A DNA stretch of 64,000 bases from Halovivax asiaticus JCM 14624 (lineage in GTDB: Archaea > Halobacteriota > Halobacteria > Halobacteriales > Natrialbaceae). Shown piece by piece: positions 1 to 64,000 of the stretch (position 1 is its first letter; each line of letters opens with the position of its first letter). The notes under the pieces are model-generated. The model was not told the origin of the DNA and made no database searches. It saw nothing but the letters and a program-made list of their open reading frames with translations. The DNA lies in NCBI RefSeq assembly GCF_000337515.1, contig NZ_AOIQ01000017.1, positions 1 to 64,000 on the forward strand. The letters are read 5' to 3'. The position numbers and the translations under genes were made by a program.

Positions 1-588
1 GAGATGGACGAGCGATACACGCTCCCGCTGGATTCCGCCCAGAGTCTCGTCTCGAGCGCGGCGGACGTCGGGGCCGACCTCTTCTTCGCGAACGGCTTCT
101 TCGGCGACGGCGTCTCGACGATCCAGGCGATCCACGACACCGGCTACGAGCCCAAAGCCGTCCTGCAGGGGATCGGCTCGCTCACGCCGGCCTGGGAGGA
201 CGAACTCGGCGATCTCGGGGACTACGTCGTCTCCGGCACGTCGATGCACCCGGATCTGCCCTTCGAGGGCATCGACCGACTCAACGAAATCGCCCAGGAG
301 GAGTACGACCGCGATACGACGTCCGAGTACTTCCTCTTCGGCTACTCCTGGATGCAGACCCTCCAGCAAGGGATCGAGGGCGCCGGTGAACTCGACAATG
401 CGGCGATCCGCGACTGGCTCAAGAGCAATACCGTCGAGACGGTCGGCGGCGAGTACTCCTTCGACGACCGCGGGCTCCCGGACCCGATCGAGTACGCCAC
501 CCAGGTCAGAGACGGGGTCGCGAAACTCGTCGCGCCCGACGACGTGGCGACGCACGACGTCGTCTATCCCTACTACGAGCAGTTCTAA
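1..588 (+). CDS. ABC transporter substrate-binding protein, C-terminal part (partial)
   Basis: The reading frame is open from the first base, so the gene starts before the window. The visible 195 residues have the look of the C-terminal lobe of a type I periplasmic binding protein of the branched-chain amino acid/amide family (LivJ/LivK): alternating alpha/beta segments and a closing stretch (GGEYSFDDRGLPDP) resembling the FD..G motif of this family. It would capture the ligand outside the membrane and hand it to the permeases encoded next. The stop lies 2 bases before the first permease start, so it is the first visible gene of a five-gene transporter operon. The ligand cannot be read from the sequence. 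Confidence 0.85.
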   Translation, partial: EMDERYTLPLDSAQSLVSSAADVGADLFFANGFFGDGVSTIQAIHDTGYEPKAVLQGIGSLTPAWEDELGDLGDYVVSGTSMHPDLPFEGIDRLNEIAQEEYDRDTTSEYFLFGYSWMQTLQQGIEGAGELDNAAIRDWLKSNTVETVGGEYSFDDRGLPDPIEYATQVRDGVAKLVAPDDVATHDVVYPYYEQF

Positions 589-590
589 CG

Positions 591-1454
591 ATGGCCGTCA
601 TCGAAGCCATCGTCCTCGGCACCCTGCTCGGGCTGGTTTACGCGACGCTGAGCGTCGGCTTCAGCCTCACCTGGGGGACCCTCGACGTCATCCACGTTTC
701 CCACGGCGCGTTCGTCATCTTCGGGGCGTATCTCGGCTACACCGCCCACGCGAGCTACGGCATCGACCCCGTTCTCGCACTCGTCGCGATCGTGCCGCTG
801 TTCTTCGTGATCGGCGTCGCACTCTACGAGTTGCTCTTCCGACCGCTGGCCGACCGGGCCCGCGAGGTGGCGTTCGCCTCGATGGTGCTCTCGTTCGGCC
901 TGGCGATCGCCGTCGAGAACCTGCTCGTCGTCCAGTTCAGCGCCGACCCGCGTGTGCTCCAGACCGGCTACACCAGAGACGTCGTGAACGTCCTCGGCGT
1001 CCCGGTGACGACCGGACGGCTCGTCGGGGCCGGCCTCGCGCTACTCACGCTCGTTATCGTGTTCGTCTTCCTCAAATACACGTATACGGGGCGGGCGGTC
1101 CTCGCGGTCGCACAGAACGCCGAGGGGGCGGCCCTCTCGGGAATCGACGAGCGCCGGGTGAGTGCGATCACGTTCGGTCTCGGACTCGCGACGGCGGCGA
1201 TCGCCGGCGTCGCGACCGCGATGTTCTGGTCGTTCACCCCTAGCGAGCACCTCCACTGGATGGTGTTCGTCTTCATCGTCACCATCCTCGGCGGCGTCGG
1301 GAGCGTCGTCGGCGCCGGTGTCGCCGGACTGCTCACGGGCCTGGTGTACGAACTGAGCGCGCTCGTCGTCCCGTTCGCCTGGGTCGACTTCGTCCTCTTC
1401 GTCTTGCTCGTCTGCCTGCTCGTCGTCAAACCGGAGGGACTCTTCCAGCAATGA
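591..1454 (+). CDS. livH: Branched-chain amino acid-type ABC transporter permease, LivH family
   Basis: A 287-residue, very hydrophobic protein with about eight predicted membrane segments. The N-terminal region (LGLVYATLSVGFSLTWGTLDVIHVSHGAF) matches the LivH signature of a first helix followed by the conserved N/H-x-S/A-H-G loop. The late segment (GGVGSVVGAGVAGLLTG) is the usual glycine-rich LivH/LivM feature. It forms one half of the membrane channel together with the next gene. The end overlaps the next start by 4 bases (ATGA), which indicates translational coupling. Substrate specificity is not evident. Confidence 0.92.
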   Translation: MAVIEAIVLGTLLGLVYATLSVGFSLTWGTLDVIHVSHGAFVIFGAYLGYTAHASYGIDPVLALVAIVPLFFVIGVALYELLFRPLADRAREVAFASMVLSFGLAIAVENLLVVQFSADPRVLQTGYTRDVVNVLGVPVTTGRLVGAGLALLTLVIVFVFLKYTYTGRAVLAVAQNAEGAALSGIDERRVSAITFGLGLATAAIAGVATAMFWSFTPSEHLHWMVFVFIVTILGGVGSVVGAGVAGLLTGLVYELSALVVPFAWVDFVLFVLLVCLLVVKPEGLFQQ

Positions 1455-2434
1455 TACGAGACAGACTCGACTCGTCGGATCGACTCGCGATCGTTGTCGT
1501 CGGGGTGCTGGCGCTCGTGCCTGCCCTGACGATGGACCAGTACGTCCTCTCGTTCCTGATGTTACTGGTCATGTACGCCTCGCTGGCCGTCGGCTGGAAC
1601 GTGCTGGGCGGCTACGCCGGCTACGAGAGCTTCGGCCACGTCGCGTTCCTCGGCGTCGGCGGCTACACGTCCGTCTGGCTGTTCGTCGAGTACGGTCTCG
1701 AACCCTACCTCACCGCGCCGATCGGCGCGGCCGTCGCCGGTTTCGTCGCGCTCGTGGTCGGCTATCCGGCCCTGCGGCTGAAAGGGCCGTACTTCGCACT
1801 GGTAACGCTCGTCATCGCGCTCGGCATTCAGGCGTTGGTGACCAACCTGCCCGGACTCGACGCCTCGCAGGGGATCTTTCTCCCGGCGGCGCTCGACGAT
1901 CCAGCCCACAGCCAGGCGCTGCTGTATCTGCTCATGGTCGGCGTCCTCGGCGTGACGATCCTCGCGGCGCGACTCGTCGAACGCTCGAAGTACGGGATCG
2001 GCCTCTACGCCATCAGGGAAGACGAAGCGGTCGCCAGCACGCAGGGGATCGACACGACCCGGCTGAAAGTGGGTGCGTTCGTCCTCTCGGCGGCGCTTGC
2101 CGGCCTCGCCGGCGGCATCTACGCCTGGTACCTCGGCTACGTCACGCCGACGCCGATGTTCGACGTCCGGGTCTCGATCCTGGTCGTCCTCATGGCGCTG
2201 CTCGGCGGGACCGGCAACTGGATCGGCCCCTTCGTTGGGGCGGCGGCGCTCCGCGTCGTCGACGAGATCCTCGTCCTGCAGTTCGGCGGCCAGGTCGCCC
2301 AGATCATGTACGGACTCGTCCTCGTCGGGGTCATTCTCTACCTGCCCCACGGCGTGGTCCCGTGGCTCCGTCGCCACGCCCGGAGCCGATTGCCGGACAG
2401 ACTCGGCGGCGCGACGCCGGGAGGTGATCGGTGA
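1451..2434 (+). CDS. livM: Branched-chain amino acid-type ABC transporter permease, LivM family
   Basis: A 327-residue membrane protein with about ten hydrophobic segments. The stretch LNVLGGYAGYESFGHVAFLGVGGY-like (near residues 48-72) is typical of LivM (G-Y-x-G-x-x-S-x-G-x-x-A-F-x-G-x-G-A-Y). The region AIREDEAVASTQGID (about residues 188-202) is the cytoplasmic EAA-like loop that contacts the ATPases. It pairs with LivH to form the translocation pathway. Its start overlaps livH by 4 bases and its stop overlaps the livG ATG, so all five transporter genes are probably one transcript. Confidence 0.93.
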   Translation: MIRDRLDSSDRLAIVVVGVLALVPALTMDQYVLSFLMLLVMYASLAVGWNVLGGYAGYESFGHVAFLGVGGYTSVWLFVEYGLEPYLTAPIGAAVAGFVALVVGYPALRLKGPYFALVTLVIALGIQALVTNLPGLDASQGIFLPAALDDPAHSQALLYLLMVGVLGVTILAARLVERSKYGIGLYAIREDEAVASTQGIDTTRLKVGAFVLSAALAGLAGGIYAWYLGYVTPTPMFDVRVSILVVLMALLGGTGNWIGPFVGAAALRVVDEILVLQFGGQVAQIMYGLVLVGVILYLPHGVVPWLRRHARSRLPDRLGGATPGGDR

Positions 2435-3237
2435 TGACCCTCCTCGAACTGCGCGATATCGAGAAATCCTTCGGCGGCCTCCGGGTCCTCGAAGGCGTCT
2501 CGATGACCGTCGAGGAGGGCTCGATCCAGGGCCTCATCGGCCCGAACGGGGCCGGCAAGACGACGCTGTTCAACCTTGTCTCCGGTCTCCTCCGTGCCGA
2601 TACCGGGACTATCGTCTTCGACGGCACCGACATCACCGATCGCGCGCCGAAGCATATCGCCCGCGACGGCGTCGGGCGCACCTTCCAGCTCACCCGGCCG
2701 TACCCTGGCATGACGACGCAGGACAACCTCTTGCCCGGCCTCGTCTACGCCGGCGGCTACGATCGAGTGAGCACGGCCCGCTCGCGAGCGCTGGAACTGC
2801 TCGACCTCGTGGATCTCGTCGACCTGGCGCACGAGGAGAGTCGCGACCTGACGATGTCCGAGCAGAAGCGACTCGAGATCGCCCGCGCGCTCGCCACGGA
2901 GCCGAAACTCCTCCTATTGGACGAGGTCTTCGCCGGCCTCAGCCACGAGGACGTGGCGCGCCAGATCGAACTGATCGAGGGAATCAGGGCGGAGCTCGAC
3001 GTGACGATCCTGCTGATCGAACACGTCATGGAGGCGACGATGACGGTCTGTGACCGCGTCGGCGTGCTCGCGAACGGCACCATCATCGCCGAAGACGTGC
3101 CGGACGAGATCGTTCACGACGAGCAGGTGATCGACGTCTACCTCGGTTCCGGCCGCGGCGAGGCAGGGACCGGGCCGGACAGTGACGCCACGCCCGACGA
3201 AGACGTGCCCGAAACCGGAGGTGGTCTCGATGGGTGA
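2434..3237 (+). CDS. livG: ABC transporter ATP-binding protein, LivG family
   Basis: A 267-residue ATPase for the LIV-type importer. Walker A is GPNGAGKTT at residues 36-44 and Walker B is LLLLDE at about 157-162, followed by the LivG-type loop VFAGL and a switch histidine in LIEHVME. The signature motif is unusual: where LivG proteins normally have L-S-Y-G-Q-Q or L-S-G-G-Q, this one reads LTMSEQ (about 138-143), lacking the glycine that contacts ATP in the partner subunit. The C-terminal 25 residues are a loose acidic tail. An upstream in-frame GTG at 2431 is possible, but the ATG at 2434 overlaps the livM stop in the usual ATGA manner. Confidence 0.9.
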   Translation: MTLLELRDIEKSFGGLRVLEGVSMTVEEGSIQGLIGPNGAGKTTLFNLVSGLLRADTGTIVFDGTDITDRAPKHIARDGVGRTFQLTRPYPGMTTQDNLLPGLVYAGGYDRVSTARSRALELLDLVDLVDLAHEESRDLTMSEQKRLEIARALATEPKLLLLDEVFAGLSHEDVARQIELIEGIRAELDVTILLIEHVMEATMTVCDRVGVLANGTIIAEDVPDEIVHDEQVIDVYLGSGRGEAGTGPDSDATPDEDVPETGGGLDG

Positions 3238-3961
3238 GACGACCGCTCGCGAACCGTTGCTCGCCGTCGAGGGCGTCGACTTCTCGTACGGCCGAGCGCG
3301 CGTTCTCAGAGATGTCTCGCTCTCGGTCGAACCCGGCGAACTCGTCGCGCTGCTGGGCTCGAACGGGGCCGGCAAGACGACGCTGCTCGAGAACGTCTCC
3401 GGGTTGTCGACGCCCGACTCGGGGGCGATCCGGTTCGACGGGGAAGACGTGACCGCCCTCGCGGCGAACGCGACCTGGAAACGCGGCCTCGTCCACGTCC
3501 CCGAGGATCGCAAGCTGTTCCCGGAGATGACCATCGCCGAGACGTTCGCGATCGCGACGCCGCGCGGCCTCGACGAGGAAACCGTTTCGGGCCTGCGCGA
3601 GCGCGTGTTCGAGATCTTCCCGGATCTGGAATCGCGCCTCGACCAGCGCGTCGGGACGATGTCCGGCGGCCAACAGCAGATGGTCTCGATGAGCCGGGGC
3701 CTGATGAGCGACCCCGACATGTTGCTCTTAGACGAGCCGACGCTCGGCCTCGCCCCGGACCTCGCGGCCGACATCCTCGACGCGATCGGCCGGATCAACG
3801 AGGCGGGCACGACGGTGTTGCTGGTCTCCCAGCAGGCGCTCTCCGCGCTCGACATCGCCGATCGCGCCTACGTCCTCGACAACGGCGAGGTAACCCTCTC
3901 CGGCCCAGCGACGGAGCTGAAACGGAGCGACGAGGTGCGTGAAGCATACCTCGGGATGTGA
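3230..3961 (+). CDS. livF: ABC transporter ATP-binding protein, LivF family
   Basis: A 243-residue ATPase with Walker A GSNGAGKTT (residues 43-51), an intact signature MSGGQQQ (about 144-150) and Walker B MLLLDEP followed by LGLAP, the LivF hallmark. It would form a heterodimer with the LivG-type subunit. Because LivG here has a degenerate signature, one of the two composite ATP sites may be catalytically weak. I place the start at the ATG at 3230, overlapping the end of livG by 8 bases, rather than at upstream in-frame codons whose translation (Pro/Lys-rich) does not look like family sequence. Confidence 0.93.
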   Translation: MGETTAREPLLAVEGVDFSYGRARVLRDVSLSVEPGELVALLGSNGAGKTTLLENVSGLSTPDSGAIRFDGEDVTALAANATWKRGLVHVPEDRKLFPEMTIAETFAIATPRGLDEETVSGLRERVFEIFPDLESRLDQRVGTMSGGQQQMVSMSRGLMSDPDMLLLDEPTLGLAPDLAADILDAIGRINEAGTTVLLVSQQALSALDIADRAYVLDNGEVTLSGPATELKRSDEVREAYLGM

Positions 3962-4091
3962 GGCTCCGGCTGGGCACCCGAGCCGGGCGGACACCCCACA
4001 CTACACACGGCGCGGACGGTACCCACTACCACACGATGCGACTCGACCACACACGAACGACCACCCGACGACACACGACTATACGACACGC

Positions 4092-4892
4092 ATGTTCGAC
4101 CCGACACAGTACGACCCGATCGACCTGAGTATCGGCCTGGAAGCGGACGTCGAGAGCGAGCCCTGGCCGCCCGATATCGAGTACTTCGATCACGAGGCGG
4201 GCGCCTCCCTGCTCGCGGAGAATCTCCGTGATGGGGGCTACGACGTCTACGCCGAGGACTTCCCCGACGGGATGGGACTCGGCTGGGAGCAGGTGAGCGC
4301 GATCACCCACACCGGGACCCACATGGACGCGCCGGCCCACTACGGCCCGACCGTCGACGGCGAGCCGGCGCGAACGATCGACGAGGTCCCGCTCGAGTGG
4401 GCACGCGGCCTGGCCGTCGTCCTCGACTTCACCTGGAAGGACGCCGGCACGGAGATCACACCCGCCGAGATCGACGAGCAACTCGACGCCATCGACCACG
4501 ACCTCTCGCCGGGCGAGATCGTTCTGCTCGAAACCGGCGCCGACGAGCACTGGGGGACGCCGGCGTACCTGACCGACTTCCCCGGGATGAGCGCTGCCGC
4601 GACGAAACATCTCGTCGAGCAGGGTGTCCGCGTCATCGGCACCGACGCCTACGGCTTCGACAAGCCGTTCACCGAGATGGGTGCTCGCTACGCCGAGGCC
4701 GAAGACGACGCCGAACTCTGGCCGGCCCACTTCGCGGGCCGCGACGTCGAGTACTGCCAGATCGAGAAGATGGCCAATCTCGACGCGCTTCCACGCCGGA
4801 CCGAGATCCCGCTCGTCACGGCCCCTATCAAGATCGAGAACGCGAGCGGCGGCTGGGTCCGTCCGGTCGCCTTCGTCGACGGCGACGACTGA
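4092..4892 (+). CDS. Cyclase-family metal-dependent hydrolase (kynurenine formamidase-like)
   Basis: A 266-residue protein of the cyclase family (Pfam Cyclase, PF04199). It has the opening D-L-S motif (DLSIGLEAD) and the metal-binding signature HTGTHMDAPAH (about residues 72-82), which binds Zn or Mn in arylformamidases and isatin hydrolases. The region EIVLLETGADEHW..PAYLTDFPG (about 139-165) is the conserved second half. These enzymes hydrolyse N-formylkynurenine, isatin or other cyclic or acyl amides. Position directly after a LIV-type importer and before a BKACE enzyme suggests it degrades the imported compound. Which amide is used cannot be told. The ATG at 4092 gives a start close to the family N-terminus. 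Confidence 0.85.
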   Translation: MFDPTQYDPIDLSIGLEADVESEPWPPDIEYFDHEAGASLLAENLRDGGYDVYAEDFPDGMGLGWEQVSAITHTGTHMDAPAHYGPTVDGEPARTIDEVPLEWARGLAVVLDFTWKDAGTEITPAEIDEQLDAIDHDLSPGEIVLLETGADEHWGTPAYLTDFPGMSAAATKHLVEQGVRVIGTDAYGFDKPFTEMGARYAEAEDDAELWPAHFAGRDVEYCQIEKMANLDALPRRTEIPLVTAPIKIENASGGWVRPVAFVDGDD

Positions 4893-4967
4893 TCGACGCG
4901 ATCGGTCGGTGTATCGATCGCGCTGTCCAGCCATCCGACCACCCACCACGACCCGACTCCACATCAC

Positions 4968-5903
4968 ATGAAACACCACGACGACGTCATCATCACGGCT
5001 GCACTGACCGGGGCGATCCACGTCCCGACGATGTCTCCGAACTTGCCGGTCACGCCGGCGGAAATCATCGAAGACGGCATCGCCGCCGCCGAGGCCGGCG
5101 CGAGCATCATCCACGTCCACGCCCGAGATCCCGAGTCGGGCGAACCGTCGAGCGACCCCGCGCTCTTTCGCGAGATCGCGAGCGGAATCCGCGCCGAGAC
5201 GGACGCGATCGTCCAGCCGACGACCGGCGGGTCGGCGGCGATGTCCGTCGAGGAACGGATCGCGACCGTGCCCGAACTCGAGCCGGAGACCGCCTCCTGT
5301 AACATGGGCTCGATGAACTTCGGGATGTACCCACTCCTGAACGCCTACGACGAGTTCGATCGCGACTGGGAACCCGACTACTTAGACGACAGCCGCGACT
5401 TCATCTTCCGGAACACGTTCGGCGACATCGAATCCCTCCTCGAAACCTTCGACGAGTGCGGAACCAAACCGGAACTCGAGTGTTACGACGTCGGGCACCT
5501 CTACACGGCCAAGCACTTCCTCGACCGCGGCCTGCTAGAGCCGCCGCTTCGTATCCAGTTCGTCATGGGCATCCACGGCGGGATCGGTGCCGATCCCGAG
5601 CAACTGACCCACATGTACCGAACCGCGGAGAAACTCTTTGGCGACCAGTACTCCTTCTCGGTTATCGGCGCCGGCCGCCAAGAGTTCCCCCTCGGCGTGC
5701 AGGGCGTCTCGATGGGCGGGCACGTTCGCGTCGGCCTGGAGGACAACCTCTATCGCGGCCGCGGCGAACTGGCCGCGAGCAACGCCGACCTCGTCGAGAA
5801 GATGGTCGAACTGACGAAGTCGGTGGCCGGGCGGGAGATTGCGACGCCCGAGCAAACCCGCGAGTTCCTCGGCCTGAAAGGCCAGGACGCGGTGAACTTC
5901 TAG
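4968..5903 (+). CDS. Beta-keto acid cleavage enzyme (BKACE / DUF849 family)
   Basis: A 311-residue TIM-barrel protein of the BKACE family, whose founding member Kce cleaves 3-keto-5-aminohexanoate with acetyl-CoA in lysine fermentation. Visible signatures are the opening VIITAALTGA, the substrate and Zn motif IHVHARDPESG (about residues 44-54) and the MGIHGGIG loop (about 197-204). The reaction is acetyl-CoA-dependent cleavage of a beta-keto acid to acetoacetate and a new CoA ester; the exact keto acid varies between subfamilies. It lies 75 bases after the cyclase gene on the same strand, so it probably belongs to the same pathway. No CoA-transferase or dehydrogenase partner is in view. Confidence 0.88.
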   Translation: MKHHDDVIITAALTGAIHVPTMSPNLPVTPAEIIEDGIAAAEAGASIIHVHARDPESGEPSSDPALFREIASGIRAETDAIVQPTTGGSAAMSVEERIATVPELEPETASCNMGSMNFGMYPLLNAYDEFDRDWEPDYLDDSRDFIFRNTFGDIESLLETFDECGTKPELECYDVGHLYTAKHFLDRGLLEPPLRIQFVMGIHGGIGADPEQLTHMYRTAEKLFGDQYSFSVIGAGRQEFPLGVQGVSMGGHVRVGLEDNLYRGRGELAASNADLVEKMVELTKSVAGREIATPEQTREFLGLKGQDAVNF

Positions 5904-6062
5904 CCGACGAACGGCCGCTCGATTTGGGACGCAATTCGCTACAGCACCCTCCCTTCCCGTCTCGGCGTTCAGTCCGGTCAACTGAGACCTCGACTCGACG
6001 CGCTCACCGGTCGGAATCGCCGCCGGGCGTCGTTCACGCCGGCAACCGGATCCGAACTGTCG

Positions 6063-6320
6063 TCACTCCTCGCTACTGAGGTCGGCGTCGACGCGAACTT
6101 CCGAATCGGTCACCGTCTCGATGTTCTCGCTCGGAATCTCGATATCGTCCTCGCCCGCGTCGCCGCGGCCGAGGCTCTGTATCCACGCGTTCGTGAGGCT
6201 CGGCTCCGGATCGACGTAGGCGACCTGCTCGACCGGATCGACCGCCGTGACGATGCCGATCTGCTCTCCACGGACGTCCATCAGGAACTTACCTTCGTCT
6301 TCTGTTGAAAGTACTGTCAT
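6063..6320 (-). CDS. PRC-barrel domain protein
   Basis: A single-domain, 85-residue acidic protein. The central MDVRGEQIGIVTAVDPVEQVAYVDPEP fits the PRC-barrel pattern (a short beta-barrel known from photosynthetic reaction centre subunit H and RimM), and haloarchaea encode many stand-alone copies of unknown role. The first residues MTVLSTEDEGKFLM are consistent with a natural start. It is transcribed toward the BKACE gene. A perfect 30-base palindrome lies about 165 bases upstream of its start. Confidence 0.75.
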   Translation of the reverse strand: MTVLSTEDEGKFLMDVRGEQIGIVTAVDPVEQVAYVDPEPSLTNAWIQSLGRGDAGEDDIEIPSENIETVTDSEVRVDADLSSEE

Positions 6321-6706
6321 TGCGTACTGAATATATGCCCGTGCCGAGAAGAAGCTGTTGGTCGACTTACGAGAATGCGCCGGCGTGGCGATGGATATCG
6401 AGGTCGGCGTTTCGATCGAGTGCCATTAGTTGACTACCACTCACAGCATGTCTCGTGTTCTCGGAACTCGTCGGCGTGGGCCGATTATGAACGCGATAAT
6501 ATTATCGCGTTCATACATGACTTTGCGCGTCCATCCGTGGCTGCCGACGACTCCTCATACCGCTCTTTCCCCACGTTCGACGGCCAAACTGGCTGTTTGT
6601 CTGGCTGTGACGTGAGTTCGGTCGTCACGAAACCCGCCAATCGACTCCGCCGGTCTGGCAGTTCACCGCCGACGCCGCGACATCGGTTGCCGGTCAGAAG
6701 ACCGTT
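6321..6706. other. Intergenic region with a long palindrome, no gene
   Basis: A 386-base stretch between the PRC-barrel gene and the end of the sulfurtransferase gene. Open frames in it are short and do not read like haloarchaeal protein. Its notable content is the 30-base palindrome at 6486-6515. The base composition around the palindrome is more A+T-rich than the flanking genes. Confidence 0.6.
6486..6515. promoter_or_regulatory. Perfect 30-base palindrome, probable operator or cruciform
   Basis: The left half TATGAACGCGATAAT is followed immediately by its exact reverse complement, giving a perfect inverted repeat with no loop. The symmetry with no spacer fits a binding site for a dimeric winged-helix regulator better than a terminator, which would need a loop and a T-run. 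It lies upstream of the minus-strand PRC-barrel gene. The cognate protein is unknown. Confidence 0.6.
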
Positions 6707-7573
6707 TCACTCCGCCGCGCCCGTCTCGATCGGTGCGTTTACCAGATTCCCCCACTCGGTCCACGACCCGTCGTAGTTCATGGTGTCCTCGTAGCCAAGC
6801 AGTTCGTGCAGAGCGAACCAGGCAACCGAGGCGCGTTCGCCGATGCGACAGTAGGTGATCGTCGTCTCGTCGCCGGTGATCCCGGCCTCGGCGTAGAGCG
6901 ATTCGAGTTCATCGCGGCTCCTGAACAGCCCCTCGTCGTCCGTGACGTCCGTCCAGGAGACGTTTTCGGCGCCCGGAATGTGTCCACCGCGGCGGGCGGT
7001 CTCGGTCATGTCCGGCGGCGCGATGAGTTCGCCGCTGTACTCTTTGGGCGAGCGAACGTCGACGAACGAACAGTCGCGATCGAGTCCGAGTTCGACATCC
7101 TCGCGGTAGGCACGGATCGTCTCTCGAGGCCCGCCGATGTCGTACTCGACGGGGGTGTAGTCGGGGACCTCGTCGGTGACAGGGTAGTCCTTCGTCTGCC
7201 AGTACTCGCGGCCGCCGTCCAGCAGGCGGACGTCGTCGTGGCCCTGATATTTCAGCTGCCAGTAGGCGTAGGCGGCGAACCAGTTGGCATCGTCGCCGTA
7301 GAGGACGATCGTCGAATCGTCGCTGATCCCGTGGTCACCGAGCATCGTCGCCAGTTCGTCCGGGTCGCGAAGGTCGCGTCGCGTCTGGTCGCGCAGCTGT
7401 GTCCGCCAGTTGAACCCGACCGCACCGGGAACGTGTCCCTCCTCGTAGGCGTCCGTGTCGACGTCGACTTCGACGAGCCGGAGGGCGGGGTCGTCCCGTT
7501 GCACCTCGTCGAGGCGGGTTTCGAGCCAGTCGGGTGAAACGAGTACGTCGGTCGGGTGAGCTGTCCGGCACAT
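6707..7573 (-). CDS. Tandem-rhodanese sulfurtransferase
   Basis: A 288-residue protein with two rhodanese domains, the layout of thiosulfate or 3-mercaptopyruvate sulfurtransferases. The N-terminal domain (VSPDWLETRL to about residue 140) has no active cysteine. The C-terminal domain has FVDVRSPKEYSGE and the active-site loop TYCRIGERAS near residue 240, with Cys as the persulfide carrier. The CRxGxRA loop resembles thiosulfate sulfurtransferases. A TATA-like element sits about 25 bases upstream of the ATG, implying a leaderless mRNA. It is divergent from the nitric oxide reductase gene. Confidence 0.9.
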   Translation of the reverse strand: MCRTAHPTDVLVSPDWLETRLDEVQRDDPALRLVEVDVDTDAYEEGHVPGAVGFNWRTQLRDQTRRDLRDPDELATMLGDHGISDDSTIVLYGDDANWFAAYAYWQLKYQGHDDVRLLDGGREYWQTKDYPVTDEVPDYTPVEYDIGGPRETIRAYREDVELGLDRDCSFVDVRSPKEYSGELIAPPDMTETARRGGHIPGAENVSWTDVTDDEGLFRSRDELESLYAEAGITGDETTITYCRIGERASVAWFALHELLGYEDTMNYDGSWTEWGNLVNAPIETGAAE

Positions 7574-7593
7574 ATTCCCTCTGTCGAACGCAC

Positions 7594-7604
7594 TGTATAA
7601 ATAC
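7594..7604 (-). promoter_or_regulatory. TATA box of the sulfurtransferase gene
   Basis: On the minus strand this reads AGTATTTATAC, centred about 25 bases before the ATG at 7573. In haloarchaea that spacing places the transcription start at or next to the start codon. Confidence 0.5.
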
Positions 7605-7744
7605 TATTTCCACGTATTCACTCAGCGAAAACACCTTGCGGTAATCCAGTTCGTTCGCCGACAACGGTAGATCGAGTGGTCCTCCTCTTGTTTGTTTTTT
7701 GCGGCCGACAGGACTCGAGACGTGTTCTCCCGAATACCTTCTCC

Positions 7745-7756
7745 CATACATAAAAG
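7745..7756 (+). promoter_or_regulatory. TATA box of the nitric oxide reductase gene
   Basis: CATACATAAAAG is centred about 29 bases before the ATG at 7780, consistent with a leaderless or nearly leaderless norB transcript. Confidence 0.5.
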
Positions 7757-7779
7757 TGCCTCTGGTATAATCATCGGCT

Positions 7780-10077
7780 ATGGAAATAACCCGGCGGAAG
7801 ATCGCGAAGGCGCTGGCCGTCGTGTTCGTCCTGAATCTGATCGTGATGGGCGGCGGGGCGTTGTACTCGGCCCAGCAGGTCCCGCCGATTCCCCAGGAGG
7901 TGACCGGTCCCGACGGGGAGGTGATCGTCACGGAAGGTGAGGTCGAGGACGGGAAGATCGTCTTCCAGCAGAACGGCCTGATGAACCACGGGTCGATCCT
8001 CGGCAACGGCGCCTACTACGGGGTCGACTACACCGCCGATACGCTCGATCTGAAAGTCTCGGCGATGCGCGAGTACTACGCCGACGAGCGCTACGGGACG
8101 ACCTACGACGAACTGGACGCGGCCGAGCAGGGGAGCGTCCAGTCGCTCGTCGAGTCCGATCTGTCGGGCACGATCGAGGAGGGCGCGACGACTATCGAGT
8201 ACTCGGCTGCGGAGGCCTACGCCCACCAGCACGTCCGCGAGGAGTACGTCGAGCGCTATCACGAGGGGGCGCTGGAGCGGGGCGTCCCGGCAGACACCAT
8301 CGACTCCGAATCCGAAGCTCGCGAGTTCGCCGACTTCGCGCTCTGGACGGCCTGGATCTCACACACCGACCGACCGGGTAGCGACAGTAGCTTCACCAAC
8401 GAGTGGCCGTACGACCCGGCCGCTGGCAACACGCCCTCGGGCGCGACGATGGTCTGGAGCGTCATCAGCATGGTCCTGCTCGTCGGCGCCGTCGGGATCG
8501 GCGTCTGGCTCTACAAGTCGGTCGAACTCCCCGAACCGGAAGTACGGGGGATCGAGATTCCGCCACCGGACGACATCAACTTGACCCCGAGTCAGCGGGC
8601 GGCGACCAGGTTCATCCCGCTCGCGGGGGCGCTCTTTGCCCTTCAGGTCTTGCTCGGTGGGCTCCTCGCCCACTACTACGTCGAGCGCGACGGCTTCTTC
8701 GGCGTGACCGAGGTGTTCGGGATCGACATCGTCGAGGCGTTCCCCTTCGCGATGGCGAAGACCTTCCACCTCGATCTCGGCATCCTCTGGATTGCCGCGC
8801 TCTGGCTCGGTGCCGGCCTCTTCCTCCCGCCGCTTTTGACCAACCACGAACCGGATCACCAGCGGACGTACATCCACGTCCTCCTCGGTGCATTGATCGT
8901 CGCCGTCGTCGGCGGCCTCACGGGCGTCTGGTTGGGGGCGCAGGGCTACATCGACGGCGATCTCTGGTGGATCATCGGCAACGAGGGCCTGGAGTACCTG
9001 GAGGTCGGCCGGCTCTGGCAGGTCGGTCTGCTCGTCGGGTTCGTCCTCTGGACGGCGCTCGTCTGGCGCGGGTTCAGGCCGATGCTCCGGCGCGAGAAGC
9101 GCTACGGTCTCGCACACATGATCATCTACGCCGGCGGGTCGATCGGCCTCCTGTTCGTCGCTGGCATGTTCTACACGCCGGAGACGAACATCGTCACCAC
9201 GGAGTTCTGGCGCTGGTGGGTCGTCCACATGTGGGTCGAGGGCGCGTTCGAGTTCTTCATCGTCGCCGTCGTCGGCCTCACGCTCGTGAGCATGGGTCTC
9301 CTCCGAAAGGCTTCGGCCGAGAAGGCCGTCGCGTTCCAGGCGCTGTTCGTCATGGGCTCTGGCGTGATCGGCGCCTCGCACCACTACTGGTGGGTCGGTC
9401 AGCCCGACATCTGGCTGCCGCTCGGCTCCGTCTTCTCGACGCTCGAACTCATCCCGCTCATCCTGATCCTCTTCGAGGCGATGGGGCAGTACCGCGCGCT
9501 GGCGACGAGCGACGAGACGTTCCCGTACACCCTCCCCTTCATGTTCATCATCGCCAGCGGATTCTGGAACTTCGTCGGCGCCGGCGTCCTCGGCTTCTTC
9601 ATCAACCTCCCGCTGATCAACTACTTCGAACACGGCACCTACCTCACGGTCGGGCACGCCCACGCCGCGATGTTCGGCGCGTTCGGTTTCCTCGCGCTCG
9701 GGATGGCCATCTACATGCTGCGCATCTCGACGAAACCCGATCTGTGGTCAGAAACACGGTTGCGCTGGTCCTTCTGGCTCTGGAACGTCGGCCTCGCCGT
9801 CATGGTCTTCGTCTCCGTCCTGCCGGTGGGCTTCCTGCAACTGGAGACGGCGTTCACCGAGAGCTACGCCGCCGCGCGAAGCCTCGCCTTCTACGAGGGC
9901 GAACTCGTCCAGTTGCTCTTCTGGGCGCGCCTCCCCGGCGACACGATGATCATCCTCGGGACGCTCGTCTTCTGCTACGACATGGTCGTAAAGCGATTTA
10001 CGCTCCGGGACGTCTCGCTGCCGGGCGACGCCCCCACGACGATTCCCGACCGCATCGGCTCGGACGACGACGATTGA
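7780..10077 (+). CDS. norB: Nitric oxide reductase, single-subunit quinol-dependent type (qNOR)
   Basis: A 765-residue membrane protein that reduces two NO to N2O at a haem b3/non-haem iron centre, taking electrons from the quinol pool. The first 250 residues are an anchor helix plus an extracellular domain resembling NorC but without a CxxCH haem motif, as in qNOR. The rest has about thirteen membrane segments. Candidate metal-ligand histidines are visible in MAKTFHLDLG, VVHMWVEG, GASHHYWWVG and VGHAHAAMFG, in the usual haem-copper oxidase order. No separate NorC or NorQ/NorD gene is nearby. The gene stands alone, divergent from a sulfurtransferase. Confidence 0.95.
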   Translation: MEITRRKIAKALAVVFVLNLIVMGGGALYSAQQVPPIPQEVTGPDGEVIVTEGEVEDGKIVFQQNGLMNHGSILGNGAYYGVDYTADTLDLKVSAMREYYADERYGTTYDELDAAEQGSVQSLVESDLSGTIEEGATTIEYSAAEAYAHQHVREEYVERYHEGALERGVPADTIDSESEAREFADFALWTAWISHTDRPGSDSSFTNEWPYDPAAGNTPSGATMVWSVISMVLLVGAVGIGVWLYKSVELPEPEVRGIEIPPPDDINLTPSQRAATRFIPLAGALFALQVLLGGLLAHYYVERDGFFGVTEVFGIDIVEAFPFAMAKTFHLDLGILWIAALWLGAGLFLPPLLTNHEPDHQRTYIHVLLGALIVAVVGGLTGVWLGAQGYIDGDLWWIIGNEGLEYLEVGRLWQVGLLVGFVLWTALVWRGFRPMLRREKRYGLAHMIIYAGGSIGLLFVAGMFYTPETNIVTTEFWRWWVVHMWVEGAFEFFIVAVVGLTLVSMGLLRKASAEKAVAFQALFVMGSGVIGASHHYWWVGQPDIWLPLGSVFSTLELIPLILILFEAMGQYRALATSDETFPYTLPFMFIIASGFWNFVGAGVLGFFINLPLINYFEHGTYLTVGHAHAAMFGAFGFLALGMAIYMLRISTKPDLWSETRLRWSFWLWNVGLAVMVFVSVLPVGFLQLETAFTESYAAARSLAFYEGELVQLLFWARLPGDTMIILGTLVFCYDMVVKRFTLRDVSLPGDAPTTIPDRIGSDDDD

Positions 10078-10144
10078 CGGAGTAATACTCCGCCAGTCGT
10101 CTGCCTGCGTTCCCCTTACCAGTGAACACCTGCTAGAACTGTGT

Positions 10145-10384
10145 ATGAAAGTCCCACAACCACTACAGAACGCGACCGAACGTGGCATCGTCGTCCGGAC
10201 GCTCGACTACGACGACCGCAGCGTGATCGCGGTCGACTTCGGTGCCGCGGCGGGCGACGTCGCTGTCGATATCGTCGACGACACCGTGATCGTCGTCGCC
10301 GACGACCAGCAGTTCGAGTTCGTCCGCCCGCCGGAGGCGACCGACGTGTCGGTGAAAAACGGCGTCCTGACGATCAGCGATTAG
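10145..10384 (+). CDS. Small haloarchaeal protein with Hsp20-like C-terminus
   Basis: A 79-residue protein found, to my recollection, as a conserved family only in haloarchaea (DUF7127-like; the family number should be checked). It is all-beta in appearance: RSVIAVDFGAAAGDVAVDIVDDTVIVVADDQ. Its end, DVSVKNGVLTISD, resembles the last strand of the alpha-crystallin fold (xxxNGVLxIxx). It may be a truncated small heat-shock-like domain, which is inference. Part of its 3' half recurs in decayed form 2.2 kb downstream. Confidence 0.7.
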   Translation: MKVPQPLQNATERGIVVRTLDYDDRSVIAVDFGAAAGDVAVDIVDDTVIVVADDQQFEFVRPPEATDVSVKNGVLTISD

Positions 10385-10557
10385 TCGACGGACGAGTTGT
10401 CGGCTGTTTATTTGCGTCTTTTTTTGCGACTCAGCGCCAGCAGTGTAATTCGTTCACCCGTGCGGACACGACCCGTGTGACCGGAATCGGGACGCTCCCG
10501 GTAGTCACGTCTCGGGAACCGACTGCCGCCTCGGGGAGCAAAAATAGGAATTTATGA

Positions 10558-12564
10558 ATGTGGAACACCGATCGTCTCCAGAATGGCGCTGGTGACGCGT
10601 TCCGAGGTCGGTCTGGAGTCTCGTCGCTCGACGGGCCGGGTGAGACGGTGATCCCGCCGCGGCTTCCGGATGCGGTGGTGCCGCTCGCCGTCGGGGGCGA
10701 GTCGAACCTCCTGTTAGTCATCGCGTTGATCCTCGCCCTTGGCGTGAGTGCGCAAGTCCTCGCCGATCGATATCGCGTCCCGAGTGTCCTCTTTCTCATT
10801 CTCGCGGGTGTCGTCGTCGGTCCGGAGGGGCTCGGACTCGTGTCACGGGAGTCGTTCGGTCCGGCGCTGTCGACCATCGTCGGGGTGAGTGTCGCGATCA
10901 TCGTCTTCGAGGGGGCGTTTCACCTCACGGCCGAGAAGATTCGCGAGGCACCCGCTGCCGCCCTCAGGCTGGTAACGGTTGGGGCGGCGATCGCGTTCGT
11001 CGGGACCACGGTGGCGGTCCATTACCTGCTGGGCGCCCAGTGGTCGATCGCCGCGTTGATCGGCTCGCTGCTAGTGGCGACGGGTCCCACGGTCGTCACG
11101 CCTATCCTCTCGGTCGTCCCGGTTCACAACCGGGTGGCGGCCGCCCTGGAGATCGAAGGGATCGTCAACGACGTCACCGCGGCTATCCTCGCGATCGTGA
11201 TCTTCAAACTGCTCGCCTCGCAGGAGGCCAATCCCGCGGATTACGTCACCGAGTTCGCGACGCGGCTGGGCATCGGCCTGCTCGTCGGAGGAGTGGTCGC
11301 GGGCGTTCTCTGGTACCTGCTGACCCAGGTGCATTTCGCGGCCGGCGAGACACCCCAGAACGCCCGACTGATAACCCTTGCCGGCGCGATCGTCGCGTTC
11401 GGTCTCGCGGACACCATCAGGCCCGAGGCGGGCGTCGCCGCCGTCGCGACCGCGGGCATCCTCCTCGGGAACGCCAACCTCCCGTACCGGGAAACCATCG
11501 AGGACTTCAAGGGCGATATCACGCTCGTCGTCCTCTCGTTTATCTTCATCGCGCTCGCCGCGCTCATCGAGTTCGAGACGCTCGTAAGCCTGGGCCTCGC
11601 GGGGCTGGCCGTCGTCGTGATCATCGCGCTGGTCGTTCGCCCGGTACTCGTCTTCGTCTCGACGCGAGGGTCACGATTCACCCGCAACGAGAAAGTGTTC
11701 ATGAGCCTCGTCGGCCCTCGGGGGATCATCCCCGCGAGCGTGGCGACGCTATTTGCGATCCAGCTCAAGACCGAGGGAGTAGCCCCGACGAACCCAGAGG
11801 GGGGAACCCTCCTCGCCGGCACGGTGTTTCTCGTTATCCTCCTGACGGTCGTGTTCGAGGGCGGATTCGCCAGACAGATCGCAGAGCGGCTCAACGTGAT
11901 ACCCATGCAAATACTCATCGTCGGCGGCGGCACGGTCGGCCGGGCGCTCGCCGAACGCCTCGAAGAACGTGAAGAGAACGTCGTCATCCTCGAAGACGAC
12001 GAATCGATCGCCGAACGCGCCCGGGGCGAGGGCTTTACCGTTCGGGAGGGCGACGGGACCGATACCGAAGTCCTGCGCACGAACGGCGCTGACAGCGCGC
12101 GGATCGTGGTCGCCGCGACTGGCGACGACGACACCAACCTGCTGGTCGCCCAGCTCTCCAAGTCGAAGTTCGACGTCGAGCGGGTCATTTCCCGCATCAA
12201 TAACCCCGAAAACGCCGACGCCTTCGAGGAACTCGGCGTCGAGACCCTGTCCTCTGCGACGGCAACCGCGTGGGGAATCGACAACATGATCGAGCGTCCG
12301 GCACTGTCGAACTGGATGACGGAACTGGGCCGGAGCGGTGACGTCCAGGAGATCGAGGTGACCGCCGAGTCACTCGTCGGCAAAACGATCGCTGACATCG
12401 ACGGAAACATCCCGGACGAAGTGCTGATCGCGCTCGTCGCCCGCGACGGCGAGAGCACGGTCCCGCGGGGCGATTTCGAACTCGAATACGGCGACCACAT
12501 CACCATCCTCGGACAGACCGACGCCGTCGACGCAGCCATCGATCAGGTTCATCCCCACGTCTGA
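10558..12564 (+). CDS. NhaP/KefB-type cation:proton antiporter with TrkA-N and TrkA-C domains
   Basis: A 668-residue fusion. Residues about 50-445 are a CPA-type antiporter with about twelve membrane segments, including the unwound-helix region LVATGPTVVTPIL and the EGIVNDVTAA motif carrying an ion-binding Asp. Residues about 450-570 are a RCK/TrkA-N Rossmann domain (ILIVGGGTVGRALAERL) and the last 80 are a TrkA-C domain (ITILGQTDAV). It exchanges Na+ or K+ for protons under nucleotide control. The first 40 residues are poorly conserved and a later start is possible. The gene lies between a small gene and that gene's decayed partial copy. Confidence 0.9.
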   Translation: MWNTDRLQNGAGDAFRGRSGVSSLDGPGETVIPPRLPDAVVPLAVGGESNLLLVIALILALGVSAQVLADRYRVPSVLFLILAGVVVGPEGLGLVSRESFGPALSTIVGVSVAIIVFEGAFHLTAEKIREAPAAALRLVTVGAAIAFVGTTVAVHYLLGAQWSIAALIGSLLVATGPTVVTPILSVVPVHNRVAAALEIEGIVNDVTAAILAIVIFKLLASQEANPADYVTEFATRLGIGLLVGGVVAGVLWYLLTQVHFAAGETPQNARLITLAGAIVAFGLADTIRPEAGVAAVATAGILLGNANLPYRETIEDFKGDITLVVLSFIFIALAALIEFETLVSLGLAGLAVVVIIALVVRPVLVFVSTRGSRFTRNEKVFMSLVGPRGIIPASVATLFAIQLKTEGVAPTNPEGGTLLAGTVFLVILLTVVFEGGFARQIAERLNVIPMQILIVGGGTVGRALAERLEEREENVVILEDDESIAERARGEGFTVREGDGTDTEVLRTNGADSARIVVAATGDDDTNLLVAQLSKSKFDVERVISRINNPENADAFEELGVETLSSATATAWGIDNMIERPALSNWMTELGRSGDVQEIEVTAESLVGKTIADIDGNIPDEVLIALVARDGESTVPRGDFELEYGDHITILGQTDAVDAAIDQVHPHV

Positions 12565-12600
12565 GGCGGGCGGCCCCGTACTCGTGTTGGCGACTCGTTC

Positions 12601-12697
12601 GTCGACGACACCGTGATCGTCGTTGCCAGTGCGGGTTCGTCCGCCGGTAGGGACCGACGTGTCGGTGAACGACGTCGTCCCGACGATCAGCGACTAG
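12601..12697 (+). pseudogene. Decayed 3' fragment of the 10145-10384 gene
   Basis: Bases 12601-12626 match 10274-10299 almost exactly (coding VDDTVIVVA). After a deletion and frame change, 12638-12697 encodes VRPPVGTDVSVNDVVPTISD and a stop, against VRPPEATDVSVKNGVLTISD in the intact gene. Similarity continues a few bases past the stop (tagtcgacgg). No start codon or N-terminal half is present, so this is a relic of a duplication, not a functional gene. Confidence 0.8.
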
Positions 12698-12778
12698 TCG
12701 ACGGGATCGTCTTCGAACCGCTGGAACGCTTCGGACCGTTGCATTGCCTCGACCCACGGTCGTCGCGCGGTATCCTCC

Positions 12779-13048
12779 TCACGATTCGATCTTTTCTACG
12801 ATCTCGCGAGCTTGCTCTCTGGCTTTGTCCTCGCCGACGTGTTTGTCGATCAGGACGCTCGTGACCTCCCAGTCGTCGGTGCCGTCGACCTTTCCCGTCC
12901 GGACCTGACTTCCCTCCGAGATGGACTGGGCGGGCTGGTCCGCCCAGTCGGGCGTTCGAATCTCGTCGTAGCGGTCGGGATCGCGAAAGCGAACGTGGAT
13001 GTAGTCGTCCTCGGTGTCGACCACGTCGACATCGGGTGTCTGTGCCAT
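12779..13048 (-). CDS. Conserved haloarchaeal protein of unknown function
   Basis: An acidic 89-residue protein beginning MAQTPDVDVVDTEDDYIHVRFRDPDRYDEIRTPDWA. I choose this ATG at 13048 over the longer frame because the upstream extension is basic and unlike haloarchaeal protein. The pattern of a short beta-rich front (IHVRFRDP, VRTGKVDGTDDWEVTSVLID) and a helical end (EDKAREQAREIVEKIES) suggests one compact soluble domain. No catalytic motif is visible. Transcribed on its own, 115 bases downstream of a small membrane protein gene on the same strand. Confidence 0.75.
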   Translation of the reverse strand: MAQTPDVDVVDTEDDYIHVRFRDPDRYDEIRTPDWADQPAQSISEGSQVRTGKVDGTDDWEVTSVLIDKHVGEDKAREQAREIVEKIES

Positions 13049-13163
13049 GTGGGTTCGTGCACGGGGCACCGCCCAAAACGTCTCCCTTGCGAACGCTACC
13101 CCGGCGACCTGCCCCGCTCCGAGCCGGTTCGCCGTCCGATTCAACACGGTCACCTGACGCCGC

Positions 13164-13391
13164 TCACATCTTGTGCAGATCGAGGAACCGGACGGAGGCC
13201 TGCGTTCCAGCGAGGACGATGCCGAGAACCAGTCCGAACCCGAGCACCTGCAACATGGGTCCCGGCATCGGGAGGAGCGTGGCCGGTTGTATACCGAGAA
13301 CGCCGTGAAGGATCTGCCGACCCACGACGAACCCGATCGCCGCGTACCCGAGGGCCAAGAGACTGAACGTGGCGACGCGTACTCGGCTCAT
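13164..13391 (-). CDS. Small two-helix membrane protein, hypothetical
   Basis: A 75-residue protein with two hydrophobic helices, VATFSLLALGYAAIGFVVGR and MLQVLGFGLVLGIVLAGT, separated by a short loop with prolines (PATLLPMPGP). It begins MSRVRV, so a positive N-terminus would face the cytoplasm. I do not recognise the family. It is co-directional with, and upstream of, the preceding small soluble protein gene. Confidence 0.6.
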   Translation of the reverse strand: MSRVRVATFSLLALGYAAIGFVVGRQILHGVLGIQPATLLPMPGPMLQVLGFGLVLGIVLAGTQASVRFLDLHKM

Positions 13392-13503
13392 ACCAATCTC
13401 TTTCGTCGGGACGCCCGTCCGTAGTGGGGCTCATATCTTAGCCCCTCATCGGCTGGGTGGCTAACATACTTGAGGACCCGTCATTCGGACCTCGATACAC
13501 CCG

Positions 13504-16500
13504 TCACTCCGATCGCTGCGGCGTCCGATCGGGTCCGCCGTCGCCCGTGTCGGCCTCACTGACAGTATCTCCGCCGGCCTCGTCTGGCCCATCGACACCG
13601 TCGCTGTCAGCCACGTCGTCCGCGAGGGAGTCGAACCCTGCTTCACGGAGTCCGTCTTCGAGACGTTGCGCGTGGGCCCCGCCGTCACCTGCCTGCACTC
13701 GTTCGCCCGCTGTCGTACCGACTCGTTCGAGCAGCGCCGCTCGCTCGACGCCGATTCGGTCGAACGAGAGCGAGTCGTCCAGGACCGTCAGCACTTCGGT
13801 CACGCCGAATCGGATCTCTTCGGGTGGGGCGTCGGCCACGAGTGCGAGTGCGTTTCCGAAGACCGACCCGACGTACTCGACCGGGGAGATCACGGTGGCC
13901 GGCGCGACCGCCATCGTCTCGATCTCGTCGACGACGGCTGCGACCAACCGATCGTGGGTGCGCTCGCCGACGTCGGTCCGGATTACCACTGCTGCCAGTA
14001 CCTCGGCGTGCGTCGACGCGACTGCGTCGTCCCAGGAGCTCGCCGCTGGTCCGTCGACGGACTCGCGGCCGCTCCGAAGCGATCCGACGAGTACGTCGAT
14101 CCACTCCTGCGTGCGACTCGACGCGCCGTCGGCCGCCCAGTTAGCAGCCGCCCCGCCGTATACATCCGCGAGGAAGGCGACCGGATCGATGTTCGATTCG
14201 GTCGCTTTCGCTTCGATCACGTCTTCGAGCCCGCGGTACCACGTCCGCTGGTCGCGCGGCGTCACGCCGTCGGTCGACCCGGTCGTCGTGGGGCCGCTTG
14301 ACTCGGAGTCGGCTGTCTCCTCGTCGAAGCCCTGCACCTGTGTCGACAGCGCGTCGCGGTAGACGGTCGTCAGATACTGCATCGGATCCGCGCAGGTCGC
14401 GTCGATTTCGTCGGCCACGCCGTCGGCCAGCACGGCCTCGTCGTACAGTGCAATCCAGTCCTCGAAGCCGAGCGAATCGTCGAACGGGATCGTGTTACTG
14501 CCGTATGGGTACTGGGTGACCTCGTCCGGAGATGCCAGGGCAACGTCGCCGAAGGCGGCCAGCGCCTTCGCGTGTAGCGCCGCTCGAAACGCCTGCTCGT
14601 CGTCGACGAACTCGCCACTCGCGAGCGCATCAGCGAGTCGGTGAGCCGCGGGGAACAGCTGTTCGGCCCGGTCGCGCTCGCCCGACTGGACGACGGTTCG
14701 AACGGCGCGACCGTACGTATCGATCACGAACGATTCCGGCTGGCCGTCGTCGACCGCTCGCGCCGTCCGGCACAGCCCCTGGCCGACGGCCTCGATCCAG
14801 GACCCGAACGCCTCGTCCGAGCAGCCGTGTTCGAACACCCACAGTCCGATCGCACCGACGTACAACTCTTCGAGCGTCGCCGTTCGGGTGTCCGGATCAC
14901 CGACGAGCTGGGCCGCGTTTCTGGCTCGTGATTCGATATCGGTTATAAGGGCCGACAGATCCGCGGGTGGACACGTCTCCGCCACGGCACCGAGTACGGA
15001 GCCGAAGCCGTTCGTGAGCGCGTTCGCCGTGGCCCAATCGTCGGAGCCCGCCGCGTGTTGTCGTACGAGCGAGAATATCGTGGTGAGTCCATTGCCGATC
15101 GCTTCCCATCGCTCCTCCTCGTCCGCCTCCTTCTCGTCTTTCTCCTCCTCTCCGTTCGCCTCGACGGGACGGACGACCGCTCCGACGGCGCGACCGTAGA
15201 CCTGATGGAGCGGAAATTGCGACCCCTCGCTGCCGACCATCTCGTGGAGCACCTGATCGACACACCCCACCGCGCCGTGATTTACCGCCGCCCCGTCCGA
15301 CGGCTGGGCGAGCGTCGACAGTGCCCCGGCGAACGCGGTGGCGAACGGCTCCATCTCGCCGCCGACGGAATCACGGCCGTTCGGGGTTACGGTCTCGTTG
15401 GTGAGAGTCAGGACGTTTCGCGCGACCGCGTGAACCCACTGATCCGTCGTCGGGTTCGCCGTCGCGACGGCCGCGATCGCCGTCGCGTACACCTCACCCC
15501 GATACCGGATCGCCTCGTCGCTGTCGGCAGTTCGATTGCGGCCGACGTCCGCCACGAGGTCGTCGACGAACGAGAGCCACGGCTGGGCCGCGTCGGGCCC
15601 GTGTGTCGTCGCGATGATGTCGACGACCTCGGCGACGATCTGTCCGACGAGTTCGGCGTCGAGCGCGTGGTCCGGACAGCCCGAAACCGCGGCGACCGTG
15701 CTCTGGTCGGCGACCGACTCGACGTCGACGGTCCGTCGAGACGGCGTCTGGACCTCGCCCCAGCCGATCGCATCGAGCAATTCGCGTGCGACAGCTGCGG
15801 GATCTGGCGAGGTGATGCCACTCGTCTTCTCGAAGGCGACCTCGGTGCGATCCGTCCAGGTCGCCAGTTCGTCACAGTCAGTTTGCGCGGCGATGTCGTC
15901 GAGGCGCTCCCGGTTGGACTTGTCGCAGATGAGCACCGCACCTGCACAGTCTCCCGCCTCGACCCACTCGGCGAGGGCCCGAATGCCATCCTCGCTCCGG
16001 ATTCGCGCTGGCTCGGCGCCGTACGTGGCGATCACGACGGCATCTGGCGTCGCCGCGACCCCCGTCCGAACGTGGTCGGGGTGGGTGAGTTCGGGTAGTC
16101 TGACCGTCGCGCCCCAGTCTTCGAGTTCCGTCGCCAGGGAGGCGGCGACCCGCCGCTTGCCGGTCGTCTTCGGTCCGGAAAGGACGACCAGGCCGCCGTC
16201 GACGGCGTCGCGGAGGTCGGCCGCGTCGACGGATGCCGGCCAGTCTATCTCTCCGTCAGGGTCCGTCTGCGGTGCCCCCAGTTCGCGTTCGGCTGCCGCT
16301 TCGTGTAACGCGGCCGGGCCGTCCCAGTGCCAGGCCCCCACGAGGATCGACGACCCGTACTCGGCCGGGTCGGTCGCAATCGTTTCGAACGCGACGGCGG
16401 GCGATCCGAGTGCGTCGGCCGCCTCGCCGATGACGTCGCGTGCCTCGTCGACGACCGAGTCGCCGAGACGCTCCTGGATCAGCGTTCGCGCGGGGTCGTC

Positions 16501-17454
16501 GGCGAACACCTGGAGGTGGTCTGCCGTCCCAGGCGGCAGTGACAGTGCGATCTCCAGCGCCTCGGCGGCTGCGGGGACCACGCGGTACTGGGCGAGCGAG
16601 TCGAGCCACGCCGCGTCGTCGGCCAGTCCAGCGGCGACGAGCGAAACCGCGGCGAGGATCGGTGGCGAGCGCTTGTGGGGAACTCGACTCGGGAGGCCGC
16701 CGCTCGGGACGAGTTTGGCGAGGCTGTCCGCGAGTCCGTCGTCGATCGACCAGACCGACTCCGCTCGATCGCTGTCCGTGTCACGATCGCCGAACACGTG
16801 TCGTGTTCCGAACGCCCGTCTTACGTCCGCGGGCAGGAGCGCCGGTGTCCCGTCGTTTTTCGAGAGCGAGAGCAGTGCGCCGGGCGTAATCGTCGCGTCG
16901 TACCACCCGAGCGCCTGTTGCAACTCGGGTGTCTCGAAGGCGTACGCCGGATAGCCGACCTGCTCGAGCAGCACTGCCCGTTTTTCGTCTCCCAACCCGC
17001 CCACGGGTCGTTTGGAGACCCGCTCGCGGACGGCGTTGATCGCCGGTTCGACGGCGGTCGGCGGGGTCCGAACCACGAGGACGGCGTCGGCCCGCTCGAC
17101 GAACCGGCCGTAGACCGATCGCTCGCTCCGACAGAGCCAGTCGAACCCGCGGGGACGAGCGACGAGGACGGCGCCACCCGATCTGGTAAACAGCGATCCC
17201 CGACCGAACTGGTCGCAATAGTCGATCACAGAGCCCTCTGTGAGGTCACACACCGCCGACACGAAGTTCTCGACGACCACGAGCTCCTGCTCGTCGACAT
17301 CGTTGGTCTCGGGGAGCCCCGTCACGGCCTCGCCGAGTGACCGCAACTGTCGTGAGCCGCCGACACCGGGCGCTCGCAACACGAGCGTCACCGCGCCCGG
17401 TTCGATCGCCGCGCTCAGCTCGCTGGGGCCGACTTCCTGTATCGAGGTATTCAT
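13504..17454 (-). CDS. Large P-loop protein with C-terminal helical repeats, unknown function
   Basis: A 1316-residue acidic cytosolic protein with no signal or membrane segment. Residues 1-260 look like an ATPase-type domain with a degenerate P-loop (LRAPGVGGSRQL at 26-37, no Lys). Residues about 405-560 hold a second nucleotide-binding domain with Walker A GPKTTGKR (427-434) and strands DAVVIATYG and GAVLICDKS that could supply Walker B. From about 600 to 1250 an aromatic-Gly-x-Ala helix followed by a helix often starting with Trp recurs about eight times (examples VYGRAVGAVV, YVGAIGLWV, TYGRAVRTVV, VYGGAAANW, VFGNALALV). The tail is disordered and acidic. I start at the ATG at 17454; an ATG at 17523 adds 23 atypical residues and sits on the TATA-like sequence. 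The layout recalls signal-sensing STAND NTPases, but no known effector domain is visible, so no function is assigned. Confidence 0.75.
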   Translation of the reverse strand: MNTSIQEVGPSELSAAIEPGAVTLVLRAPGVGGSRQLRSLGEAVTGLPETNDVDEQELVVVENFVSAVCDLTEGSVIDYCDQFGRGSLFTRSGGAVLVARPRGFDWLCRSERSVYGRFVERADAVLVVRTPPTAVEPAINAVRERVSKRPVGGLGDEKRAVLLEQVGYPAYAFETPELQQALGWYDATITPGALLSLSKNDGTPALLPADVRRAFGTRHVFGDRDTDSDRAESVWSIDDGLADSLAKLVPSGGLPSRVPHKRSPPILAAVSLVAAGLADDAAWLDSLAQYRVVPAAAEALEIALSLPPGTADHLQVFADDPARTLIQERLGDSVVDEARDVIGEAADALGSPAVAFETIATDPAEYGSSILVGAWHWDGPAALHEAAAERELGAPQTDPDGEIDWPASVDAADLRDAVDGGLVVLSGPKTTGKRRVAASLATELEDWGATVRLPELTHPDHVRTGVAATPDAVVIATYGAEPARIRSEDGIRALAEWVEAGDCAGAVLICDKSNRERLDDIAAQTDCDELATWTDRTEVAFEKTSGITSPDPAAVARELLDAIGWGEVQTPSRRTVDVESVADQSTVAAVSGCPDHALDAELVGQIVAEVVDIIATTHGPDAAQPWLSFVDDLVADVGRNRTADSDEAIRYRGEVYATAIAAVATANPTTDQWVHAVARNVLTLTNETVTPNGRDSVGGEMEPFATAFAGALSTLAQPSDGAAVNHGAVGCVDQVLHEMVGSEGSQFPLHQVYGRAVGAVVRPVEANGEEEKDEKEADEEERWEAIGNGLTTIFSLVRQHAAGSDDWATANALTNGFGSVLGAVAETCPPADLSALITDIESRARNAAQLVGDPDTRTATLEELYVGAIGLWVFEHGCSDEAFGSWIEAVGQGLCRTARAVDDGQPESFVIDTYGRAVRTVVQSGERDRAEQLFPAAHRLADALASGEFVDDEQAFRAALHAKALAAFGDVALASPDEVTQYPYGSNTIPFDDSLGFEDWIALYDEAVLADGVADEIDATCADPMQYLTTVYRDALSTQVQGFDEETADSESSGPTTTGSTDGVTPRDQRTWYRGLEDVIEAKATESNIDPVAFLADVYGGAAANWAADGASSRTQEWIDVLVGSLRSGRESVDGPAASSWDDAVASTHAEVLAAVVIRTDVGERTHDRLVAAVVDEIETMAVAPATVISPVEYVGSVFGNALALVADAPPEEIRFGVTEVLTVLDDSLSFDRIGVERAALLERVGTTAGERVQAGDGGAHAQRLEDGLREAGFDSLADDVADSDGVDGPDEAGGDTVSEADTGDGGPDRTPQRSE

Positions 17455-17632
17455 GGGTTCAGCGCAACCGACTCCGCTGGCGAGCGCTGCTGAACGAACG
17501 ACAACGGAGGGTTGATACATCAATATTTATTCACGGACGATATAACGGTTTCTCCGTACCCGTTTCGGGGTGTATCCCGCCCGTGAGAGTGCCCACAGTT
17601 GGCCTGCTGGCGCGACTGCGAATCTTTATGCT

Positions 17633-18045
17633 ATGGAGACGGCTTGGGGCGACTACTGGGGTCGTCCGAAATCGATGCATCTCGAACCTATCGACGGTGA
17701 ACTCGCATACGTCGACGACCAGTCGACTGGCGTGCTAACGGTCGACGTTGCGGGCCTGGAAGCGCGCGTCGAACTTCGCGAATTGCAGCCACTCACTGGG
17801 CTTGCAGCCCACCCTGCCGACGTCGACCCGGCCGTATCTCGTCGACGCTTGGCTTTCCGGTGGAGACGTTCGACGGATCGTCCGTGTACCGCGGACGCAA
17901 ACCGGGGCTCGACCTGCACTACGCGAGTCTCGGCGACGGTCACGACGAACCGCTCGGTATCGTCTCGTTCGGCGAGGTCCAGCCCGGACGCTACGCGGCC
18001 GCATTCGAGGCCGTGCTGTGGCCGGATTCGTCGTCTGGGAACTGA
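17633..18045 (+). pseudogene. Frameshifted small haloarchaeal gene
   Basis: Two halves in different frames both read as acidic haloarchaeal protein. The first is METAWGDYWGRPKSMHLEPI and following, to about 17820. The second runs from about 17860 to the stop at 18045, with YRGRKPGLDLHYASLGDG and GEVQPGRYAAAFEAVLWP. Between them a third frame reads PYLVDAWLSGGDV, so two one-base shifts may be needed to restore the protein. A TATA-like ATCTTTATG precedes the ATG. It could be a decayed gene or an assembly error. The protein family is not recognised. Confidence 0.5.
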
Positions 18046-18145
18046 GGGCGGATTTTTTCGAAGTCGCGAGAAGCGGGGGCGGCGTCTTCAGCGGGACGCA
18101 CCGACGTCGTTCTACCGCCCGCCGACGGTGACCCCTCGCCCATCC

Positions 18146-19372
18146 TCACGCCTTCCGCCAGTATTTCCACAGTAGCGGGAGGTCGCTCGGAGACAGCAAC
18201 TTCAGGATCTCTCGCTTGTTTCCGCCGTTGATCTCCGAGAGCGTGTCGCGGTCGGTCCGGTTCAGGTCCTGCATGAGCCGATCGTAGCGCTCGTTCGAGG
18301 CGAGGTAGAGGAGTTTCGTCATCGTCAGGCGGCGATCTTGCCGAGGTGCCACTCGTTCGTGCCAGAGGTCGTCGTAGACCGCCATCTCGCGCGCCGCCGT
18401 GTCCGTCGTTCCGGTGAGACACCGGTCAGCCGTCATCGCGGCCGCTCGAGCGGATCGCATGCACTTGTCCACGCCTTCGCCCCAGACGGGATCGACGGAC
18501 GGAACGGTGTCACCGATCGCCATGAACGATGTCGTGCTCATCGACCCCGGCGGTTGGACGTACGCGGACCCGCGGACCTGCGTCTCGGGAATTCTCCTCG
18601 CGTTTGCGAACCGTGGATCGGTGTCGAGCCAGTGTTCGAGATAGCCGTCGACGGTCCGCTCGTCGGTGGCGTGATCTCGGTACTCCTCGTTCTGGATAAA
18701 ACACACCCCGACTTTGGCGGTCTCCACGCCGGTGTGGAAGATCCAGGAGTACCCGCCCGGCGCGTACTCGTGGTCCAACCGGAGCATCAACGCATCCGTG
18801 AGATCGGCGTGGCCGCGGTGATCGAGCGCGACGCCGTCGAACTGGTACTCGATCCCGATCGCGTGATTCGTGCGCGATAGATCGACGACGCCGAGGGCCT
18901 TGGCCAACGGCGCCGCCGGTCCCGTGGCGTCGACGACGATCTCGGCACGCACTTCCTCGTCACCGTTGTATCGGATCCCGACGACGTCACCGTCCTCGAC
19001 GATCGGCTCTCGAACGCGTGCGTCGAACAGGTACTCGGCGCCCTTCTCGCGCCCGTCCTCGACGAGGAATCGCTTGAAGTCCGCGAACTCCAAGACGTAT
19101 CCCGGTTGCGACTGTGTGAGGTGCTCGTTCGGTGATTCGAGGACCACCGACTCCGTCTCGTGCATGACCACGTCGTCCGGAACGCCGAAGGCGGTCATCA
19201 TCGACGCGAACGTCCCGCCCGTCGACTTGTTGCTCTGGGCGGGGAACTCGGCTTCCGGTTCCGTCTCCAGCACGACGACGTCGAATCCGCGATCGGCGAG
19301 ATCTCGTGCGCACTGCGCTCCCGCGGGCCCGGCGCCGGCGATCGCGACGTCGTATTCGGTCGATCCACTCAT
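18146..19372 (-). CDS. Geranylgeranyl reductase-family FAD-dependent oxidoreductase
   Basis: A 408-residue flavoprotein. The N-terminal AIAGAGPAGAQCARDLADRG is the FAD-binding Rossmann motif, EIVVDATGPAAPLAKAL is the second dinucleotide element, and FMAIGDTVPSVDPVWGEGVDKCMRSARAAA is the conserved GD motif of the geranylgeranyl reductase/p-hydroxybenzoate hydroxylase group. Members saturate isoprenoid chains of archaeal lipids or menaquinone, or oxidise aromatic substrates; several paralogues occur per haloarchaeal genome and this one cannot be assigned more exactly. It stands alone after a 388-base leader region. Confidence 0.85.
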   Translation of the reverse strand: MSGSTEYDVAIAGAGPAGAQCARDLADRGFDVVVLETEPEAEFPAQSNKSTGGTFASMMTAFGVPDDVVMHETESVVLESPNEHLTQSQPGYVLEFADFKRFLVEDGREKGAEYLFDARVREPIVEDGDVVGIRYNGDEEVRAEIVVDATGPAAPLAKALGVVDLSRTNHAIGIEYQFDGVALDHRGHADLTDALMLRLDHEYAPGGYSWIFHTGVETAKVGVCFIQNEEYRDHATDERTVDGYLEHWLDTDPRFANARRIPETQVRGSAYVQPPGSMSTTSFMAIGDTVPSVDPVWGEGVDKCMRSARAAAMTADRCLTGTTDTAAREMAVYDDLWHERVAPRQDRRLTMTKLLYLASNERYDRLMQDLNRTDRDTLSEINGGNKREILKLLSPSDLPLLWKYWRKA

Positions 19373-19760
19373 GTTCGCAGTCCCCGTGGTACATCACCCT
19401 CCGTCCGCATGCGTCTCCCGTACCGACCGATCGTCTGTATCTGTCCTCGAGCCCCTCTCGACACTCGTCGTCCCTGCTTGGCGGTGACGTTCTCCATCTG
19501 CTGATTCACTTCTTCCACTGATACTGAAGTATATTGGAACGGAGTGCCACTTTCTCTGGGTTTTCCAACAGGACCACGAAAGACGGTGTCTGAAGCGCGC
19601 ACCGTACCCACCGACGCGGCTGCTTCCGGTTCGGCCAACCGGCTGAGCGCTTGTTCGTCGATACTGGATTCGACGGCTTCCGGACTCGGCAGGTGCGTTC
19701 GACCACAGGTATGGGCGTTCCCGACGCCGGAGGACTCTGCGAGCGGCTTCTCTCCCTCTC
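19373..19760. other. Intergenic region, no recognisable gene
   Basis: A 388-base stretch between two minus-strand genes. Open frames here are basic and low in acidic residues, so I do not call a gene. A minus-strand TATA-like AATATACTT near 19530, inside a short dyad (ATACT-GA-AGTAT), is the best candidate promoter for the reductase gene, which would then have a leader of well over 100 bases. Confidence 0.4.
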
Positions 19761-20945
19761 TTACGCGGTAATGATTTTCGCGAGCCGCTGGCGATCGAAC
19801 AGTCGTTCGGCCGCCGGGATGTCGGGATACGACTCGCCGGATCGGTATCCCGGCCACTCGCCGAACTGCTCGGGATAGAGCTGTTTGGCGGTCATCTCGA
19901 GCTGGAAGAGGTTCATGATCGGGCCCTGATAGCGCATCCCGCTGGCGACGACCCGATCGTTCTGTACCGCCGACAGTTGCCTGCCGATCGGGTCCGCTTC
20001 GAGCCGCTCGCGAGCGTCGGTGACGGAGTACTGCGGCGTGATTCCCCAGAGGTGGAGAAGCACGTCGGGATCGGCGTCGAGCATCGCCTCGTACCCGATC
20101 GTTCCCCAGTCGTCAGACCACGATTCATCGGCGAACGCGTCGTTCGCGCCGAGCGGGCGCGTTTCGGCCTGCCAGAACCCGGGCGTATCGAGGTGATAGG
20201 AGTAGAAGACACCATCACCGAGCGTCGCTCGAGCGACCGTCGGTCGGTCCGCTTTCGGTGGAAGATTCGATCTGATCTTCGTTCTCGTCTCCTCGTATAG
20301 CTCGGCGAGTTCGGCGTACCGTTCTTCCTCTTGGAAGACGGCCGCGACCTTCTCGAAGAGTTCCCACAGGGTGTAGTACTCGTAGGTGCCGGCGTAGGCG
20401 TCGGCGGGGTCGCTGTGGACGCCGCTGTGGAAATTTCCGAACCACGGGCCAATCCGCTCGCTGACGTTCTCGATATCGTTCTGGCTCCAGTTACGCTGAG
20501 TGAGCAGCACGTACGACGGATCGAGGAAGTGCACGTCGCTCTCGTACGCGAAAAGTTGCTCCTCGGTCAGCTGACTGTCGAGCGGGTGGGGCAACGATGC
20601 GCCGTCGAAGGAGACGCCGTCGAGTTGGTCGTAGTACCCGCTCATGGTCGGTCCCGACATCTCTGGGGCGAACAGGGTGTTCACCGCGTCGCCGTGGCCG
20701 AGCGCGACGGCCATGTCCGCGTAGTGCGGGAACGTGACGAACGCGTCCTCCGGGACGCCGTCGAACGCGACCTCGCCAACCGGGCTCATCGTCACCGTAT
20801 GCGACCCATTTCTGCCGTTGCCTTCGCCGCCGTTCAGTATTCCACCGTCGCCCGAGAGACAGCCGGCGAGGGCTGCACTCCCGGCCGCGATTCCAGTGCC
20901 GATGAACCGCCGTCGGGTTCGGTCGGACCGTCGTGCTTCGCTCAT
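19761..20945 (-). CDS. Iron/siderophore-type ABC transporter substrate-binding lipoprotein
   Basis: A 394-residue secreted lipoprotein. The N-terminus MSEARRSDRTRRRFIGTGI has a twin-arginine motif and is followed by the lipobox LAGC at about residues 25-28, then a Gly/Asn linker. The body is a type III periplasmic binding protein (BtuF/FhuD-like), with two lobes around residues 60-180 and 230-390. I start at 20945 because the longer frame would put extra residues before the Tat signal. A DtxR-like palindrome lies 4 bases upstream of the start, which supports an iron role. No permease or ATPase gene is adjacent, so it must share a transporter encoded elsewhere. Confidence 0.88.
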   Translation of the reverse strand: MSEARRSDRTRRRFIGTGIAAGSAALAGCLSGDGGILNGGEGNGRNGSHTVTMSPVGEVAFDGVPEDAFVTFPHYADMAVALGHGDAVNTLFAPEMSGPTMSGYYDQLDGVSFDGASLPHPLDSQLTEEQLFAYESDVHFLDPSYVLLTQRNWSQNDIENVSERIGPWFGNFHSGVHSDPADAYAGTYEYYTLWELFEKVAAVFQEEERYAELAELYEETRTKIRSNLPPKADRPTVARATLGDGVFYSYHLDTPGFWQAETRPLGANDAFADESWSDDWGTIGYEAMLDADPDVLLHLWGITPQYSVTDARERLEADPIGRQLSAVQNDRVVASGMRYQGPIMNLFQLEMTAKQLYPEQFGEWPGYRSGESYPDIPAAERLFDRQRLAKIITA

Positions 20946-20949
20946 GGGT

Positions 20950-20963
20950 TTAGGCTGGCCTAA
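20950..20963. promoter_or_regulatory. DtxR/Idr-type iron-regulator operator
   Basis: TTAGGCTGGCCTAA has perfect 6-base arms (TTAGGC/GCCTAA) around a 2-base centre. It resembles the TTAGG...CCTAA boxes bound by DtxR-family iron-dependent repressors. It lies only 4 bases before the binding-protein ATG, so bound protein would cover the transcription start of a leaderless mRNA and act as a repressor. Confidence 0.7.
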
Positions 20964-21092
20964 CAATACAAAAGTCGCTCGATGCCGGTTGCGCGCAGGT
21001 GGCTTCTGAGCTGGGGCCAGCGGGTCGCACTAGTGCGTTCGTCCGCGCTACGCGCGCTCACTATTGCAGGTTGCCGTCCACGGCCGCGGCGG

Positions 21093-21397
21093 CTACTTCT
21101 GTTGCTTCTGGACGTCCGTGAGCGTCAACCCGCAGCCACACGGCCGCGCCGAGTGCGAGTGCGGCCCCGTCGACGTGATGCTGATGACCGGCATTCCGCA
21201 GAACGGACACGGCGGGGACGAACTTTCCTCGGAGTCCGGCAAGCCGGCCGTCGGTCGTCACCGGCGAGCATCGACGTGACGGTGGCGCCGTTCAGTGGGC
21301 ATCCGCACGGGTCGGCGGCGTGGAGATTCGGCTCCTGCGTCCGGATCGTGATTACCGGTTCGTCGTAATGCGGACAGTTTCGTTCATCGAATACCAC
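21093..21397 (-). pseudogene. Tandem zinc-ribbon protein gene with a frameshift
   Basis: Two homologous modules lie in different frames of the minus strand. Module 1 (GTG start at 21397) reads NCPHYDEPVITIRTQEPNLH and then AADPCGCPLN. Module 2, ending at the stop at 21093-21095, reads PCPFCGMPVISITSTGPHSH and then SARPCGCGLTLTDV. Each has CPxx..P, a His and PCGC, as in small zinc ribbons. A single shift near 21250, in the linker (DDRR/PTAGLPDSEESS), would join them. The second Cys of module 1 is Tyr. Either a recent pseudogene, programmed frameshift or base-call error. Confidence 0.6.
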
Positions 21398-21463
21398 CTC
21401 GTCACTTGCTCACCACATCAATCCCTGCCAATATTTACTTACTTCCAACACGTTCGTGGCGAT

Positions 21464-21886
21464 ATGGACCGCTCTACTCGGGATACACTCGTTTCCATCT
21501 TCGTCGGGGGCGGCGTCGGTGCGGGATTGTACTGGATCGCAGGATACGAGAGCCTCGCACTGGTAACCGGCCTCTGCTGGGCCTGTGGACTCAAACTCAC
21601 GCTCCACGTCGGCCACCGATACCCGGCATTTGCCACGGGTGAGTCGTGGACCGACAAACGATGGACCGGACTCAGCGTCGGGGCCGTCACGGGCGCCGCC
21701 CTCGTCGGAGTGAGCCCGCTGCTCCCGCTCTCGAACGACCTGCGATTCGGACTCGGCGCGCTGGTGCTTGGCGCTGGACTGGTCGCGTACCCGGCGGGTT
21801 CGCTCGCCGTCCTGGAGCGAGTCGACGGCGCGACCGATTCCGCCTCGATGAACTCTGGAACGCCGTCTCCTTCCGATACCGAGTGA
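21464..21886 (+). CDS. Hypothetical membrane protein
   Basis: A 140-residue protein with four likely membrane segments: LVSIFVGGGVGAGLYWIAGY, LALVTGLCWACGLKLTL, GLSVGAVTGAALVGVSPLLP and FGLGALVLGAGLVAYPAGSL. The C-terminal tail is Ser/Thr-rich. The ATG at 21464 (MDRSTRD) is preferred over upstream in-frame codons that overlap the divergent zinc-ribbon gene start. TATA-like AATATTTACT lies about 30 bases upstream. I do not recognise the family. Confidence 0.65.
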   Translation: MDRSTRDTLVSIFVGGGVGAGLYWIAGYESLALVTGLCWACGLKLTLHVGHRYPAFATGESWTDKRWTGLSVGAVTGAALVGVSPLLPLSNDLRFGLGALVLGAGLVAYPAGSLAVLERVDGATDSASMNSGTPSPSDTE

Positions 21887-21954
21887 TTCGATCAGGGTCT
21901 GATGAGCATCCAGAACCCATAAAAAACTGGCCCCTCGTGACGCTGCCAACCCCG

Positions 21955-23250
21955 CTACGTTGCCGATAGGTCGGGCTCGGTCTGCAGGTCGAAGTCGGCT
22001 GGAGTCACAGCCCCGACGGCGGGGAGCCGTCGAAGGCGCGGACGCAGGAGGATGTAGACGGCCGTGAAGCCGAAGCCACTTGCGGCCAGGGCCATGGTCG
22101 TCGTTCCCAGCGTTTCAGCGACGATCCCACCGACGAGTGATCCGAGCGGGAGCGTCGCCCCCGAGGCAGTCCCTTTCGTCGCAGCGACTCGCCCGAGCAG
22201 GTCGGCCGGGAACAACCGCTGGTTTAGTGTCGCCATCAGTACGCCCGAGGCGCCGGCAGGGACCCATGCGAGGCCGAACAATACGACCGTCAGCGTCGGC
22301 GATGGCAGTAGTACTGCCGCGACCCAGCACCCCGCCCCCAGCCCGTGCAGGAGCAGCACCTTCCCATAGGGAATGCCAGCGATATACGGCCCGACGACGG
22401 ACCCGACGAGCCGACCGATTCCGAGTGCGCCCAGTAGCAAGCCGTAGATTGCGGGCCCACCGATGCCGGCGCCGAACGCCGGCAGGATCGCCAGCGCCAC
22501 GCCGGTCGCGAAATTCGCCACCGCGGTCGTCAGCAACAACTCGACGAACAGCGTCCCGCGGAGGACGTCGACCCCGGCCCGGAGATCCGAGACGTACGAT
22601 CGGAGCACCGATTCGACGGATGCGTCGGTGTCGTCGGACTCCTCGGTCCGTTCCGGCGTTCCGGGGGTGCCCAGCGCGATTCCGGCGAACAGCAACGCGG
22701 CGACGGCGAAGGTGAGCGAGTCGATCACGAAGAGGGTCGTCGCCCCGAATACGGCGATGAGGCCGCCGCCGCCGACCGCATCGAATACCATATCCAGTCC
22801 GAGCGTCACCGTCGCCAGGGCGGAGTTGGCCTCGGAGAGATGTCCGTCGTCGACGATACGTGGGAGGAGTGCCGTCTCCATCGGTGCCATCACCAGCGTC
22901 GCGAGCATGAGCACCGGGGCGACGGCGAACAGAACGCCGACGTGCAAGTTGCCGGTCGCCGCGGCGAGCGGCAGCACGAGCACGACGAGGCCCTGGACCA
23001 CCTGTGATCCGACGAGCACAGAGCTGAGTGGCAGTCGATCGACGAGCGGCCCGGCGAACACCTGCAGCAGCCACGGGAGCAACAGTATCGCGTTCAGGGC
23101 TCCGGTAACGAGGGTCGAACCACTCAGTTCGAAGGCGAGCCACAACACGGCGACCGTGTAGAGGCTGCCCCCGGCGTTCGTCGTGAACTGCCCGGCAACG
23201 AAGCGTCGGAAATCCCGGTTTCGCCACAGCAAGCGCTTGGCGGCGATCAT
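21955..23250 (-). CDS. MFS transporter (EntS/multidrug exporter-like)
   Basis: A 431-residue major facilitator protein with about twelve hydrophobic segments. The opening LLWRNRDFRRFVAGQFTTNAGG and the segment VDRLPLSSVLVGSQVVQGL match the enterobactin exporter/MFS_3 group (conserved N-R-x-F-R in the first helix, D-R in loop 2-3). These proteins export siderophores, macrolides or other small molecules. The iron-type binding protein 1 kb away makes a siderophore link possible but unproven. Transcribed on the minus strand, convergent with the small membrane protein gene. Confidence 0.85.
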   Translation of the reverse strand: MIAAKRLLWRNRDFRRFVAGQFTTNAGGSLYTVAVLWLAFELSGSTLVTGALNAILLLPWLLQVFAGPLVDRLPLSSVLVGSQVVQGLVVLVLPLAAATGNLHVGVLFAVAPVLMLATLVMAPMETALLPRIVDDGHLSEANSALATVTLGLDMVFDAVGGGGLIAVFGATTLFVIDSLTFAVAALLFAGIALGTPGTPERTEESDDTDASVESVLRSYVSDLRAGVDVLRGTLFVELLLTTAVANFATGVALAILPAFGAGIGGPAIYGLLLGALGIGRLVGSVVGPYIAGIPYGKVLLLHGLGAGCWVAAVLLPSPTLTVVLFGLAWVPAGASGVLMATLNQRLFPADLLGRVAATKGTASGATLPLGSLVGGIVAETLGTTTMALAASGFGFTAVYILLRPRLRRLPAVGAVTPADFDLQTEPDLSAT

Positions 23251-23797
23251 CGACGCTCACCCCCGCGAGATACCGTCCCGGCGCCGGGTGAGTCGGATGA
23301 GCGAGTCGATTCTAGTTCGAACGGCTGTCTTCGGTCGTCCGAGCTCCGGCAGCGAGCCGGTAGCCCAGTGGATGTCGGCATATGTGTGTCTGGTCGAGTG
23401 AAAAATGCGACTACCCAGGAGGTAGCGAAACGACCCCGAGTGCTGCGGCTATCGGGCTCGTCGCGCGGCGGGCGGCGAGAGGGGTTTGAACACCGGGCGA
23501 ACCGCGAATCGGCTCGTCATAGAACGAATCGTGAGGGAGATTTGGACGATTGCCAAAATACGTGTTGGTTCCACACAGGACGATACTTCCCCTACGAAGG
23601 GCCCCAAATCGATACCTCACGCGGACCACTCTGTTTCGGCTATAGAAATAGCCAGACGGCGGCGACCCGCAGGTGGCCGCCACCTGGGCTCCACTTTCGA
23701 ACCCCTAATTTCCGAATTAGTGAAACGGGGTATTATATGGGTAAAGTGCCCGGAAAACGAACTTCCGGGGACGGTCACAAATCGAGTAGTTGCTGCA
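23251..23797. other. Intergenic region between MFS and tRNA-Met genes, no gene called
   Basis: A 547-base stretch. I see no reading frame with haloarchaeal composition. It contains a small perfect hairpin GGCTAT-AGAA-ATAGCC at 23638-23653 and a sequence near 23480 (GGGGTTTGAACACC, minus-strand sense GGTGTTCAAACCCC) that resembles a tRNA T-arm without the rest of a tRNA. A TATA-like tattatatgg lies near 23732. Confidence 0.4.
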
Positions 23798-23902
23798 TGG
23801 GCCCTGTCGGATTCGAACCAACGACCACTCGGTATCCCACGAACCCGGGGACACCGGCTTCGTTATGAGCCGAGCGCTCTTACCAGACTGAGCTAAGGGC
23901 CC
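23798..23902 (-). tRNA. tRNA-Met (CAU), elongator, with a 30-base intron
   Basis: The acceptor stem GGGCCCT/AGGGCCC, D-arm GCTC..GAGC, and T-arm GTTGG-TTCGAAT-CCGAC are all present. The anticodon arm is CTCGG-CTCATAA-CCGAG once a roughly 30-base insertion after position 37 is removed, leaving a 75-base mature tRNA plus discriminator A. The intron position one base 3' of the anticodon is the canonical archaeal site. Introns in the elongator tRNA-Met gene are known in haloarchaea. No CCA is encoded. Confidence 0.9.
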
Positions 23903-23958
23903 TCGTATCAGGGGAGTTCCGCCACGGTAGTAACAGTTTCTGTCCGGCGCGACTCCCC

Positions 23959-24549
23959 TCACTCCTCGTCGCCGTCCTGCATCGTTTCCTCGACTGTTGT
24001 CCGATGCGCGGTGGCCACGCCAGCGAGGTGTGGCGCTTCGGGGACGATCAACTCTTCGCAGGCCGTTTCGCAGGCGCTCTGACTCCCCGGGAGACAGAAT
24101 ACCGGCGTGTCCGCGGCGAGCCCGGCGGTCGCTCTGGAGGCCATCGCTCGCGTTCCGACTTCTTCCCACGAGCGCATGCGGAACAGTTCGCCAAACCCGG
24201 GCAGTTTGCGTTCGAACAGCGACGAAACCGCTTCTGGCGTGACGTCGTCCACACTCACGCCCGTTCCGCCGGTCGTCACGACCACGTCGATCTCCCGGCG
24301 GTTGACCAACTCCCGTACTGTGGAACGGATCGTCGCGGAATCGTCCCGGACCAGCACCCGCTCGCTGACCTCGTGTCCCTCGCCTTCGAAACACGTCGCG
24401 ACCGTATCGCCGCCGGGATCGTCGGGTGAGCCGTCGGACTCCGCCGCCTGCGCTGCTCGCGAGCTCGAGACGGTGACAATGGCGACGTACAATGGGTTGA
24501 CGACGTCGTGACCGTGCTGGTCAGTCGTTCGCCGCTCTGAAGGCGTCAT
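23959..24549 (-). CDS. moaB: Molybdenum cofactor biosynthesis protein MoaB
   Basis: A 196-residue protein of the MoaB/MogA family, which adenylylates molybdopterin before metal insertion. Visible motifs are YVAIVTVSSSRA near residue 20, VVVTTGGTGVSVDDVTPEAV near 100 and PVFCLPGSQSACETA near 160, which form the molybdopterin-binding site. I start at the ATG at 24549 because the longer frame runs through the tRNA-Asn gene. An inserted acidic loop (AESDGSPDDPGGD) follows the first strand. It sits between two tRNA genes on the same strand. Confidence 0.92.
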   Translation of the reverse strand: MTPSERRTTDQHGHDVVNPLYVAIVTVSSSRAAQAAESDGSPDDPGGDTVATCFEGEGHEVSERVLVRDDSATIRSTVRELVNRREIDVVVTTGGTGVSVDDVTPEAVSSLFERKLPGFGELFRMRSWEEVGTRAMASRATAGLAADTPVFCLPGSQSACETACEELIVPEAPHLAGVATAHRTTVEETMQDGDEE

Positions 24550-24647
24550 ATCGACCCTTCGTCGCTCGACCGCGAAATAGGCTGGGTGCCGGAAATATTG
24601 TCTTCGCTCGGAGCTACCGCTCCTCGCGAGTAGTGTTCGAAAAACAG

Positions 24648-24720
24648 CGCCGAAGCCAGGACTCGAACCTGGGACAACCTCGTTAACAGCGAGGTGCTCT
24701 ACCATCTGAGCTACTTCGGC
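24648..24720 (-). tRNA. tRNA-Asn (GUU)
   Basis: A complete 73-base cloverleaf: acceptor GCCGAAG/CTTCGGC with discriminator G, D-arm GCTCAGATGGTAGAGC, anticodon arm CCTCG-CTGTTAA-CGAGG giving anticodon GUU, and T-arm CCAGG-TTCGAGT-CCTGG. No intron. A T-run follows the 3' end on the minus strand. Confidence 0.95.
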
Positions 24721-24853
24721 TCGATTTCGAGTAGACGAGAGTGTTTCATAGGGCTTTCGCTTTGCCGGCCTGCGAATCAGTTGCACGCAGGGCGCCCGAG
24801 CGGGCCGTGGTGCTTCGATACGTTTTCCCGACGGGCCCGCGAAGCTTCGGTCG

Positions 24854-26272
24854 ATGAGTACCGACGGTGACGACCGGCTCGCGGACGTGCTGTCGACGGT
24901 TCTTGATCGCGTCGAACCCGACGCGGACGAACGGGCCGCGCTGGACGCCGTCGCCGATTCCCTGCTCGATCGGGCCGAGACGGCGGTGACCGAGCGTCAT
25001 CCGGACGCGGACGTCATGCTGGTCGGCTCGACGGCACGGGACACCTGGATCAGCGGGGATCGAGACATCGACGTCTTCGTGCGCTTTCCGGCAGATATCG
25101 ACCGCGAGACGCTCGAACGGGATGGCCTCGCGGTCGGGCACGAGACGCTCCCCGATGGGCACGAGGAGTACGCCGAGCATCCGTACGTGACCGGCGAGCG
25201 CGATGGCTTCGCGGTCGACGTGGTGCCCTGCTACCGTCTCGACGATGCGACCGACATCCGGTCGGCCGTCGATCGAACGCCGTTCCACACGACGTACTTG
25301 CAGGAACGACTCGATCCCGCCCTCGCTGCGGAGGTGCGCCTCGCGAAGGCGTTCCTCAAAGCGATCGGCGTCTACGGGAGCGACCTCCGAACGCGCGGCT
25401 TCAGCGGCTACCTCACGGAATTACTCGTTCTCGAGTACGGCGGCTTTCGCCCCCTCCTCGAGGCGGCGGCCGACTGGCATCCGCCGATCCACCTCGATCC
25501 CGAAGCGCACAGGGCGCCGCGCGAGACGGCGTCGCCGTCTCGTGACCCGGAGGTCGACGATGTCGACCTCCCCTTCGACGATCCGCTGGTCGCCATCGAT
25601 CCCACCGATCCGGAGCGCAACGTCGCCGCGGTCTGCTCGGCCGAGAACGTCGCCCGGTTCCAGCACCACGCCCGAGCGCTCCTCGCCGATCCCGAACTCG
25701 ACCATTTCGAATCTACCGATCCGGCGCCCTTCACACCCGCGGAACTCGAGACCGTGCTGGCCGACCGCGCCACCACGCCGGTCGCGATTCGGTTCGACGC
25801 ACCCGATCTCGTCGACGATCAGCTCTACCCACAGCTCGAGCGGTCGCGAGCTGGGCTCGTCGACGCACTGAACCGGCGGGGGTTCGACGTCTGTCGGAGC
25901 GCCGCCTGGGCCGCCGAGACGGCTGTTCTCTGGGTCGAACTCGCCATCGCGGAGCGCCCGGCGATCGAGCGTCACGAGGGGCCGCCGGTCCACGTCCGTG
26001 AGCATGCCGAGGGATTCTTCGACGCCTACGCCGACGACCCGGACGTCTACGGCCCGTTCCTCGACGGCGATCGCTACGTCGTCGAACGCGAACGCGAGTA
26101 TCGGACTGCCCCAGCGTTCCTCGGGAGCGACGCTCTTTTCGGCGTTCGTCTCGGCGCCCACGTCGAGACCGCACTCGAGGACGGCTACGACGTGTTGCAG
26201 GGCGACGACGTCACTGAACTCTGTGCAGAGTTCGGGGTCGAGCTGGCGAGGTACGTTCGACCGACGGTCTGA
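24854..26272 (+). CDS. cca: CCA tRNA nucleotidyltransferase, archaeal class I
   Basis: A 472-residue enzyme that adds or repairs the 3'-CCA of tRNAs, needed here because the tRNA genes in this window do not encode CCA. The nucleotidyltransferase core has VGSTARDTWISGDRDIDVFV (about residues 56-75) with the catalytic DxD, and the third carboxylate in FAVDVVPCY (about 118-126). The central helical region VRLAKAFLKAIGVYGSDL and the tail domain follow the class I order. Length fits the archaeal family. Starts at ATG, immediately after the divergent tRNA-Asn gene. Confidence 0.95.
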   Translation: MSTDGDDRLADVLSTVLDRVEPDADERAALDAVADSLLDRAETAVTERHPDADVMLVGSTARDTWISGDRDIDVFVRFPADIDRETLERDGLAVGHETLPDGHEEYAEHPYVTGERDGFAVDVVPCYRLDDATDIRSAVDRTPFHTTYLQERLDPALAAEVRLAKAFLKAIGVYGSDLRTRGFSGYLTELLVLEYGGFRPLLEAAADWHPPIHLDPEAHRAPRETASPSRDPEVDDVDLPFDDPLVAIDPTDPERNVAAVCSAENVARFQHHARALLADPELDHFESTDPAPFTPAELETVLADRATTPVAIRFDAPDLVDDQLYPQLERSRAGLVDALNRRGFDVCRSAAWAAETAVLWVELAIAERPAIERHEGPPVHVREHAEGFFDAYADDPDVYGPFLDGDRYVVEREREYRTAPAFLGSDALFGVRLGAHVETALEDGYDVLQGDDVTELCAEFGVELARYVRPTV

Positions 26273-26335
26273 CCGTCGGCACGACTCACGTTGGGTTCTG
26301 CCGACAGGTTCGTCGTTCCCGTCCCGATGGATTCC

Positions 26336-27346
26336 CTATCGTTCGAGACCGTGAGCGGACGCCACGTCGTTGAGGAGTGCGTCGACCGACTCGTCGATCC
26401 CATCGTCGGGTTCGATCGGCTCGCGACCGTCGAACGTCTCGTGGACGAGTGCGACGCTGTCGGCGAGGACGTCCAGACTGTAGCCGCCTTCGAGGACGAC
26501 TGCCAGTCCGGCGTCGACGGTTTCGGCGATCGACCGGGCGCGATCGGCCATGAGTGCGTAGGCTTCCGTCGTGAGTCGGACCCGCGAGATCGGATCGTGT
26601 CGGTGGGCGTCGAACCCGGCGCTTAGCAGGAGGAGATCGGGGTCGAAGTCACGAAGTGCCGGCCCGAGCAGTTCGTCGAAGACGGCCAGATACGCGCTGT
26701 CGGTGGCTGAATCGGGCATCGGGACGTTTATCGTGGTTCCTTCACCGGCTCCTTCGCCCGTCTCGTCGACCTCGCCGGTGCCGGGGTAGAGCCCATCTTC
26801 GTGGATCGACGCGAAGAAGACGTCTTCGCGGTTGTAAAACAGATCCTGCGTGCCGTTCCCGTGGTGGACGTCCCAGTCGACGATCGCGACTCGATCGGCG
26901 CCGCCGTCGTCGATGGCGTGCTGGGCGGCGACGGCGACGTTGTTGAAGAAGCAAAAGCCCATCGCGTCGTCGACGACGGCGTGGTGGCCCGGCGGTCGCC
27001 CGATGGAAAATGACGTCTTTCGCCCGACCTCTCCAGCGAGTGCTTCGTCGGCGGCCCAGCAGGCGAGTCCGGCGCTCTGCAGGGCCGCGTCCCAGGTCGC
27101 CTCGACGGCGCTGGTGTCCGGATCCCACTCGCCACCGCCATCGTCGCAGAACGAGCGAAACTCCTCGACGTACGCCGGGTCGTGAATCGCCTCGATAGTC
27201 TCGACGGACGCGGGGTCACTCTCGACGTAGGAGACGCCGTGGACGCTCGCGAGGCGGTCGCGAATCGCGTCGAGACGGGTCGGTGCCTCGGGGTGGCGCG
27301 GGCCGGGGTCGTGTCGCAGACAGGTCTCGCTGTACCCAAAGCGCAT
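26336..27346 (-). CDS. hdaI: Histone deacetylase superfamily protein (AcuC/HdaI-like)
   Basis: A 336-residue member of the arginase/deacetylase fold. The Zn and catalytic motifs are intact: GRPPGHHA (His-His dyad, about residues 125-132), FFNNVAVAA, DWDVHHGNGTQ (Zn ligands Asp and His, about 162-172), AGFDAHRHDP (third Zn ligand Asp) and LEGGYS with the transition-state Tyr. It removes acetyl groups from protein lysines or other amines. It follows the doublet histone gene by 7 bases on the same strand, after the RPA gene. As I recall, the same order is seen at rpa2-hstA-hdaI in Haloferax volcanii. The true substrate in haloarchaea is unsettled. Confidence 0.93.
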   Translation of the reverse strand: MRFGYSETCLRHDPGPRHPEAPTRLDAIRDRLASVHGVSYVESDPASVETIEAIHDPAYVEEFRSFCDDGGGEWDPDTSAVEATWDAALQSAGLACWAADEALAGEVGRKTSFSIGRPPGHHAVVDDAMGFCFFNNVAVAAQHAIDDGGADRVAIVDWDVHHGNGTQDLFYNREDVFFASIHEDGLYPGTGEVDETGEGAGEGTTINVPMPDSATDSAYLAVFDELLGPALRDFDPDLLLLSAGFDAHRHDPISRVRLTTEAYALMADRARSIAETVDAGLAVVLEGGYSLDVLADSVALVHETFDGREPIEPDDGIDESVDALLNDVASAHGLER

Positions 27347-27353
27347 CAGGTGG

Positions 27354-27785
27354 TCACTCGAAGAGGGCGAAGTAGGTCTCGATGTCGTCGTCGATGATGG
27401 TGCGTCGGTCGGCGTGTCGAGCGAGAATCGCCGCCGCCCGGGCGACGTTGTCGGCGAAGTCCTCGAGGATGTCCGCGAGGGCGATCCGGGCGTCCATCGA
27501 CACTCGATAGCGGTCGTCGATGTCGAGGCGTGCGATCCGGTCGACGGGAGCGATCGGGAGCGTCAACTCGTCGTCGTCGATCACCGTCTCGACGTCGAAA
27601 TCCTCGGCCATGAGGGTCTTTCTGCCGTCGGCTTCGGCCTGTTGTGCGGCCGTTTCGGCGAGGTTGGCCCCGTGGAGCTGGATCCGCCGTGCCAGTTCTT
27701 GGGCGGCGTCGGCGCTGACGCGCAGCTCGTCCGAATTTCGGCGGATAACCGTGTCCACCGGCGCGAACGGCAACTCGACGTTCAT
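27354..27785 (-). CDS. hstA: Haloarchaeal doublet histone
   Basis: A 143-residue protein made of two fused histone folds. Fold 1 spans about residues 1-68 (LPFAPVDTVIRR, then VSADAAQELARRIQ, then GRKTLMAEDFD). Fold 2 spans about 73-143 (LPIAPVDRIARL, then VSMDARIALADILED, then DRRTIIDDDI). Each has the APVDxxIR start and the terminal R-[KR]-T loop that contacts DNA. The protein is acidic, as is usual for haloarchaeal histones, which may act more as regulators than as bulk packagers. It forms a tight operon with RPA upstream and the HDAC-family gene downstream. Confidence 0.95.
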   Translation of the reverse strand: MNVELPFAPVDTVIRRNSDELRVSADAAQELARRIQLHGANLAETAAQQAEADGRKTLMAEDFDVETVIDDDELTLPIAPVDRIARLDIDDRYRVSMDARIALADILEDFADNVARAAAILARHADRRTIIDDDIETYFALFE

Positions 27786-27857
27786 ACGAAAACGGCCGCG
27801 TGTGACCCCCTTAACCCTTCCGTCACTGACCGGTCAGGGATCGGGGGAACCCGGTTG

Positions 27858-29288
27858 CTAGAAGAGTTCTTCGGCGTCGATGACGCCGTCGTCGACCGGC
27901 CCACGGGCGGTCACTTCTTCGCCGAGACCGACGTCGGTCCCGGAGTCGACGCGCATCGTCGTCTCGCCGTCGTCGAGGATGATCGGCTCGCCCGCTTGCA
28001 CGACGACGCCAGTGAACTCGATCTCCTCGCCGTCCGCCGGGCCGTTCGATTCGGCCGGATCGGCGCTCGTCTCGCCGGTATCGTCCGAATCCGACGCTGA
28101 CGACTTCGACCCATCGCCGTCGGCGAACGACGAGAGGCTCGAGGAATCGCTGCCCCCTTCCGAGTCACTACCTGCGTCGGTCTCGGCCGCGTTCAACACG
28201 GTGATGGTGGAGCGCCAGCCGGCGGAGGCTTCGAGGTCGTCCTGCCAGCCGTCCTGGATCTCGACGTCGGCCAGCGCGACCTCGTCGCCGGGGCCGATGT
28301 CGATGTCGGCCTTTTCGCCCCAGAGCGCGACCCGGAGGTCACCCGTCGCGTCCTGCACGCGGATGTTTCGAACCTGTCCTTCGGAGCCGTCATCGCGGTC
28401 GAAGGTGCGAACCGGGTCAGCCGAACGGACGACGCCTTTCAGGTCGACCGTCTGGTCGATCTCGACGTCCTCGATCGGTGTGCTGTCCGGGACGTACTGG
28501 ACATCTTCGTCGACAACCTCGACCGTCCCCTGATTGCCGACGTGGAGTTCGAGGTTTCCATCGCGTTCTTTGACGTAGCCGTCGACCACCTCGACGACCT
28601 CGCTGTCGTCGATTTCGGTCGCGAGATCGGCCTGCTCGTCCCAGAGGGTGACGCGCACGCGTCCCGTCTCGTCGCCGAGGGTGAGGTTCGAGACCTTCCC
28701 CTTCGAGCCGTCGTCGCGGTCGAACGTGCGTATCGAACCCGTCTCCAGCACCTCGCCGACGAGGGTGACGTCCGAGAGCCCGATCGTGAGGTTCTCGACG
28801 GTGTGTGTATCCGAGACGTTCACCTCGATCTCCGTGTCGTCGTCCGGCTGGGCCTCGTCGACGTTGACCTCGACGCCGCTGTAGCCGTCCTTCGGTCGGC
28901 CCTTGATCCGGAGCACCTGTCCCGCTTCGAGTTCCTCGACGGCGGCTTCGGCGCGCTCGTCCCAGAAGGTGATCCGGACGGCCCCCGTCTCGTCGGCGAC
29001 GTCGACGTTGACGACGCGGCCGTCGTCGTCCTCGCCCTCGCGTTCGAAGGTCTTCACCTCCCCGACGTTCGTCACCTTCGCGACGAATTTCACCTCTTCC
29101 ATTCCCGGTTCGATGTCTGCGATCCCGCCGACCTCGCTCTCGCCTACCTCGTGGGCGACGAGCATGGCGGCCGTCTCCTCGTCCGCGAGCCCGCCCATCT
29201 GCTCGACTTTGGCCTCGACGGCCTCGCGAAACTTCTCGAGGGAGACGTCCGCCTCGAGATCCTCGTAGATCCCCTCGATGTCGCTCAT
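27858..29288 (-). CDS. rpa2: Replication protein A with multiple OB folds (single-stranded DNA-binding)
   Basis: A 476-residue protein beginning MSDIEGIYEDLEADVSLEKF, a typical haloarchaeal RPA N-terminus. After a helical front (to about residue 60) come repeated OB folds recognisable by the recurring sequence V.TFDRDDGSKGKVSNLTLGDETGRVRVTLWDEQAD, seen at about residues 75-115, 170-215 and 275-325. A Ser/Asp-rich linker (about 355-415) leads to a last small OB fold (IEFTGVVVQAGEPIILDDGE). No zinc-finger cysteines are present. It coats single-stranded DNA in replication and repair. I reject the upstream extension (MTILMRGCVLFGHS) as non-haloarchaeal. Confidence 0.93.
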   Translation of the reverse strand: MSDIEGIYEDLEADVSLEKFREAVEAKVEQMGGLADEETAAMLVAHEVGESEVGGIADIEPGMEEVKFVAKVTNVGEVKTFEREGEDDDGRVVNVDVADETGAVRITFWDERAEAAVEELEAGQVLRIKGRPKDGYSGVEVNVDEAQPDDDTEIEVNVSDTHTVENLTIGLSDVTLVGEVLETGSIRTFDRDDGSKGKVSNLTLGDETGRVRVTLWDEQADLATEIDDSEVVEVVDGYVKERDGNLELHVGNQGTVEVVDEDVQYVPDSTPIEDVEIDQTVDLKGVVRSADPVRTFDRDDGSEGQVRNIRVQDATGDLRVALWGEKADIDIGPGDEVALADVEIQDGWQDDLEASAGWRSTITVLNAAETDAGSDSEGGSDSSSLSSFADGDGSKSSASDSDDTGETSADPAESNGPADGEEIEFTGVVVQAGEPIILDDGETTMRVDSGTDVGLGEEVTARGPVDDGVIDAEELF

Positions 29289-29448
29289 GCTATGCCCGAA
29301 CAGGACGCAACCGCGCATAAGTATTGTCAAACGCGCTGGCTGGTTCGCGACGAATCGGCACCCGGAGGCGGGTACCCGCGAAGAAAAGGGTCCGGCGTGA
29401 GTTGGGGGCGTGTCGTCAGCGGGACAATGATTGTGAGGGGGAACTGGG

Positions 29449-30021
29449 CTACAGCTCGGTGTCGGCGGCGGTCGTCTCGTCGACCCGGTCGGTGTGAACG
29501 ACGACTACCGAGGTCGCCTCACCGTCCGTGACATCGACCGTCGCCTTGTAGTCGATCTGACTGATCATCTGCGTACACGTGTCGGCGTCCGTCTTCTCGA
29601 GCCCGACCCTCACCGTCAGCGTGCCGTCTTCCAGCGTCGTGCCGGTGACGACAGCTTCGTGACACGGCGTCGCTGCTTCGAGCTGGCCTTCGATAGTGAC
29701 AGTCTCGCCGTCGGCCGAGACCGTCGCCGTCGCCTCGACGTTTCGCTCGTCTTCGACCGGGTCGTCGAGTTCGGTCTGTGAGAGCGTCTCGATCGAATTC
29801 GTCGTCGACTCGTTACCACTCCCCTCTTCGGACTCGTTTCCGTCGTCGGATTCGTTCCCGTCATCCGACCCGTTGTTTCCATCGTCGATCGATTCGTTGC
29901 CGTCGTCGGACGGATCCTCCTTTTCATCGTCTCCATTGTCTTCGTCGTCGGTTAGACAACCAGCGACGAGTGGGATTGTTGCTGTACTTCCGAGGCCTGC
30001 GAGCAGTTTACGTCGGCGCAT
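29449..30021 (-). CDS. Secreted lipoprotein with acidic repeat linker, unknown function
   Basis: A 190-residue protein. MRRRKLLAGLGSTATIPLVAGC is a twin-arginine signal with lipobox VAGC. A tether of DDGNES-type repeats follows (about residues 24-80), then a small beta domain of about 100 residues (ATATVSADGETVTIEGQLEA, TLTVRVGLEKTDADTC) with two cysteines that could form a disulfide. The function is unknown; similar tethered domains are common on haloarchaeal surfaces. A TATA box 23 bases upstream implies a leaderless mRNA, and an inverted repeat lies just upstream of that box. Confidence 0.8.
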   Translation of the reverse strand: MRRRKLLAGLGSTATIPLVAGCLTDDEDNGDDEKEDPSDDGNESIDDGNNGSDDGNESDDGNESEEGSGNESTTNSIETLSQTELDDPVEDERNVEATATVSADGETVTIEGQLEAATPCHEAVVTGTTLEDGTLTVRVGLEKTDADTCTQMISQIDYKATVDVTDGEATSVVVVHTDRVDETTAADTEL

Positions 30022-30040
30022 ACCCCCACTTCGATGCCTA

Positions 30041-30050
30041 TTATAAAACC
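30041..30050 (-). promoter_or_regulatory. TATA box of the lipoprotein gene
   Basis: On the minus strand this reads GGTTTTATAA, about 25 bases before the ATG at 30021, the spacing expected for a leaderless haloarchaeal transcript. Confidence 0.5.
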
Positions 30051-30057
30051 ACTTCTG

Positions 30058-30083
30058 GATGGTGAAATAGAGATTTTACCATC
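30058..30083. promoter_or_regulatory. Inverted repeat upstream of the lipoprotein promoter
   Basis: GATGGTGAAAT and ATTTTACCATC are 11-base arms with one G-T mismatch and a 4-base centre. The dyad lies directly upstream of the TATA box, in activator-site position. Confidence 0.45.
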
Positions 30084-30196
30084 TGTATTTTACTGTCTCG
30101 CGGGCGTGCCGTATCAACATTATCGCGATGCAATCACCGGACTGCACGTGTCCGTTTCGAAAGGGCTTTAACCGAACCCGCGATAGGAATATTCGA

Positions 30197-30269
30197 GTCC
30201 TGGTAGGGTAGTGGACTATCCTCTTGGCTTGCGGAGCCAGGGACCGGAGTTCAAATCTCCGTCAGGACG
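30197..30269 (+). tRNA. tRNA-Arg (GCG)
   Basis: A 73-base cloverleaf: acceptor GTCCTGG/TCAGGAC with discriminator G, anticodon arm TTGGC-TTGCGGA-GCCAG giving anticodon GCG, and T-arm CGGAG-TTCAAAT-CTCCG. No intron and no encoded CCA. Its 3' end is followed by an array of partial copies of itself. Confidence 0.9.
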
Positions 30270-30428
30270 CTTCTTCCACATCAACACCTTGAGCAGCGCG
30301 AAGCGCTGCGAAAACGCGTTGTGGAAGAAGCGATACGCGGAGATTTGAGCAGACGAGTCGCAGTGCGCGTAGCGACCAACGGGAGCGAGCGCAACCGTCT
30401 CGGCGAGTTCAAATCTCCGTCAGGACGC
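30247..30428 (+). repeat. tRNA-Arg 3'-end duplication flanking a nested-hairpin element
   Basis: The last 23 bases of the tRNA plus one (30247-30270) recur exactly at 30405-30428. Between them lie, in order: a hairpin with 11-base arms (30270-30280 and 30320-30330); an inverted T-arm copy CGGAGATTTGA (30338-30348); a constant block GCAGACGAGTCGCAG (30349-30363); a 30-base spacer with pairing ends TGCGC/GCGCA; and a constant block ACCGTCTCGGCG (30394-30405). The inverted T-arm pairs with the T-arm of the downstream copy, and AGACG pairs with CGTCT, so the unit can fold as nested stems. The constant blocks recur at 52.3 kb. Confidence 0.85.
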
Positions 30429-30589
30429 TCACTCCTCATGCGAGGTCCGAGCGAACGAAGTGAGCAAGGACCTCGATCAGATGAACGGTGAACGAAGTGA
30501 ACCGTGAGTCGCGGATGCTTCGCAGCGCGGAGCATCCGCTTCGTCTTTCGGTCCTGACGTGCCTTACGCTCACGTCCGTTCGCGTAAGA

Positions 30590-30680
30590 CTCCGTCAGGA
30601 CGTTTCTCTTCAGCACACCACTGCGAGCGTAGCGAGCAGTCTGTGTTGAAGGACACTCAAACACGGAGATTTGAGCAGAC
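30590..30680 (+). repeat. Further partial copy of the tRNA-Arg-linked element
   Basis: CTCCGTCAGGACG at 30590-30602 repeats the terminal 13 bases of tRNA-Arg. It is followed by an imperfect hairpin (TTCAGCACA...TGTGTTGAA) and, at 30664-30680, by another inverted T-arm joined to the constant block start (CGGAGATTTGAGCAGAC), after which similarity fades. The 558 bases from 30270 to 30827 hold no gene that I can support and are made mostly of such repeats and short TTCG-centred palindromes. Confidence 0.7.
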
Positions 30681-30827
30681 CGGTGGCAGTGTGAACGAAC
30701 CCCCCGATCGTCGGTCTCAGGTCAGACTCCCTCGTCGAAACGACTATCGGCGCTCGACACGCATCGCAACCTGTCTGGTCAGCGACCCGTCTCGACGCCG
30801 CTGGCTGTTCGACGATCGTTCGATCCA

Positions 30828-31544
30828 ATGACTGACGGTGACGCTCCCGTGGTGGACCTGACCGAACCCGCCCCGACGACCCCGGCCGAGTTCTGGGACG
30901 GTGATACCGTCTGTCTCTTCGTTCACGGCTGGTTCGGGCGGACGGTGAGTGGCGGGTACGCCGCCAGCTTCGAACGCGCGTTCGACCGTCGCGGTGTCGA
31001 GGTCTCGGTCGTCCCGGCCCAGTGGGACGCACACACGATCAACTTCTGGCGGGCGCGCCGGCGGGCGGACGCTGCCGGCGGTCGGCTCGCCGACCGGCTT
31101 CGGGCGATTCGTTCGCGGGCGCCCGACGCGACCCTCGTCGTGCTCGCCCACTCGCTCGGCGCTCGCGTGGTCCTCGAGGCGCTCGTCGACCTCGCTGGTG
31201 ACATCGTCGTCGATACCGTCTCCCTCCTCGCCCCCGGCGTCGACGCCGATTCCGTCTGCGATGGGGGCCGGTACGCAGCCGGCATCCGCGAGTCGGCCAC
31301 ACGGGTGCTGTCCTATCACTCCAGAACCGATCGGACCGTGTGCTGGCTCTACCGGCTCCTCTCGTGCAACGTCGGGCTCGGGTGCCGTGGCGTGGACTGT
31401 CGTGACTCCCCGGCCGGTCACCCAACGATTTTCGAGAGCGTGGACGTCACCGACGTCGTCTCTGGGCACGAGGCGTACGTCGAACCCGGCGAAAACACCC
31501 AGTGGGCCGATCGACTCACTGCGGATCTCTGGAAAGGCGAGTGA
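30828..31544 (+). CDS. Alpha/beta hydrolase-fold protein
   Basis: A 238-residue protein. Strand and oxyanion motif VCLFVHGWFGRTV near residue 27, the nucleophile elbow VLAHSLGARVV (Ser about 108), a candidate acid in LLAPGVDADS and a late His in VSGHEAYVE (about 218) give the serine-hydrolase triad order. It has an unusual cluster of cysteines (CNVGLGCRGVDCRD, about 182-195) that could bind a metal or form disulfides. Substrate unknown. It starts at the ATG at 30828 directly downstream of the tRNA-Arg repeat array. Confidence 0.8.
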   Translation: MTDGDAPVVDLTEPAPTTPAEFWDGDTVCLFVHGWFGRTVSGGYAASFERAFDRRGVEVSVVPAQWDAHTINFWRARRRADAAGGRLADRLRAIRSRAPDATLVVLAHSLGARVVLEALVDLAGDIVVDTVSLLAPGVDADSVCDGGRYAAGIRESATRVLSYHSRTDRTVCWLYRLLSCNVGLGCRGVDCRDSPAGHPTIFESVDVTDVVSGHEAYVEPGENTQWADRLTADLWKGE

Positions 31545-31666
31545 CTAGCCGCTCGACCAACCTGCTCGCGGCGCTCGCACTGTGTGTCCGTTATGTATCG
31601 AGGGATCGCTAGCAGTTGGGCAATGAGCCGTCGAAAAACGCCCACTGCGGGCGTCAGGAGGTGCCG

Positions 31667-32350
31667 TTACTGGCGCCGATCGAGCAGGGCGAGGCTCGCG
31701 AGCAGGCCGAGGAAGGCGCTGGCGCTTCCGAAACCAGGCATCGACGACGCATCGTCGTCAGCTGGCGATCCGGAGCCGTCGTCACCGTCTTCGCCGGTAG
31801 CTTCGTCGCCGTCCGAGTCTCCATCGTCAGCCCCGTCGCCTGCGTTCTCGTCGTTGTCGTCCGTCTCCTCCGACGTTGCTTGGGCGGACCCACCGTCATC
31901 GCCGTCGCTATCCGATGGCGGGGCGCCGAATCCACCGCCGCCACCGCCTCCGGGTGCGTCGCCGACGACGAGGTGGAATTCGTCGTCGCCGCTCGCCGTC
32001 CACGCGGCGTTCTCGTTCGCCGCCTCGCCGTCGACGAGGAAGGTGATCGTCTTGTTCTCGTCGCCGTTCTCGCCGTGGACGACGAGCTTCTCGTCGCCGA
32101 CGGTGGGGCCGCCGTAGGTTCCATTCTCGGAGACGACGATCTCGCCACGCTCCTCGCCGTCGATCATGGCGACGATCTCCGTGCCGGGCGATGCTGGCTC
32201 GCCGTCGACGTACACCTCGCCGTGGAACGAGTGTGGCGGTGGCGGCGGATCGTCGCTCGCTGCGATCGGGGCGGCGGAAAGCGTACTCACCGCGACCATG
32301 GTAACTATCACGACCAGGGCGATCGTTCGGATTCGTGAGTTCGGGTGCAT
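31667..32350 (-). CDS. Secreted PGF-CTERM protein
   Basis: A 227-residue exported protein. A Sec-type signal peptide (about residues 1-31, IALVVIVTMVAVSTLSAAPIAA) is followed by a small beta domain (about 38-130; HSFHGEVYVDGEPASPGTEIVAMIDGE) that resembles an Ig-like or carboxypeptidase-regulatory fold. Next is a Gly stretch, an acidic low-complexity linker (about 140-200), and a C-terminal tripartite sorting signal MPGFG-hydrophobic helix-DRRQ. In haloarchaea, PGF-CTERM proteins are processed by archaeosortase A and lipid-anchored. It lies 46 bases downstream of the giant subtilase on the same strand, so they may be co-transcribed. Confidence 0.85.
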   Translation of the reverse strand: MHPNSRIRTIALVVIVTMVAVSTLSAAPIAASDDPPPPPHSFHGEVYVDGEPASPGTEIVAMIDGEERGEIVVSENGTYGGPTVGDEKLVVHGENGDENKTITFLVDGEAANENAAWTASGDDEFHLVVGDAPGGGGGGGFGAPPSDSDGDDGGSAQATSEETDDNDENAGDGADDGDSDGDEATGEDGDDGSGSPADDDASSMPGFGSASAFLGLLASLALLDRRQ

Positions 32351-32396
32351 TGGATCAGTGGTGTATCGATAAATGGGTGGTCAGGAATCGATGCGT

Positions 32397-35300
32397 CTAG
32401 CCGACGATGGCGCCGGTCGGTGCGGGGCCGATCGCCGGAGCGGTGGCCGACGCGCTCGTCTCGCTCTCGCCCGCGGGTGCGATGCCGAACGCGAGGTCAG
32501 CGCCGTGTTCGACGGAGTTCGCGAGCAGCTGGTTGCCCGCGTCCGTGAAGTTCCCCCCGTCGGTGAAGTAGTCGCGCGCGATGGCCGTGTTCAGGATCTC
32601 GTTTCGATCCGCGTCCACCGCGACTGCGCCGCCTTCGTGTTCGCCGTCGGTGCCGGCGCTCCAGTCGCCGTCGGCGAGGACCGTTCCGCTGTAGTCGTCG
32701 AACCAGGCGCCCCAGGTCGTCGAGCCGTCGTAGACCGTGACGGTGTCGCCGGCGCTCCCGATATCCTCGAAGATCGGGTGATCCGCATCGATGTCGAGTT
32801 CGACCGGTTCACCGTCGGTGGCCGTGGCCTCGGCGGTCCTGACCGCCGGATCCTCGCGGATGTTGTGGAGCCGGTAGACGCCGTCCGCGTAGGCCTCGGA
32901 CGTGCCACCCTGGTAGGAATCCAGGTAGATCGTCGCCTGATCGGAGCCGAGCGCATCGGTAAAGTTCTGAGCGAGTTCGTCGCTCCCGAAGCGCTGGACG
33001 ACGAAGACATCGTAATCGCCCATCGAATCCACGAGCTGGTCGGCCGTGAGCGTCTCGACCGTGTAGCGGCTGTCGAGTCGCTCGTCGAGGACGCTCTCGA
33101 TGGCACCTTCGTGATAATTCGTTTCGTCGACGACGGCCACGTTCACCTCGTCGGGCAGCGTCGGCCCGTCGTCGCCGTCGTCATCGTCAGACGACAGCAG
33201 GTCGAGTTCCGAATAGATCTCGTCGGTCGTTGGGTTCCGTTCGAGGTCGACGCTGTGCTGATATTCGTCGTCCTCGCTCTCGATGTGGACCCAGTAGCCG
33301 CCGAACGGGTTCACCTCGGCGTCGCCGTCGTACTCGTCGCCGAGTGCGTCGACGGTCTCACCGAGGTGGTTCGACCCGTGCTCGTAGGCGACGTGGACGT
33401 TGTCGGGGCTGTTCGAGTTCCCGAAGCCGTCCGCCGTCTCCGTGTAGGCGGTCGGGCTCACCAGGTTCCAACCCTGGTTCAGGTTCTCGGAGCCCGGCAG
33501 GGTGAAGTCGTCTTCGACCTGGAAGTCGAGGACGGCGGCACCCGCGTCGGCGTCGGTGACGAGGATCGCCGAGAGCGAACTCAGGTCGTGGTTGTCGTTC
33601 AGCTGGTTCCACTTCCCGTCACCGGAATCGTAGCCGTAAGCCGTCCCGCCGAAGTCGTCGCCGAAGACGTCGCTGACGGTCTGATCGGTCGTGCCGGGCA
33701 CGCCGATCGTGTACGTCCCGCCTTCGTCCATGACGACGTCGACGGCGATCTCAGTCGTGTTTTCGTCGACGCCGTCAGGCACTTCGGTCAGGAACGGATC
33801 GTAGACGACGTCGCCGCTGACGCCGTTGTTCGCGACCGGACCGCGGTCGCCGAACCAGTTGTGACGTGCGTCTAACGCGTCTTCGCCGGTGTGGGCGATG
33901 GCGGTCTCGGTTGCTTCGAGGTCGTTGAAGCCGATCGAGACGCGGTCGCTCGAGACGTCACCCGTCTCGATCCCGGTCTCGGCCGCGATGGCGTTCATCG
34001 TGGCGTCGACGCTCGTGAACGAACCGGCAATCGAGAGCCCGGTCGTGGTGTTGGTGACCTCGTTGTGCGAGAGGTCGGCCACGCTGGCGTCGTTCTCGAC
34101 GGCGATGGCAGTCTCCGCTTCCGTCACGCTGTTCTCGGTGACTGCCGCGACCGACCCGCCGTCGATGCCGATTCCGACGCCGACGTCGGTGGCGTCGGTG
34201 CCGGTGATCGTGTCGACGGCGCTGTCGGTGGTGCCGATGCCCACCGACGCGTTCGTCACGGAGTTGTTCGTCACGGTGATGGCGTCAGCGCCATCGATCC
34301 CGATGCCGTGCTCGCCCGCGTCGATCGACGTCTCGGAGACGTCGACGAATTCGGAGTCGGCGACGCCGACGCCGATGTCGGTCGCCGAAACCTCGGCGTT
34401 CGTCACGGAACTGTTCTGGCTGTCCGAGACGGCGATGCCGGTCGCGGCGTCCGAGACGCTGCTGTCGGAGACGCTCGCGCCCGTCGCGCCGTCGAGCGAG
34501 ATGCCGCTACTGGCGTTCGACACGCTCACGTCCGTGACGGTGGCGTCGGCCGCCGTGACGGCGACGCCGCCGTTGCCACCGGCATCGACGTCGAATCCGC
34601 TCAGGCTGACGCCGTCGGCACCGATCGAGACGGTGTCACCCGAGGCGTCCTCGGGGGCGACGATCGTCGGCGTCGCGCCGTCGGCGCTCGTGAGCGTCAG
34701 GTTTCGCGTCTCGTCGATCGTGACGGCCTCCTCGTAGGTGCCGTCGGCGACGACGATCTCGGCGCCGTCTGGTGCGAGGTCGACGGCCTCCTGGATCGTT
34801 CCGACGTCACCGGGCACGTCGAGCGGCGCGTCGTAGACGGCCGTGGGCCCGGTCGTCAGGACTATCTCCTCGCCCTGTCGGTCGACGAACGTGTGTTCGA
34901 GAACGACGGAGCCGACCGCACCGTCGTCGACCTCGACGTGGACCGTGTAGTCCTCTTTCGTGGCGTAGTCGGGGTAGGATCGCCACTCGTCGAAGGCGTT
35001 GACGGATCCGTCGAGATACAGCATCAGGTCGTCCTGGTCGATCGTCGAGGACTCGTGCAGGCTCGTCGAGACCTTCTCGAGGCCCTCGACGTCGAAGGTC
35101 GCGCCGACGTCGTCACCCTCGGCGACGTGGTCCAGTTGGTCTTCGACGATGCGAGTGTGCGGCGGCTCGGCCGCCCAGGTGACGGCGTTGCCGAAGATCG
35201 CATCCGCCTCGGCCGTGTAGTCGCCCGCGCCCACGAAGGTCGTGAGGCCGGACGTCGTGAGGAGGACGCTCTGTTTCTCGGCGTCGATGCCGAGACCGGA

Positions 35301-37913
35301 GCCATCCGTGACCGAACCGGACTGGACGTTCCCGATGACCTGGCCGTCGTAGCCGTCGAACCAGGTCGTGTCGGCGAAGCCGGCGGTGTGGAGCTGGACC
35401 TCCTCACCTGGTTCGCCGACGCCGTCGAAGATCGGGTGGTCGGCCAGGATCTCCATGCTCGGGTTCGGCGCGGAGAAGCCCTGATCCGTCTCGGCCGGGT
35501 TCCCGACCGCAGCGGATTTCGACGGGACCGCATTGCTGCCCGATCCCCACTGGTCCATCCAGACGACGCCCGTCAGCGCGTCGTCGGTCGCGTCGACGAA
35601 CGCTTCGGCGTCGTCTTCCGGAATATTGTGGACGACCCAGCCGTCGTAGGAGGCGGGATCGTTGGCGAGTGCATCGCCGGCGTCGTCGTAGACCGCGTCG
35701 ACCTCGACGTAGCCGGGCGTGTTGTCCTCGATCCGACTGACGAGCGTGTCGGTGGCCGACGAGGAGTCGTCGAGCACCGCGACCGAGTAGACGTCCTCGA
35801 AGACGGTCGTCGGTCCAGTCGTCAGCTCGCTCTGGTCGCCGAGTCCGTCGAACGTGTGGTGCAGTTCGATGTCCCCGACGCCGAGCGAGTCGGTCTGGGC
35901 GACGATCGTCAGTTCGCCGGTGAACGGTTCGTCGAAGTCGTGCGGTTCACCCACCGTAACTTCCTCGCCGTTGACGGTGAGGGTGAGATCGCCGTCGTAG
36001 CCGCCGAGGTTGTCGATCGTGATCGTCTCGACGTTCGCCACGTCGGCGGTCACGTTGAACGAGTCGCCGCGGTTGACGTCCTCGGGCTGGTCAGCAAGCA
36101 GGTTGATTCCGAGCCCGTCGGCGAGCTCGAAGTCCTGCTCGACGAAGGTCTCGTTGTCCGGAATCTCGACGGTCGCGTTCGTCTCGGCGTAGCCGAAGCC
36201 GTTGGCCGTCACCTCGTAGGTGTCGGGCTGGGCCAGTAGCTGGTAGCTCCCGTTCCCGTCCGTCTGGACGGTTTGGCCGGCGTCGAGGGAGACGGTCGCG
36301 CCCTCGATCGGCTCGCCCGACGAGTCGGTCACCGTCCCGTTGATCCCGCTGTCGAGCGCCACGAGGGCGGTCGCGGCGGGGACGTCGATGATCCCGCTGC
36401 CGTAACGGTTGTCTCGCTCGTCTTCGGGCTGGTCCCAATCGTCGGGTTTCCAGGCCGTCTCCTCTAGCGCGTCGACGATCATGTCGTTGTCGGCGGCGCC
36501 GCCCGAGGCCGAGACCATCAGACCGACCGCGCCGGCGACGTGCGGCGTGGCCATCGACGTTCCCGAGAAGGAGCCGTCGTAGTCGCCGCCGGGGATCGAA
36601 CTCAACACGTCGACGCCGGGCGCGGCGACGGCCGGTTCGGTGTACTGGTCCGGCCAGTAGTCGGGGGCATCGTCGCCCCACGCGTCGGCCGTGTCGATGT
36701 GCTCGCCGAGCGAGAACGACGCGACGTCCGCGTTCGCGTCGACCGCACCGACGCCGAACGACGAGTAGTAGTTACCCGGCGAGCCGCTGTATCCCGGTGG
36801 GGCCGGGTCGAACGGACCCTGGTTGCCGATCGCGGCGATGACCAGCGTGCCGGCGTCGTTGGCGTTCTCGACGACGTCGATGAGCTCTCCGTTGTAGCCG
36901 CTCGCACCGAGGCTCATCGAGACGACGTCGGCATCCTCCTCGGCCGCCCATTCGATACCGCCGGCGATCTGGGCGAACGAGCCCGAGCCGCCGGGGAGCA
37001 CCATCCCGTGCATGATGTCGGCCTCCGGTGCGACGCCGTAACTTGGGACGTCGCCCGCGGTGTCTTCGGCGCCCGAGACGGTGCCAGTGACGTGCGTCCC
37101 GTGTTCGCCGCTGTCGTGCGGTTCGGAGCCTTCGACCTGGTCACCGTTGGAGTCGAACTCCGCCCACCCGCCCGGGTAGGTCGGGTCCGACTCGTCCTCG
37201 GTGTAGAGGTCGAGATCCGGGTGACCGACGTCGACGCCCGTGTCGAGGACGGCGATCTTTGCGCCCTCACCCTGGGTACCGAACTGCGACCAGGTCTCGG
37301 TCGCGTTGATCTGGTCGAGTCCGTACGTGACGTTCTCGTTCTGGGGTGACGGGGTGAGTTCGGACGCACTGGCGCCCCCGTCAGCTTGCCCTCCGTCAGC
37401 GGTTTCACCGCCAGGGAGCGAGAACTGCATGTTCTCGTGGATCCGTTCGACGTGTGGCTTGTTTGCCATCTCCTCGAACAGATCGTGCTCCCTGGCCGCG
37501 TCGGTGTCGACGGAGATTAGGACGGCGTTGGTCACCCAGAAATCGTTCTGGACGGCGACGCCCTGCGTCTCTCCGGCCCACTCGGTAAAGTCAGCTTGCG
37601 TGTTCTCGGCCGTCGATTTGAGCGTCGACTCTACCTCGGCGGCTGTCGACGCCGCCGCCAGGTCCGCATCCTCGAAGCGGACGATCGCCTCGATCCGCTC
37701 TTCGGATTCTAGCAACTCGTCTGAAATTTCGACGGACGCCGTCGCGTCCGGTGCGGTACTCTTCATCTCGACGCTGTTGTCGAGATCCGCCTGTGTCGTT
37801 TCTCCTCCGAGGTTGCCCCCCGCGAACGCCATTGCGGGCATGGAGCTCACCATGAGGATCGCGAACACGAGTGCCATGACCCTGATCAGGGTCGAGTGCT
37901 GTGTACCTCTCAT
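32397..37913 (-). CDS. Giant secreted subtilisin-like (S8) protease with beta-helix and surface modules
   Basis: An 1838-residue exported protein, far longer than halolysins (about 400-550). After a signal peptide (to about residue 35) comes an inhibitor-like propeptide, then the S8 catalytic domain with Asp224 (AVLDTGVDVGH), His271 (HGTHVTG) and Ser453 (GTSMATPHVAG). A carboxypeptidase-regulatory-like beta domain (ITGTV..SSGEPIEGATVSLDA-type, about 510-590) follows. Two related beta modules and ThuA/DUF4350-like segments come next. A right-handed beta-helix of NosD type (about 1060-1380; repeated D.S.S...GI.V..S) and a GWNLVSPTAY module close the protein. I see no C-terminal membrane anchor or PGF-CTERM signal. 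The start at 37913 gives a proper signal peptide. Confidence 0.9.
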   Translation of the reverse strand: MRGTQHSTLIRVMALVFAILMVSSMPAMAFAGGNLGGETTQADLDNSVEMKSTAPDATASVEISDELLESEERIEAIVRFEDADLAAASTAAEVESTLKSTAENTQADFTEWAGETQGVAVQNDFWVTNAVLISVDTDAAREHDLFEEMANKPHVERIHENMQFSLPGGETADGGQADGGASASELTPSPQNENVTYGLDQINATETWSQFGTQGEGAKIAVLDTGVDVGHPDLDLYTEDESDPTYPGGWAEFDSNGDQVEGSEPHDSGEHGTHVTGTVSGAEDTAGDVPSYGVAPEADIMHGMVLPGGSGSFAQIAGGIEWAAEEDADVVSMSLGASGYNGELIDVVENANDAGTLVIAAIGNQGPFDPAPPGYSGSPGNYYSSFGVGAVDANADVASFSLGEHIDTADAWGDDAPDYWPDQYTEPAVAAPGVDVLSSIPGGDYDGSFSGTSMATPHVAGAVGLMVSASGGAADNDMIVDALEETAWKPDDWDQPEDERDNRYGSGIIDVPAATALVALDSGINGTVTDSSGEPIEGATVSLDAGQTVQTDGNGSYQLLAQPDTYEVTANGFGYAETNATVEIPDNETFVEQDFELADGLGINLLADQPEDVNRGDSFNVTADVANVETITIDNLGGYDGDLTLTVNGEEVTVGEPHDFDEPFTGELTIVAQTDSLGVGDIELHHTFDGLGDQSELTTGPTTVFEDVYSVAVLDDSSSATDTLVSRIEDNTPGYVEVDAVYDDAGDALANDPASYDGWVVHNIPEDDAEAFVDATDDALTGVVWMDQWGSGSNAVPSKSAAVGNPAETDQGFSAPNPSMEILADHPIFDGVGEPGEEVQLHTAGFADTTWFDGYDGQVIGNVQSGSVTDGSGLGIDAEKQSVLLTTSGLTTFVGAGDYTAEADAIFGNAVTWAAEPPHTRIVEDQLDHVAEGDDVGATFDVEGLEKVSTSLHESSTIDQDDLMLYLDGSVNAFDEWRSYPDYATKEDYTVHVEVDDGAVGSVVLEHTFVDRQGEEIVLTTGPTAVYDAPLDVPGDVGTIQEAVDLAPDGAEIVVADGTYEEAVTIDETRNLTLTSADGATPTIVAPEDASGDTVSIGADGVSLSGFDVDAGGNGGVAVTAADATVTDVSVSNASSGISLDGATGASVSDSSVSDAATGIAVSDSQNSSVTNAEVSATDIGVGVADSEFVDVSETSIDAGEHGIGIDGADAITVTNNSVTNASVGIGTTDSAVDTITGTDATDVGVGIGIDGGSVAAVTENSVTEAETAIAVENDASVADLSHNEVTNTTTGLSIAGSFTSVDATMNAIAAETGIETGDVSSDRVSIGFNDLEATETAIAHTGEDALDARHNWFGDRGPVANNGVSGDVVYDPFLTEVPDGVDENTTEIAVDVVMDEGGTYTIGVPGTTDQTVSDVFGDDFGGTAYGYDSGDGKWNQLNDNHDLSSLSAILVTDADAGAAVLDFQVEDDFTLPGSENLNQGWNLVSPTAYTETADGFGNSNSPDNVHVAYEHGSNHLGETVDALGDEYDGDAEVNPFGGYWVHIESEDDEYQHSVDLERNPTTDEIYSELDLLSSDDDDGDDGPTLPDEVNVAVVDETNYHEGAIESVLDERLDSRYTVETLTADQLVDSMGDYDVFVVQRFGSDELAQNFTDALGSDQATIYLDSYQGGTSEAYADGVYRLHNIREDPAVRTAEATATDGEPVELDIDADHPIFEDIGSAGDTVTVYDGSTTWGAWFDDYSGTVLADGDWSAGTDGEHEGGAVAVDADRNEILNTAIARDYFTDGGNFTDAGNQLLANSVEHGADLAFGIAPAGESETSASATAPAIGPAPTGAIVG

Positions 37914-38706
37914 GTCTCTGCACTGTGTGTCGTCCTCTCGTGACACACATCGTGACACCCATCATAATCTCTGTATTAATCATTCGTGAACTTGTCTACC
38001 ATTGATTATTATTAATTCCATAGGGGGTGGTGCTGGCTATATTTATCGAGTTTTGCTGGCCTAACGAAACGTCTCCATTCACCGCCAATCTGAAAATTAC
38101 TTATCTAGACGCCATAACTATAGGGAAATCTAGAGATATTCTCTCATTTAGATTAATTGAAAAATAGCCAATAATGAACACTTGTGTTCATTTATCCGTC
38201 CGTTACTCTGGTAAAACTAGCCATTAACAATTTCTGTTCGGTTTATACTGTTCCTAATGTCTTAAAGTGGTTCCCGTAACGGGTTCTCTATGGCCATTAT
38301 TGTGGTGGGTCGCTAGCGGGGTTCTGCTTACGTCGGGCTACTCACTCACCCAGTTGTCTCCGCAGAAATCGGGGGCTACTACATCTTCTCTGTTTCCGTC
38401 TTCGCACCTCGCGGGTCACTTCGTTCCCCGTTCGATAAACGTGGACTTTCGGTCCCCTCGCGTCCACGCACTTCGCGGGTCGTTCCTCCCCGCTCGATAA
38501 CCGTGAATCCTCGCTTCGCTCGGATCCACGCACCTCACGGATCGCTTCGCTCTCCGTTCGGTAGCTGGCGGCCCTCGGCGTTACTCCGGACCGCCCACTT
38601 CGCGGCTCCCGGTGGTCGCCGCTCAGAAAGTCGAGGGCCTTCGCGTGCGCTCAGGCCCTCGCACTTGACAACCCTTAAGATTCCAACCGAGTTACGACGC
38701 GACAGC
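37914..38706. other. Long intergenic region: A+T-rich half and tandem-repeat half
   Basis: A 793-base gap between the divergent subtilase and pyrH genes. Bases about 37960-38270 are strongly A+T-rich for this genome (runs such as attattattaattcc and tttagattaattg) and probably hold the subtilase promoter and upstream control sites. Bases 38403-38600 are G+C-rich tandem repeats. No coding frame in the stretch looks real. Confidence 0.6.
38403..38565 (+). repeat. Tandem degenerate repeats, about 62-64 bases, three copies
   Basis: Copies begin at 38403 (CGCACCTCGCGGGTC), 38467 (CGCACTTCGCGGGTC) and 38529 (CGCACCTCACGGATC), each followed by a CTTCG-type core, CCC(C)G(T/C)TCGATAA or CCGTTCGGTA, and a GGATCCA/GCGTCCA-type end. 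Part of the third copy (38536-38560) recurs at 52195-52219 with two mismatches, so the unit belongs to a dispersed family. Confidence 0.7.
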
Positions 38707-39432
38707 ATGAAAGTAGTCGTCTCCATCGGTGGCAGCGTGTTGATGCCCGAACCCGGTTCCGAGCGGGTGTCGAAACACGCGGCCGTCGTCGAGGACCTCG
38801 TCGCCGAGGGCTGTCGCGTGGGATGCGTCGTCGGAGGCGGCGGCGTCGCCCGGGAGTACATCGGGGCGGCGCGGGATCTCGGCGCGAACGAGATCGAACT
38901 GGACCAGCTCGGTATCGACGTCACGCGCCTGAACGCACGCCTGTTGATCGCGGCGCTCGGCGAAGATTCCGTCACGGCGCCGGCCCACGACTACGAGGAG
39001 GCCGCGGAGGCGCTCCGACGGGACGGACTCTCCGTCATGGGCGGCGTCGCACCGGCCCAGACGACCGACGCCGTGAGTGCCGCCCTCGCCGAGTACATCG
39101 ACGCCGATCTCCTCGTCTACGCGACGAGCGTTCCCGGCGTCTACAGCGACGATCCCAACGAACACGACGGCGCCACGAAGTTCGAGGAACTGACCGCGAG
39201 CGACCTCGTCGATGTCGTCGCCGACCTGGAGATGACCGCGGGCGCGTCCGCACCAGTGGACCTGCTCGCGTCGAAGATCATCCAGCGCTCGGGGATGCGA
39301 ACCATCGTCATCGACGGCACCGACCCCGACCGGATCGCCCGCGCCGTTCGCTCCGGATCGCACGACGGAACCGACGTGATCCCAACGAGCGCCGGCGACG
39401 AACCCTCCTACTGGGCACTCGACGACCGATGA
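38707..39432 (+). CDS. pyrH: Uridylate kinase (UMP kinase), archaeal type
   Basis: A 241-residue amino-acid-kinase-fold enzyme that phosphorylates UMP to UDP. MKVVVSIGGSVLMP has the phosphate-binding loop, VGCVVGGGGVAREYIG (about residues 38-53) the second glycine loop, and DLLVYATSVPGVYSDDP (about 138-154) the nucleotide-binding part. It matches the short archaeal UMP kinases. The ATG at 38707 directly precedes the family N-terminus; upstream in-frame sequence lies in repeats. The stop overlaps the lysS start by 4 bases, so the two genes are translationally coupled. Confidence 0.93.
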   Translation: MKVVVSIGGSVLMPEPGSERVSKHAAVVEDLVAEGCRVGCVVGGGGVAREYIGAARDLGANEIELDQLGIDVTRLNARLLIAALGEDSVTAPAHDYEEAAEALRRDGLSVMGGVAPAQTTDAVSAALAEYIDADLLVYATSVPGVYSDDPNEHDGATKFEELTASDLVDVVADLEMTAGASAPVDLLASKIIQRSGMRTIVIDGTDPDRIARAVRSGSHDGTDVIPTSAGDEPSYWALDDR

Positions 39433-41261
39433 GCGCAGACGACGCCACAGCCGATCCTGGAGCCGACGCCGCAGCTGATTCTTCGGGCGAGGGCGGGGCC
39501 GCCGAAACGAACCCGTACACGCTCCAGCGCGGCGACGGCGAGGGCGGGGCCGACGATCACCACGTCTTCTGGGCCGACGCCGTCGCCGACCGGGTGGAAA
39601 CCCGCATCGAACGTCGGATTGAGTCGGGCGAGCGCGATCCCGACGATCCGATCGTCATCAAAGGCGGCATCTCGCCCTCTGGCGTGCCACACCTTGGTAA
39701 CGTCAACGAGCTCATGCGCGGCTACTTCGTCGCCGCGGTCCTCCGCGAGCGCGGGCACGAGGTCCGACAGGTCTTCACGGCCGACGATCGCGACCCGCTC
39801 CGGAAACTTCCCCGTACGCTCGCCGACCTCGACGGCAATCTCGTTGACCTGGGCGAGGTGAACGCGGGCGCACTCGGACGCAACCTCGGTCATCCGTACA
39901 CCGACATCCCGGACCCCTTCGGCTGCTGTGACTCCTACGGCGACCACTTCGCGACGATCATCGCACAGAGTGCCGACGCGATGGACATCCCCATCGACTT
40001 GCTCTCGAACACGGCTCTCTACGAGGACGGCACGTTCGAGGCCGTCACCCGTTATCTTCTGGAACATCGCGACCGCGCACGCGAAGTCCTCTCAGACTAT
40101 CAGGACTCGGTCGACGCCGACGGCGACTACGTCCCGTTCAACCCGATCTGTGCGAACTGCGGGAAGCTCACCGAGACGGTGACGAGCGTCGACGTCGATA
40201 GCGAGGCGCGAAGCGCCTCGAATAGTCGAGCGGGGAGCGAAGCGACCCGCGAGACCACTACCGCGGCAACTGTCGACTACGAGTGCACCGACCTGGAGGC
40301 CGGCGAGCAGACGATCGAGGGCTGTGGCCACGAGGGCACGGCCACCCTGCGCGAGGGCAAACTTCCCTGGCGCTTCGAGTGGCCCGCCCAATGGGAGGCG
40401 CTCGACGTCGACTTCGAACCGTTCGGCAAGGACCACGCCGAGGGCTCCTGGCCGAGCGGCGAGGACATCGCCAGGACCGTTCTCGAAAACGAGCCGCCGG
40501 TGCCGATGGTCTACGAGTGGTTCACGTTAGACGGCGAGCCCTTTTCCTCCTCGGAAGGAAACGTCGCCCTCGTCTCCGAGGTCCTCGAACTGATCGAACC
40601 CGAAGTGCTCCGGTACTTCTTCGCGAAGGATCCCTCGAAGGCCCGCGACTTCAGCATCGAACGGCTCGACCAGCTGGTCGACGAATTCGACCGCTTCGAG
40701 CGCATCTACTTCGGCGAGATCGACGCGAGCGAGGACGAGAAACGCTTCGCGGAGCGGGTCTACCCGCTCGTCGTTTCCGAGCCCGACCCGGACCGAATTC
40801 GCCTCTCCTACACCTTCGCCGCCGTCCTCGGCATGACCGAGGAGCCATCGATCCGCGAGGAGATCGCTCGCACAGAGGGCCACATCCCCGACGACGCGCC
40901 CGAGTGGGCCGTCGACGCCGCACTCGATCGGGTCGAACACGCACAGGCGTGGGCGCGCCGGACGGGCAACGAGTTCGACTACGAACTCAAACGCGCCGCG
41001 ATCCCGGCCCACGACTTCGACGACGCGACCGGGGCGGCGCTCGACGACCTCGCCGACTTCGTGGCCGACGGCGGCGACGACCCCGAGGAGTTGCAAGGCG
41101 AGATCTACGAGACGGCCAAGCGCCACGACGTCCCCGTCGGTGACTTCTTCGCTGCTGGCTACCGCCTGTTCTTCGACGACGAGCAGGGACCGAAACTCGG
41201 CCAGTTCCTCGCGAAACTCGATCGCGACTTCGTGGTCGATCGCCTCCGGCGAGAGCGGTGA
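39429..41261 (+). CDS. lysS: Lysyl-tRNA synthetase, class I
   Basis: A 610-residue class I LysRS, the form used by most archaea. The HIGH-like motif is PSGVPHLGN (about residues 80-88), and the KMSKS-like motif appears as FSSSEGN (about 372-378). A Zn-ribbon region with CANCGK (about 242) and CGHEG (about 298) lies between. The segment at about residues 257-278 (SEARSASNSRAGSEATRETTT) is extra and coincides exactly with two DNA hairpins at 40202-40250, so it looks like a repeat element inserted in frame. The helical C-terminal domain is intact. The start overlaps pyrH (ATGA). Confidence 0.95.
   Translation: MSADDATADPGADAAADSSGEGGAAETNPYTLQRGDGEGGADDHHVFWADAVADRVETRIERRIESGERDPDDPIVIKGGISPSGVPHLGNVNELMRGYFVAAVLRERGHEVRQVFTADDRDPLRKLPRTLADLDGNLVDLGEVNAGALGRNLGHPYTDIPDPFGCCDSYGDHFATIIAQSADAMDIPIDLLSNTALYEDGTFEAVTRYLLEHRDRAREVLSDYQDSVDADGDYVPFNPICANCGKLTETVTSVDVDSEARSASNSRAGSEATRETTTAATVDYECTDLEAGEQTIEGCGHEGTATLREGKLPWRFEWPAQWEALDVDFEPFGKDHAEGSWPSGEDIARTVLENEPPVPMVYEWFTLDGEPFSSSEGNVALVSEVLELIEPEVLRYFFAKDPSKARDFSIERLDQLVDEFDRFERIYFGEIDASEDEKRFAERVYPLVVSEPDPDRIRLSYTFAAVLGMTEEPSIREEIARTEGHIPDDAPEWAVDAALDRVEHAQAWARRTGNEFDYELKRAAIPAHDFDDATGAALDDLADFVADGGDDPEELQGEIYETAKRHDVPVGDFFAAGYRLFFDDEQGPKLGQFLAKLDRDFVVDRLRRER
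40202..40250 (+). repeat. Two TTCG-type hairpins inside lysS
   Basis: CGAGGCGC-GAA-GCGCCTCG (40202-40220) is a perfect 8-base hairpin. GCGGG...CCCGC (40230-40250) encloses GAGCGAAGCGA. Both resemble the hairpins in the intergenic repeats at 30.3-30.6 kb. They add a Ser/Ala/Arg/Glu-rich loop to the synthetase without breaking the frame. Confidence 0.65.
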
Positions 41262-41385
41262 CCACTCCCGCTCGGCCGGTTCGTTGGTTCGCGAACTAAT
41301 TCGGCTCTGTGGGCGAGTTGCGTGTGACGGAGTCCCGAAGCGCCAGACCCAAATCACTCGAAACCGTGAGCACTGACGACGACCA

Positions 41386-43188
41386 ATGCATGCTGCCCTC
41401 TCTGCCGGATTTGTCCCCGAACTTTTCGGATCGACGCTCGTGACTTGGGTGCTGATCGGGATCGGGCTCTACTGGGCGGGACTCCTCGCCCTGAAACAGC
41501 GCGGCGTCCTGCCAGAGTGGATCGGGACGCAGGGACCGATCGTGACGTTCCACACGAAACGGGGTCGCGACTTCCTCGACTGGCTGGCCCAGCCGAAGCG
41601 CTTCTGGCGAGCGTGGACGAACCTCGGCGTCGGTATCGCGCTCGTCGCGATGGTGGGGATGTTCGTATTCTTGCTGATCTCGGCCATCAGCGCCCTGCTG
41701 GCCCCGCAGCCGACTGGCATTCAGCAACCCCAGAACGTCCTGGTCATCCCCGGCGTCAACGACTTCCTCCCGCTGTCGGCCACGCCGGGTATCGTCGCCG
41801 GGCTGTTCATCGGCCTCGTCGTTCACGAAGGCGGCCACGGACTGCTCTGTCGGGTCGAGGACATCGACATCGACTCGATGGGCGTCGCTATGCTCGCCGT
41901 GTTGCCGATCGGGGCGTTCGTCCAGCCGGACGAAGAGAGTAGCGACGCGGCGAGTCGGGGCGGCCAGACGCGCATGTTCGCCGCCGGCGTCACCAACAAC
42001 TTCGCCGTGACGATCCTCGCCTTTCTCGCACTGTTCTGGCTCGTTGGGTCGGTTATCACCGTCGCCCCGGGTGCGGCCATCGGAGGCGTCGTCGACAATT
42101 CACCCGCCGAGGCAGCCGGCATCGGCGAGCACGATCGAATCACCCACGTCGACGGACAGGCAGTCGCGGACAATCAGGAGTTCATCGACACACTCGACGA
42201 AATCGACGCGGGGACGATCTCCGTCACGATCGACGGCGAACGCGAAGCGACCGTCGACCGGGCACCGATCGTGGTCTCGACGCTCTCCGACGGCCCTGCG
42301 GGCCTGGGGCTGAACGAGCGAATCCTCTCGGTCAACGGCGAAGACGTCTCGACGCGTGAGGACCTCGTCGACGCCGTCGGCCAGGCCGAACGCGTCTCGA
42401 TCACCACCCGGGCTGCAGACGGATCGACCGAGACTCGTGAGGTTCCGATCGGCGCCTCGATGCAGGTACTCGAGGGCAGCCCGCTGGCAGATGCCGGGGC
42501 CCCGGTCGACTCGTTCGTCGTCGTGACGACAGCCGACGGCGAACGCGTCCACGATGGCTCGGCCCTCGAATCGCTGATCGAGGAACGCGACGGCGAATCG
42601 ATCGAACTGACCGGCTTTCTGAACGGCGAACGGGTCAGCTTCGACGTGACGGCCGACGCGGACGCCACGCAGTTCGGCCCCGCCGTTCACTCCGGAATCT
42701 CGGGGATGCAGGTCAACGACATCGGTGTCCAGTTCTATCCGGTCAAGACCTTCCACAGTGTCCTCGGCGGCGATAGCCCGAACGGTTTCGGCTCGCTCGG
42801 GGAGACGTTCTTCGGCAAGATCTTTATCGCCCTCATGCTCCCGATCATGGCGATCGCTGGCATGCGCTTTAACTTCGCGGGCTTCGCCGGCGGCGTCGAG
42901 AACTTCTACGAGGTTTCGAGCGTCCTCGGCGAGCCGGCTGTCTTCGCGATCGCGAACATCCTGTTCTGGACCGGCTGGATCAACCTCAACCTCGGCTTTT
43001 TCAACTGTATCCCCGCGTTCCCGCTCGACGGCGGGCACATCCTGCGTACCTCGACAGAGGCGGTCCTCTCTCGGATTCCCGGCATCGAGGCGACGCGTGG
43101 GATGGTCCGCGTCGTCACCACCGTTGTCGGCGTGACGATGCTCGCGACCTTCCTCGTGATGGTCTTCGCCCCCTCGGTGCTTCACTGA
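41386..43188 (+). CDS. Site-2-type membrane metalloprotease (M50) with PDZ domains
   Basis: A 600-residue intramembrane protease. The N-terminal membrane segments are followed by the zinc motif HEGGH (residues about 147-151, the HExxH type) in LVVHEGGHGLL, and the third ligand in FPLDGGHIL (Asp about 548). Between them lie two PDZ-like modules (about 215-290, GGVVDNSPAEAAGIGEHDRI, and about 295-420, LGLNERILSVNGEDV). Such proteins cleave membrane-bound regulators in regulated intramembrane proteolysis. Standing alone, downstream of lysS by 124 bases, it gives no hint of its substrate. Confidence 0.93.
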   Translation: MHAALSAGFVPELFGSTLVTWVLIGIGLYWAGLLALKQRGVLPEWIGTQGPIVTFHTKRGRDFLDWLAQPKRFWRAWTNLGVGIALVAMVGMFVFLLISAISALLAPQPTGIQQPQNVLVIPGVNDFLPLSATPGIVAGLFIGLVVHEGGHGLLCRVEDIDIDSMGVAMLAVLPIGAFVQPDEESSDAASRGGQTRMFAAGVTNNFAVTILAFLALFWLVGSVITVAPGAAIGGVVDNSPAEAAGIGEHDRITHVDGQAVADNQEFIDTLDEIDAGTISVTIDGEREATVDRAPIVVSTLSDGPAGLGLNERILSVNGEDVSTREDLVDAVGQAERVSITTRAADGSTETREVPIGASMQVLEGSPLADAGAPVDSFVVVTTADGERVHDGSALESLIEERDGESIELTGFLNGERVSFDVTADADATQFGPAVHSGISGMQVNDIGVQFYPVKTFHSVLGGDSPNGFGSLGETFFGKIFIALMLPIMAIAGMRFNFAGFAGGVENFYEVSSVLGEPAVFAIANILFWTGWINLNLGFFNCIPAFPLDGGHILRTSTEAVLSRIPGIEATRGMVRVVTTVVGVTMLATFLVMVFAPSVLH

Positions 43189-43313
43189 GACCGACGTGGT
43201 CGCTCGTCGGTATCGCTGGAATTTCCGTCTCAATTCTCGACGGGGAGTCGCCGCGGCGATGCTTTGGCCGGTCGTGCCTCCGGCGCTTCCCCGCCGGCGT
43301 CACGTGAACTCCC

Positions 43314-43835
43314 TCACTCCTCGTCGAGGCCGTGGCGCTCGTAGAACTCCGTCGGTGTCTCGTCGAGACGATCGAAGTCGGCGTCGAAGTAGTGTTCGTG
43401 GTGTCTGGCGACCTGTTCGACGATCCAGCGGCTGAAGTCCTCGTCGAAGTGCCAGGTGTTCTCGAGTTCGGGGACCGTAAAGCGCTCGTCGGTCGCGATA
43501 ACCGCGTAGACGTGGTAGAAGCCGAGGATGACGTCGGCGAACTCGCGGGCGGTGTCGGCGGTTTCCTCGCGCCGGTCTGCGAGTTCTTCGGCGCCGTCGT
43601 CGGTGAGTTCGAAGTACTTGCGATCCGGTTCGTCCTCGCGTTCGATCCGCTCGGCCCAGCCCTTCTCCTCGAACTTGTAGAGGATGGGGTAGACCGATCC
43701 GTAGGACGGTTCCCAGTGGCCACCGCTCAGATCCTTGATCTCCTTGAGTATCTCGTACCCGTACCGTGGCTTCTCTTCGAGTAGCTCGAGGACGAGATAG
43801 GCGATGAGTCCCTTCGGTGGTCCACTTTTCCGCAT
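43314..43835 (-). CDS. PadR-family transcriptional regulator
   Basis: A 173-residue protein: MRKSGPPKGLIAYLVLELLEEKPRYGYEILKEIKDLSGGHW followed by PSYGSVYPILYKFEEKGWAE is a textbook PadR winged-helix domain (about residues 8-85) with the conserved P-RYGYEI and S-GSVYPIL motifs. The C-terminal half is helical (PadR-C, dimerisation). It is divergent from pitA, with 147 bases between starts, so it probably controls pitA and itself. I start at 43835; the longer frame runs antisense to pitA. Confidence 0.93.
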   Translation of the reverse strand: MRKSGPPKGLIAYLVLELLEEKPRYGYEILKEIKDLSGGHWEPSYGSVYPILYKFEEKGWAERIEREDEPDRKYFELTDDGAEELADRREETADTAREFADVILGFYHVYAVIATDERFTVPELENTWHFDEDFSRWIVEQVARHHEHYFDADFDRLDETPTEFYERHGLDEE

Positions 43836-43982
43836 ACGCCCGTCGTTTGAAACGGAAGTTGGTAAAGCGTTTCGGTACTCTGCAAAACCGTCGGTTTCGG
43901 CGGCCGTTACCCCGACGCGTGGCGGTCTGGGTGACCGGGCGAAAACCGGTCTTTCTTGACGATGCCGTCCGAAGGTCTCCGT

Positions 43983-45548
43983 ATGGACCGACGGACGCCA
44001 CCGGATACCGCGGAAGGCTGGTACATGCTCCACGACTTTCGGACCGTCGACTGGGACGCCTGGCGCGAGGCGCCCGCCCGACGGCGTGAACGAGCGCTTG
44101 CGGACGGTGTCGCCTATCTCGAGGCCGCCGAGGCGGTCGCCGACGCGGATTCGGGTGGGTCGACGAGCGTCGCCGTTCTCGGCCACGAGGCCGACCTGTG
44201 TTTCATTCACCTCCGCCCGACCCTCTCGGACCTGAACGCACTCGAACGCCGGTTCGAGCGCACCGAACTCGCGGCGTTCACCGAGCACAGCGACTCGTAC
44301 GTCTCGGTGACGGAAGCCTCGGGCTACGGCGGCGCGAACGACTACTTCGATCCCGACGCCGAGGCCGATCCGGGCATGAAGCGCTACATCGAGTCGCGAC
44401 TCCACCCCGACATCCCCGACGCGGACTACGTCAGCTTCTACCCGATGGACAAACGGCGCGATCCCGAGTACAACTGGTACGATCTGCCGTTCGACGAGCG
44501 TGCCGAGCACGTGTCGAGTCACGGCGACATCGGCAAGACCTACGCCGGCAAGGTCCGCCAGATCATCTCCGGCAGCGCCGGCCTCGACGACCACGAGTGG
44601 GGCGTCACGCTCTTCGCCGACGACCCGGCCGACATCAAGGACCTGCTCTACGAGATGCGCTTCGATCCCTCCAGTTCGAAGTTCGCCGAATTCGGCCGCT
44701 TCCGCATCGGCCGGCAGTTCGAGCCCGCGAAGCTCGGTGCGTACATGGCCGGCGAGTCGCTGACCGGCGAGCCGTCGGAGGCCACCGACTCGCCGCACGC
44801 GACCGGCACGGGCCGCGAACACGGCGGCGAAGCGGACGGCTTCCCACACGGCAACGAGTCGGGGAGGTCCCACGGCGACGGATCGCACGACCATGACCAC
44901 GGCCACGGCGGTGACCACGCACAGGGCGACGACGCCGGGGGCGCGCCCGACGGCGTCCGGAGTGAACTCGAAGACCTCGGCGTCTACGCCGGGAAGCCCC
45001 ACGGCGAGGACGTCCACGCGGTCGTTCTCTACTCCGCGGCCGACCCCGACGAACTCTTCGCCGAAGCCGACGGCCTCCGGACCAATTTCGACCACTACGA
45101 TACGCACGTGATGACGGCAGTGTACGAACCCACCGAGGTCGCGAGCGACGACGCCGAGACTGCCGTCGCCAGCCTCTGGGAGACCGAGAGCGCCGCGGAG
45201 ACCGCGGCCGGCTTCCTCGCGGACCTGCCCGAGGTAGTACGGCAGGCTGGAGACGGGGCGGATGATTCCTGGGGAACGATGGGGATGTTCTACACCGTCA
45301 AACCCGACTCCCGAACGGACTTCGTCGACACCTTCGCCGATGTCGGTGAGGCGCTTTCGGGAATGGACGGCCACCGCAAGACCGACCTCCTTGCCAATCG
45401 TGAGGACGAGAACGATATGTTCATCGCCAGCCGCTGGGATTCCCGTGAGGACGCGATGGCGTTCTTCCGCAGCGACGACTTCGCCGAGACCGTCGAGTAC
45501 GGGCGTGACGTCTTGGAAGAACGGCCGCGGCACGTGTTCCTGGCGTAA
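43983..45548 (+). CDS. pitA: PitA: chlorite dismutase-like haem protein fused to an ABM domain
   Basis: A 521-residue fusion. Residues 1-250 are a Cld/HemQ-family domain (EGWYMLHDFRTVDWDAW, YVSFYPMDKRR, FDPSSSKFAEFGRFRIGRQ), the group that includes coproheme decarboxylase. A His/Gly/Asp-rich linker (about 265-315; HDHDHGHGGDHAQGDD) follows, and residues about 330-520 are an antibiotic-biosynthesis-monooxygenase-like part (MGMFYTVKPDSRTDFVDTFA). This fusion is known from haloarchaea as PitA. It likely takes part in haem formation or haem-linked stress defence, and the His linker could bind metal. The ATG at 43983 is used; an upstream in-frame ATG adds nine residues. Confidence 0.92.
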   Translation: MDRRTPPDTAEGWYMLHDFRTVDWDAWREAPARRRERALADGVAYLEAAEAVADADSGGSTSVAVLGHEADLCFIHLRPTLSDLNALERRFERTELAAFTEHSDSYVSVTEASGYGGANDYFDPDAEADPGMKRYIESRLHPDIPDADYVSFYPMDKRRDPEYNWYDLPFDERAEHVSSHGDIGKTYAGKVRQIISGSAGLDDHEWGVTLFADDPADIKDLLYEMRFDPSSSKFAEFGRFRIGRQFEPAKLGAYMAGESLTGEPSEATDSPHATGTGREHGGEADGFPHGNESGRSHGDGSHDHDHGHGGDHAQGDDAGGAPDGVRSELEDLGVYAGKPHGEDVHAVVLYSAADPDELFAEADGLRTNFDHYDTHVMTAVYEPTEVASDDAETAVASLWETESAAETAAGFLADLPEVVRQAGDGADDSWGTMGMFYTVKPDSRTDFVDTFADVGEALSGMDGHRKTDLLANREDENDMFIASRWDSREDAMAFFRSDDFAETVEYGRDVLEERPRHVFLA

Positions 45549-45572
45549 CGGTCTGGCTTTCTCCGTTCTGCC

Positions 45573-45752
45573 TCAGATATTTCCGTCCGGCTCGTAGAAG
45601 AAGTAGCCAGCAACGCCCGCGATCCCGAGGAAGAGCGTGATGACCGGCCAGTTTCCGCGCTCCTCGCCGGTCAGGTGAGCGTGTGCAGTGACGAAGATCG
45701 CGAGTCCGACGTGGCCGACGAGCGTCGCGAAGAGGAAGTACTGGACTTGCAT
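45573..45752 (-). CDS. Small two-helix membrane protein, hypothetical
   Basis: A 59-residue protein: MQVQYFLFATLVGHVGLAIFVTAHAHLTGEERGNWPVITLFLGIAGVAGYFFYEP-type sequence with two membrane helices and a polar middle (THE-GEERGNW). The gene is convergent with pitA, 24 bases from its stop. The ATG at 45752 is preferred to longer in-frame starts whose translation is basic. I recall similar short proteins in many haloarchaea, without known function. Confidence 0.7.
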   Translation of the reverse strand: MQVQYFLFATLVGHVGLAIFVTAHAHLTGEERGNWPVITLFLGIAGVAGYFFYEPDGNI

Positions 45753-45942
45753 CTCGTCTCCGCACATCGGAGTTGTCGTCCCTAAGCGGTTACGGAACTC
45801 TCGTCTCTGGCGTCCGGAAGCGGATGGTGGCTGCTGGTTTCTCGAAATCGTATCGAGCTGGTGAATTCGGTTCGATGCCCGCTCTCCCGGGCGGCCCAGG
45901 TTACCGCTCTTATAGACACCTTTGGACACGATAGACAAACCC

Positions 45943-46542
45943 ATGCGATCTGCGTTAGAACCGCTCAGTATGGAGCGAGATGTCTACTGGCGGCCGGTCG
46001 ACTCTGTCGGGCTGGAACACCTCCACTATGTGGAGACCGAGGCTGGTGTGGAAGCGACAGGCCTCGTGTTAGCGCACGCTGACTCCGAGCCGTTCCACCT
46101 CTCTTACCGGGTCGCCTGCGATCAGACCCACCGGGTCACTGACGTCGAACTGGAACGCCTCGACCGGAGCGAACCCTCGCTCGCACTCCGTGCGACGGAA
46201 GGCGGGAACTGGACCAGCAGGGAAAACACTCCGATTCCGGCGATCGAAGGCTGTATCGACGTCGATATCGCCGTCACGCCGTTCTCGAATACGATCCCGA
46301 TTCGGCGGCTCGGACTCGACGTCGGCGAGACGGCCCGACTTTCCGTCGCGTACGTCTCCGTTCCGGCCCTCGGCGTCGACCGTGTCACGCAGCGATATAC
46401 TCGCCTCGATGATCGTCCATCGGGTCGACGATGCTACCGGTACGAGAACCTCTCGAGCGGATTCTCGGCGAATATACCGGTCGATGCCGACGGGCTGGTG
46501 ATCGATTACCCGGGCGCGTTCGATCGGGTGGCCGTCGAATAA
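45943..46542 (+). CDS. Putative glycolipid-binding family protein
   Basis: A 199-residue beta-rich protein resembling the putative glycolipid-binding family (PF06475, formerly DUF1089): DVYWRPVDSVGLEHLHYVE at the front, LSYRVACDQTHRVTDVEL (about residues 51-68), GCIDVDIAVTPFSNTIPIRRL (about 98-118) and the closing YRYENLSSGFSANIPVDADGLVIDYPG. The fold is a beta-barrel; biochemical function is not established. TATA-like TCTTATAGA about 30 bases before the ATG suggests a leaderless mRNA. Confidence 0.8.
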   Translation: MRSALEPLSMERDVYWRPVDSVGLEHLHYVETEAGVEATGLVLAHADSEPFHLSYRVACDQTHRVTDVELERLDRSEPSLALRATEGGNWTSRENTPIPAIEGCIDVDIAVTPFSNTIPIRRLGLDVGETARLSVAYVSVPALGVDRVTQRYTRLDDRPSGRRCYRYENLSSGFSANIPVDADGLVIDYPGAFDRVAVE

Positions 46543-46673
46543 TTCGTCATGGAGTCAGAGAAACAACTCCGATGGCGCGGCGTTTCGTGAATTCGATGGC
46601 GATACCTGGTCCAGTGGTGTCGAGTCGCTTCGCGACCCACACTGAGCCATCGATGGTACCGAGTCGACGTTTC

Positions 46674-47258
46674 TTACTCTCCGCCGCGCCCGAGCGTGTG
46701 GAACTCCTCGTTCGGGCGCATATCGGCGAACATGGCCATCCGGTTCGAGAGGTTGAACAGCGCCGTCACGGCCCCGATGTCCCAGATTTCCTCCTCGGAG
46801 AAGCCGGCGTCGGCGAGTTCGTCGAGGTCCTCGCGAGTGACTTCGGCCGGTCGCTCGGTGAGTTTCACGGCGACGTCGAGCATCGTCCGGTGCTGGTCGC
46901 TGATATCGGCGGTGCGGTAGTTTGCGACGAGCTGGTCGGCCAGCAGCGGGTCTTCGGCGTAGATGCGCACGAGGGCGCCGTGAGCGACGTTGCAGTAGTA
47001 GCAGTGGTTGACGCCCGAGACGGCGACGATGAGCATCTCGATCTCCTCGCGGGCGAGCGCGGCGTCGTCGACGATCGCGTCGTGGTACGCGAAGAAGGCC
47101 CGGAAGTGCGAGGACTTGTAGGCGAAGCCAGCGAAGACGTTCGGGGTGAAGCCCGCGCGCTCGGTCTCCTCGGCGATGCGTTCTCGAAGGTCCTCGGGGA
47201 GGTCCTCGAACTCGGGTACCGGGAAGTTCCCCATGGCGTCGGCTGAGAGGTCGACCAT
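46674..47258 (-). CDS. Carboxymuconolactone decarboxylase/AhpD-family peroxidase-like protein
   Basis: A 194-residue helical protein with the AhpD-type redox motif GVNHCYYCNVAHGA (about residues 77-90: Cys-x-x-Cys followed by His). This places it among alkylhydroperoxidase-like CMD proteins, which reduce peroxides through a disulfide, rather than true decarboxylases. The sequence MGNFPVPEFEDLPEDLRERI and the tail VTALFNLSNRMAMFADMRPN match the uncharacterised peroxidase-related subgroup. The ATG at 47258 is preferred; the upstream part of the frame is basic and unlike the family. Confidence 0.88.
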   Translation of the reverse strand: MVDLSADAMGNFPVPEFEDLPEDLRERIAEETERAGFTPNVFAGFAYKSSHFRAFFAYHDAIVDDAALAREEIEMLIVAVSGVNHCYYCNVAHGALVRIYAEDPLLADQLVANYRTADISDQHRTMLDVAVKLTERPAEVTREDLDELADAGFSEEEIWDIGAVTALFNLSNRMAMFADMRPNEEFHTLGRGGE

Positions 47259-47503
47259 ACGGCCGGGTGGGGTCGGCCGTCGCTTAACGGTTGCGTCGCC
47301 CGCTGTCGGAGCACGACCGGTGATTGGTGTGGTCGCGCTCGACTCCACCGGGTCGAGACTCTTGGGAGCGGGAGCCGGCTGACAGTCGTTCGGGGTCGTG
47401 AAGCGGGCGTGGAGACGGCTGTCGGGGCTAGTGAGCGGGGGACAGTGTGTCGAATGCAGCTGGAGGGCGAGGGACAGTGAGTGGTGAGGGACGTCGGTGG
47501 CCG

Positions 47504-47668
47504 TTACTCCGTTCGGTCGACGTCGACGTGTTCTTTGAGGGCGTCGAGACCGTCGGCGTCGGCGAGTTCCTCCAGGCGCTCCTGGAAGTGGGTTTCACAG
47601 AGACCCACCGTCACTCCGTCCGACTCGGCGGCGAACGCCGCCGGTCGATCGCAGTAATGACAGTGCAT
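47504..47668 (-). CDS. Small zinc-finger protein (DUF6757-like)
   Basis: A 54-residue protein: MHCHYCDRPAAF at the front and GLCETHFQERLEEL after a beta turn. C-x2-C ... C-x2-H is a clear zinc ligand set. The end, ALKEHVDVDRTE, is acidic and helical. It matches my recollection of a haloarchaeal small zinc-finger family. It follows the PHP phosphoesterase gene on the same strand, 101 bases downstream. Confidence 0.75.
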   Translation of the reverse strand: MHCHYCDRPAAFAAESDGVTVGLCETHFQERLEELADADGLDALKEHVDVDRTE

Positions 47669-47769
47669 ACCCCGCCTAGATCCCCGACCGATTTGAACCC
47701 ACCGCTCGGGACCGACCCTGCCGCTATCGCCGATCACGTTGGCGCCCGGCAGCGATGTGGCTCCCTCGA

Positions 47770-48642
47770 TCACCAGCCTGGTGGGGCGAGACGGTCGTAC
47801 TGGGCCCGGTCGAGTCCGGCGAGCCCGAACCGATCGCCGTGCGCGTCGCTCCCGCCGGTTGCGAGCAGGTCGTGTCGCTCGATCGCCCGTTCGACGACCG
47901 CGGTATCGACCGTCCGACCGTAGGGGTAGAAGCGTTCGACGGCGTCGAGTTCGCTCGCCAGGTCGAGCGCCGCACTCGGGTCGCGGTAGCGAAGGGGATG
48001 GGCGAGCGCGACGACGTCGCAGGCGTCGGCGAGCAGTCGTCGGCCGCGCTCGAAGCTCGGCAGCTCCCGCGAGACGTAACAGGGCCCGTCGCTGCCGATC
48101 AGATCGTCGAACGCGTTCTGGTAGTCGAGATCGGTGTCGGGGTGGTCGTCGATCGCGCGCGCGACGTGTGGGCGACCGAACCCGTCGTCGATCGACACGT
48201 CGAATTCGATCCCCAGCCGGTCCGCGACGCAGTCGACGATCGCTCGACCGCGTTCGCGTCGGTTCTGCTGGATCCGATCGATCGTCGACTCGAGTGCACT
48301 CGTCCGTCGGAGCCCGTAGCCGAGCAGGTCGACGGCCTCGCCGTCGGCGGGTTTGACCCGGAGCTCGATTCCGGCCACGAGTGTCACGTCGGCGCCCTCA
48401 GGAGGTGTCTCACCGGCTGTGCTCTCGCCAGGTCCAGCCGGCGCGGCGCCGGCATCAATCCACTCGGTGGCTTCGATCGTCGGTCCCGCGAACGGCGTCT
48501 CGACATCGTGGTCCGTGATCGCGACCACCGAGAGTCCCGCTCGCGCCGCAACCGCCGGGACCGCTTCGGGGTCGAGTGAGCCATCTGATCGTGTCGTATG
48601 CACGTGAAGATCGGCGTAGGGTCCTGGCAGCCCCGATGTCAT
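47770..48642 (-). CDS. PHP-domain phosphoesterase (TrpH/RNase AM-like)
   Basis: A 290-residue PHP-domain protein. Metal motifs are YADLHVHTTRSDGSLDPE (HxH, residues about 10-27), VAITDHDVET (about 39-48), VALAHPLRY (about 221-229) and the final GGSDAHGDRFGLA (DxH, about 269-281). PHP proteins of this type act on nucleotides or RNA 5' ends (RNase AM, nucleoside 3',5'-bisphosphate phosphatase). An insertion at about 60-95 (GPGESTAGETPPEG) is low complexity. The ATG at 48642 is used; the upstream frame is basic. Confidence 0.88.
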   Translation of the reverse strand: MTSGLPGPYADLHVHTTRSDGSLDPEAVPAVAARAGLSVVAITDHDVETPFAGPTIEATEWIDAGAAPAGPGESTAGETPPEGADVTLVAGIELRVKPADGEAVDLLGYGLRRTSALESTIDRIQQNRRERGRAIVDCVADRLGIEFDVSIDDGFGRPHVARAIDDHPDTDLDYQNAFDDLIGSDGPCYVSRELPSFERGRRLLADACDVVALAHPLRYRDPSAALDLASELDAVERFYPYGRTVDTAVVERAIERHDLLATGGSDAHGDRFGLAGLDRAQYDRLAPPGW

Positions 48643-48781
48643 GACTGAGCCGACGCGTGCCGGAGCCAAAGCGGTTGGGTCTCCCGTGCTGTTGCCGCTT
48701 CGGCCCGGCACCGGTCGGGTCGGTCCAGATCCCAGACTGTCGTCCGCTCATGGGTTCCACCGTCTACTCACAGGTTCCGCC

Positions 48782-48827
<46 letters not shown>

Positions 48828-48830
48828 ATC

Positions 48831-48836
48831 TATAAT
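48831..48836 (+). promoter_or_regulatory. TATA box next to the TC tract
   Basis: TATAAT lies about 27 bases before the likely transcription start near 48860. The BRE position that normally precedes the TATA box falls at the junction with the TC tract, so tract length cannot be neutral for upstream factor spacing. Confidence 0.5.
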
Positions 48837-48877
48837 GGACAATAGTTAAGGTTGGGCCCGGTGTGGATCCCGCCGCA

Positions 48878-49165
48878 ATGCACTTGCCCGGCACCGTCAC
48901 GCTCGCGGACGAACTCGAGTACCCGGCGACGACGGACGAACTGATCGCCGCGTACGGCGACCAGCCGATCGAACTCCCGAACGGCACCGAGACGGTCGGC
49001 GACGCGCTCGGACGAATGTCCCAGGAGACGTTCGAGTCACCCGACGAATTCCGGCTCACCCTCCAGAGCGCGCTGAGCGATAAGGCGGTCGGCCGCGTCG
49101 GCTACAGCGATCGGGATCCGAATCCACCGGGGAGCGTCTACCAGCCCCAACAACTCTCCTTCTGA
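48878..49165 (+). CDS. Small conserved haloarchaeal protein (DUF5789-like)
   Basis: A 95-residue protein: YPATTDELIAAYGDQPIELPNGTETVGDALGRMSQETFESPDEFRLTLQSALSDKAVGRVGYSDRDPNPPG-type sequence that I recognise as a conserved haloarchaeal family close to DUF5789 (number to be checked). It appears as a small alpha/beta domain with no catalytic motif. A GTG at 48863 is an alternative start that would make the mRNA leaderless; the ATG at 48878 (MHLPGTV) looks more like the family N-terminus. Confidence 0.75.
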   Translation: MHLPGTVTLADELEYPATTDELIAAYGDQPIELPNGTETVGDALGRMSQETFESPDEFRLTLQSALSDKAVGRVGYSDRDPNPPGSVYQPQQLSF

Positions 49166-49240
49166 GACGGGTTCTCTCGCGACTTTCGACGCTGATCGGC
49201 CGCCGCGCACGCTTTTGTGGCTGGTCGTGGTGCGATCGCT

Positions 49241-49438
49241 ATGGCTCCGTCCGTTGGCTTTCAGCTTCCGACGCTCGCCTTACTCCTCGGAATGGTCGTG
49301 CTGGTCGCCGGTCTGTTCATCGGCGGCGGCCTGAACCCGATCAGTTACGCTGGCCTCGTACTGGGATTGGCCGGCATCGTCGGGCTCTGGCTCGCCGTAC
49401 TGGCCACTCCGGATCCCGGTCACGAGTCCGCAGGATAG
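49241..49438 (+). CDS. Small two-helix membrane protein, hypothetical
   Basis: A 65-residue protein starting MAPSVGFQLP with two long hydrophobic segments (TLALLLGMVVLVAGLFIGGG and ISYAGLVLGLAGIVGLWLAV) and a polar tail. The second start in frame (ATG at 49241) follows a plausible TATA-like ctttt region. I do not recognise a family. It is convergent with the next gene, 22 bases away. Confidence 0.65.
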   Translation: MAPSVGFQLPTLALLLGMVVLVAGLFIGGGLNPISYAGLVLGLAGIVGLWLAVLATPDPGHESAG

Positions 49439-49460
49439 CTACAACGGGTCCGATCGTCGC

Positions 49461-50495
49461 TCAGCCGACGAAGTCGATCGCCGGCGCGAGATCGATTGGA
49501 ACCGATCCCCGGCGGTAGCCCTCGACACGTCCCGACGGGCGGGCCCGATAGACGACGGCCGGTCGGTGACGGACGTCGGGGCGTTCGCCGCGGATGGCGG
49601 CCCAGGCGTCGTCGGGGAACGACGAGCAGTCGACGAAGAGGACGGCCCCGCCACCGTGTTTCGAGAGCTGGCCGCTGGTCTTCGTCTGGACGGTATCCCG
49701 GATCGCGGCGATCGGCCCCGATGCGGCGCGCGTCGACGGTGCCTGCGGTCGCGTGACTTCGACGAGGACGTTGGTCTCGTCACCCTCGGCGCGGAAGTCG
49801 AGCGAGTGACCGGTCGTCACCTCGATCTCCGGCGTGAGGCCGTAGCCGGCGTCCGTGAGGATTCTGGCGGCGATGAACTCTGCCATGGCGGCGCTCATTC
49901 GGACGTCGTCGACGTGTTCGCTCGTTCCGAGTTTGCCCGCCATCGTGTGTCGGTAGGGATCGAGCGTGCCCGGCCGGAGGAGGTCTTCGAAGTACTGGAG
50001 GACGGTGTCGCGGTCGGCATCGGGGAAGCCGCCGTCGTACTCGCGAAAGAACGTCCGGGTCGAATCGCGACCGTCCTTCGACATGAATACGGGGAGGAAG
50101 AACCACGAGAGGTGCGGGTACGATTCGAGCCACGGGTCCTCGTCGTAGAGCGTCTCGAGGAGTTCGCGTCTCGCCCAGCGGGCGATACGATACGGGGCCT
50201 CGTCCCAGCCGATCTTGTTCGTTCGCCAGAGCGCCTGCGGGGTCTCCGTGTTGCCCATCCAGTAGGCCTCGTCGTCGCTGCTGGCGAAGAGGGCGATGTC
50301 CCCGTTGTCCATCTCGAAGCGGTAGGTTCGCCACTCGCCACCGACGTCGAATCGGGTGTCGACGTCGCTGGCGCCGATGTTCTGCTGGAGGGGCTGGAGC
50401 ACCTGCCGGTCGACGCGCCCCGGGCTCCAGGCGTTGGGCGAGTATCGAAAGCGAAGCGGCCGTGCCACGACCGAAACTACGCCGGTGAGATTCAT
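49461..50495 (-). CDS. Conserved haloarchaeal protein (DUF5784-like), possible nuclease-like domain
   Basis: A 344-residue soluble protein beginning MNLTGVVSVVARPLRFRYSPNAWSPGRVDRQVLQPLQQNIG, which matches a haloarchaeal family I know only as a DUF (DUF5784). The C-terminal third contains GYGLTPEIEVTTGHSLDFRAEGDETNVLVEVTRPQ, a helix-Glu, Asp, then beta-strand with E-V-T. This is the arrangement of PD-(D/E)xK nucleases, although Lys is replaced by Thr. It could be an inactive or variant nuclease fold, which is inference. Upstream start candidates in frame are basic. Confidence 0.7.
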   Translation of the reverse strand: MNLTGVVSVVARPLRFRYSPNAWSPGRVDRQVLQPLQQNIGASDVDTRFDVGGEWRTYRFEMDNGDIALFASSDDEAYWMGNTETPQALWRTNKIGWDEAPYRIARWARRELLETLYDEDPWLESYPHLSWFFLPVFMSKDGRDSTRTFFREYDGGFPDADRDTVLQYFEDLLRPGTLDPYRHTMAGKLGTSEHVDDVRMSAAMAEFIAARILTDAGYGLTPEIEVTTGHSLDFRAEGDETNVLVEVTRPQAPSTRAASGPIAAIRDTVQTKTSGQLSKHGGGAVLFVDCSSFPDDAWAAIRGERPDVRHRPAVVYRARPSGRVEGYRRGSVPIDLAPAIDFVG

Positions 50496-50655
50496 ACGTC
50501 TTCGCTTTCTCACGGTCGCCAAGTGGCCTGCCAACTCGGGTGAACCTGCCTGTCGGCCCCTGTTGGCTTAGCTTTCGATTTCATCCAGCGCTCGGACTGT
50601 CGTGAACGACCGTTACATTGATATCGAATACCATCCTACAGTGTTCATACATACC

Positions 50656-50829
50656 ATGTCAATGGGTGCCTATGACGACGACGAACACGAACGTCGTGAG
50701 AAGCAGGCGTCGACGGTCGACACGGACTTCGACGACGAACGGACGATCTACCACGGGCAGGTCGAGTACGACTCCGGCGACTCCGCGGAAGCGCTGTTGA
50801 ACCAGTTCCAGGAGATCAAATCCAACTGA
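50656..50829 (+). CDS. Small conserved haloarchaeal protein (DUF5786-like)
   Basis: A 57-residue, highly acidic protein: MSMGAYDDDEHERREKQAST followed by VDTDFDDERTIYHGQVEYDSGDSAEALL. The sequence strongly resembles a short family present across haloarchaea (DUF5786 as I recall). No signal or membrane segment. Two in-frame ATGs (50656 and 50662) are equally plausible. Function unknown. Confidence 0.8.
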   Translation: MSMGAYDDDEHERREKQASTVDTDFDDERTIYHGQVEYDSGDSAEALLNQFQEIKSN

Positions 50830-50937
50830 GTCCGTTTTCCCGGCTGCCGTAGTGCGGCGCACTGAGCGTAGTTGCCGGCTCCAGTTATCATCTCCAGTTT
50901 CCGGCTCCATCGGTGTCCTGACGCACTCTCTGGACCG

Positions 50938-51924
50938 TCAGGGCTTCGTCTCGTCGGCCGTCGTCTCTCCGCCATCCTCCCAGCCCGGCGTTTCCGGAGC
51001 ACCGCGATCGACTTCGAGCTGCTCCGCGAGTGCGGGGGACAGGCTCGAATCGACGTCCGATTCCCCGTCTCGCTCTGCGGCGGCCAGCCGTTCCCACTCG
51101 TCGATCGCCGAACCAGCCCACGAGGTCGTCTCGAGGGTCCTCTCGCGCGCTTGCTCGTAGTGCGGCTCGGAGTGCGCCAGCGTGCCGGGACTCGATGCCG
51201 CGGCGACGGCGACAAACTCGGCTCGGTCCGCCGCGGTCGGCTCGCCGCGTGCGATCCGGTCGACCGCCCCCTCGATCGCGGTCGGATCCGGATGACAGAA
51301 CACCTTTCCGCCGACCGCCTGCGGGCCGAAGAGCGGTCCGTCCTCGCCGGAAATCGTCGCCGCGCCGTCGGTCGACAGAAGTCGTGGCTCGCCCGTCGCC
51401 GCTTCGACTCGCTCGCACTCGGTCGGCTGGTCGAGCGCGACGTTGTGTGCCGGATAGGCCCCACATTCGGCGGGGTACAGTTCGTCCTCGTGAATCCGAC
51501 ACTGCAACGTCGTCGGGTCGAGGAAGACACAGGTCGGGACCACGGCAGCCTCGGTTCGTCCGAACGGCGCAACCGGTTTCGGGGGTTTTCGCAACCCGAT
51601 GAAGAAGGCCGGTCGCCCGTGCACGGCCGCGACCCGCCGTTCGCCGACGTCGACGTGTGGATCGGCTTCGCCAGCCGCCCACAGCCGCGGCGTCAGCACG
51701 TCGCCCAGCCCGGCGTCGACGAACGCCCTGACCTCGTCTCGCTCGAGCGGCACGAGGTTGGCCACGCCATCGAGCGACGGGAACGGCCCACGCTGGCCGT
51801 CGTCGGTAGTCGGCGAGGCCGATTGCGTCTCGTCGTCACCCTCGCTCTCGTTAGATTCGCTCTCGTCGATCAGCGGCCGCCAGTCGAGACAGCACCCGGC
51901 ACAGCCACGACACCGCACTTCCAT
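50938..51924 (-). CDS. YkgJ-family cysteine cluster protein
   Basis: A 328-residue protein with the zinc- or iron-chelating cysteine cluster: MEVRCRGCAGCCLDWRP at the N-terminus, VPTCVFLDPTTLQCRIHEDELYPAECGAYPAHN (about residues 133-165) and later VFCHPDP. The C-x2-C-x2-C-C and C-x8-C-x-I-x-x-x-R/E-P-x-x-C pattern defines the YkgJ/CxxCxxCC family. An acidic insertion (about 20-45) splits the first cluster from the fold. The role of the family is not established; the C-terminal 100 residues are helical and acidic. Confidence 0.85.
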   Translation of the reverse strand: MEVRCRGCAGCCLDWRPLIDESESNESEGDDETQSASPTTDDGQRGPFPSLDGVANLVPLERDEVRAFVDAGLGDVLTPRLWAAGEADPHVDVGERRVAAVHGRPAFFIGLRKPPKPVAPFGRTEAAVVPTCVFLDPTTLQCRIHEDELYPAECGAYPAHNVALDQPTECERVEAATGEPRLLSTDGAATISGEDGPLFGPQAVGGKVFCHPDPTAIEGAVDRIARGEPTAADRAEFVAVAAASSPGTLAHSEPHYEQARERTLETTSWAGSAIDEWERLAAAERDGESDVDSSLSPALAEQLEVDRGAPETPGWEDGGETTADETKP

Positions 51925-52260
51925 ACGCGATCATCGACAGCGATGACAAAAACGTTCACCCTGCCCGGAGAGCGAATTGTCGCCTCGGCAGTCGAAATCA
52001 ATGTGGGGCAAAATGAAACGTGCAGTAGCACGTCGACAGGGTGCGCACGTTTTTGTTCGTGACAGGGGAGCGTGTGTTTTCGCCGGTTTCGTGGAGCGCG
52101 TTCGTGAGCCGCGCCGTTCTCCGGGACGCTGTTCTCGGCTCCCGCCGGTCGCCGTTCACTATCCGAGGCCTCACGTTCGTTCGGCCTCGCGGTTCACGGA
52201 TCGCTACGCTCCCCGTTCGCAGTATCGCGGTTCTCGGACCTGCGGTCCTCGAACCGCGCA
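51925..52260. other. Intergenic repeat-rich region, no gene
   Basis: A 336-base stretch upstream of the YkgJ-type gene. Frames across it are Arg- and Thr-rich and not credible as protein. It holds a copy of the repeat unit seen at 38.5 kb (52195-52219, two mismatches to 38536-38560) and the hairpin GGACC-TGC-GGTCC near 52240. Confidence 0.6.
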
Positions 52261-52407
52261 GCGGAAGGGGTGGGATTTGAACGCGCCGAGACGGTCCGGG
52301 TCGCTCACTTCGTTCGCGTCCCGGGCTGCGACTCGTCTGCTCAAATCCCACAGTCTTCGCTTTCCTCACTGACGTTCGGAAAAGCGGAAGGGGTGGGATT
52401 TGAACGC
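52261..52407 (-). repeat. Second locus of the tRNA-linked nested-hairpin element
   Basis: On the minus strand the terminal 24 bases of the tRNA-like gene (52384-52407) recur exactly at 52261-52284. Between them lie a small hairpin (TTTTCC...GGAAAG), an inverted T-arm GTGGGATTTGA (52341-52351), the constant block GCAGACGAGTCGCAG (52326-52340), a 30-base spacer (52296-52325) with pairing ends CCGGG/CCCGG, and the constant block ACCGTCTCGGCG (52284-52295). The order, the 22-base and 12-base constant matches and the 30-base spacing are identical to the tRNA-Arg locus, while the T-arm and spacer sequences differ. Confidence 0.85.
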
Positions 52408-52474
52408 CACTCGGCCTCTCGGCCGCCGCGGGCCGGATGGCACCGCGGTGCTCTTGCCGCTGAGCGACCCTTCC
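52385..52474 (-). tRNA. tRNA-like gene, isotype uncertain (possible pseudo-tRNA)
   Basis: The acceptor stem GGAAGGG/CCCTTCC and D-arm GCTC-AGCGGCAA-GAGC are good. The anticodon region CCGCG-GTGCCATCCGGCC-CGCGG has a loop about 6 bases too long, with TGCCA suggesting Gly (GCC). A hairpin GGCC-GAGA-GGCC sits in the variable region as in class II tRNAs. The T-arm GTGGCGTTCAAATCCCAC has one base more than the canonical GTGGG-TTCAAAT-CCCAC. These faults argue for a degenerate or recombined tRNA gene, or for an unusual intron. Confidence 0.45.
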
Positions 52475-52645
52475 GCACTCGACTTCGATGGCCGGTTCGA
52501 TATTCGTAATCGGCTCGTTACTGCGCAGTAGGTGGCGGTTTCGCCGGAGATCGGAACGAAACCGACAGCCAGGAAACCGTTTTCGACTGTCACCGTTCGT
52601 GGACAGTCGTCAGTTTTAGGGCGACCCCGGCCTCCCTCTCTGACA

Positions 52646-54499
52646 GTGCAACCAGCGCGGATCTTCGACGCCTTTCCCGCCCCGAGTTACCGCGGGAATC
52701 AGGAACGAGCCCTCCAGGACATTCGCGACGCGTTTGCGACCGGCAACGACGTGGTCTTCGTGCGCGCACCGACGGGCAGCGGCAAGTCCCTGCTCGCTCG
52801 CGCGATCGCCGGCTGTGCGCGCACCGTCGAGGAGGCCGAGCCGAGCGAGGCCAGCGGCGCCTACTACACCACGCCGCAGGTCTCACAGTTAGACGACGTC
52901 GCCGAGGACGACCTGCTGGCCGACCTGAACATCATCCGCGGGAAGGGCAACTACAGCTGTATCCTCCCCGGCGAGGAGGGCACGCCGGTGAACCAGGCGC
53001 CCTGTGTGCGCGAGCGCGGCTACGACTGCGACGTCAAACACCGCTGTCCGTACTTCTCCGACCGCGCAATTGCCTCCAATCGCGAGATCGCGGCGATGAC
53101 GCTCGCGTACTTCATGCAGACCGCGGGCAGCGAGGTCTTTCGCAAGCGCGACGTCGTCGTCATCGACGAGGCCCACGGCCTCGCCGAGTGGGCCGAGATG
53201 TACGCGACGATCCACCTCGGCCCGCGGACGATCCCGTTCTGGGACGACCTCCGAGTGCCAGATCTCGACGCCGCCGACACAGATCCGATCGAGCGGGCGG
53301 CAACCTACGCCGAGAACCTCGCCGAGGTCTGTACTCGCCGCAAGGACGAGTTGCTCGCCCAGGAGCAACTCACGCCCGCAGGGGTTCGCGAACGCGACCG
53401 TCTGCAGGAACTCATCGGCGAACTCGACTGGTTCGTCTCAGACTATCGCGATCCCCAGAGTCCGACCACGTGGCTGGTCGACCAGACTACCCCGCCGGCC
53501 GACGCGTCGACGAGCGACGAGGCTGTCGGGCCGTCGGACGGCGCGGGCGACGGACCCGCAGGCGGGCCGGTGACGATTAAACCGATGGATCCCGAGCGCT
53601 ACCTCGCGCACACGGTCTGGGATCGGGGGAACAAGTTTGCCTTGCTCTCGGCGACGATCCTCAACAAGGACGCGTTCTGTCGACAGGTCGGTCTCGACCC
53701 CGACGACGTCGCGCTCGTCGACGTCGGCCACACTTTCCCCGTCGAGAATCGGCCGCTGTACGACGTCACGCAGGGGAAGATGACCTACGAGCACCGCGAC
53801 GAGACACTCCCGAAGATCGCGCGCACCATCGTCCGGATCATGGCGGCCCACCCCGAGGAGAAGGGGATCGTCCACGCCCACTCCTACGACATCCAGGAGC
53901 GTCTGGCCGAGATGCTCGACGATTTCGGCGTCGGTGCCCGGGTTCGAACGCACGATCGCGACGGCCGCGACGCCGCTCTGAACGCCTGGAAAGCCTCGGA
54001 CGAACCCGACGTCTTCCTCTCGGTGAAGATGGAGGAAGCGCTCGATCTGAAGGGCGACCTCGCGCGCTGGCAGGTCCTCTGCAAGGCGCCGTTCCAGAAC
54101 ACCAGCGACTCCCGGGTGGCCCATCGCCTCGCCGAGGGACAGTGGGCCTGGTACTACCGGGCGACGCTCCGAACGGTCATGCAGGCCTGCGGTCGCGTCG
54201 TCCGCGCCCCCGACGACTATGGGGCGACCTACCTCGCCGACGAGAGCCTGCTCGATTGTTTCGACCGCGCTCGATCCGACATGCCCGACTGGTTCGCCGA
54301 ACAGGTCGATCGCATGTCGATGCCGGACCTCCCGACGTTCGAGCCATCGGCCGCAGTCGGCGACGCGAGCGCGACCCCCGCTCCGACGCCCGACCGCTCG
54401 CCGACTGGCACCGAGAACGATTCGACTGACTCACCGACACGACGCTCCCGCCGAGAACAGTCGAGCCCGCTGGCGGACGTCTGGGACACCGACGGGTGA
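52646..54499 (+). CDS. ATP-dependent DNA helicase, Rad3/XPD family
   Basis: A 617-residue superfamily 2 helicase. Walker A is VRAPTGSGKSLLARA (about residues 37-51), motif II is VVVIDEAHGL (about 170-179), and the C-terminal half has ALLSATILNK (motif III), the SVKMEEALDLKGD region (motif V) and MQACGRVVRAPDDYG (motif VI, QxxGRxxR). Four cysteines between Walker A and motif II (NYSC, APC, YDC, HRC) match the iron-sulfur cluster of XPD/DinG helicases. It unwinds DNA 5' to 3' in repair or recombination. The start is uncertain: I choose the GTG at 52646 (VQPARIFDAFPAPSYR), since sequence upstream does not resemble the family. The C-terminal 80 residues are disordered. Confidence 0.9.
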   Translation: MQPARIFDAFPAPSYRGNQERALQDIRDAFATGNDVVFVRAPTGSGKSLLARAIAGCARTVEEAEPSEASGAYYTTPQVSQLDDVAEDDLLADLNIIRGKGNYSCILPGEEGTPVNQAPCVRERGYDCDVKHRCPYFSDRAIASNREIAAMTLAYFMQTAGSEVFRKRDVVVIDEAHGLAEWAEMYATIHLGPRTIPFWDDLRVPDLDAADTDPIERAATYAENLAEVCTRRKDELLAQEQLTPAGVRERDRLQELIGELDWFVSDYRDPQSPTTWLVDQTTPPADASTSDEAVGPSDGAGDGPAGGPVTIKPMDPERYLAHTVWDRGNKFALLSATILNKDAFCRQVGLDPDDVALVDVGHTFPVENRPLYDVTQGKMTYEHRDETLPKIARTIVRIMAAHPEEKGIVHAHSYDIQERLAEMLDDFGVGARVRTHDRDGRDAALNAWKASDEPDVFLSVKMEEALDLKGDLARWQVLCKAPFQNTSDSRVAHRLAEGQWAWYYRATLRTVMQACGRVVRAPDDYGATYLADESLLDCFDRARSDMPDWFAEQVDRMSMPDLPTFEPSAAVGDASATPAPTPDRSPTGTENDSTDSPTRRSRREQSSPLADVWDTDG

Positions 54500-54519
54500 T
54501 CGGTGCGGTCGAGCCGTCT

Positions 54520-54606
54520 TCAGAGAAGCGCCGAGGCGCTGTACGCGACCACGGACGAGACCATGAGGAACGCGAACAGGATCGCGATGAGCTGATTCTT
54601 GTCCAT
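54520..54606 (-). CDS. 28-residue single-helix membrane microprotein
   Basis: MDKNQLIAILFAFLMVSSVV plus AYSASALL is one membrane helix with a charged N-terminus. As I recall, nearly the same short sequence is annotated in several haloarchaea, which would mean it is conserved as protein. It lies convergent to the helicase gene, 20 bases after its stop, and upstream of no obvious partner. Role unknown. Confidence 0.6.
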   Translation of the reverse strand: MDKNQLIAILFAFLMVSSVVAYSASALL

Positions 54607-54804
54607 GGTCGGCCCACACGGTGAACTCTCATGAAAGTCACGACCGGCCCGTGGCGCTCGTCGGCGGCGCGTCGACTCCTGCCTGCCCGTCGTGTCCGCC
54701 GAGCCGTGTCCCCTCGCTGTCGGTGACGCCGCCGATGGCTGCACCGTCGTCCGCCGTTTGCGTGTGTCGCCGAATCCGTCACGTTCGACCGGCCGTCCAG
54801 GTGT

Positions 54805-55998
54805 TCACTCGACCGTCGCGTCTAGGACGGCGTGGACGACGCCCGCGCTGTGGGTCTTGACGCGGCGTTGCTCGACGTCGACGAGTTCACGCCCGGTGTC
54901 TGCGACTGCACTCCCGAGTCGCGATCGTGGTCGGTCAGGGAGGCGATTTTCCGGGCAGGCCTCGTGATAGTGGAGGGTGCCGCCCGACTCGAGCGCGTCG
55001 AGCGCGACCGGGAGGAACTCGTGGCCGGCGTTTGCCCGCGACTCGGGTTCCTCGCTCGATCGGGAGGTGTCGGCTCCGGAGTGGTGCGGATCGCTATCGG
55101 CGGCGCTCGTCCCGTAGTAGCCCATGACCACTCTGTCCACGTCCACGTCTGGCGCGACGTCGCGACAGTCGGCGTTGTACGCGTCGATCCTGTCGGCGAC
55201 GCCGTTTGCGACGGCGTTCTCGAGCAGGTACCGAAACGCGGTCGGGTTCAGTTCCGTCGCCGTCACGCTGGCGCCGGCACGAGCCATCGGGAGCGTGAAG
55301 TAGCCGATCCCGGCGAACATGTCGAGGACTTGTTCGTCGGTCTCGACGACGTCGCCCATCCGGACCCGTTCGGCCTGATTGCCGGGGGAGAACATGACCT
55401 CGCTCGGATCGAGCGCGTAGTGCGTGCCGTGTTCGACGTGGACCGTCTCCGTGTCCCGCTCGCCAGCGAGGTGACGGGTCTGCGGTTCGCGTCCGACGCC
55501 GTCGATGCCCTCGTCCGCGAGGACGGTCGCCGCACCACCGTGGAGGTCGAGCAGTGCGTCTGCGACGGCTTCCTCGTCGGGACACGCTGGCGGGATCGTC
55601 ACGAGGACGACGTCCCCGACGACGGCCCAGGAGCCGGGGGCGTTCTCGAGGTCCGCTTCGGTCCAGCCCTGCGTTTCGAGCACGTCGTCGAGATCGGTCG
55701 TCCGGTACGTCGGATCCACCTGTCGAACGATGTCGTCGACCTGCGTCTCCGTGGGCGGCCGGGTCACAGGCAATGCGATCTTCCCGTCAGTGGACGGGCT
55801 GATGGCGCGCTCGTCGTCGTAGACGCCCTCGGTGCGGAGGGATTCGATCGCGATCTCCGTTCGCGGTTCCGGGACGAGGACGGCGAGCGGGCCGTCTTCG
55901 GCGACGCGATCGAGGACGTCGTCGGTGACTCGACTGGGGACCTCGTCGCTCGACCCACGGTCGTGGTTGTCGTCGTTCACAGTACGCTCGTCACTCAT
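54805..55998 (-). CDS. tRNA methyltransferase/wybutosine-type enzyme of the Trm5/Taw2 family
   Basis: A 397-residue class I SAM-dependent enzyme. A helical N-terminal domain (to about residue 170) is followed by the Trm5/TYW2 core: EVMFSPGNQAERVRMGD, then the SAM loop VLDMFAGIGYFTLPMA (about 224-239), TATELNPTAFRYLLENA and the motif VVMGYYGTS, where N/D-P-P is replaced. LHYHEACPENRLP (about 340) is closer to Taw2, which transfers an aminocarboxypropyl group in wyosine synthesis on tRNA-Phe, than to Trm5, which makes m1G37. I lean toward Taw2. Start at the ATG at 55998. Confidence 0.85.
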   Translation of the reverse strand: MSDERTVNDDNHDRGSSDEVPSRVTDDVLDRVAEDGPLAVLVPEPRTEIAIESLRTEGVYDDERAISPSTDGKIALPVTRPPTETQVDDIVRQVDPTYRTTDLDDVLETQGWTEADLENAPGSWAVVGDVVLVTIPPACPDEEAVADALLDLHGGAATVLADEGIDGVGREPQTRHLAGERDTETVHVEHGTHYALDPSEVMFSPGNQAERVRMGDVVETDEQVLDMFAGIGYFTLPMARAGASVTATELNPTAFRYLLENAVANGVADRIDAYNADCRDVAPDVDVDRVVMGYYGTSAADSDPHHSGADTSRSSEEPESRANAGHEFLPVALDALESGGTLHYHEACPENRLPDRPRSRLGSAVADTGRELVDVEQRRVKTHSAGVVHAVLDATVE

Positions 55999-56059
55999 CG
56001 GTTCTCACTCGCCCCGATCTCCGCTGTCCGCTGCTCAATCATCCGCTTTCCCCGCTCCA

Positions 56060-57208
56060 TCATCCGCCGTCACTCGCTCGTTCGTCGGTCTGTTGGTCCG
56101 GCAGGACGTGCAGGCCGGCTCGGCTCTTGAGAACGCGAACCGTCTCCGCGTCGGGGTCGACGTAGTCCGGGCGCGCGATCGTCTTCGCCTCGTAGGTCTC
56201 CGGGTCGAGCACCTGGATCGCGTGCTCGTCCTCGACGGTGACCAGCGTCGTCTCGACGCCGTCTTCCTGTGTCCCGAGCTTCCGTGCGTCCGGACTCACA
56301 CCGTCTTCGTGGGCTGCCTCGTAGCGCCCCCCGCTCGTCAGCCGGACGCCTTTCAGATTGCCGCGGGCGCTTCGGACGAGGACCGGGCCGTCATCGTCGT
56401 CAGCGAGGTCGACGACGTCACCGGGCGTGTACGGCGGGAGCCTGATGGCGAACGTGACGCGGTAGACCTCGTTGCCGTCCTCGTCCTCGGTGACGAGCGT
56501 CTCCGAGTCGGTGACGGTGCCGCCGAACTCCTCGACCACCTTGTAGGCGATCTTCTTGCCGATCTTGGTCGTCGACACCTTCACGTCGAGGCCGGCGTCG
56601 ACCTCGCCCATCTCGGTGACGAAGGCGTTTCGATCGCCCGTGGCCTCCATGTCGGCCACGACCTCGTTCGCGATCTCCTTCGTGCGCGCAAGCTCTTCGG
56701 CACTCGGCGTGCGGTCCGCCGCGCGGAGCTGGACGAGACTGGCGTAGTAGTCGCCGGCGATCCGCCCACATCGGGTGCAGGTTCCGCGGGCGATCGTCAC
56801 CGGCACGACGACCTCCTCGGAGACGGGTTCGTCCCGGACGACTCCGGTGAAGTGACAGTGCATCCGGATCGTATTCTGGTCGACGTGTTCGGGTTCGACC
56901 TGCCAGGCGACGTCCTCGACGTCGACGTGGACGCCGAGGGCCTCGCTCACCGCGTCGATCGCGACGTCGGTGTAATCGACGGCGTCGACGTCGACCCAGC
57001 GTTCGCCCTTCTTTACCGCACCACACCGGCCGCAGACGGGGACGGTGAGGTCGTCGGGTGCGTCGACGAACTCGAAGTCGTCGAAGTAACACGACCGACA
57101 GAGGTCGACGGACGCAGACGGCCGGAGTGACCCCGTCGCCTCGTCGTCGGGTGGTCGTTCCGGGACCTGTCCCCCACATCGGGGACAGAACGCGCGTGAA
57201 TCGCTCAT
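56060..57208 (-). CDS. nmd3: NMD3-family ribosome biogenesis protein
   Basis: A 382-residue protein with the NMD3 zinc-binding N-terminus: FCPRCGGQ, LCRSCYFDDF, VPVCGRCGAVKKGERW and later GTCTRCGRIAGDYY, four CxxC pairs. The middle (LARTKEIANEVVADMEATGDRNAFVTEMGEV and DVKVSTTKIGKKIAYKVVEEFGG) is the conserved NMD3 core, and an SH3-like beta part follows. In eukaryotes NMD3 is the 60S export adaptor; in archaea it presumably acts in 50S maturation. It lies 61 bases upstream of the Taw2-like gene on the same strand, so two RNA-related genes may share a transcript. Confidence 0.93.
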   Translation of the reverse strand: MSDSRAFCPRCGGQVPERPPDDEATGSLRPSASVDLCRSCYFDDFEFVDAPDDLTVPVCGRCGAVKKGERWVDVDAVDYTDVAIDAVSEALGVHVDVEDVAWQVEPEHVDQNTIRMHCHFTGVVRDEPVSEEVVVPVTIARGTCTRCGRIAGDYYASLVQLRAADRTPSAEELARTKEIANEVVADMEATGDRNAFVTEMGEVDAGLDVKVSTTKIGKKIAYKVVEEFGGTVTDSETLVTEDEDGNEVYRVTFAIRLPPYTPGDVVDLADDDDGPVLVRSARGNLKGVRLTSGGRYEAAHEDGVSPDARKLGTQEDGVETTLVTVEDEHAIQVLDPETYEAKTIARPDYVDPDAETVRVLKSRAGLHVLPDQQTDERASDGG

Positions 57209-57600
57209 GGACCGGAATTGGGACCGGATTCGGATAAGCGGCGCGTTCGACCGGTTTCGGATCGCGTCGTCCGATACGTCTCCGACATTGGCTACGAAGA
57301 CCGAGCCGCCGGGGAACGCCCGTCTCTGTTCTCGCTACGCCGCTTGGAAATGCCCCTTCATGTCCCAGGCATATCTCGCTCTCATCCGAGGGATCGAAAC
57401 CAACAGCCTGCGTTTCCCCGGCGCGTCAGACGTCATCGTGTCGAGTGGTTTCCACGCGAAACGAAGGGGTTCGCCGCCGGCCCCATCCGATGGTCATATT
57501 CCCACTGGCGAGGCCGCACGGACGATGGGCCGGTTCCGGGCAGGCGGCAGGGTCGTCGCCCAACACGGCGTTTATCCCGTCACGCTACGTACGTGTTCGT
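57209..57600. other. Intergenic region between nmd3 and htpX
   Basis: A 392-base stretch between two divergent genes. Its open frames do not look like haloarchaeal protein. It presumably carries the nmd3 promoter on the left and the htpX promoter on the right, where acacggcgtttatccc at about 57560-57578 contains a TATA-like TTTAT about 30 bases before the htpX ATG. Confidence 0.4.
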
Positions 57601-58485
57601 ATGCAATGGAAACCGGACTGGGGGCTTCGGGCGCGAATGGGGGTTACGATGTTTCTGCTGTTTGGCCTGTACATCGTCTTTGCCGGTGGGATTACGCTGT
57701 ACACGAGCGGCGGCCCGTTCATCTTCATCGTCCTCTTCGGCGGCTTTTCGATCGTCCAGTACTACTTCAGCGACACGCTCACGCTGAAGAGCATGGGTGC
57801 GAAGACGGTCTCTGCCGAGGAGTACCCGGACCTCCACCGAATGATCGAGCGCCTCTCTCAGCAGGCGGACCTGCCCAAACCGAAAGTGGCCGTCGTCGAC
57901 GAAAACGTCCCCAACGCGTTCGCGACGGGTCGCAACCAGAAGAACGCGGCCGTCGCCGTGACGACCGGCTTGCTCCGAACGCTCGATCAGGACGAACTGG
58001 AGGGCGTGCTCGCGCATGAACTCGCGCACGTGAAGAATCGCGATATGATGGTGATGACCTTCGCCTCCCTCCTGGGCACGATCGCGTTCATGTTCGTCCG
58101 CTGGGGTGCCTTCTTCGGGGGCGGTCGTCGCGGCGGTAATCGTGGTGGCGGTGGCATCGTCGTGGCCATCGTGCTCTCGCTGGTCGTCTGGATCCTGAGC
58201 TACATCCTCATGCGCGCGCTCTCGCGCTACCGCGAGTACTCGGCCGACCGGGGCGCGGCGGCGATCACGGGTAAGCCATCGGCTCTCGCCTCCGCGCTCG
58301 TCTCCATCTCCGACGGCGTCGCGGACATTCCGGACAGCGATCTTCGCGACGAGGCCGAGATGAACGCGTTTTTCATCATCCCGCTCAAGTCCGGCATCGT
58401 CGGGCGACTGTTTGCGACGCACCCACCAACAGAGAAGCGAATCGAACAGTTGCGATCACTCGAACGCGAGATGGAGAGTTTCTGA
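57601..58485 (+). CDS. htpX: HtpX-type membrane zinc metalloprotease (M48)
   Basis: A 294-residue protein. Two N-terminal membrane segments (MFLLFGLYIVFAGGITLY and FIFIVLFGGFSIVQYYF), then a cytosolic protease domain with GVLAHELAHVKNRD (HExxH, about residues 136-150) and the third zinc ligand in YREYSADRGAA (about 208-218). Two further membrane segments lie between. HtpX degrades misfolded membrane proteins, in bacteria together with FtsH. A Gly/Arg stretch (GGGRRGGNRGGGG, about 173-185) is a loop peculiar to haloarchaeal members. Start ATG at 57601; no upstream ATG gives sensible sequence. Confidence 0.95.
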   Translation: MQWKPDWGLRARMGVTMFLLFGLYIVFAGGITLYTSGGPFIFIVLFGGFSIVQYYFSDTLTLKSMGAKTVSAEEYPDLHRMIERLSQQADLPKPKVAVVDENVPNAFATGRNQKNAAVAVTTGLLRTLDQDELEGVLAHELAHVKNRDMMVMTFASLLGTIAFMFVRWGAFFGGGRRGGNRGGGGIVVAIVLSLVVWILSYILMRALSRYREYSADRGAAAITGKPSALASALVSISDGVADIPDSDLRDEAEMNAFFIIPLKSGIVGRLFATHPPTEKRIEQLRSLEREMESF

Positions 58486-58600
58486 GCCGACCGCCCACGA
58501 TGTGGATAACCCCGGGTGGGCCGCGGTTCGCGGCCGTTCGCCTGACCGGCCGACTCGCAGAATCCGCACTCACTGGGTCCCCGACTGAATCACGCGTCCA

Positions 58601-59890
58601 CTACGCCCCAGTCTTCTCGACCTGATACCACTCGCCGTCCCAGCTGAAGACGTACTCGAACGCACACCGGATGGTCACGATCCCGAACCCGGGATAGACC
58701 AGCGGCGCGAGCAACGCACTCCAGGAGAGATCCGGGACGTGCCCCTTCCGACTATCGTAATACAGGACAGGAAGAATCGTCACGGCTACGGCTAGCAGGG
58801 GCAGTACCGCGTACTTGGTGTAGCCGTAGTACGCGAGGACGGCCACCTTCGAGACCAGCGCGACCATGAAGACGCTCGCGGTGAGACTCGTCGCGAGTCT
58901 GAGCGTCGAGGCCGCCCCGCGCAGCCCGCTCGGTTCGAACCCGCCGGTCAGTGCCTTCTGGAAGACCTCGATGTGGCCGAGTCGCCAGCGCTTTCGCTGG
59001 CCCCAGAGGTCGCGCATCGTGTGCGGTGCCTCCATCTCGTTCGTGAGGTTCCGCGCCTGGCGGACGTCGAGCCCCTGCCGGAAGCAGGTGTGGGCGAAAT
59101 CGATGTCTTCGGTGACGACGTCGTTGAGTCCGCCGACGGCGTCGAAGGCCTCGCGGGTAAACGCCGACGACGAACTGCGACAGTAGGTGAAGCCGAGTGG
59201 CTCGACGAGTTTGTAACTCGCGTGAAACAGCAGCCGTTCACAGTAGGCGAGGGTCTCGACCGGCCCGTTCGCCCGTGGGACCCGCCGTGCCTGGAAGACG
59301 TCTCGATCCTCCTCGACGAGGGCGTACATCGCCGTCGGGACGAAGTCCGGGTCGACCCACTCGTCGGCGTCGAACGCACAGAAGTACTCGGCGTCGAGGC
59401 GGGAAACCGCGTCGTTGATCGCGCGCGCTTTCGACCCCGGCTGCCGATTGGTCAGGACCTGGACGTCAGAATGCGACGCGAGCTCTTCGGCGACGGCGAT
59501 GGTCTCGTCGTCACCAGGTTCCGTGACGATCGCGACGGAGACGTTCCTGTAGTTCGATTTCAGGAGCGACTCGACACTCGTTCGGAGCACGTCGCCGTCT
59601 CCGTAGACGGGGACGATCGCCGTGATCGGCGGTCCTTCTGTCAGCCGTTCGTCCGGATCGGGACTGGTGAATACCTCGCGCGTGAGCAGGAGTCCCGAGA
59701 GCGTTGCCAGCACGGTGAACACGAGCACAGCTGGGACGGCACTGACGGTCACGATCTCGATGACGAGCCAGGGAAGCGTCGTGATCAGCGTCAACTGCTG
59801 GACGCCGTTGTAGACGCCGAATGCGAGACAGAGCCCAGTGCCGAAGAATGACCCGCTGAGCCCAGCAAGTCGGCGTACATCCACGGTCAT
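58601..59890 (-). CDS. Membrane glycosyltransferase, family 2
   Basis: A 429-residue processive-type GT2 enzyme. Two N-terminal membrane segments are followed by the catalytic domain: ITAIVPVYGDGDVLRTSVESLLKSNYRNVSVAIV (about residues 85-118), CAFDADEWVDPDFVP (DxD, about 169-183), VVTEDIDFAHTCFRQG (ED motif) and RKRWRLGHIE (Q/RxxRW motif). Two or three C-terminal membrane segments close it. This resembles polysaccharide synthases such as hyaluronan or cellulose synthase-like enzymes. Sugar and product unknown. No other polysaccharide genes are adjacent. Confidence 0.9.
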   Translation of the reverse strand: MTVDVRRLAGLSGSFFGTGLCLAFGVYNGVQQLTLITTLPWLVIEIVTVSAVPAVLVFTVLATLSGLLLTREVFTSPDPDERLTEGPPITAIVPVYGDGDVLRTSVESLLKSNYRNVSVAIVTEPGDDETIAVAEELASHSDVQVLTNRQPGSKARAINDAVSRLDAEYFCAFDADEWVDPDFVPTAMYALVEEDRDVFQARRVPRANGPVETLAYCERLLFHASYKLVEPLGFTYCRSSSSAFTREAFDAVGGLNDVVTEDIDFAHTCFRQGLDVRQARNLTNEMEAPHTMRDLWGQRKRWRLGHIEVFQKALTGGFEPSGLRGAASTLRLATSLTASVFMVALVSKVAVLAYYGYTKYAVLPLLAVAVTILPVLYYDSRKGHVPDLSWSALLAPLVYPGFGIVTIRCAFEYVFSWDGEWYQVEKTGA

Positions 59891-60223
59891 TGTGATGTCT
59901 GACTAACTCTTTCGGTATAAATCCATCCGTTTACTCGCGAGGGATTTTTTCCACATCGATCATCTGGGTGATAACTAATCGCCGTATCCATCCCAGCGCC
60001 GGTCGCAATGGATCGACTGTCTGTGTGCCTGTCTGAGTACGTCGCTTCTGGTGTCTGTGAAGCGTCGGTGGGGTTGATCGCGGTCGGTCCCGAGCGGATC
60101 GAAACCGGTTATCATCCGGTCGTTTGCGCTCGCTTTGCTGCGTGAGCGGGCTGGTGGATGGGAGCGATGGGACGGGTGAACGGATCCGCGTATCCTTTTG
60201 AGTGTCCATCCCCCAGTTGACGT
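59891..60223. other. Intergenic region, no gene called
   Basis: A 333-base stretch between divergent genes. I see no frame with credible haloarchaeal composition. The glycosyltransferase side has TATA-like ctttcggtataaatcc near 59910, and the pspAB side has tatccttttgagtg near 60190. No repeat or hairpin of note. Confidence 0.4.
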
Positions 60224-60856
60224 ATGGGAGTACTCGACGGATTGCGAGCAGCACTGGGGCTTCGCGCCGAGGCGGACGCCCGTCGTGAGGCCGACCCGGA
60301 GGACCTCTTCGGCATGAGCACCGCCTACATGACGATGCAGGCTGATCTGGGCTACGAGTCGGTTGGCGAAGCGGCGCTGTGTTTCTCGGGGGTCGACGCG
60401 AGCAGTTTCCACGAGACCGTCGACGACGTCGAGGCGATCCTCGAAGCCGGTCAGGAAGAGACCGGTACCGAGTTCACCGTTACGGCTGACGGCCACGGCT
60501 ACGAGTGGGTCGTCCTCGCCGACGACGACCCCGAAGATCTGGTGACGAGCATGCACTTCGCCGCGGACACCTTCGTCGAACAGGGGTACGGCTCCCGGCT
60601 GCTCGCCGCCGTCTTCGGCTACGAGGCCAACGAGGGTCGGACCGGCGACGTTGACTCGTCACAGCGGGCGTACTGGATCTACTCCTTCCGTCGTGGCTCG
60701 TTCTATCCATTTGCGCCCGCGGGCGATCGTGACCGTGATCACAGCGTCGAGTTCAAACTCGAATCCGTCCTCGGCGGCGAACTCGATGTGGAGGCCGACA
60801 AGGAGTACTGGTACCCGCTCTGGCCGAGCGAGAACGGGATCCACCCCTGGGAGTGA
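60224..60856 (+). CDS. pspAB: PspA-associated protein PspAB
   Basis: A 210-residue protein of the PspAB family: MGVLDGLRAALGLRAEADAR, GMSTAYMTMQADLGYESVGEAALCF, VVLADDDPEDLVTSMHFAADTF and the end FYPFAPAGDRDRDHSVEFKLESVL with KEYWYPLWPSENGIHPWE. In haloarchaea and actinobacteria such proteins are linked to the phage-shock protein PspA, and thus to membrane stress. No PspA or other Psp gene is adjacent here. Start ATG at 60224 with family N-terminus intact. Confidence 0.9.
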   Translation: MGVLDGLRAALGLRAEADARREADPEDLFGMSTAYMTMQADLGYESVGEAALCFSGVDASSFHETVDDVEAILEAGQEETGTEFTVTADGHGYEWVVLADDDPEDLVTSMHFAADTFVEQGYGSRLLAAVFGYEANEGRTGDVDSSQRAYWIYSFRRGSFYPFAPAGDRDRDHSVEFKLESVLGGELDVEADKEYWYPLWPSENGIHPWE

Positions 60857-60941
60857 CCCTCGCCGAGCGGGTTAGCCAACCATCGTGAGAGGGTGCGACC
60901 GATGAATACATGTTTTTGAACGGTGAATCATACCGATAGAG

Positions 60942-61313
60942 ATGGTCACATCCGTCCGGTCTCGGCTCTTCTCCGAATTCGCGCTCGTTGTTCTCAGCGG
61001 GTTGGTCCTCGTCGCGTTTGGATCCGGGCTCGTGATCGAAACGAGCGTGACGGTCAACTCGCTCCCACCGGTGGTCTTCGGACTCTGTGGGGTGTACGGC
61101 CTCGCGATTGGCGGTTCGATGCATATCGACGCCCTTCACCACGCGTTCGATCGGGCCCAACCCTTGATCATAGGGCTGACAGTATTTTTCGGCAACCTTC
61201 TCCTGTTCGACGTCTTCGCCGACGGTATCCAGTTGCTGCCTGCGGCCTCACTCGCTATCGGACTCGGGGTACTCACCGGTACGCTCGGCGTCGCAACTCT
61301 CCGCTCCACGTAG
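60942..61313 (+). CDS. Hypothetical membrane protein
   Basis: A 123-residue protein with four likely membrane helices (FALVVLSGLVLVAFGSGLVI, VVFGLCGVYGLAIGGSM, PLIIGLTVFFGNLLLFDVF and LLPAASLAIGLGVLTGTLGV). A His-containing loop (MHIDALHHAF) lies between helices two and three. I do not recognise the family. It stands alone between pspAB and radA on the plus strand. Confidence 0.65.
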   Translation: MVTSVRSRLFSEFALVVLSGLVLVAFGSGLVIETSVTVNSLPPVVFGLCGVYGLAIGGSMHIDALHHAFDRAQPLIIGLTVFFGNLLLFDVFADGIQLLPAASLAIGLGVLTGTLGVATLRST

Positions 61314-61464
61314 GGAATCCTGTTCCTCCACTCACTGCCGCGCGGGAGCCGTCTCGTGTCTCGCCCTTCTCTTGGCTGTGTTTTCAGCGCCCCGCCTCCG
61401 GGCACTTTCACTTTCACTCTCCTGTTAACGAGGGTTTATGCCCCATCCGGCGCAAGCGAGATGT

Positions 61465-62499
61465 ATGGCAACAGACGCAGACCTCGAGACGCTGCCGGGC
61501 GTCGGCCCGGCGACGGCGGACAAACTCACAGATGCCGGCTTCGACTCCTTCCAGAGTCTGGCGGTCGCCTCCCCGTCGGAACTGTCGAACACGGCGGACG
61601 TCGGCGAGTCGACGGCTGCGGACATCGTCTCGGCTGCCCGCGACGCGGCCGACGTCGGTGGCTTCGAGACCGGCTCTACCGTGCTCGAACGGCGCAACAA
61701 GATCGGCAAACTCTCCTGGCACATCGACGAGGTCGACGACCTCCTCGGGGGCGGGATCGAGACCCAGTCGATCACCGAAGTCTACGGCGAGTTCGGTGCC
61801 GGGAAGTCCCAGGTCACCCACCAGATGGCCGTCAACGTCCAGCTCCCCAAGGAAGTTGGTGGCCTCCACGGCTCGTGCATCTTCGTCGACTCCGAGGACA
61901 CGTTCCGCCCGGAACGAATCGACGACATGGTTCGGGGCCTCCCCGACGAGGCCATCGAGGCCGCCCTCGAGGACCGCGAGATCGAGGGCTCGGCCGACGA
62001 CGAAGCGGCGATCGAGGAACTCGTCGACGCCGTCCTCGAGAAGATCCACGTCGCGAAGGCCTTCAACTCCAACCACCAGATGCTGCTGGCCGAGAAAGCG
62101 AAGGAACTCGCCAGCGAACACGAAGACTCCGACTACCCCGTCCGACTGCTCTGTGTCGACTCACTGACCGCTCACTTCCGCGCCGAGTACGTCGGCCGTG
62201 GCGAACTCGCCGGCCGCCAGCAGAAACTCAACAAACACCTCCACGACATCGACAAGGTCGGCAACCTCTACAACTGCGCCGTCATCGTGACGAACCAGGT
62301 CGCCTCGAACCCAGACTCGTTCTTCGGCGACCCGACCCAGCCCATCGGTGGCAACATCCTCGGCCACAAGTCCACCTTCCGCATGTACCTCCGCAAGTCC
62401 AAAGGCACCAAGCGGATCGTCCGCCTCGTCGACGCACCCAACCTCGCCGACGGTGAAGCCGTCATGCGCGTCGAGGACGAAGGTCTCGTTCCGGAATAA
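61465..62499 (+). CDS. radA: DNA repair and recombination protein RadA
   Basis: A 344-residue archaeal recombinase (Rad51/RecA family) that forms filaments on single-stranded DNA and drives strand exchange. An N-terminal helix-hairpin-helix domain ([20 protein letters not shown], residues 6-25) is followed by the polymerisation motif region and Walker [10 protein letters not shown] (about 112-120), Walker B LLCVDSL (about 229-235) and the L2 region with VTNQVASNP. The length is typical and there is no intein, unlike some haloarchaeal radA genes. The ATG at 61465 yields MATDADLE, the usual haloarchaeal start. A large hairpin follows the stop. Confidence 0.97.
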
Positions 62500-62507
62500 C
62501 AACGAAC

Positions 62508-62607
62508 TTTTTGTGCTGCGGGTTCGCCTCCGGCGAACCGCTTGCACAAAAACTTCGATGAAAAAGGCCGGCGGCTCCGCCGCCGGAGAACCGCTCGCTT
62601 CGCTCGC
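62508..62607. terminator. Compound terminator between convergent radA and a membrane-anchor gene
   Basis: An outer inverted repeat TTTTTGTGC (62508-62516) / GCACAAAAA (62544-62552) encloses GGTTCGCC-TCC-GGCGAACC (62521-62539). A short link ACTTCGATGAAAAA is followed by a second hairpin CCGGCGGC-TCC-GCCGCCGG (62568-62586) and a third, CCGC...GCGG, at 62591-62609. T-runs on both strands make it a good bidirectional terminator. Confidence 0.65.
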
Positions 62608-62613
62608 GGATGC

Positions 62614-63009
62614 TTACCGCTCCACCGCCGTGAGCGCCACCTGTCTGTGCTCGACGACGCGTTCGATCGCTTCCTTCTTGTCTTCGGGATCTTCGAGGCC
62701 ATCGAGCCATCGGCAGTCAGCGTAGAAGGTGACGAGCGCCGTGACCTCGTCGTCGGAGAGTCGACCGAGGTTCCCCCCGATCGAGGCGTAGACTGTTGGC
62801 GGTTCGACGCGTTCCGTAACCGCTTCGTACTGTTCATCGCCGATCATCTCCTCCAGATAGTCGTACGAGCGTAACTCGGCGGCAAGCGCTCCGCGCAGGC
62901 GGTCGGTTCGGTCGCGCTCACGCTTCCAGTACAGAATTCCGGACCCGACTGCGGTCGTGATCGAGCCGATGAGTGCCCCGAGCACGAAGCCGGTCGCGGT
63001 CGCCGCCAT
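62614..63009 (-). CDS. Hypothetical single-pass membrane protein
   Basis: A 131-residue protein with one N-terminal membrane helix (GFVLGALIGSITTAVGSGIL), a short basic cytosolic turn (YWKRERDRTDRLRG) and an acidic helical cytosolic domain (LAAELRSYDYLEEMIGDEQ, TALVTFYADCRWLDGLEDPEDKKEAIERV). It resembles the many small helix-anchored proteins of unknown role in haloarchaea and phages. It is convergent with radA. Confidence 0.7.
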   Translation of the reverse strand: MAATATGFVLGALIGSITTAVGSGILYWKRERDRTDRLRGALAAELRSYDYLEEMIGDEQYEAVTERVEPPTVYASIGGNLGRLSDDEVTALVTFYADCRWLDGLEDPEDKKEAIERVVEHRQVALTAVER

Positions 63010-63302
63010 AATCGACGGACGGTTGATTGCCGGGTATGCCTGGGCCTTGCAGAAGGGTGTCTAGCCCATTTTTCGCCGTCTTCGTCGCCGGAGTCGACTT
63101 CGGCGCCGTTCTGGGTGCCTTTTCGGTCAGACCGCCCACTCGATGCGCATCGCTGAGCTATCGCCCTCGAATGTATCAGTGCCGTCGTCACGTTCCATCG
63201 CCGACGATCTCTCCGGGAGCATGCTCATACGCATCTCTGCTGGTGTCTGGCTGCTTCCACAACCGCCATCACTGCGCTCTGTTCCGCGGTTACGACGGGC
63301 GT

Positions 63303-64000
63303 TCATCGCTGTGCGGTGGCTGTTGCGTCCACGAGGCGCTGTCTCTCGAGTTTCGGGACGATCTCTCGGCTGTCGAACGCGAGTGTATACTCGTAGAGGT
63401 CGGTCCGCTTGATCCGAGGCTTGTCCTCGTATTTTGGCCCTTTCCCGAACTGTACGACCTCGCGATAGGTATCACGCTGTTCCTCGGTTGGCGGGACATC
63501 GTGGAGGTGTCGGGCGATATACAGTGCACCGACGGTGTCCTCGGGTGATGGTTTTCCGTTCGAGCCGGCGGCGACGAAATATGCGTTCCGATCACTGTTC
63601 CGAAGGTAGTCTGCGACGGCTTTGCCGTTGGTCAGTCCACCGACGTAAATATCGACGTCGTCCCCGCCGGCCAGTCGGAGATCGGTGACCGCGTTTCCAC
63701 CGTTAGTCGACGTCATCGCCGTCGGTCGGCCAGCCACGTCGATATCCTGAACGAAACTCGGCGAGTTGAAGAAGTCGTATCCCGACTCGCCCTCGTAGTT
63801 TGGGCCGGACCCACCGCCGATCTTCGCCCGGGGATGACGCTTCTTGAAGTCGAGTTCGTTTCCCCGCTCTTCGGTGACGTAGACGTACTCTGCACCGTTG
63901 GCTAACAGCTCCGGTACAGTCGTCGAAAACTGGGCGACATCGACGACCACGTAGTTCCCAGGGGCTGGATCGTCGGGAATTTCCGCACGCGAGGGAATGA
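63303..64000 (-). CDS. 2-phosphosulfolactate phosphatase (ComB)-family protein, partial
   Basis: The frame stays open to the window edge, so the N-terminus lies outside. The visible 231 or so residues include PDDPAPGNYVVVDVAQFSTTVPELLANGAEYVYV, GGGSGPNYEGESGYDFFNSPSFV, TSTNGGNAVTDL and YFVAAGSNGKPSPEDTVGALYIARHL, which follow the ComB pattern (D-x-x-R/Q-x-S/T-T-x-x and the E-D-x-x-x-A motif). ComB makes sulfolactate in coenzyme M synthesis in methanogens; haloarchaeal homologues lack that pathway and have an unknown substrate. A conserved Arg of the first motif appears as Gln here. Confidence 0.8.
   Translation of the reverse strand, partial: IPSRAEIPDDPAPGNYVVVDVAQFSTTVPELLANGAEYVYVTEERGNELDFKKRHPRAKIGGGSGPNYEGESGYDFFNSPSFVQDIDVAGRPTAMTSTNGGNAVTDLRLAGGDDVDIYVGGLTNGKAVADYLRNSDRNAYFVAAGSNGKPSPEDTVGALYIARHLHDVPPTEEQRDTYREVVQFGKGPKYEDKPRIKRTDLYEYTLAFDSREIVPKLERQRLVDATATAQR

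Follow-up and report, generated by a model that had tools for sequence, protein, structure and literature searches.

What is the palindromic sequence that lies directly behind tRNA-Arg(gcg) in the 64-kb window (the whole stretch of DNA analysed here), and why does it end in a further copy of the tRNA's own 3' end? A preliminary description had noted a 24-base duplication, an inverted copy of the T-arm, two constant blocks and a 30-base spacer, and direct reading of the sequence at 30197-30700 and 51900-52800, together with a repeat search, found each of these in its place. The locus is laid out as follows.

30197..30270, plus strand: tRNA-Arg(gcg), the anchor (ARAGORN, Rfam RF00005)
30247-30270, plus strand: first copy of segment a, the 3' part of tRNA-Arg(gcg) (ARAGORN, Rfam RF00005)
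30268..30332, plus strand: trailer hairpin of cassette 1 (inverted repeat; the design recurs at other loci)
30333..30337, plus strand: ATACG, one side of a small internal loop (sequence; a comparable 3-5 nt mismatch at other loci)
30338..30348, plus strand: a', the complement of the T-loop and the T-stem 3' strand, CGGAGATTTGA (inverted repeats; covaries with tRNA identity)
30349..30363, plus strand: core block 1, GCAGACGAGTCGCAG, with helix strand CGAGTCG at 30354-30360 (sequence, covariation)
30364..30393, plus strand: variable terminal stem between the core blocks (comparison with other copies)
30394..30405, plus strand: core block 2, ACCGTCTCGGCG, with helix strand CGTCTCG at 30396-30402 (sequence, covariation)
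30405..30428, plus strand: second tRNA-Arg 3' end copy (a), right end of cassette 1 (direct repeat)
30429..30589, plus strand: type Y cassette, hairpins and GGTCCTGACG at 30550-30559 (comparison with orthologous tRNA-Arg loci)
30590..30691, plus strand: third X cassette, decayed (repeats; its ortholog is the first cassette in the relative G003)

The unit, or cassette, is a gene-free stretch of roughly 110-160 bp consisting of a trailer hairpin, a', a core hairpin and, at its end, another copy of the tRNA 3' end (a). It begins inside the tRNA, with the 5' arm of the trailer starting in the last tRNA bases and the other arm returning to leave a short mismatch facing the acceptor strand. In cassette 1 the trailer arms (30268-30280 and 30320-30332) are 13/13 paired, and ATACG faces the acceptor 3' strand once a' pairs with the tRNA copy. 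The core hairpin of a type X cassette is built from AGTNGCAG/CNTCT around a T.T mismatch and carries a variable tip, and when the single strand of the window's unit is circularised it folds as a dumbbell. Downstream of tRNA-Arg(gcg) the array reads X, Y, decayed X, the last retaining a tRNA-end copy (30590-30602), a trailer hairpin, a' (30664-30674) and a core remnant (30675-30691). The type Y cassette is without the AGTNGCAG core; its GGTCCTGACG complements the acceptor strand, a match also found for the type Y a' at tRNA-Arg(gcg) of relatives. Type Y loops are of the form C-TNC-G and imply that the opposite strand folds compared with type X (in the window, and at L236, L237, L243, L244, L252, L253 and L255). 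There is no open frame of note within the cassettes, and the open reading frames around the window locus include no integrase. A reading as a tRNA intron (bulge-helix-bulge) was rejected, as the junction segments are direct repeats and not complementary.

The same order of elements had been described on the minus strand at 52407-52261, and this was confirmed.

52384..52474, minus strand: second anchor tRNA, tRNA-Arg(ccg) by ARAGORN, called only with introns allowed
52261..52351, minus strand: second X element, best covariance hit of the genome (88 bits, E 2e-19)
52341-52351, minus strand: a' of the second X (sequence, repeats)
52326-52340, minus strand: block 1 of the second X (sequence, repeats)
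52296-52325, minus strand: variable stem of the second X (sequence, repeats)
52284-52295, minus strand: block 2 of the second X (sequence, repeats)
52261-52284, minus strand: tRNA-end copy of the second X (sequence, repeats)

The identity of this second anchor is the less certain of the two, since the gene is missed by Rfam at its cut-off and by ARAGORN unless introns are allowed. The locus is co-linear with G003, the closest relative, and 91% identical over its length. Both window loci have the exact 15-base and 12-base blocks in common, while the parts that differ stay paired. The 15-mer GCAGACGAGTCGCAG has exactly two copies in the 64 kb, and its near matches at up to 3 mismatches are no more frequent than chance predicts, so the constant block is no proof by itself. 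The 30-base spacer is likewise equal at both window loci, but this equality does not extend to the family, in which the variable stem spans about 17-40 bases and sometimes more than 100. At four loci (L003, L004, L315 and L317, the last at tRNA-Lys) further hairpin repeats lie inside the X variable stem and lengthen it to over 80 bases, with the core kept. Elsewhere in the window, a trailer-hairpin-like sequence after tRNA-Asn (24600-24650, minus strand) has no tRNA-end copy and no core and is possibly an empty site or a remnant. A 105-nt tRNA with a CAT anticodon region (23798-23902, minus strand), apparently an intron-containing tRNA-Met, has no X cassette after it.

A pattern made only of the two constant blocks, and carrying nothing of the tRNA, matched 82 stretches in 84,980 prokaryote species genomes, with the titles among the matches listed being those of haloarchaea or halophile MAGs. 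A tRNA gene lies upstream on the same strand within 900 bp of 85/93 pattern-found copies (own genome included), and such copies end with the 3' end of their own tRNA and begin with its complement. In the window's genome a covariance model (R1) found 25 copies at E<=0.004, every one of them directly downstream, on the same strand, of one of 19 tRNA genes; fewer than half of the tRNA genes carry a cassette, at least 41 being recognized by Rfam with the tRNA at 52384 (introns allowed) additional. The same linkage holds for 25/25 copies in G003 and for 30/30 fetched from a second genus, and cassettes were found at 18 tRNA isotypes. Across the class, the covariance model detected the family in 235 of 242 Halobacteria genomes and 70 of 74 genera, with per-genome copy counts being lower bounds. 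The model gives 15 copies for Halobacterium sp. CBA1126 and 2 for Haloferax massiliensis. The seven negative genomes gave no significant match at full sensitivity, and two Halobacteria genomes (G050 and G033) gave no X match even at E<=1; these two yield few first-look candidates and so possibly differ in base composition. Among genomes sampled from the phylum, 20 of 21 haloarchaea matched and none of about 99 non-haloarchaeal genomes did. The full pattern gave no match in viral contigs, and a BLAST search of the element against plasmid and phage collections returned nothing; a single 14-base pattern gave many scattered matches of a chance kind in viral contigs and was discarded. Two X cores have no tRNA nearby (L040 near 2937-3009 and L109 near 1880-1956), and their flanking arms are not tRNA sequence yet are complementary (TGAGT/ACTCA and CGATATC/GGTATCG), perhaps marking off-target insertions. 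Near-universal presence in one class and none outside could also fit a feature that is kept vertically.

The preliminary description saw in the differing but paired parts of the two loci a sign of covariation, and this is well supported, with compensatory changes on both sides of the stems. In 67 sequences, RNAalifold and a direct pair count agree on three helices: an 11-pair helix between the T-arm complement and the T-arm copy, a second of C-N-A-G and N'-G around the T.T mismatch, and a third at the base of the variable stem. Paired cells amount to 93.5% compared with 76.8% after shuffling (0/500 shuffles as good), and both sides have changed at 15 of 19 pairs. The covariation score is 0.465 versus 0.18 for shuffled alignments and at most 0.10 when the structure is slid by one column; the structure was derived from the same alignment, which accounts for part of its lead over the slid versions. 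In the pattern-found copies the constant blocks do not vary because these copies were selected for them; covariation in the second helix rests on copies found without the pattern, at orthologous tRNA-Arg loci, where the variants are AGACGAGTCGCAG/CGTCTCGGCG, AGACCAGTGGCAG/CCTCTGGGCG, AGACAAGTTGCAG/CATCTTGGCG, CACGAGAGTCGCAG/CGTCTCTCACC and AGGGAAGTCGCAG/CGTCTTCCCG. Core variants of the form AGAC-N-AGT-N'-GCAG / C-N-TCT-N'-GG, in which N is G, C or A, stay paired, and the near-invariant part of the core is AGT-N-GCAG opposite N-TCT. An inner helix AGACG/CGTCT was considered and dropped, as the variants show that CNAGTN'G/CNTCTN'G is what is conserved. Arms fit their own partner better than the partners of other copies (p<1/2000). 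An 8-base T-loop, TTCACAAT or TTCATAAT, is frequent in downstream tRNA-end copies (L038, L042, L051, L064, L072, L087, L094 and others), and as this recurs at different tRNAs and genera the T-loop part may travel with the cassette.

In relatives, tRNA-Arg(gcg) is usually followed by an array of one to several units, and the composition of arrays changes between close relatives. Nine clean presence/absence differences between congeners were read in two genera, all of them tRNA-proximal, with gain and proximal loss not separated per case. In G003, tRNA-Arg directly adjoins the ortholog of the window's third cassette, so that X and Y together (about 333 bp) are precisely absent. Extra cassettes are present in G000 at Glu-ttc, Lys-ttt and Ser-tga and in G003 at Cys-gca and Gly-ccc, and the second genus differs at Gly-gcc, Arg-gcg and Pro-cgg. 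At Gly-gcc, cassettes of [156,139] in G077 stand against [139] in G101, the shared cassette being 100% identical. The extra cassette does not duplicate its neighbour (<=79% alike), and cassette order is swapped at Val-cac and Ser-cga. Several loci (Ile-gat, Ser-gga, Leu-tag and Leu-taa) have been rearranged beyond reading, with Ile-gat apparently differing at inner positions. Copies decay outward, with the first tRNA-end copy 0.53 edits from the tRNA and the second 2.57; of the 30 arrays in which two units could be read, 18 have the first copy nearer to the tRNA sequence than the second and 2 have it further away (p=0.0007). Cassettes were split by fuzzy tRNA-end matches, and lengths beyond the first two or three, being unreliable, were excluded.

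Ordinary recombination is the rival that has to be weighed against this turnover. Unequal crossing-over, deletion and gene conversion between the 20-24 bp tRNA-end repeats in polyploid haloarchaea could reshape an old array, with template switching keeping imperfect palindromes matched and no dedicated mobility being needed. The flanking direct repeats are long enough for this, the swapped orders at Val-cac and Ser-cga could equal duplication plus deletion, and a' is a closer fit to the tRNA upstream than to the copy downstream (29 to 5). A deletion between the tRNA and the nearest copy would also be proximal, so that single proximal differences are no proof of gain. However, such recombination does not explain a class-conserved core with fixed AGTNGCAG/CNTCT at so many isotypes, nor why the same core and a few types of variable stem recur across different tRNAs and genera, nor extra cassettes that are not copies of their neighbours. 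Repeated gain is the better reading in view of the age gradient, the foreign cores and the distribution across the class, and we consider repeat recombination by itself an unlikely explanation.

It is near certain that the element is real, structured, tRNA-bound and dynamic, and likely that it is a mobile cassette. The suggestion that it is a small mobile unit carrying its own copy of the local tRNA end has held up well given the class-wide family, the strict tRNA linkage and the presence/absence differences at orthologous tRNAs, and in sequence comparisons mobile behaviour is well supported. Our main reading, to which we give a probability of roughly 0.55, is that of a non-coding mobile cassette that uses the tRNA gene as its docking site and inserts at the tRNA end as folded single-stranded DNA. 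In a single-stranded cassette, a would pair with a' and the unit would become a dumbbell capped by two hairpins, with the tRNA-sense strand being the one that folds. A recombinase from the host or from a mobile genetic element, most likely a tyrosine recombinase, would act on the folded a/a' arm, a mimic of the tRNA T-arm. Joining of the cassette to the intact tRNA gene would then take place inside the 3' segment that both share, restoring the tRNA and pushing earlier cassettes outward, with the crossover at some point between G53 of the tRNA and its 3' end. Within the array of one tRNA the arms already match their target, and for cores to pass from one tRNA to another the near-universal GTTCRAATC could serve. 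What we infer here is the recombinase, the precise crossover point and an intermediate that is single-stranded or circular; integron-like recombination through a single strand is a plausible hypothesis. The fuller proposal of a gene-free integron-like system on tRNA genes, in which class-wide dumbbell cassettes with a T-arm mimic are moved by a recombinase encoded elsewhere, is more tentative and falls somewhat short of even odds. No cargo was found in the cassettes, which appear to be selfish or neutral passengers.

The preliminary description left open whether the fold is a structured RNA or a DNA cruciform, and the question now leans toward DNA on account of GNA triloops on one strand only and few G.T pairs. 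Apical loops are mostly C-GNA-G, and distinct variable stems read on the tRNA-sense strand have C-GNA-G in 83 cases versus C-TNC-G in 1; trailer hairpins have no such strand bias (30 to 36). When folded with DNA parameters, 70/93 copies are more stable as the tRNA-sense strand (p=6e-9), and GNA loops form extraordinarily stable DNA minihairpins (PMC4686876). The alternative would be that the element works as RNA in a read-through transcript or 3' trailer, where a' pairs with the tRNA 3' half or a decoy copy as a tRNA-maturation switch, or where a trailer-derived sRNA is produced. Either copy can pair with a', the stems covary, the strand is always that of the tRNA, and there is a weak microRNA-precursor-like Rfam match, reflecting the long hairpin. 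Yet presence and number vary at orthologous tRNAs between congeners, most tRNA genes do without a cassette, the triloops are of DNA type and not GNRA or UUCG, G.U pairs are rare (2.2% in cassette stems versus 6.7% in tRNAs of the same loci), pyrimidine-rich terminator-like stretches usually separate tRNA and cassette, and Rfam has no family besides tRNA at its cut-off. We regard an RNA element as quite improbable as the explanation of the family, and the cassette fold seems to act as DNA, with which an RNA role is compatible.

The idea that the element recruits an integrase found little support. The cassettes encode no protein, no recombinase gene is systematically linked to them, and an integrase gene is close to only two of the loci inspected. 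These are tyrosine recombinase genes (L060 3-989, minus strand; L092 4392-5414, minus strand) adjoining an X element at tRNA-Val and tRNA-Phe 3'-end copies. At L060 the left arm of the element is not T-arm-like. The two neighbours, together with the preference of archaeal integrases for tRNA 3' ends (PMC8371274), are what would be expected if the cassettes were scars of conventional integrative elements, that is, attachment sites left over after virus or island bodies were lost. This is very unlikely considering the rather uniform unit length, the lack of gene remnants, a core conserved class-wide and the scarcity of integrase neighbours; moreover, at L092 tRNA and cassette are separated by an island that has a tRNA-end copy of its own. 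Chance duplication and palindrome formation, which the commonness of GC-rich hairpins in haloarchaeal intergenic DNA might suggest, is excluded for practical purposes by tRNA-linked copies throughout the genome, the class and a second genus, together with covarying stems.

How, then, do these mobile cassettes relate to known systems? Like integron attC cassettes, they stand in tandem, change at the platform-proximal end and in order, and end in an imperfect palindrome whose pairing is conserved and which has unpaired motifs and a variable stem at its tip. Unlike them, they have no integrase gene, attI or cargo genes, their platform is any of many tRNA genes, and their arm is tRNA sequence instead of the R/L boxes GTTRRRY/RYYYAAC. 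The R box GTTRRRY is absent at the cassette end, which is GTTCRAATC from the tRNA T-loop; no intI or attI was seen in cis, and the neighbour of the array is a tRNA. Archaeal integrons have been reported in metagenome-derived genomes of nine phyla, in a text without words starting haloarch or Halobacter (PMC9668308). Islands and proviruses integrated by archaeal tyrosine recombinases also use a site in the tRNA 3' half, keep the tRNA intact and duplicate its 3' fragment at the far end, but the cassettes differ in their small size, in having no genes or integrase, and in their conserved folded core, inverted T-arm copy and tandem stacking. Xer-dependent integrative elements of the CTX-phi type insert a folded single-stranded hairpin by means of a recombinase that the insert does not encode, as the cassettes would; those elements, however, target dif sites and carry genes, whereas the cassettes target tRNAs. 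MITEs and the SMRs/PATEs of Haloquadratum are likewise short, non-autonomous, palindromic haloarchaeal DNA (PMC3119063), but the cassettes are strictly tRNA-targeted, carry a copy of the target end, have arms that covary with the target and are not defined by the terminal inverted repeats of a known transposon. No fixed terminal repeat was seen outside the tRNA-derived arms, IS ends not having been systematically compared. An IS200/IS605 mechanism was judged unlikely, as these elements leave no target duplication (PMC3119063). No described family fits: integrons fail on intI, attI and the R box and islands on the integrase, with MITE/PATE ends compared to the extent given above. No paper describing these cassettes was found in the searchable open-access literature, and they look like an undescribed kind of mobile DNA.

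Even under the rival explanations, 97% of the sampled Halobacteria genomes have a covarying element beside tRNAs that should be annotated, since it gives rise to spurious tRNA fragments and attachment sites. If the mobile-cassette reading is right, haloarchaea would hold thousands of copies of an unrecognised mobile DNA found only at tRNA genes, which is devoid of genes and relies on base pairing to stay specific for its target. This would be an integron-like cassette system outside the integron family and, in archaea, a naturally occurring example of site-specific recombination that works through structured single-stranded DNA. It may offer a possible tool for DNA insertion at tRNA loci, and would be a possible reason for the much-rearranged tRNA 3' ends in these genomes.
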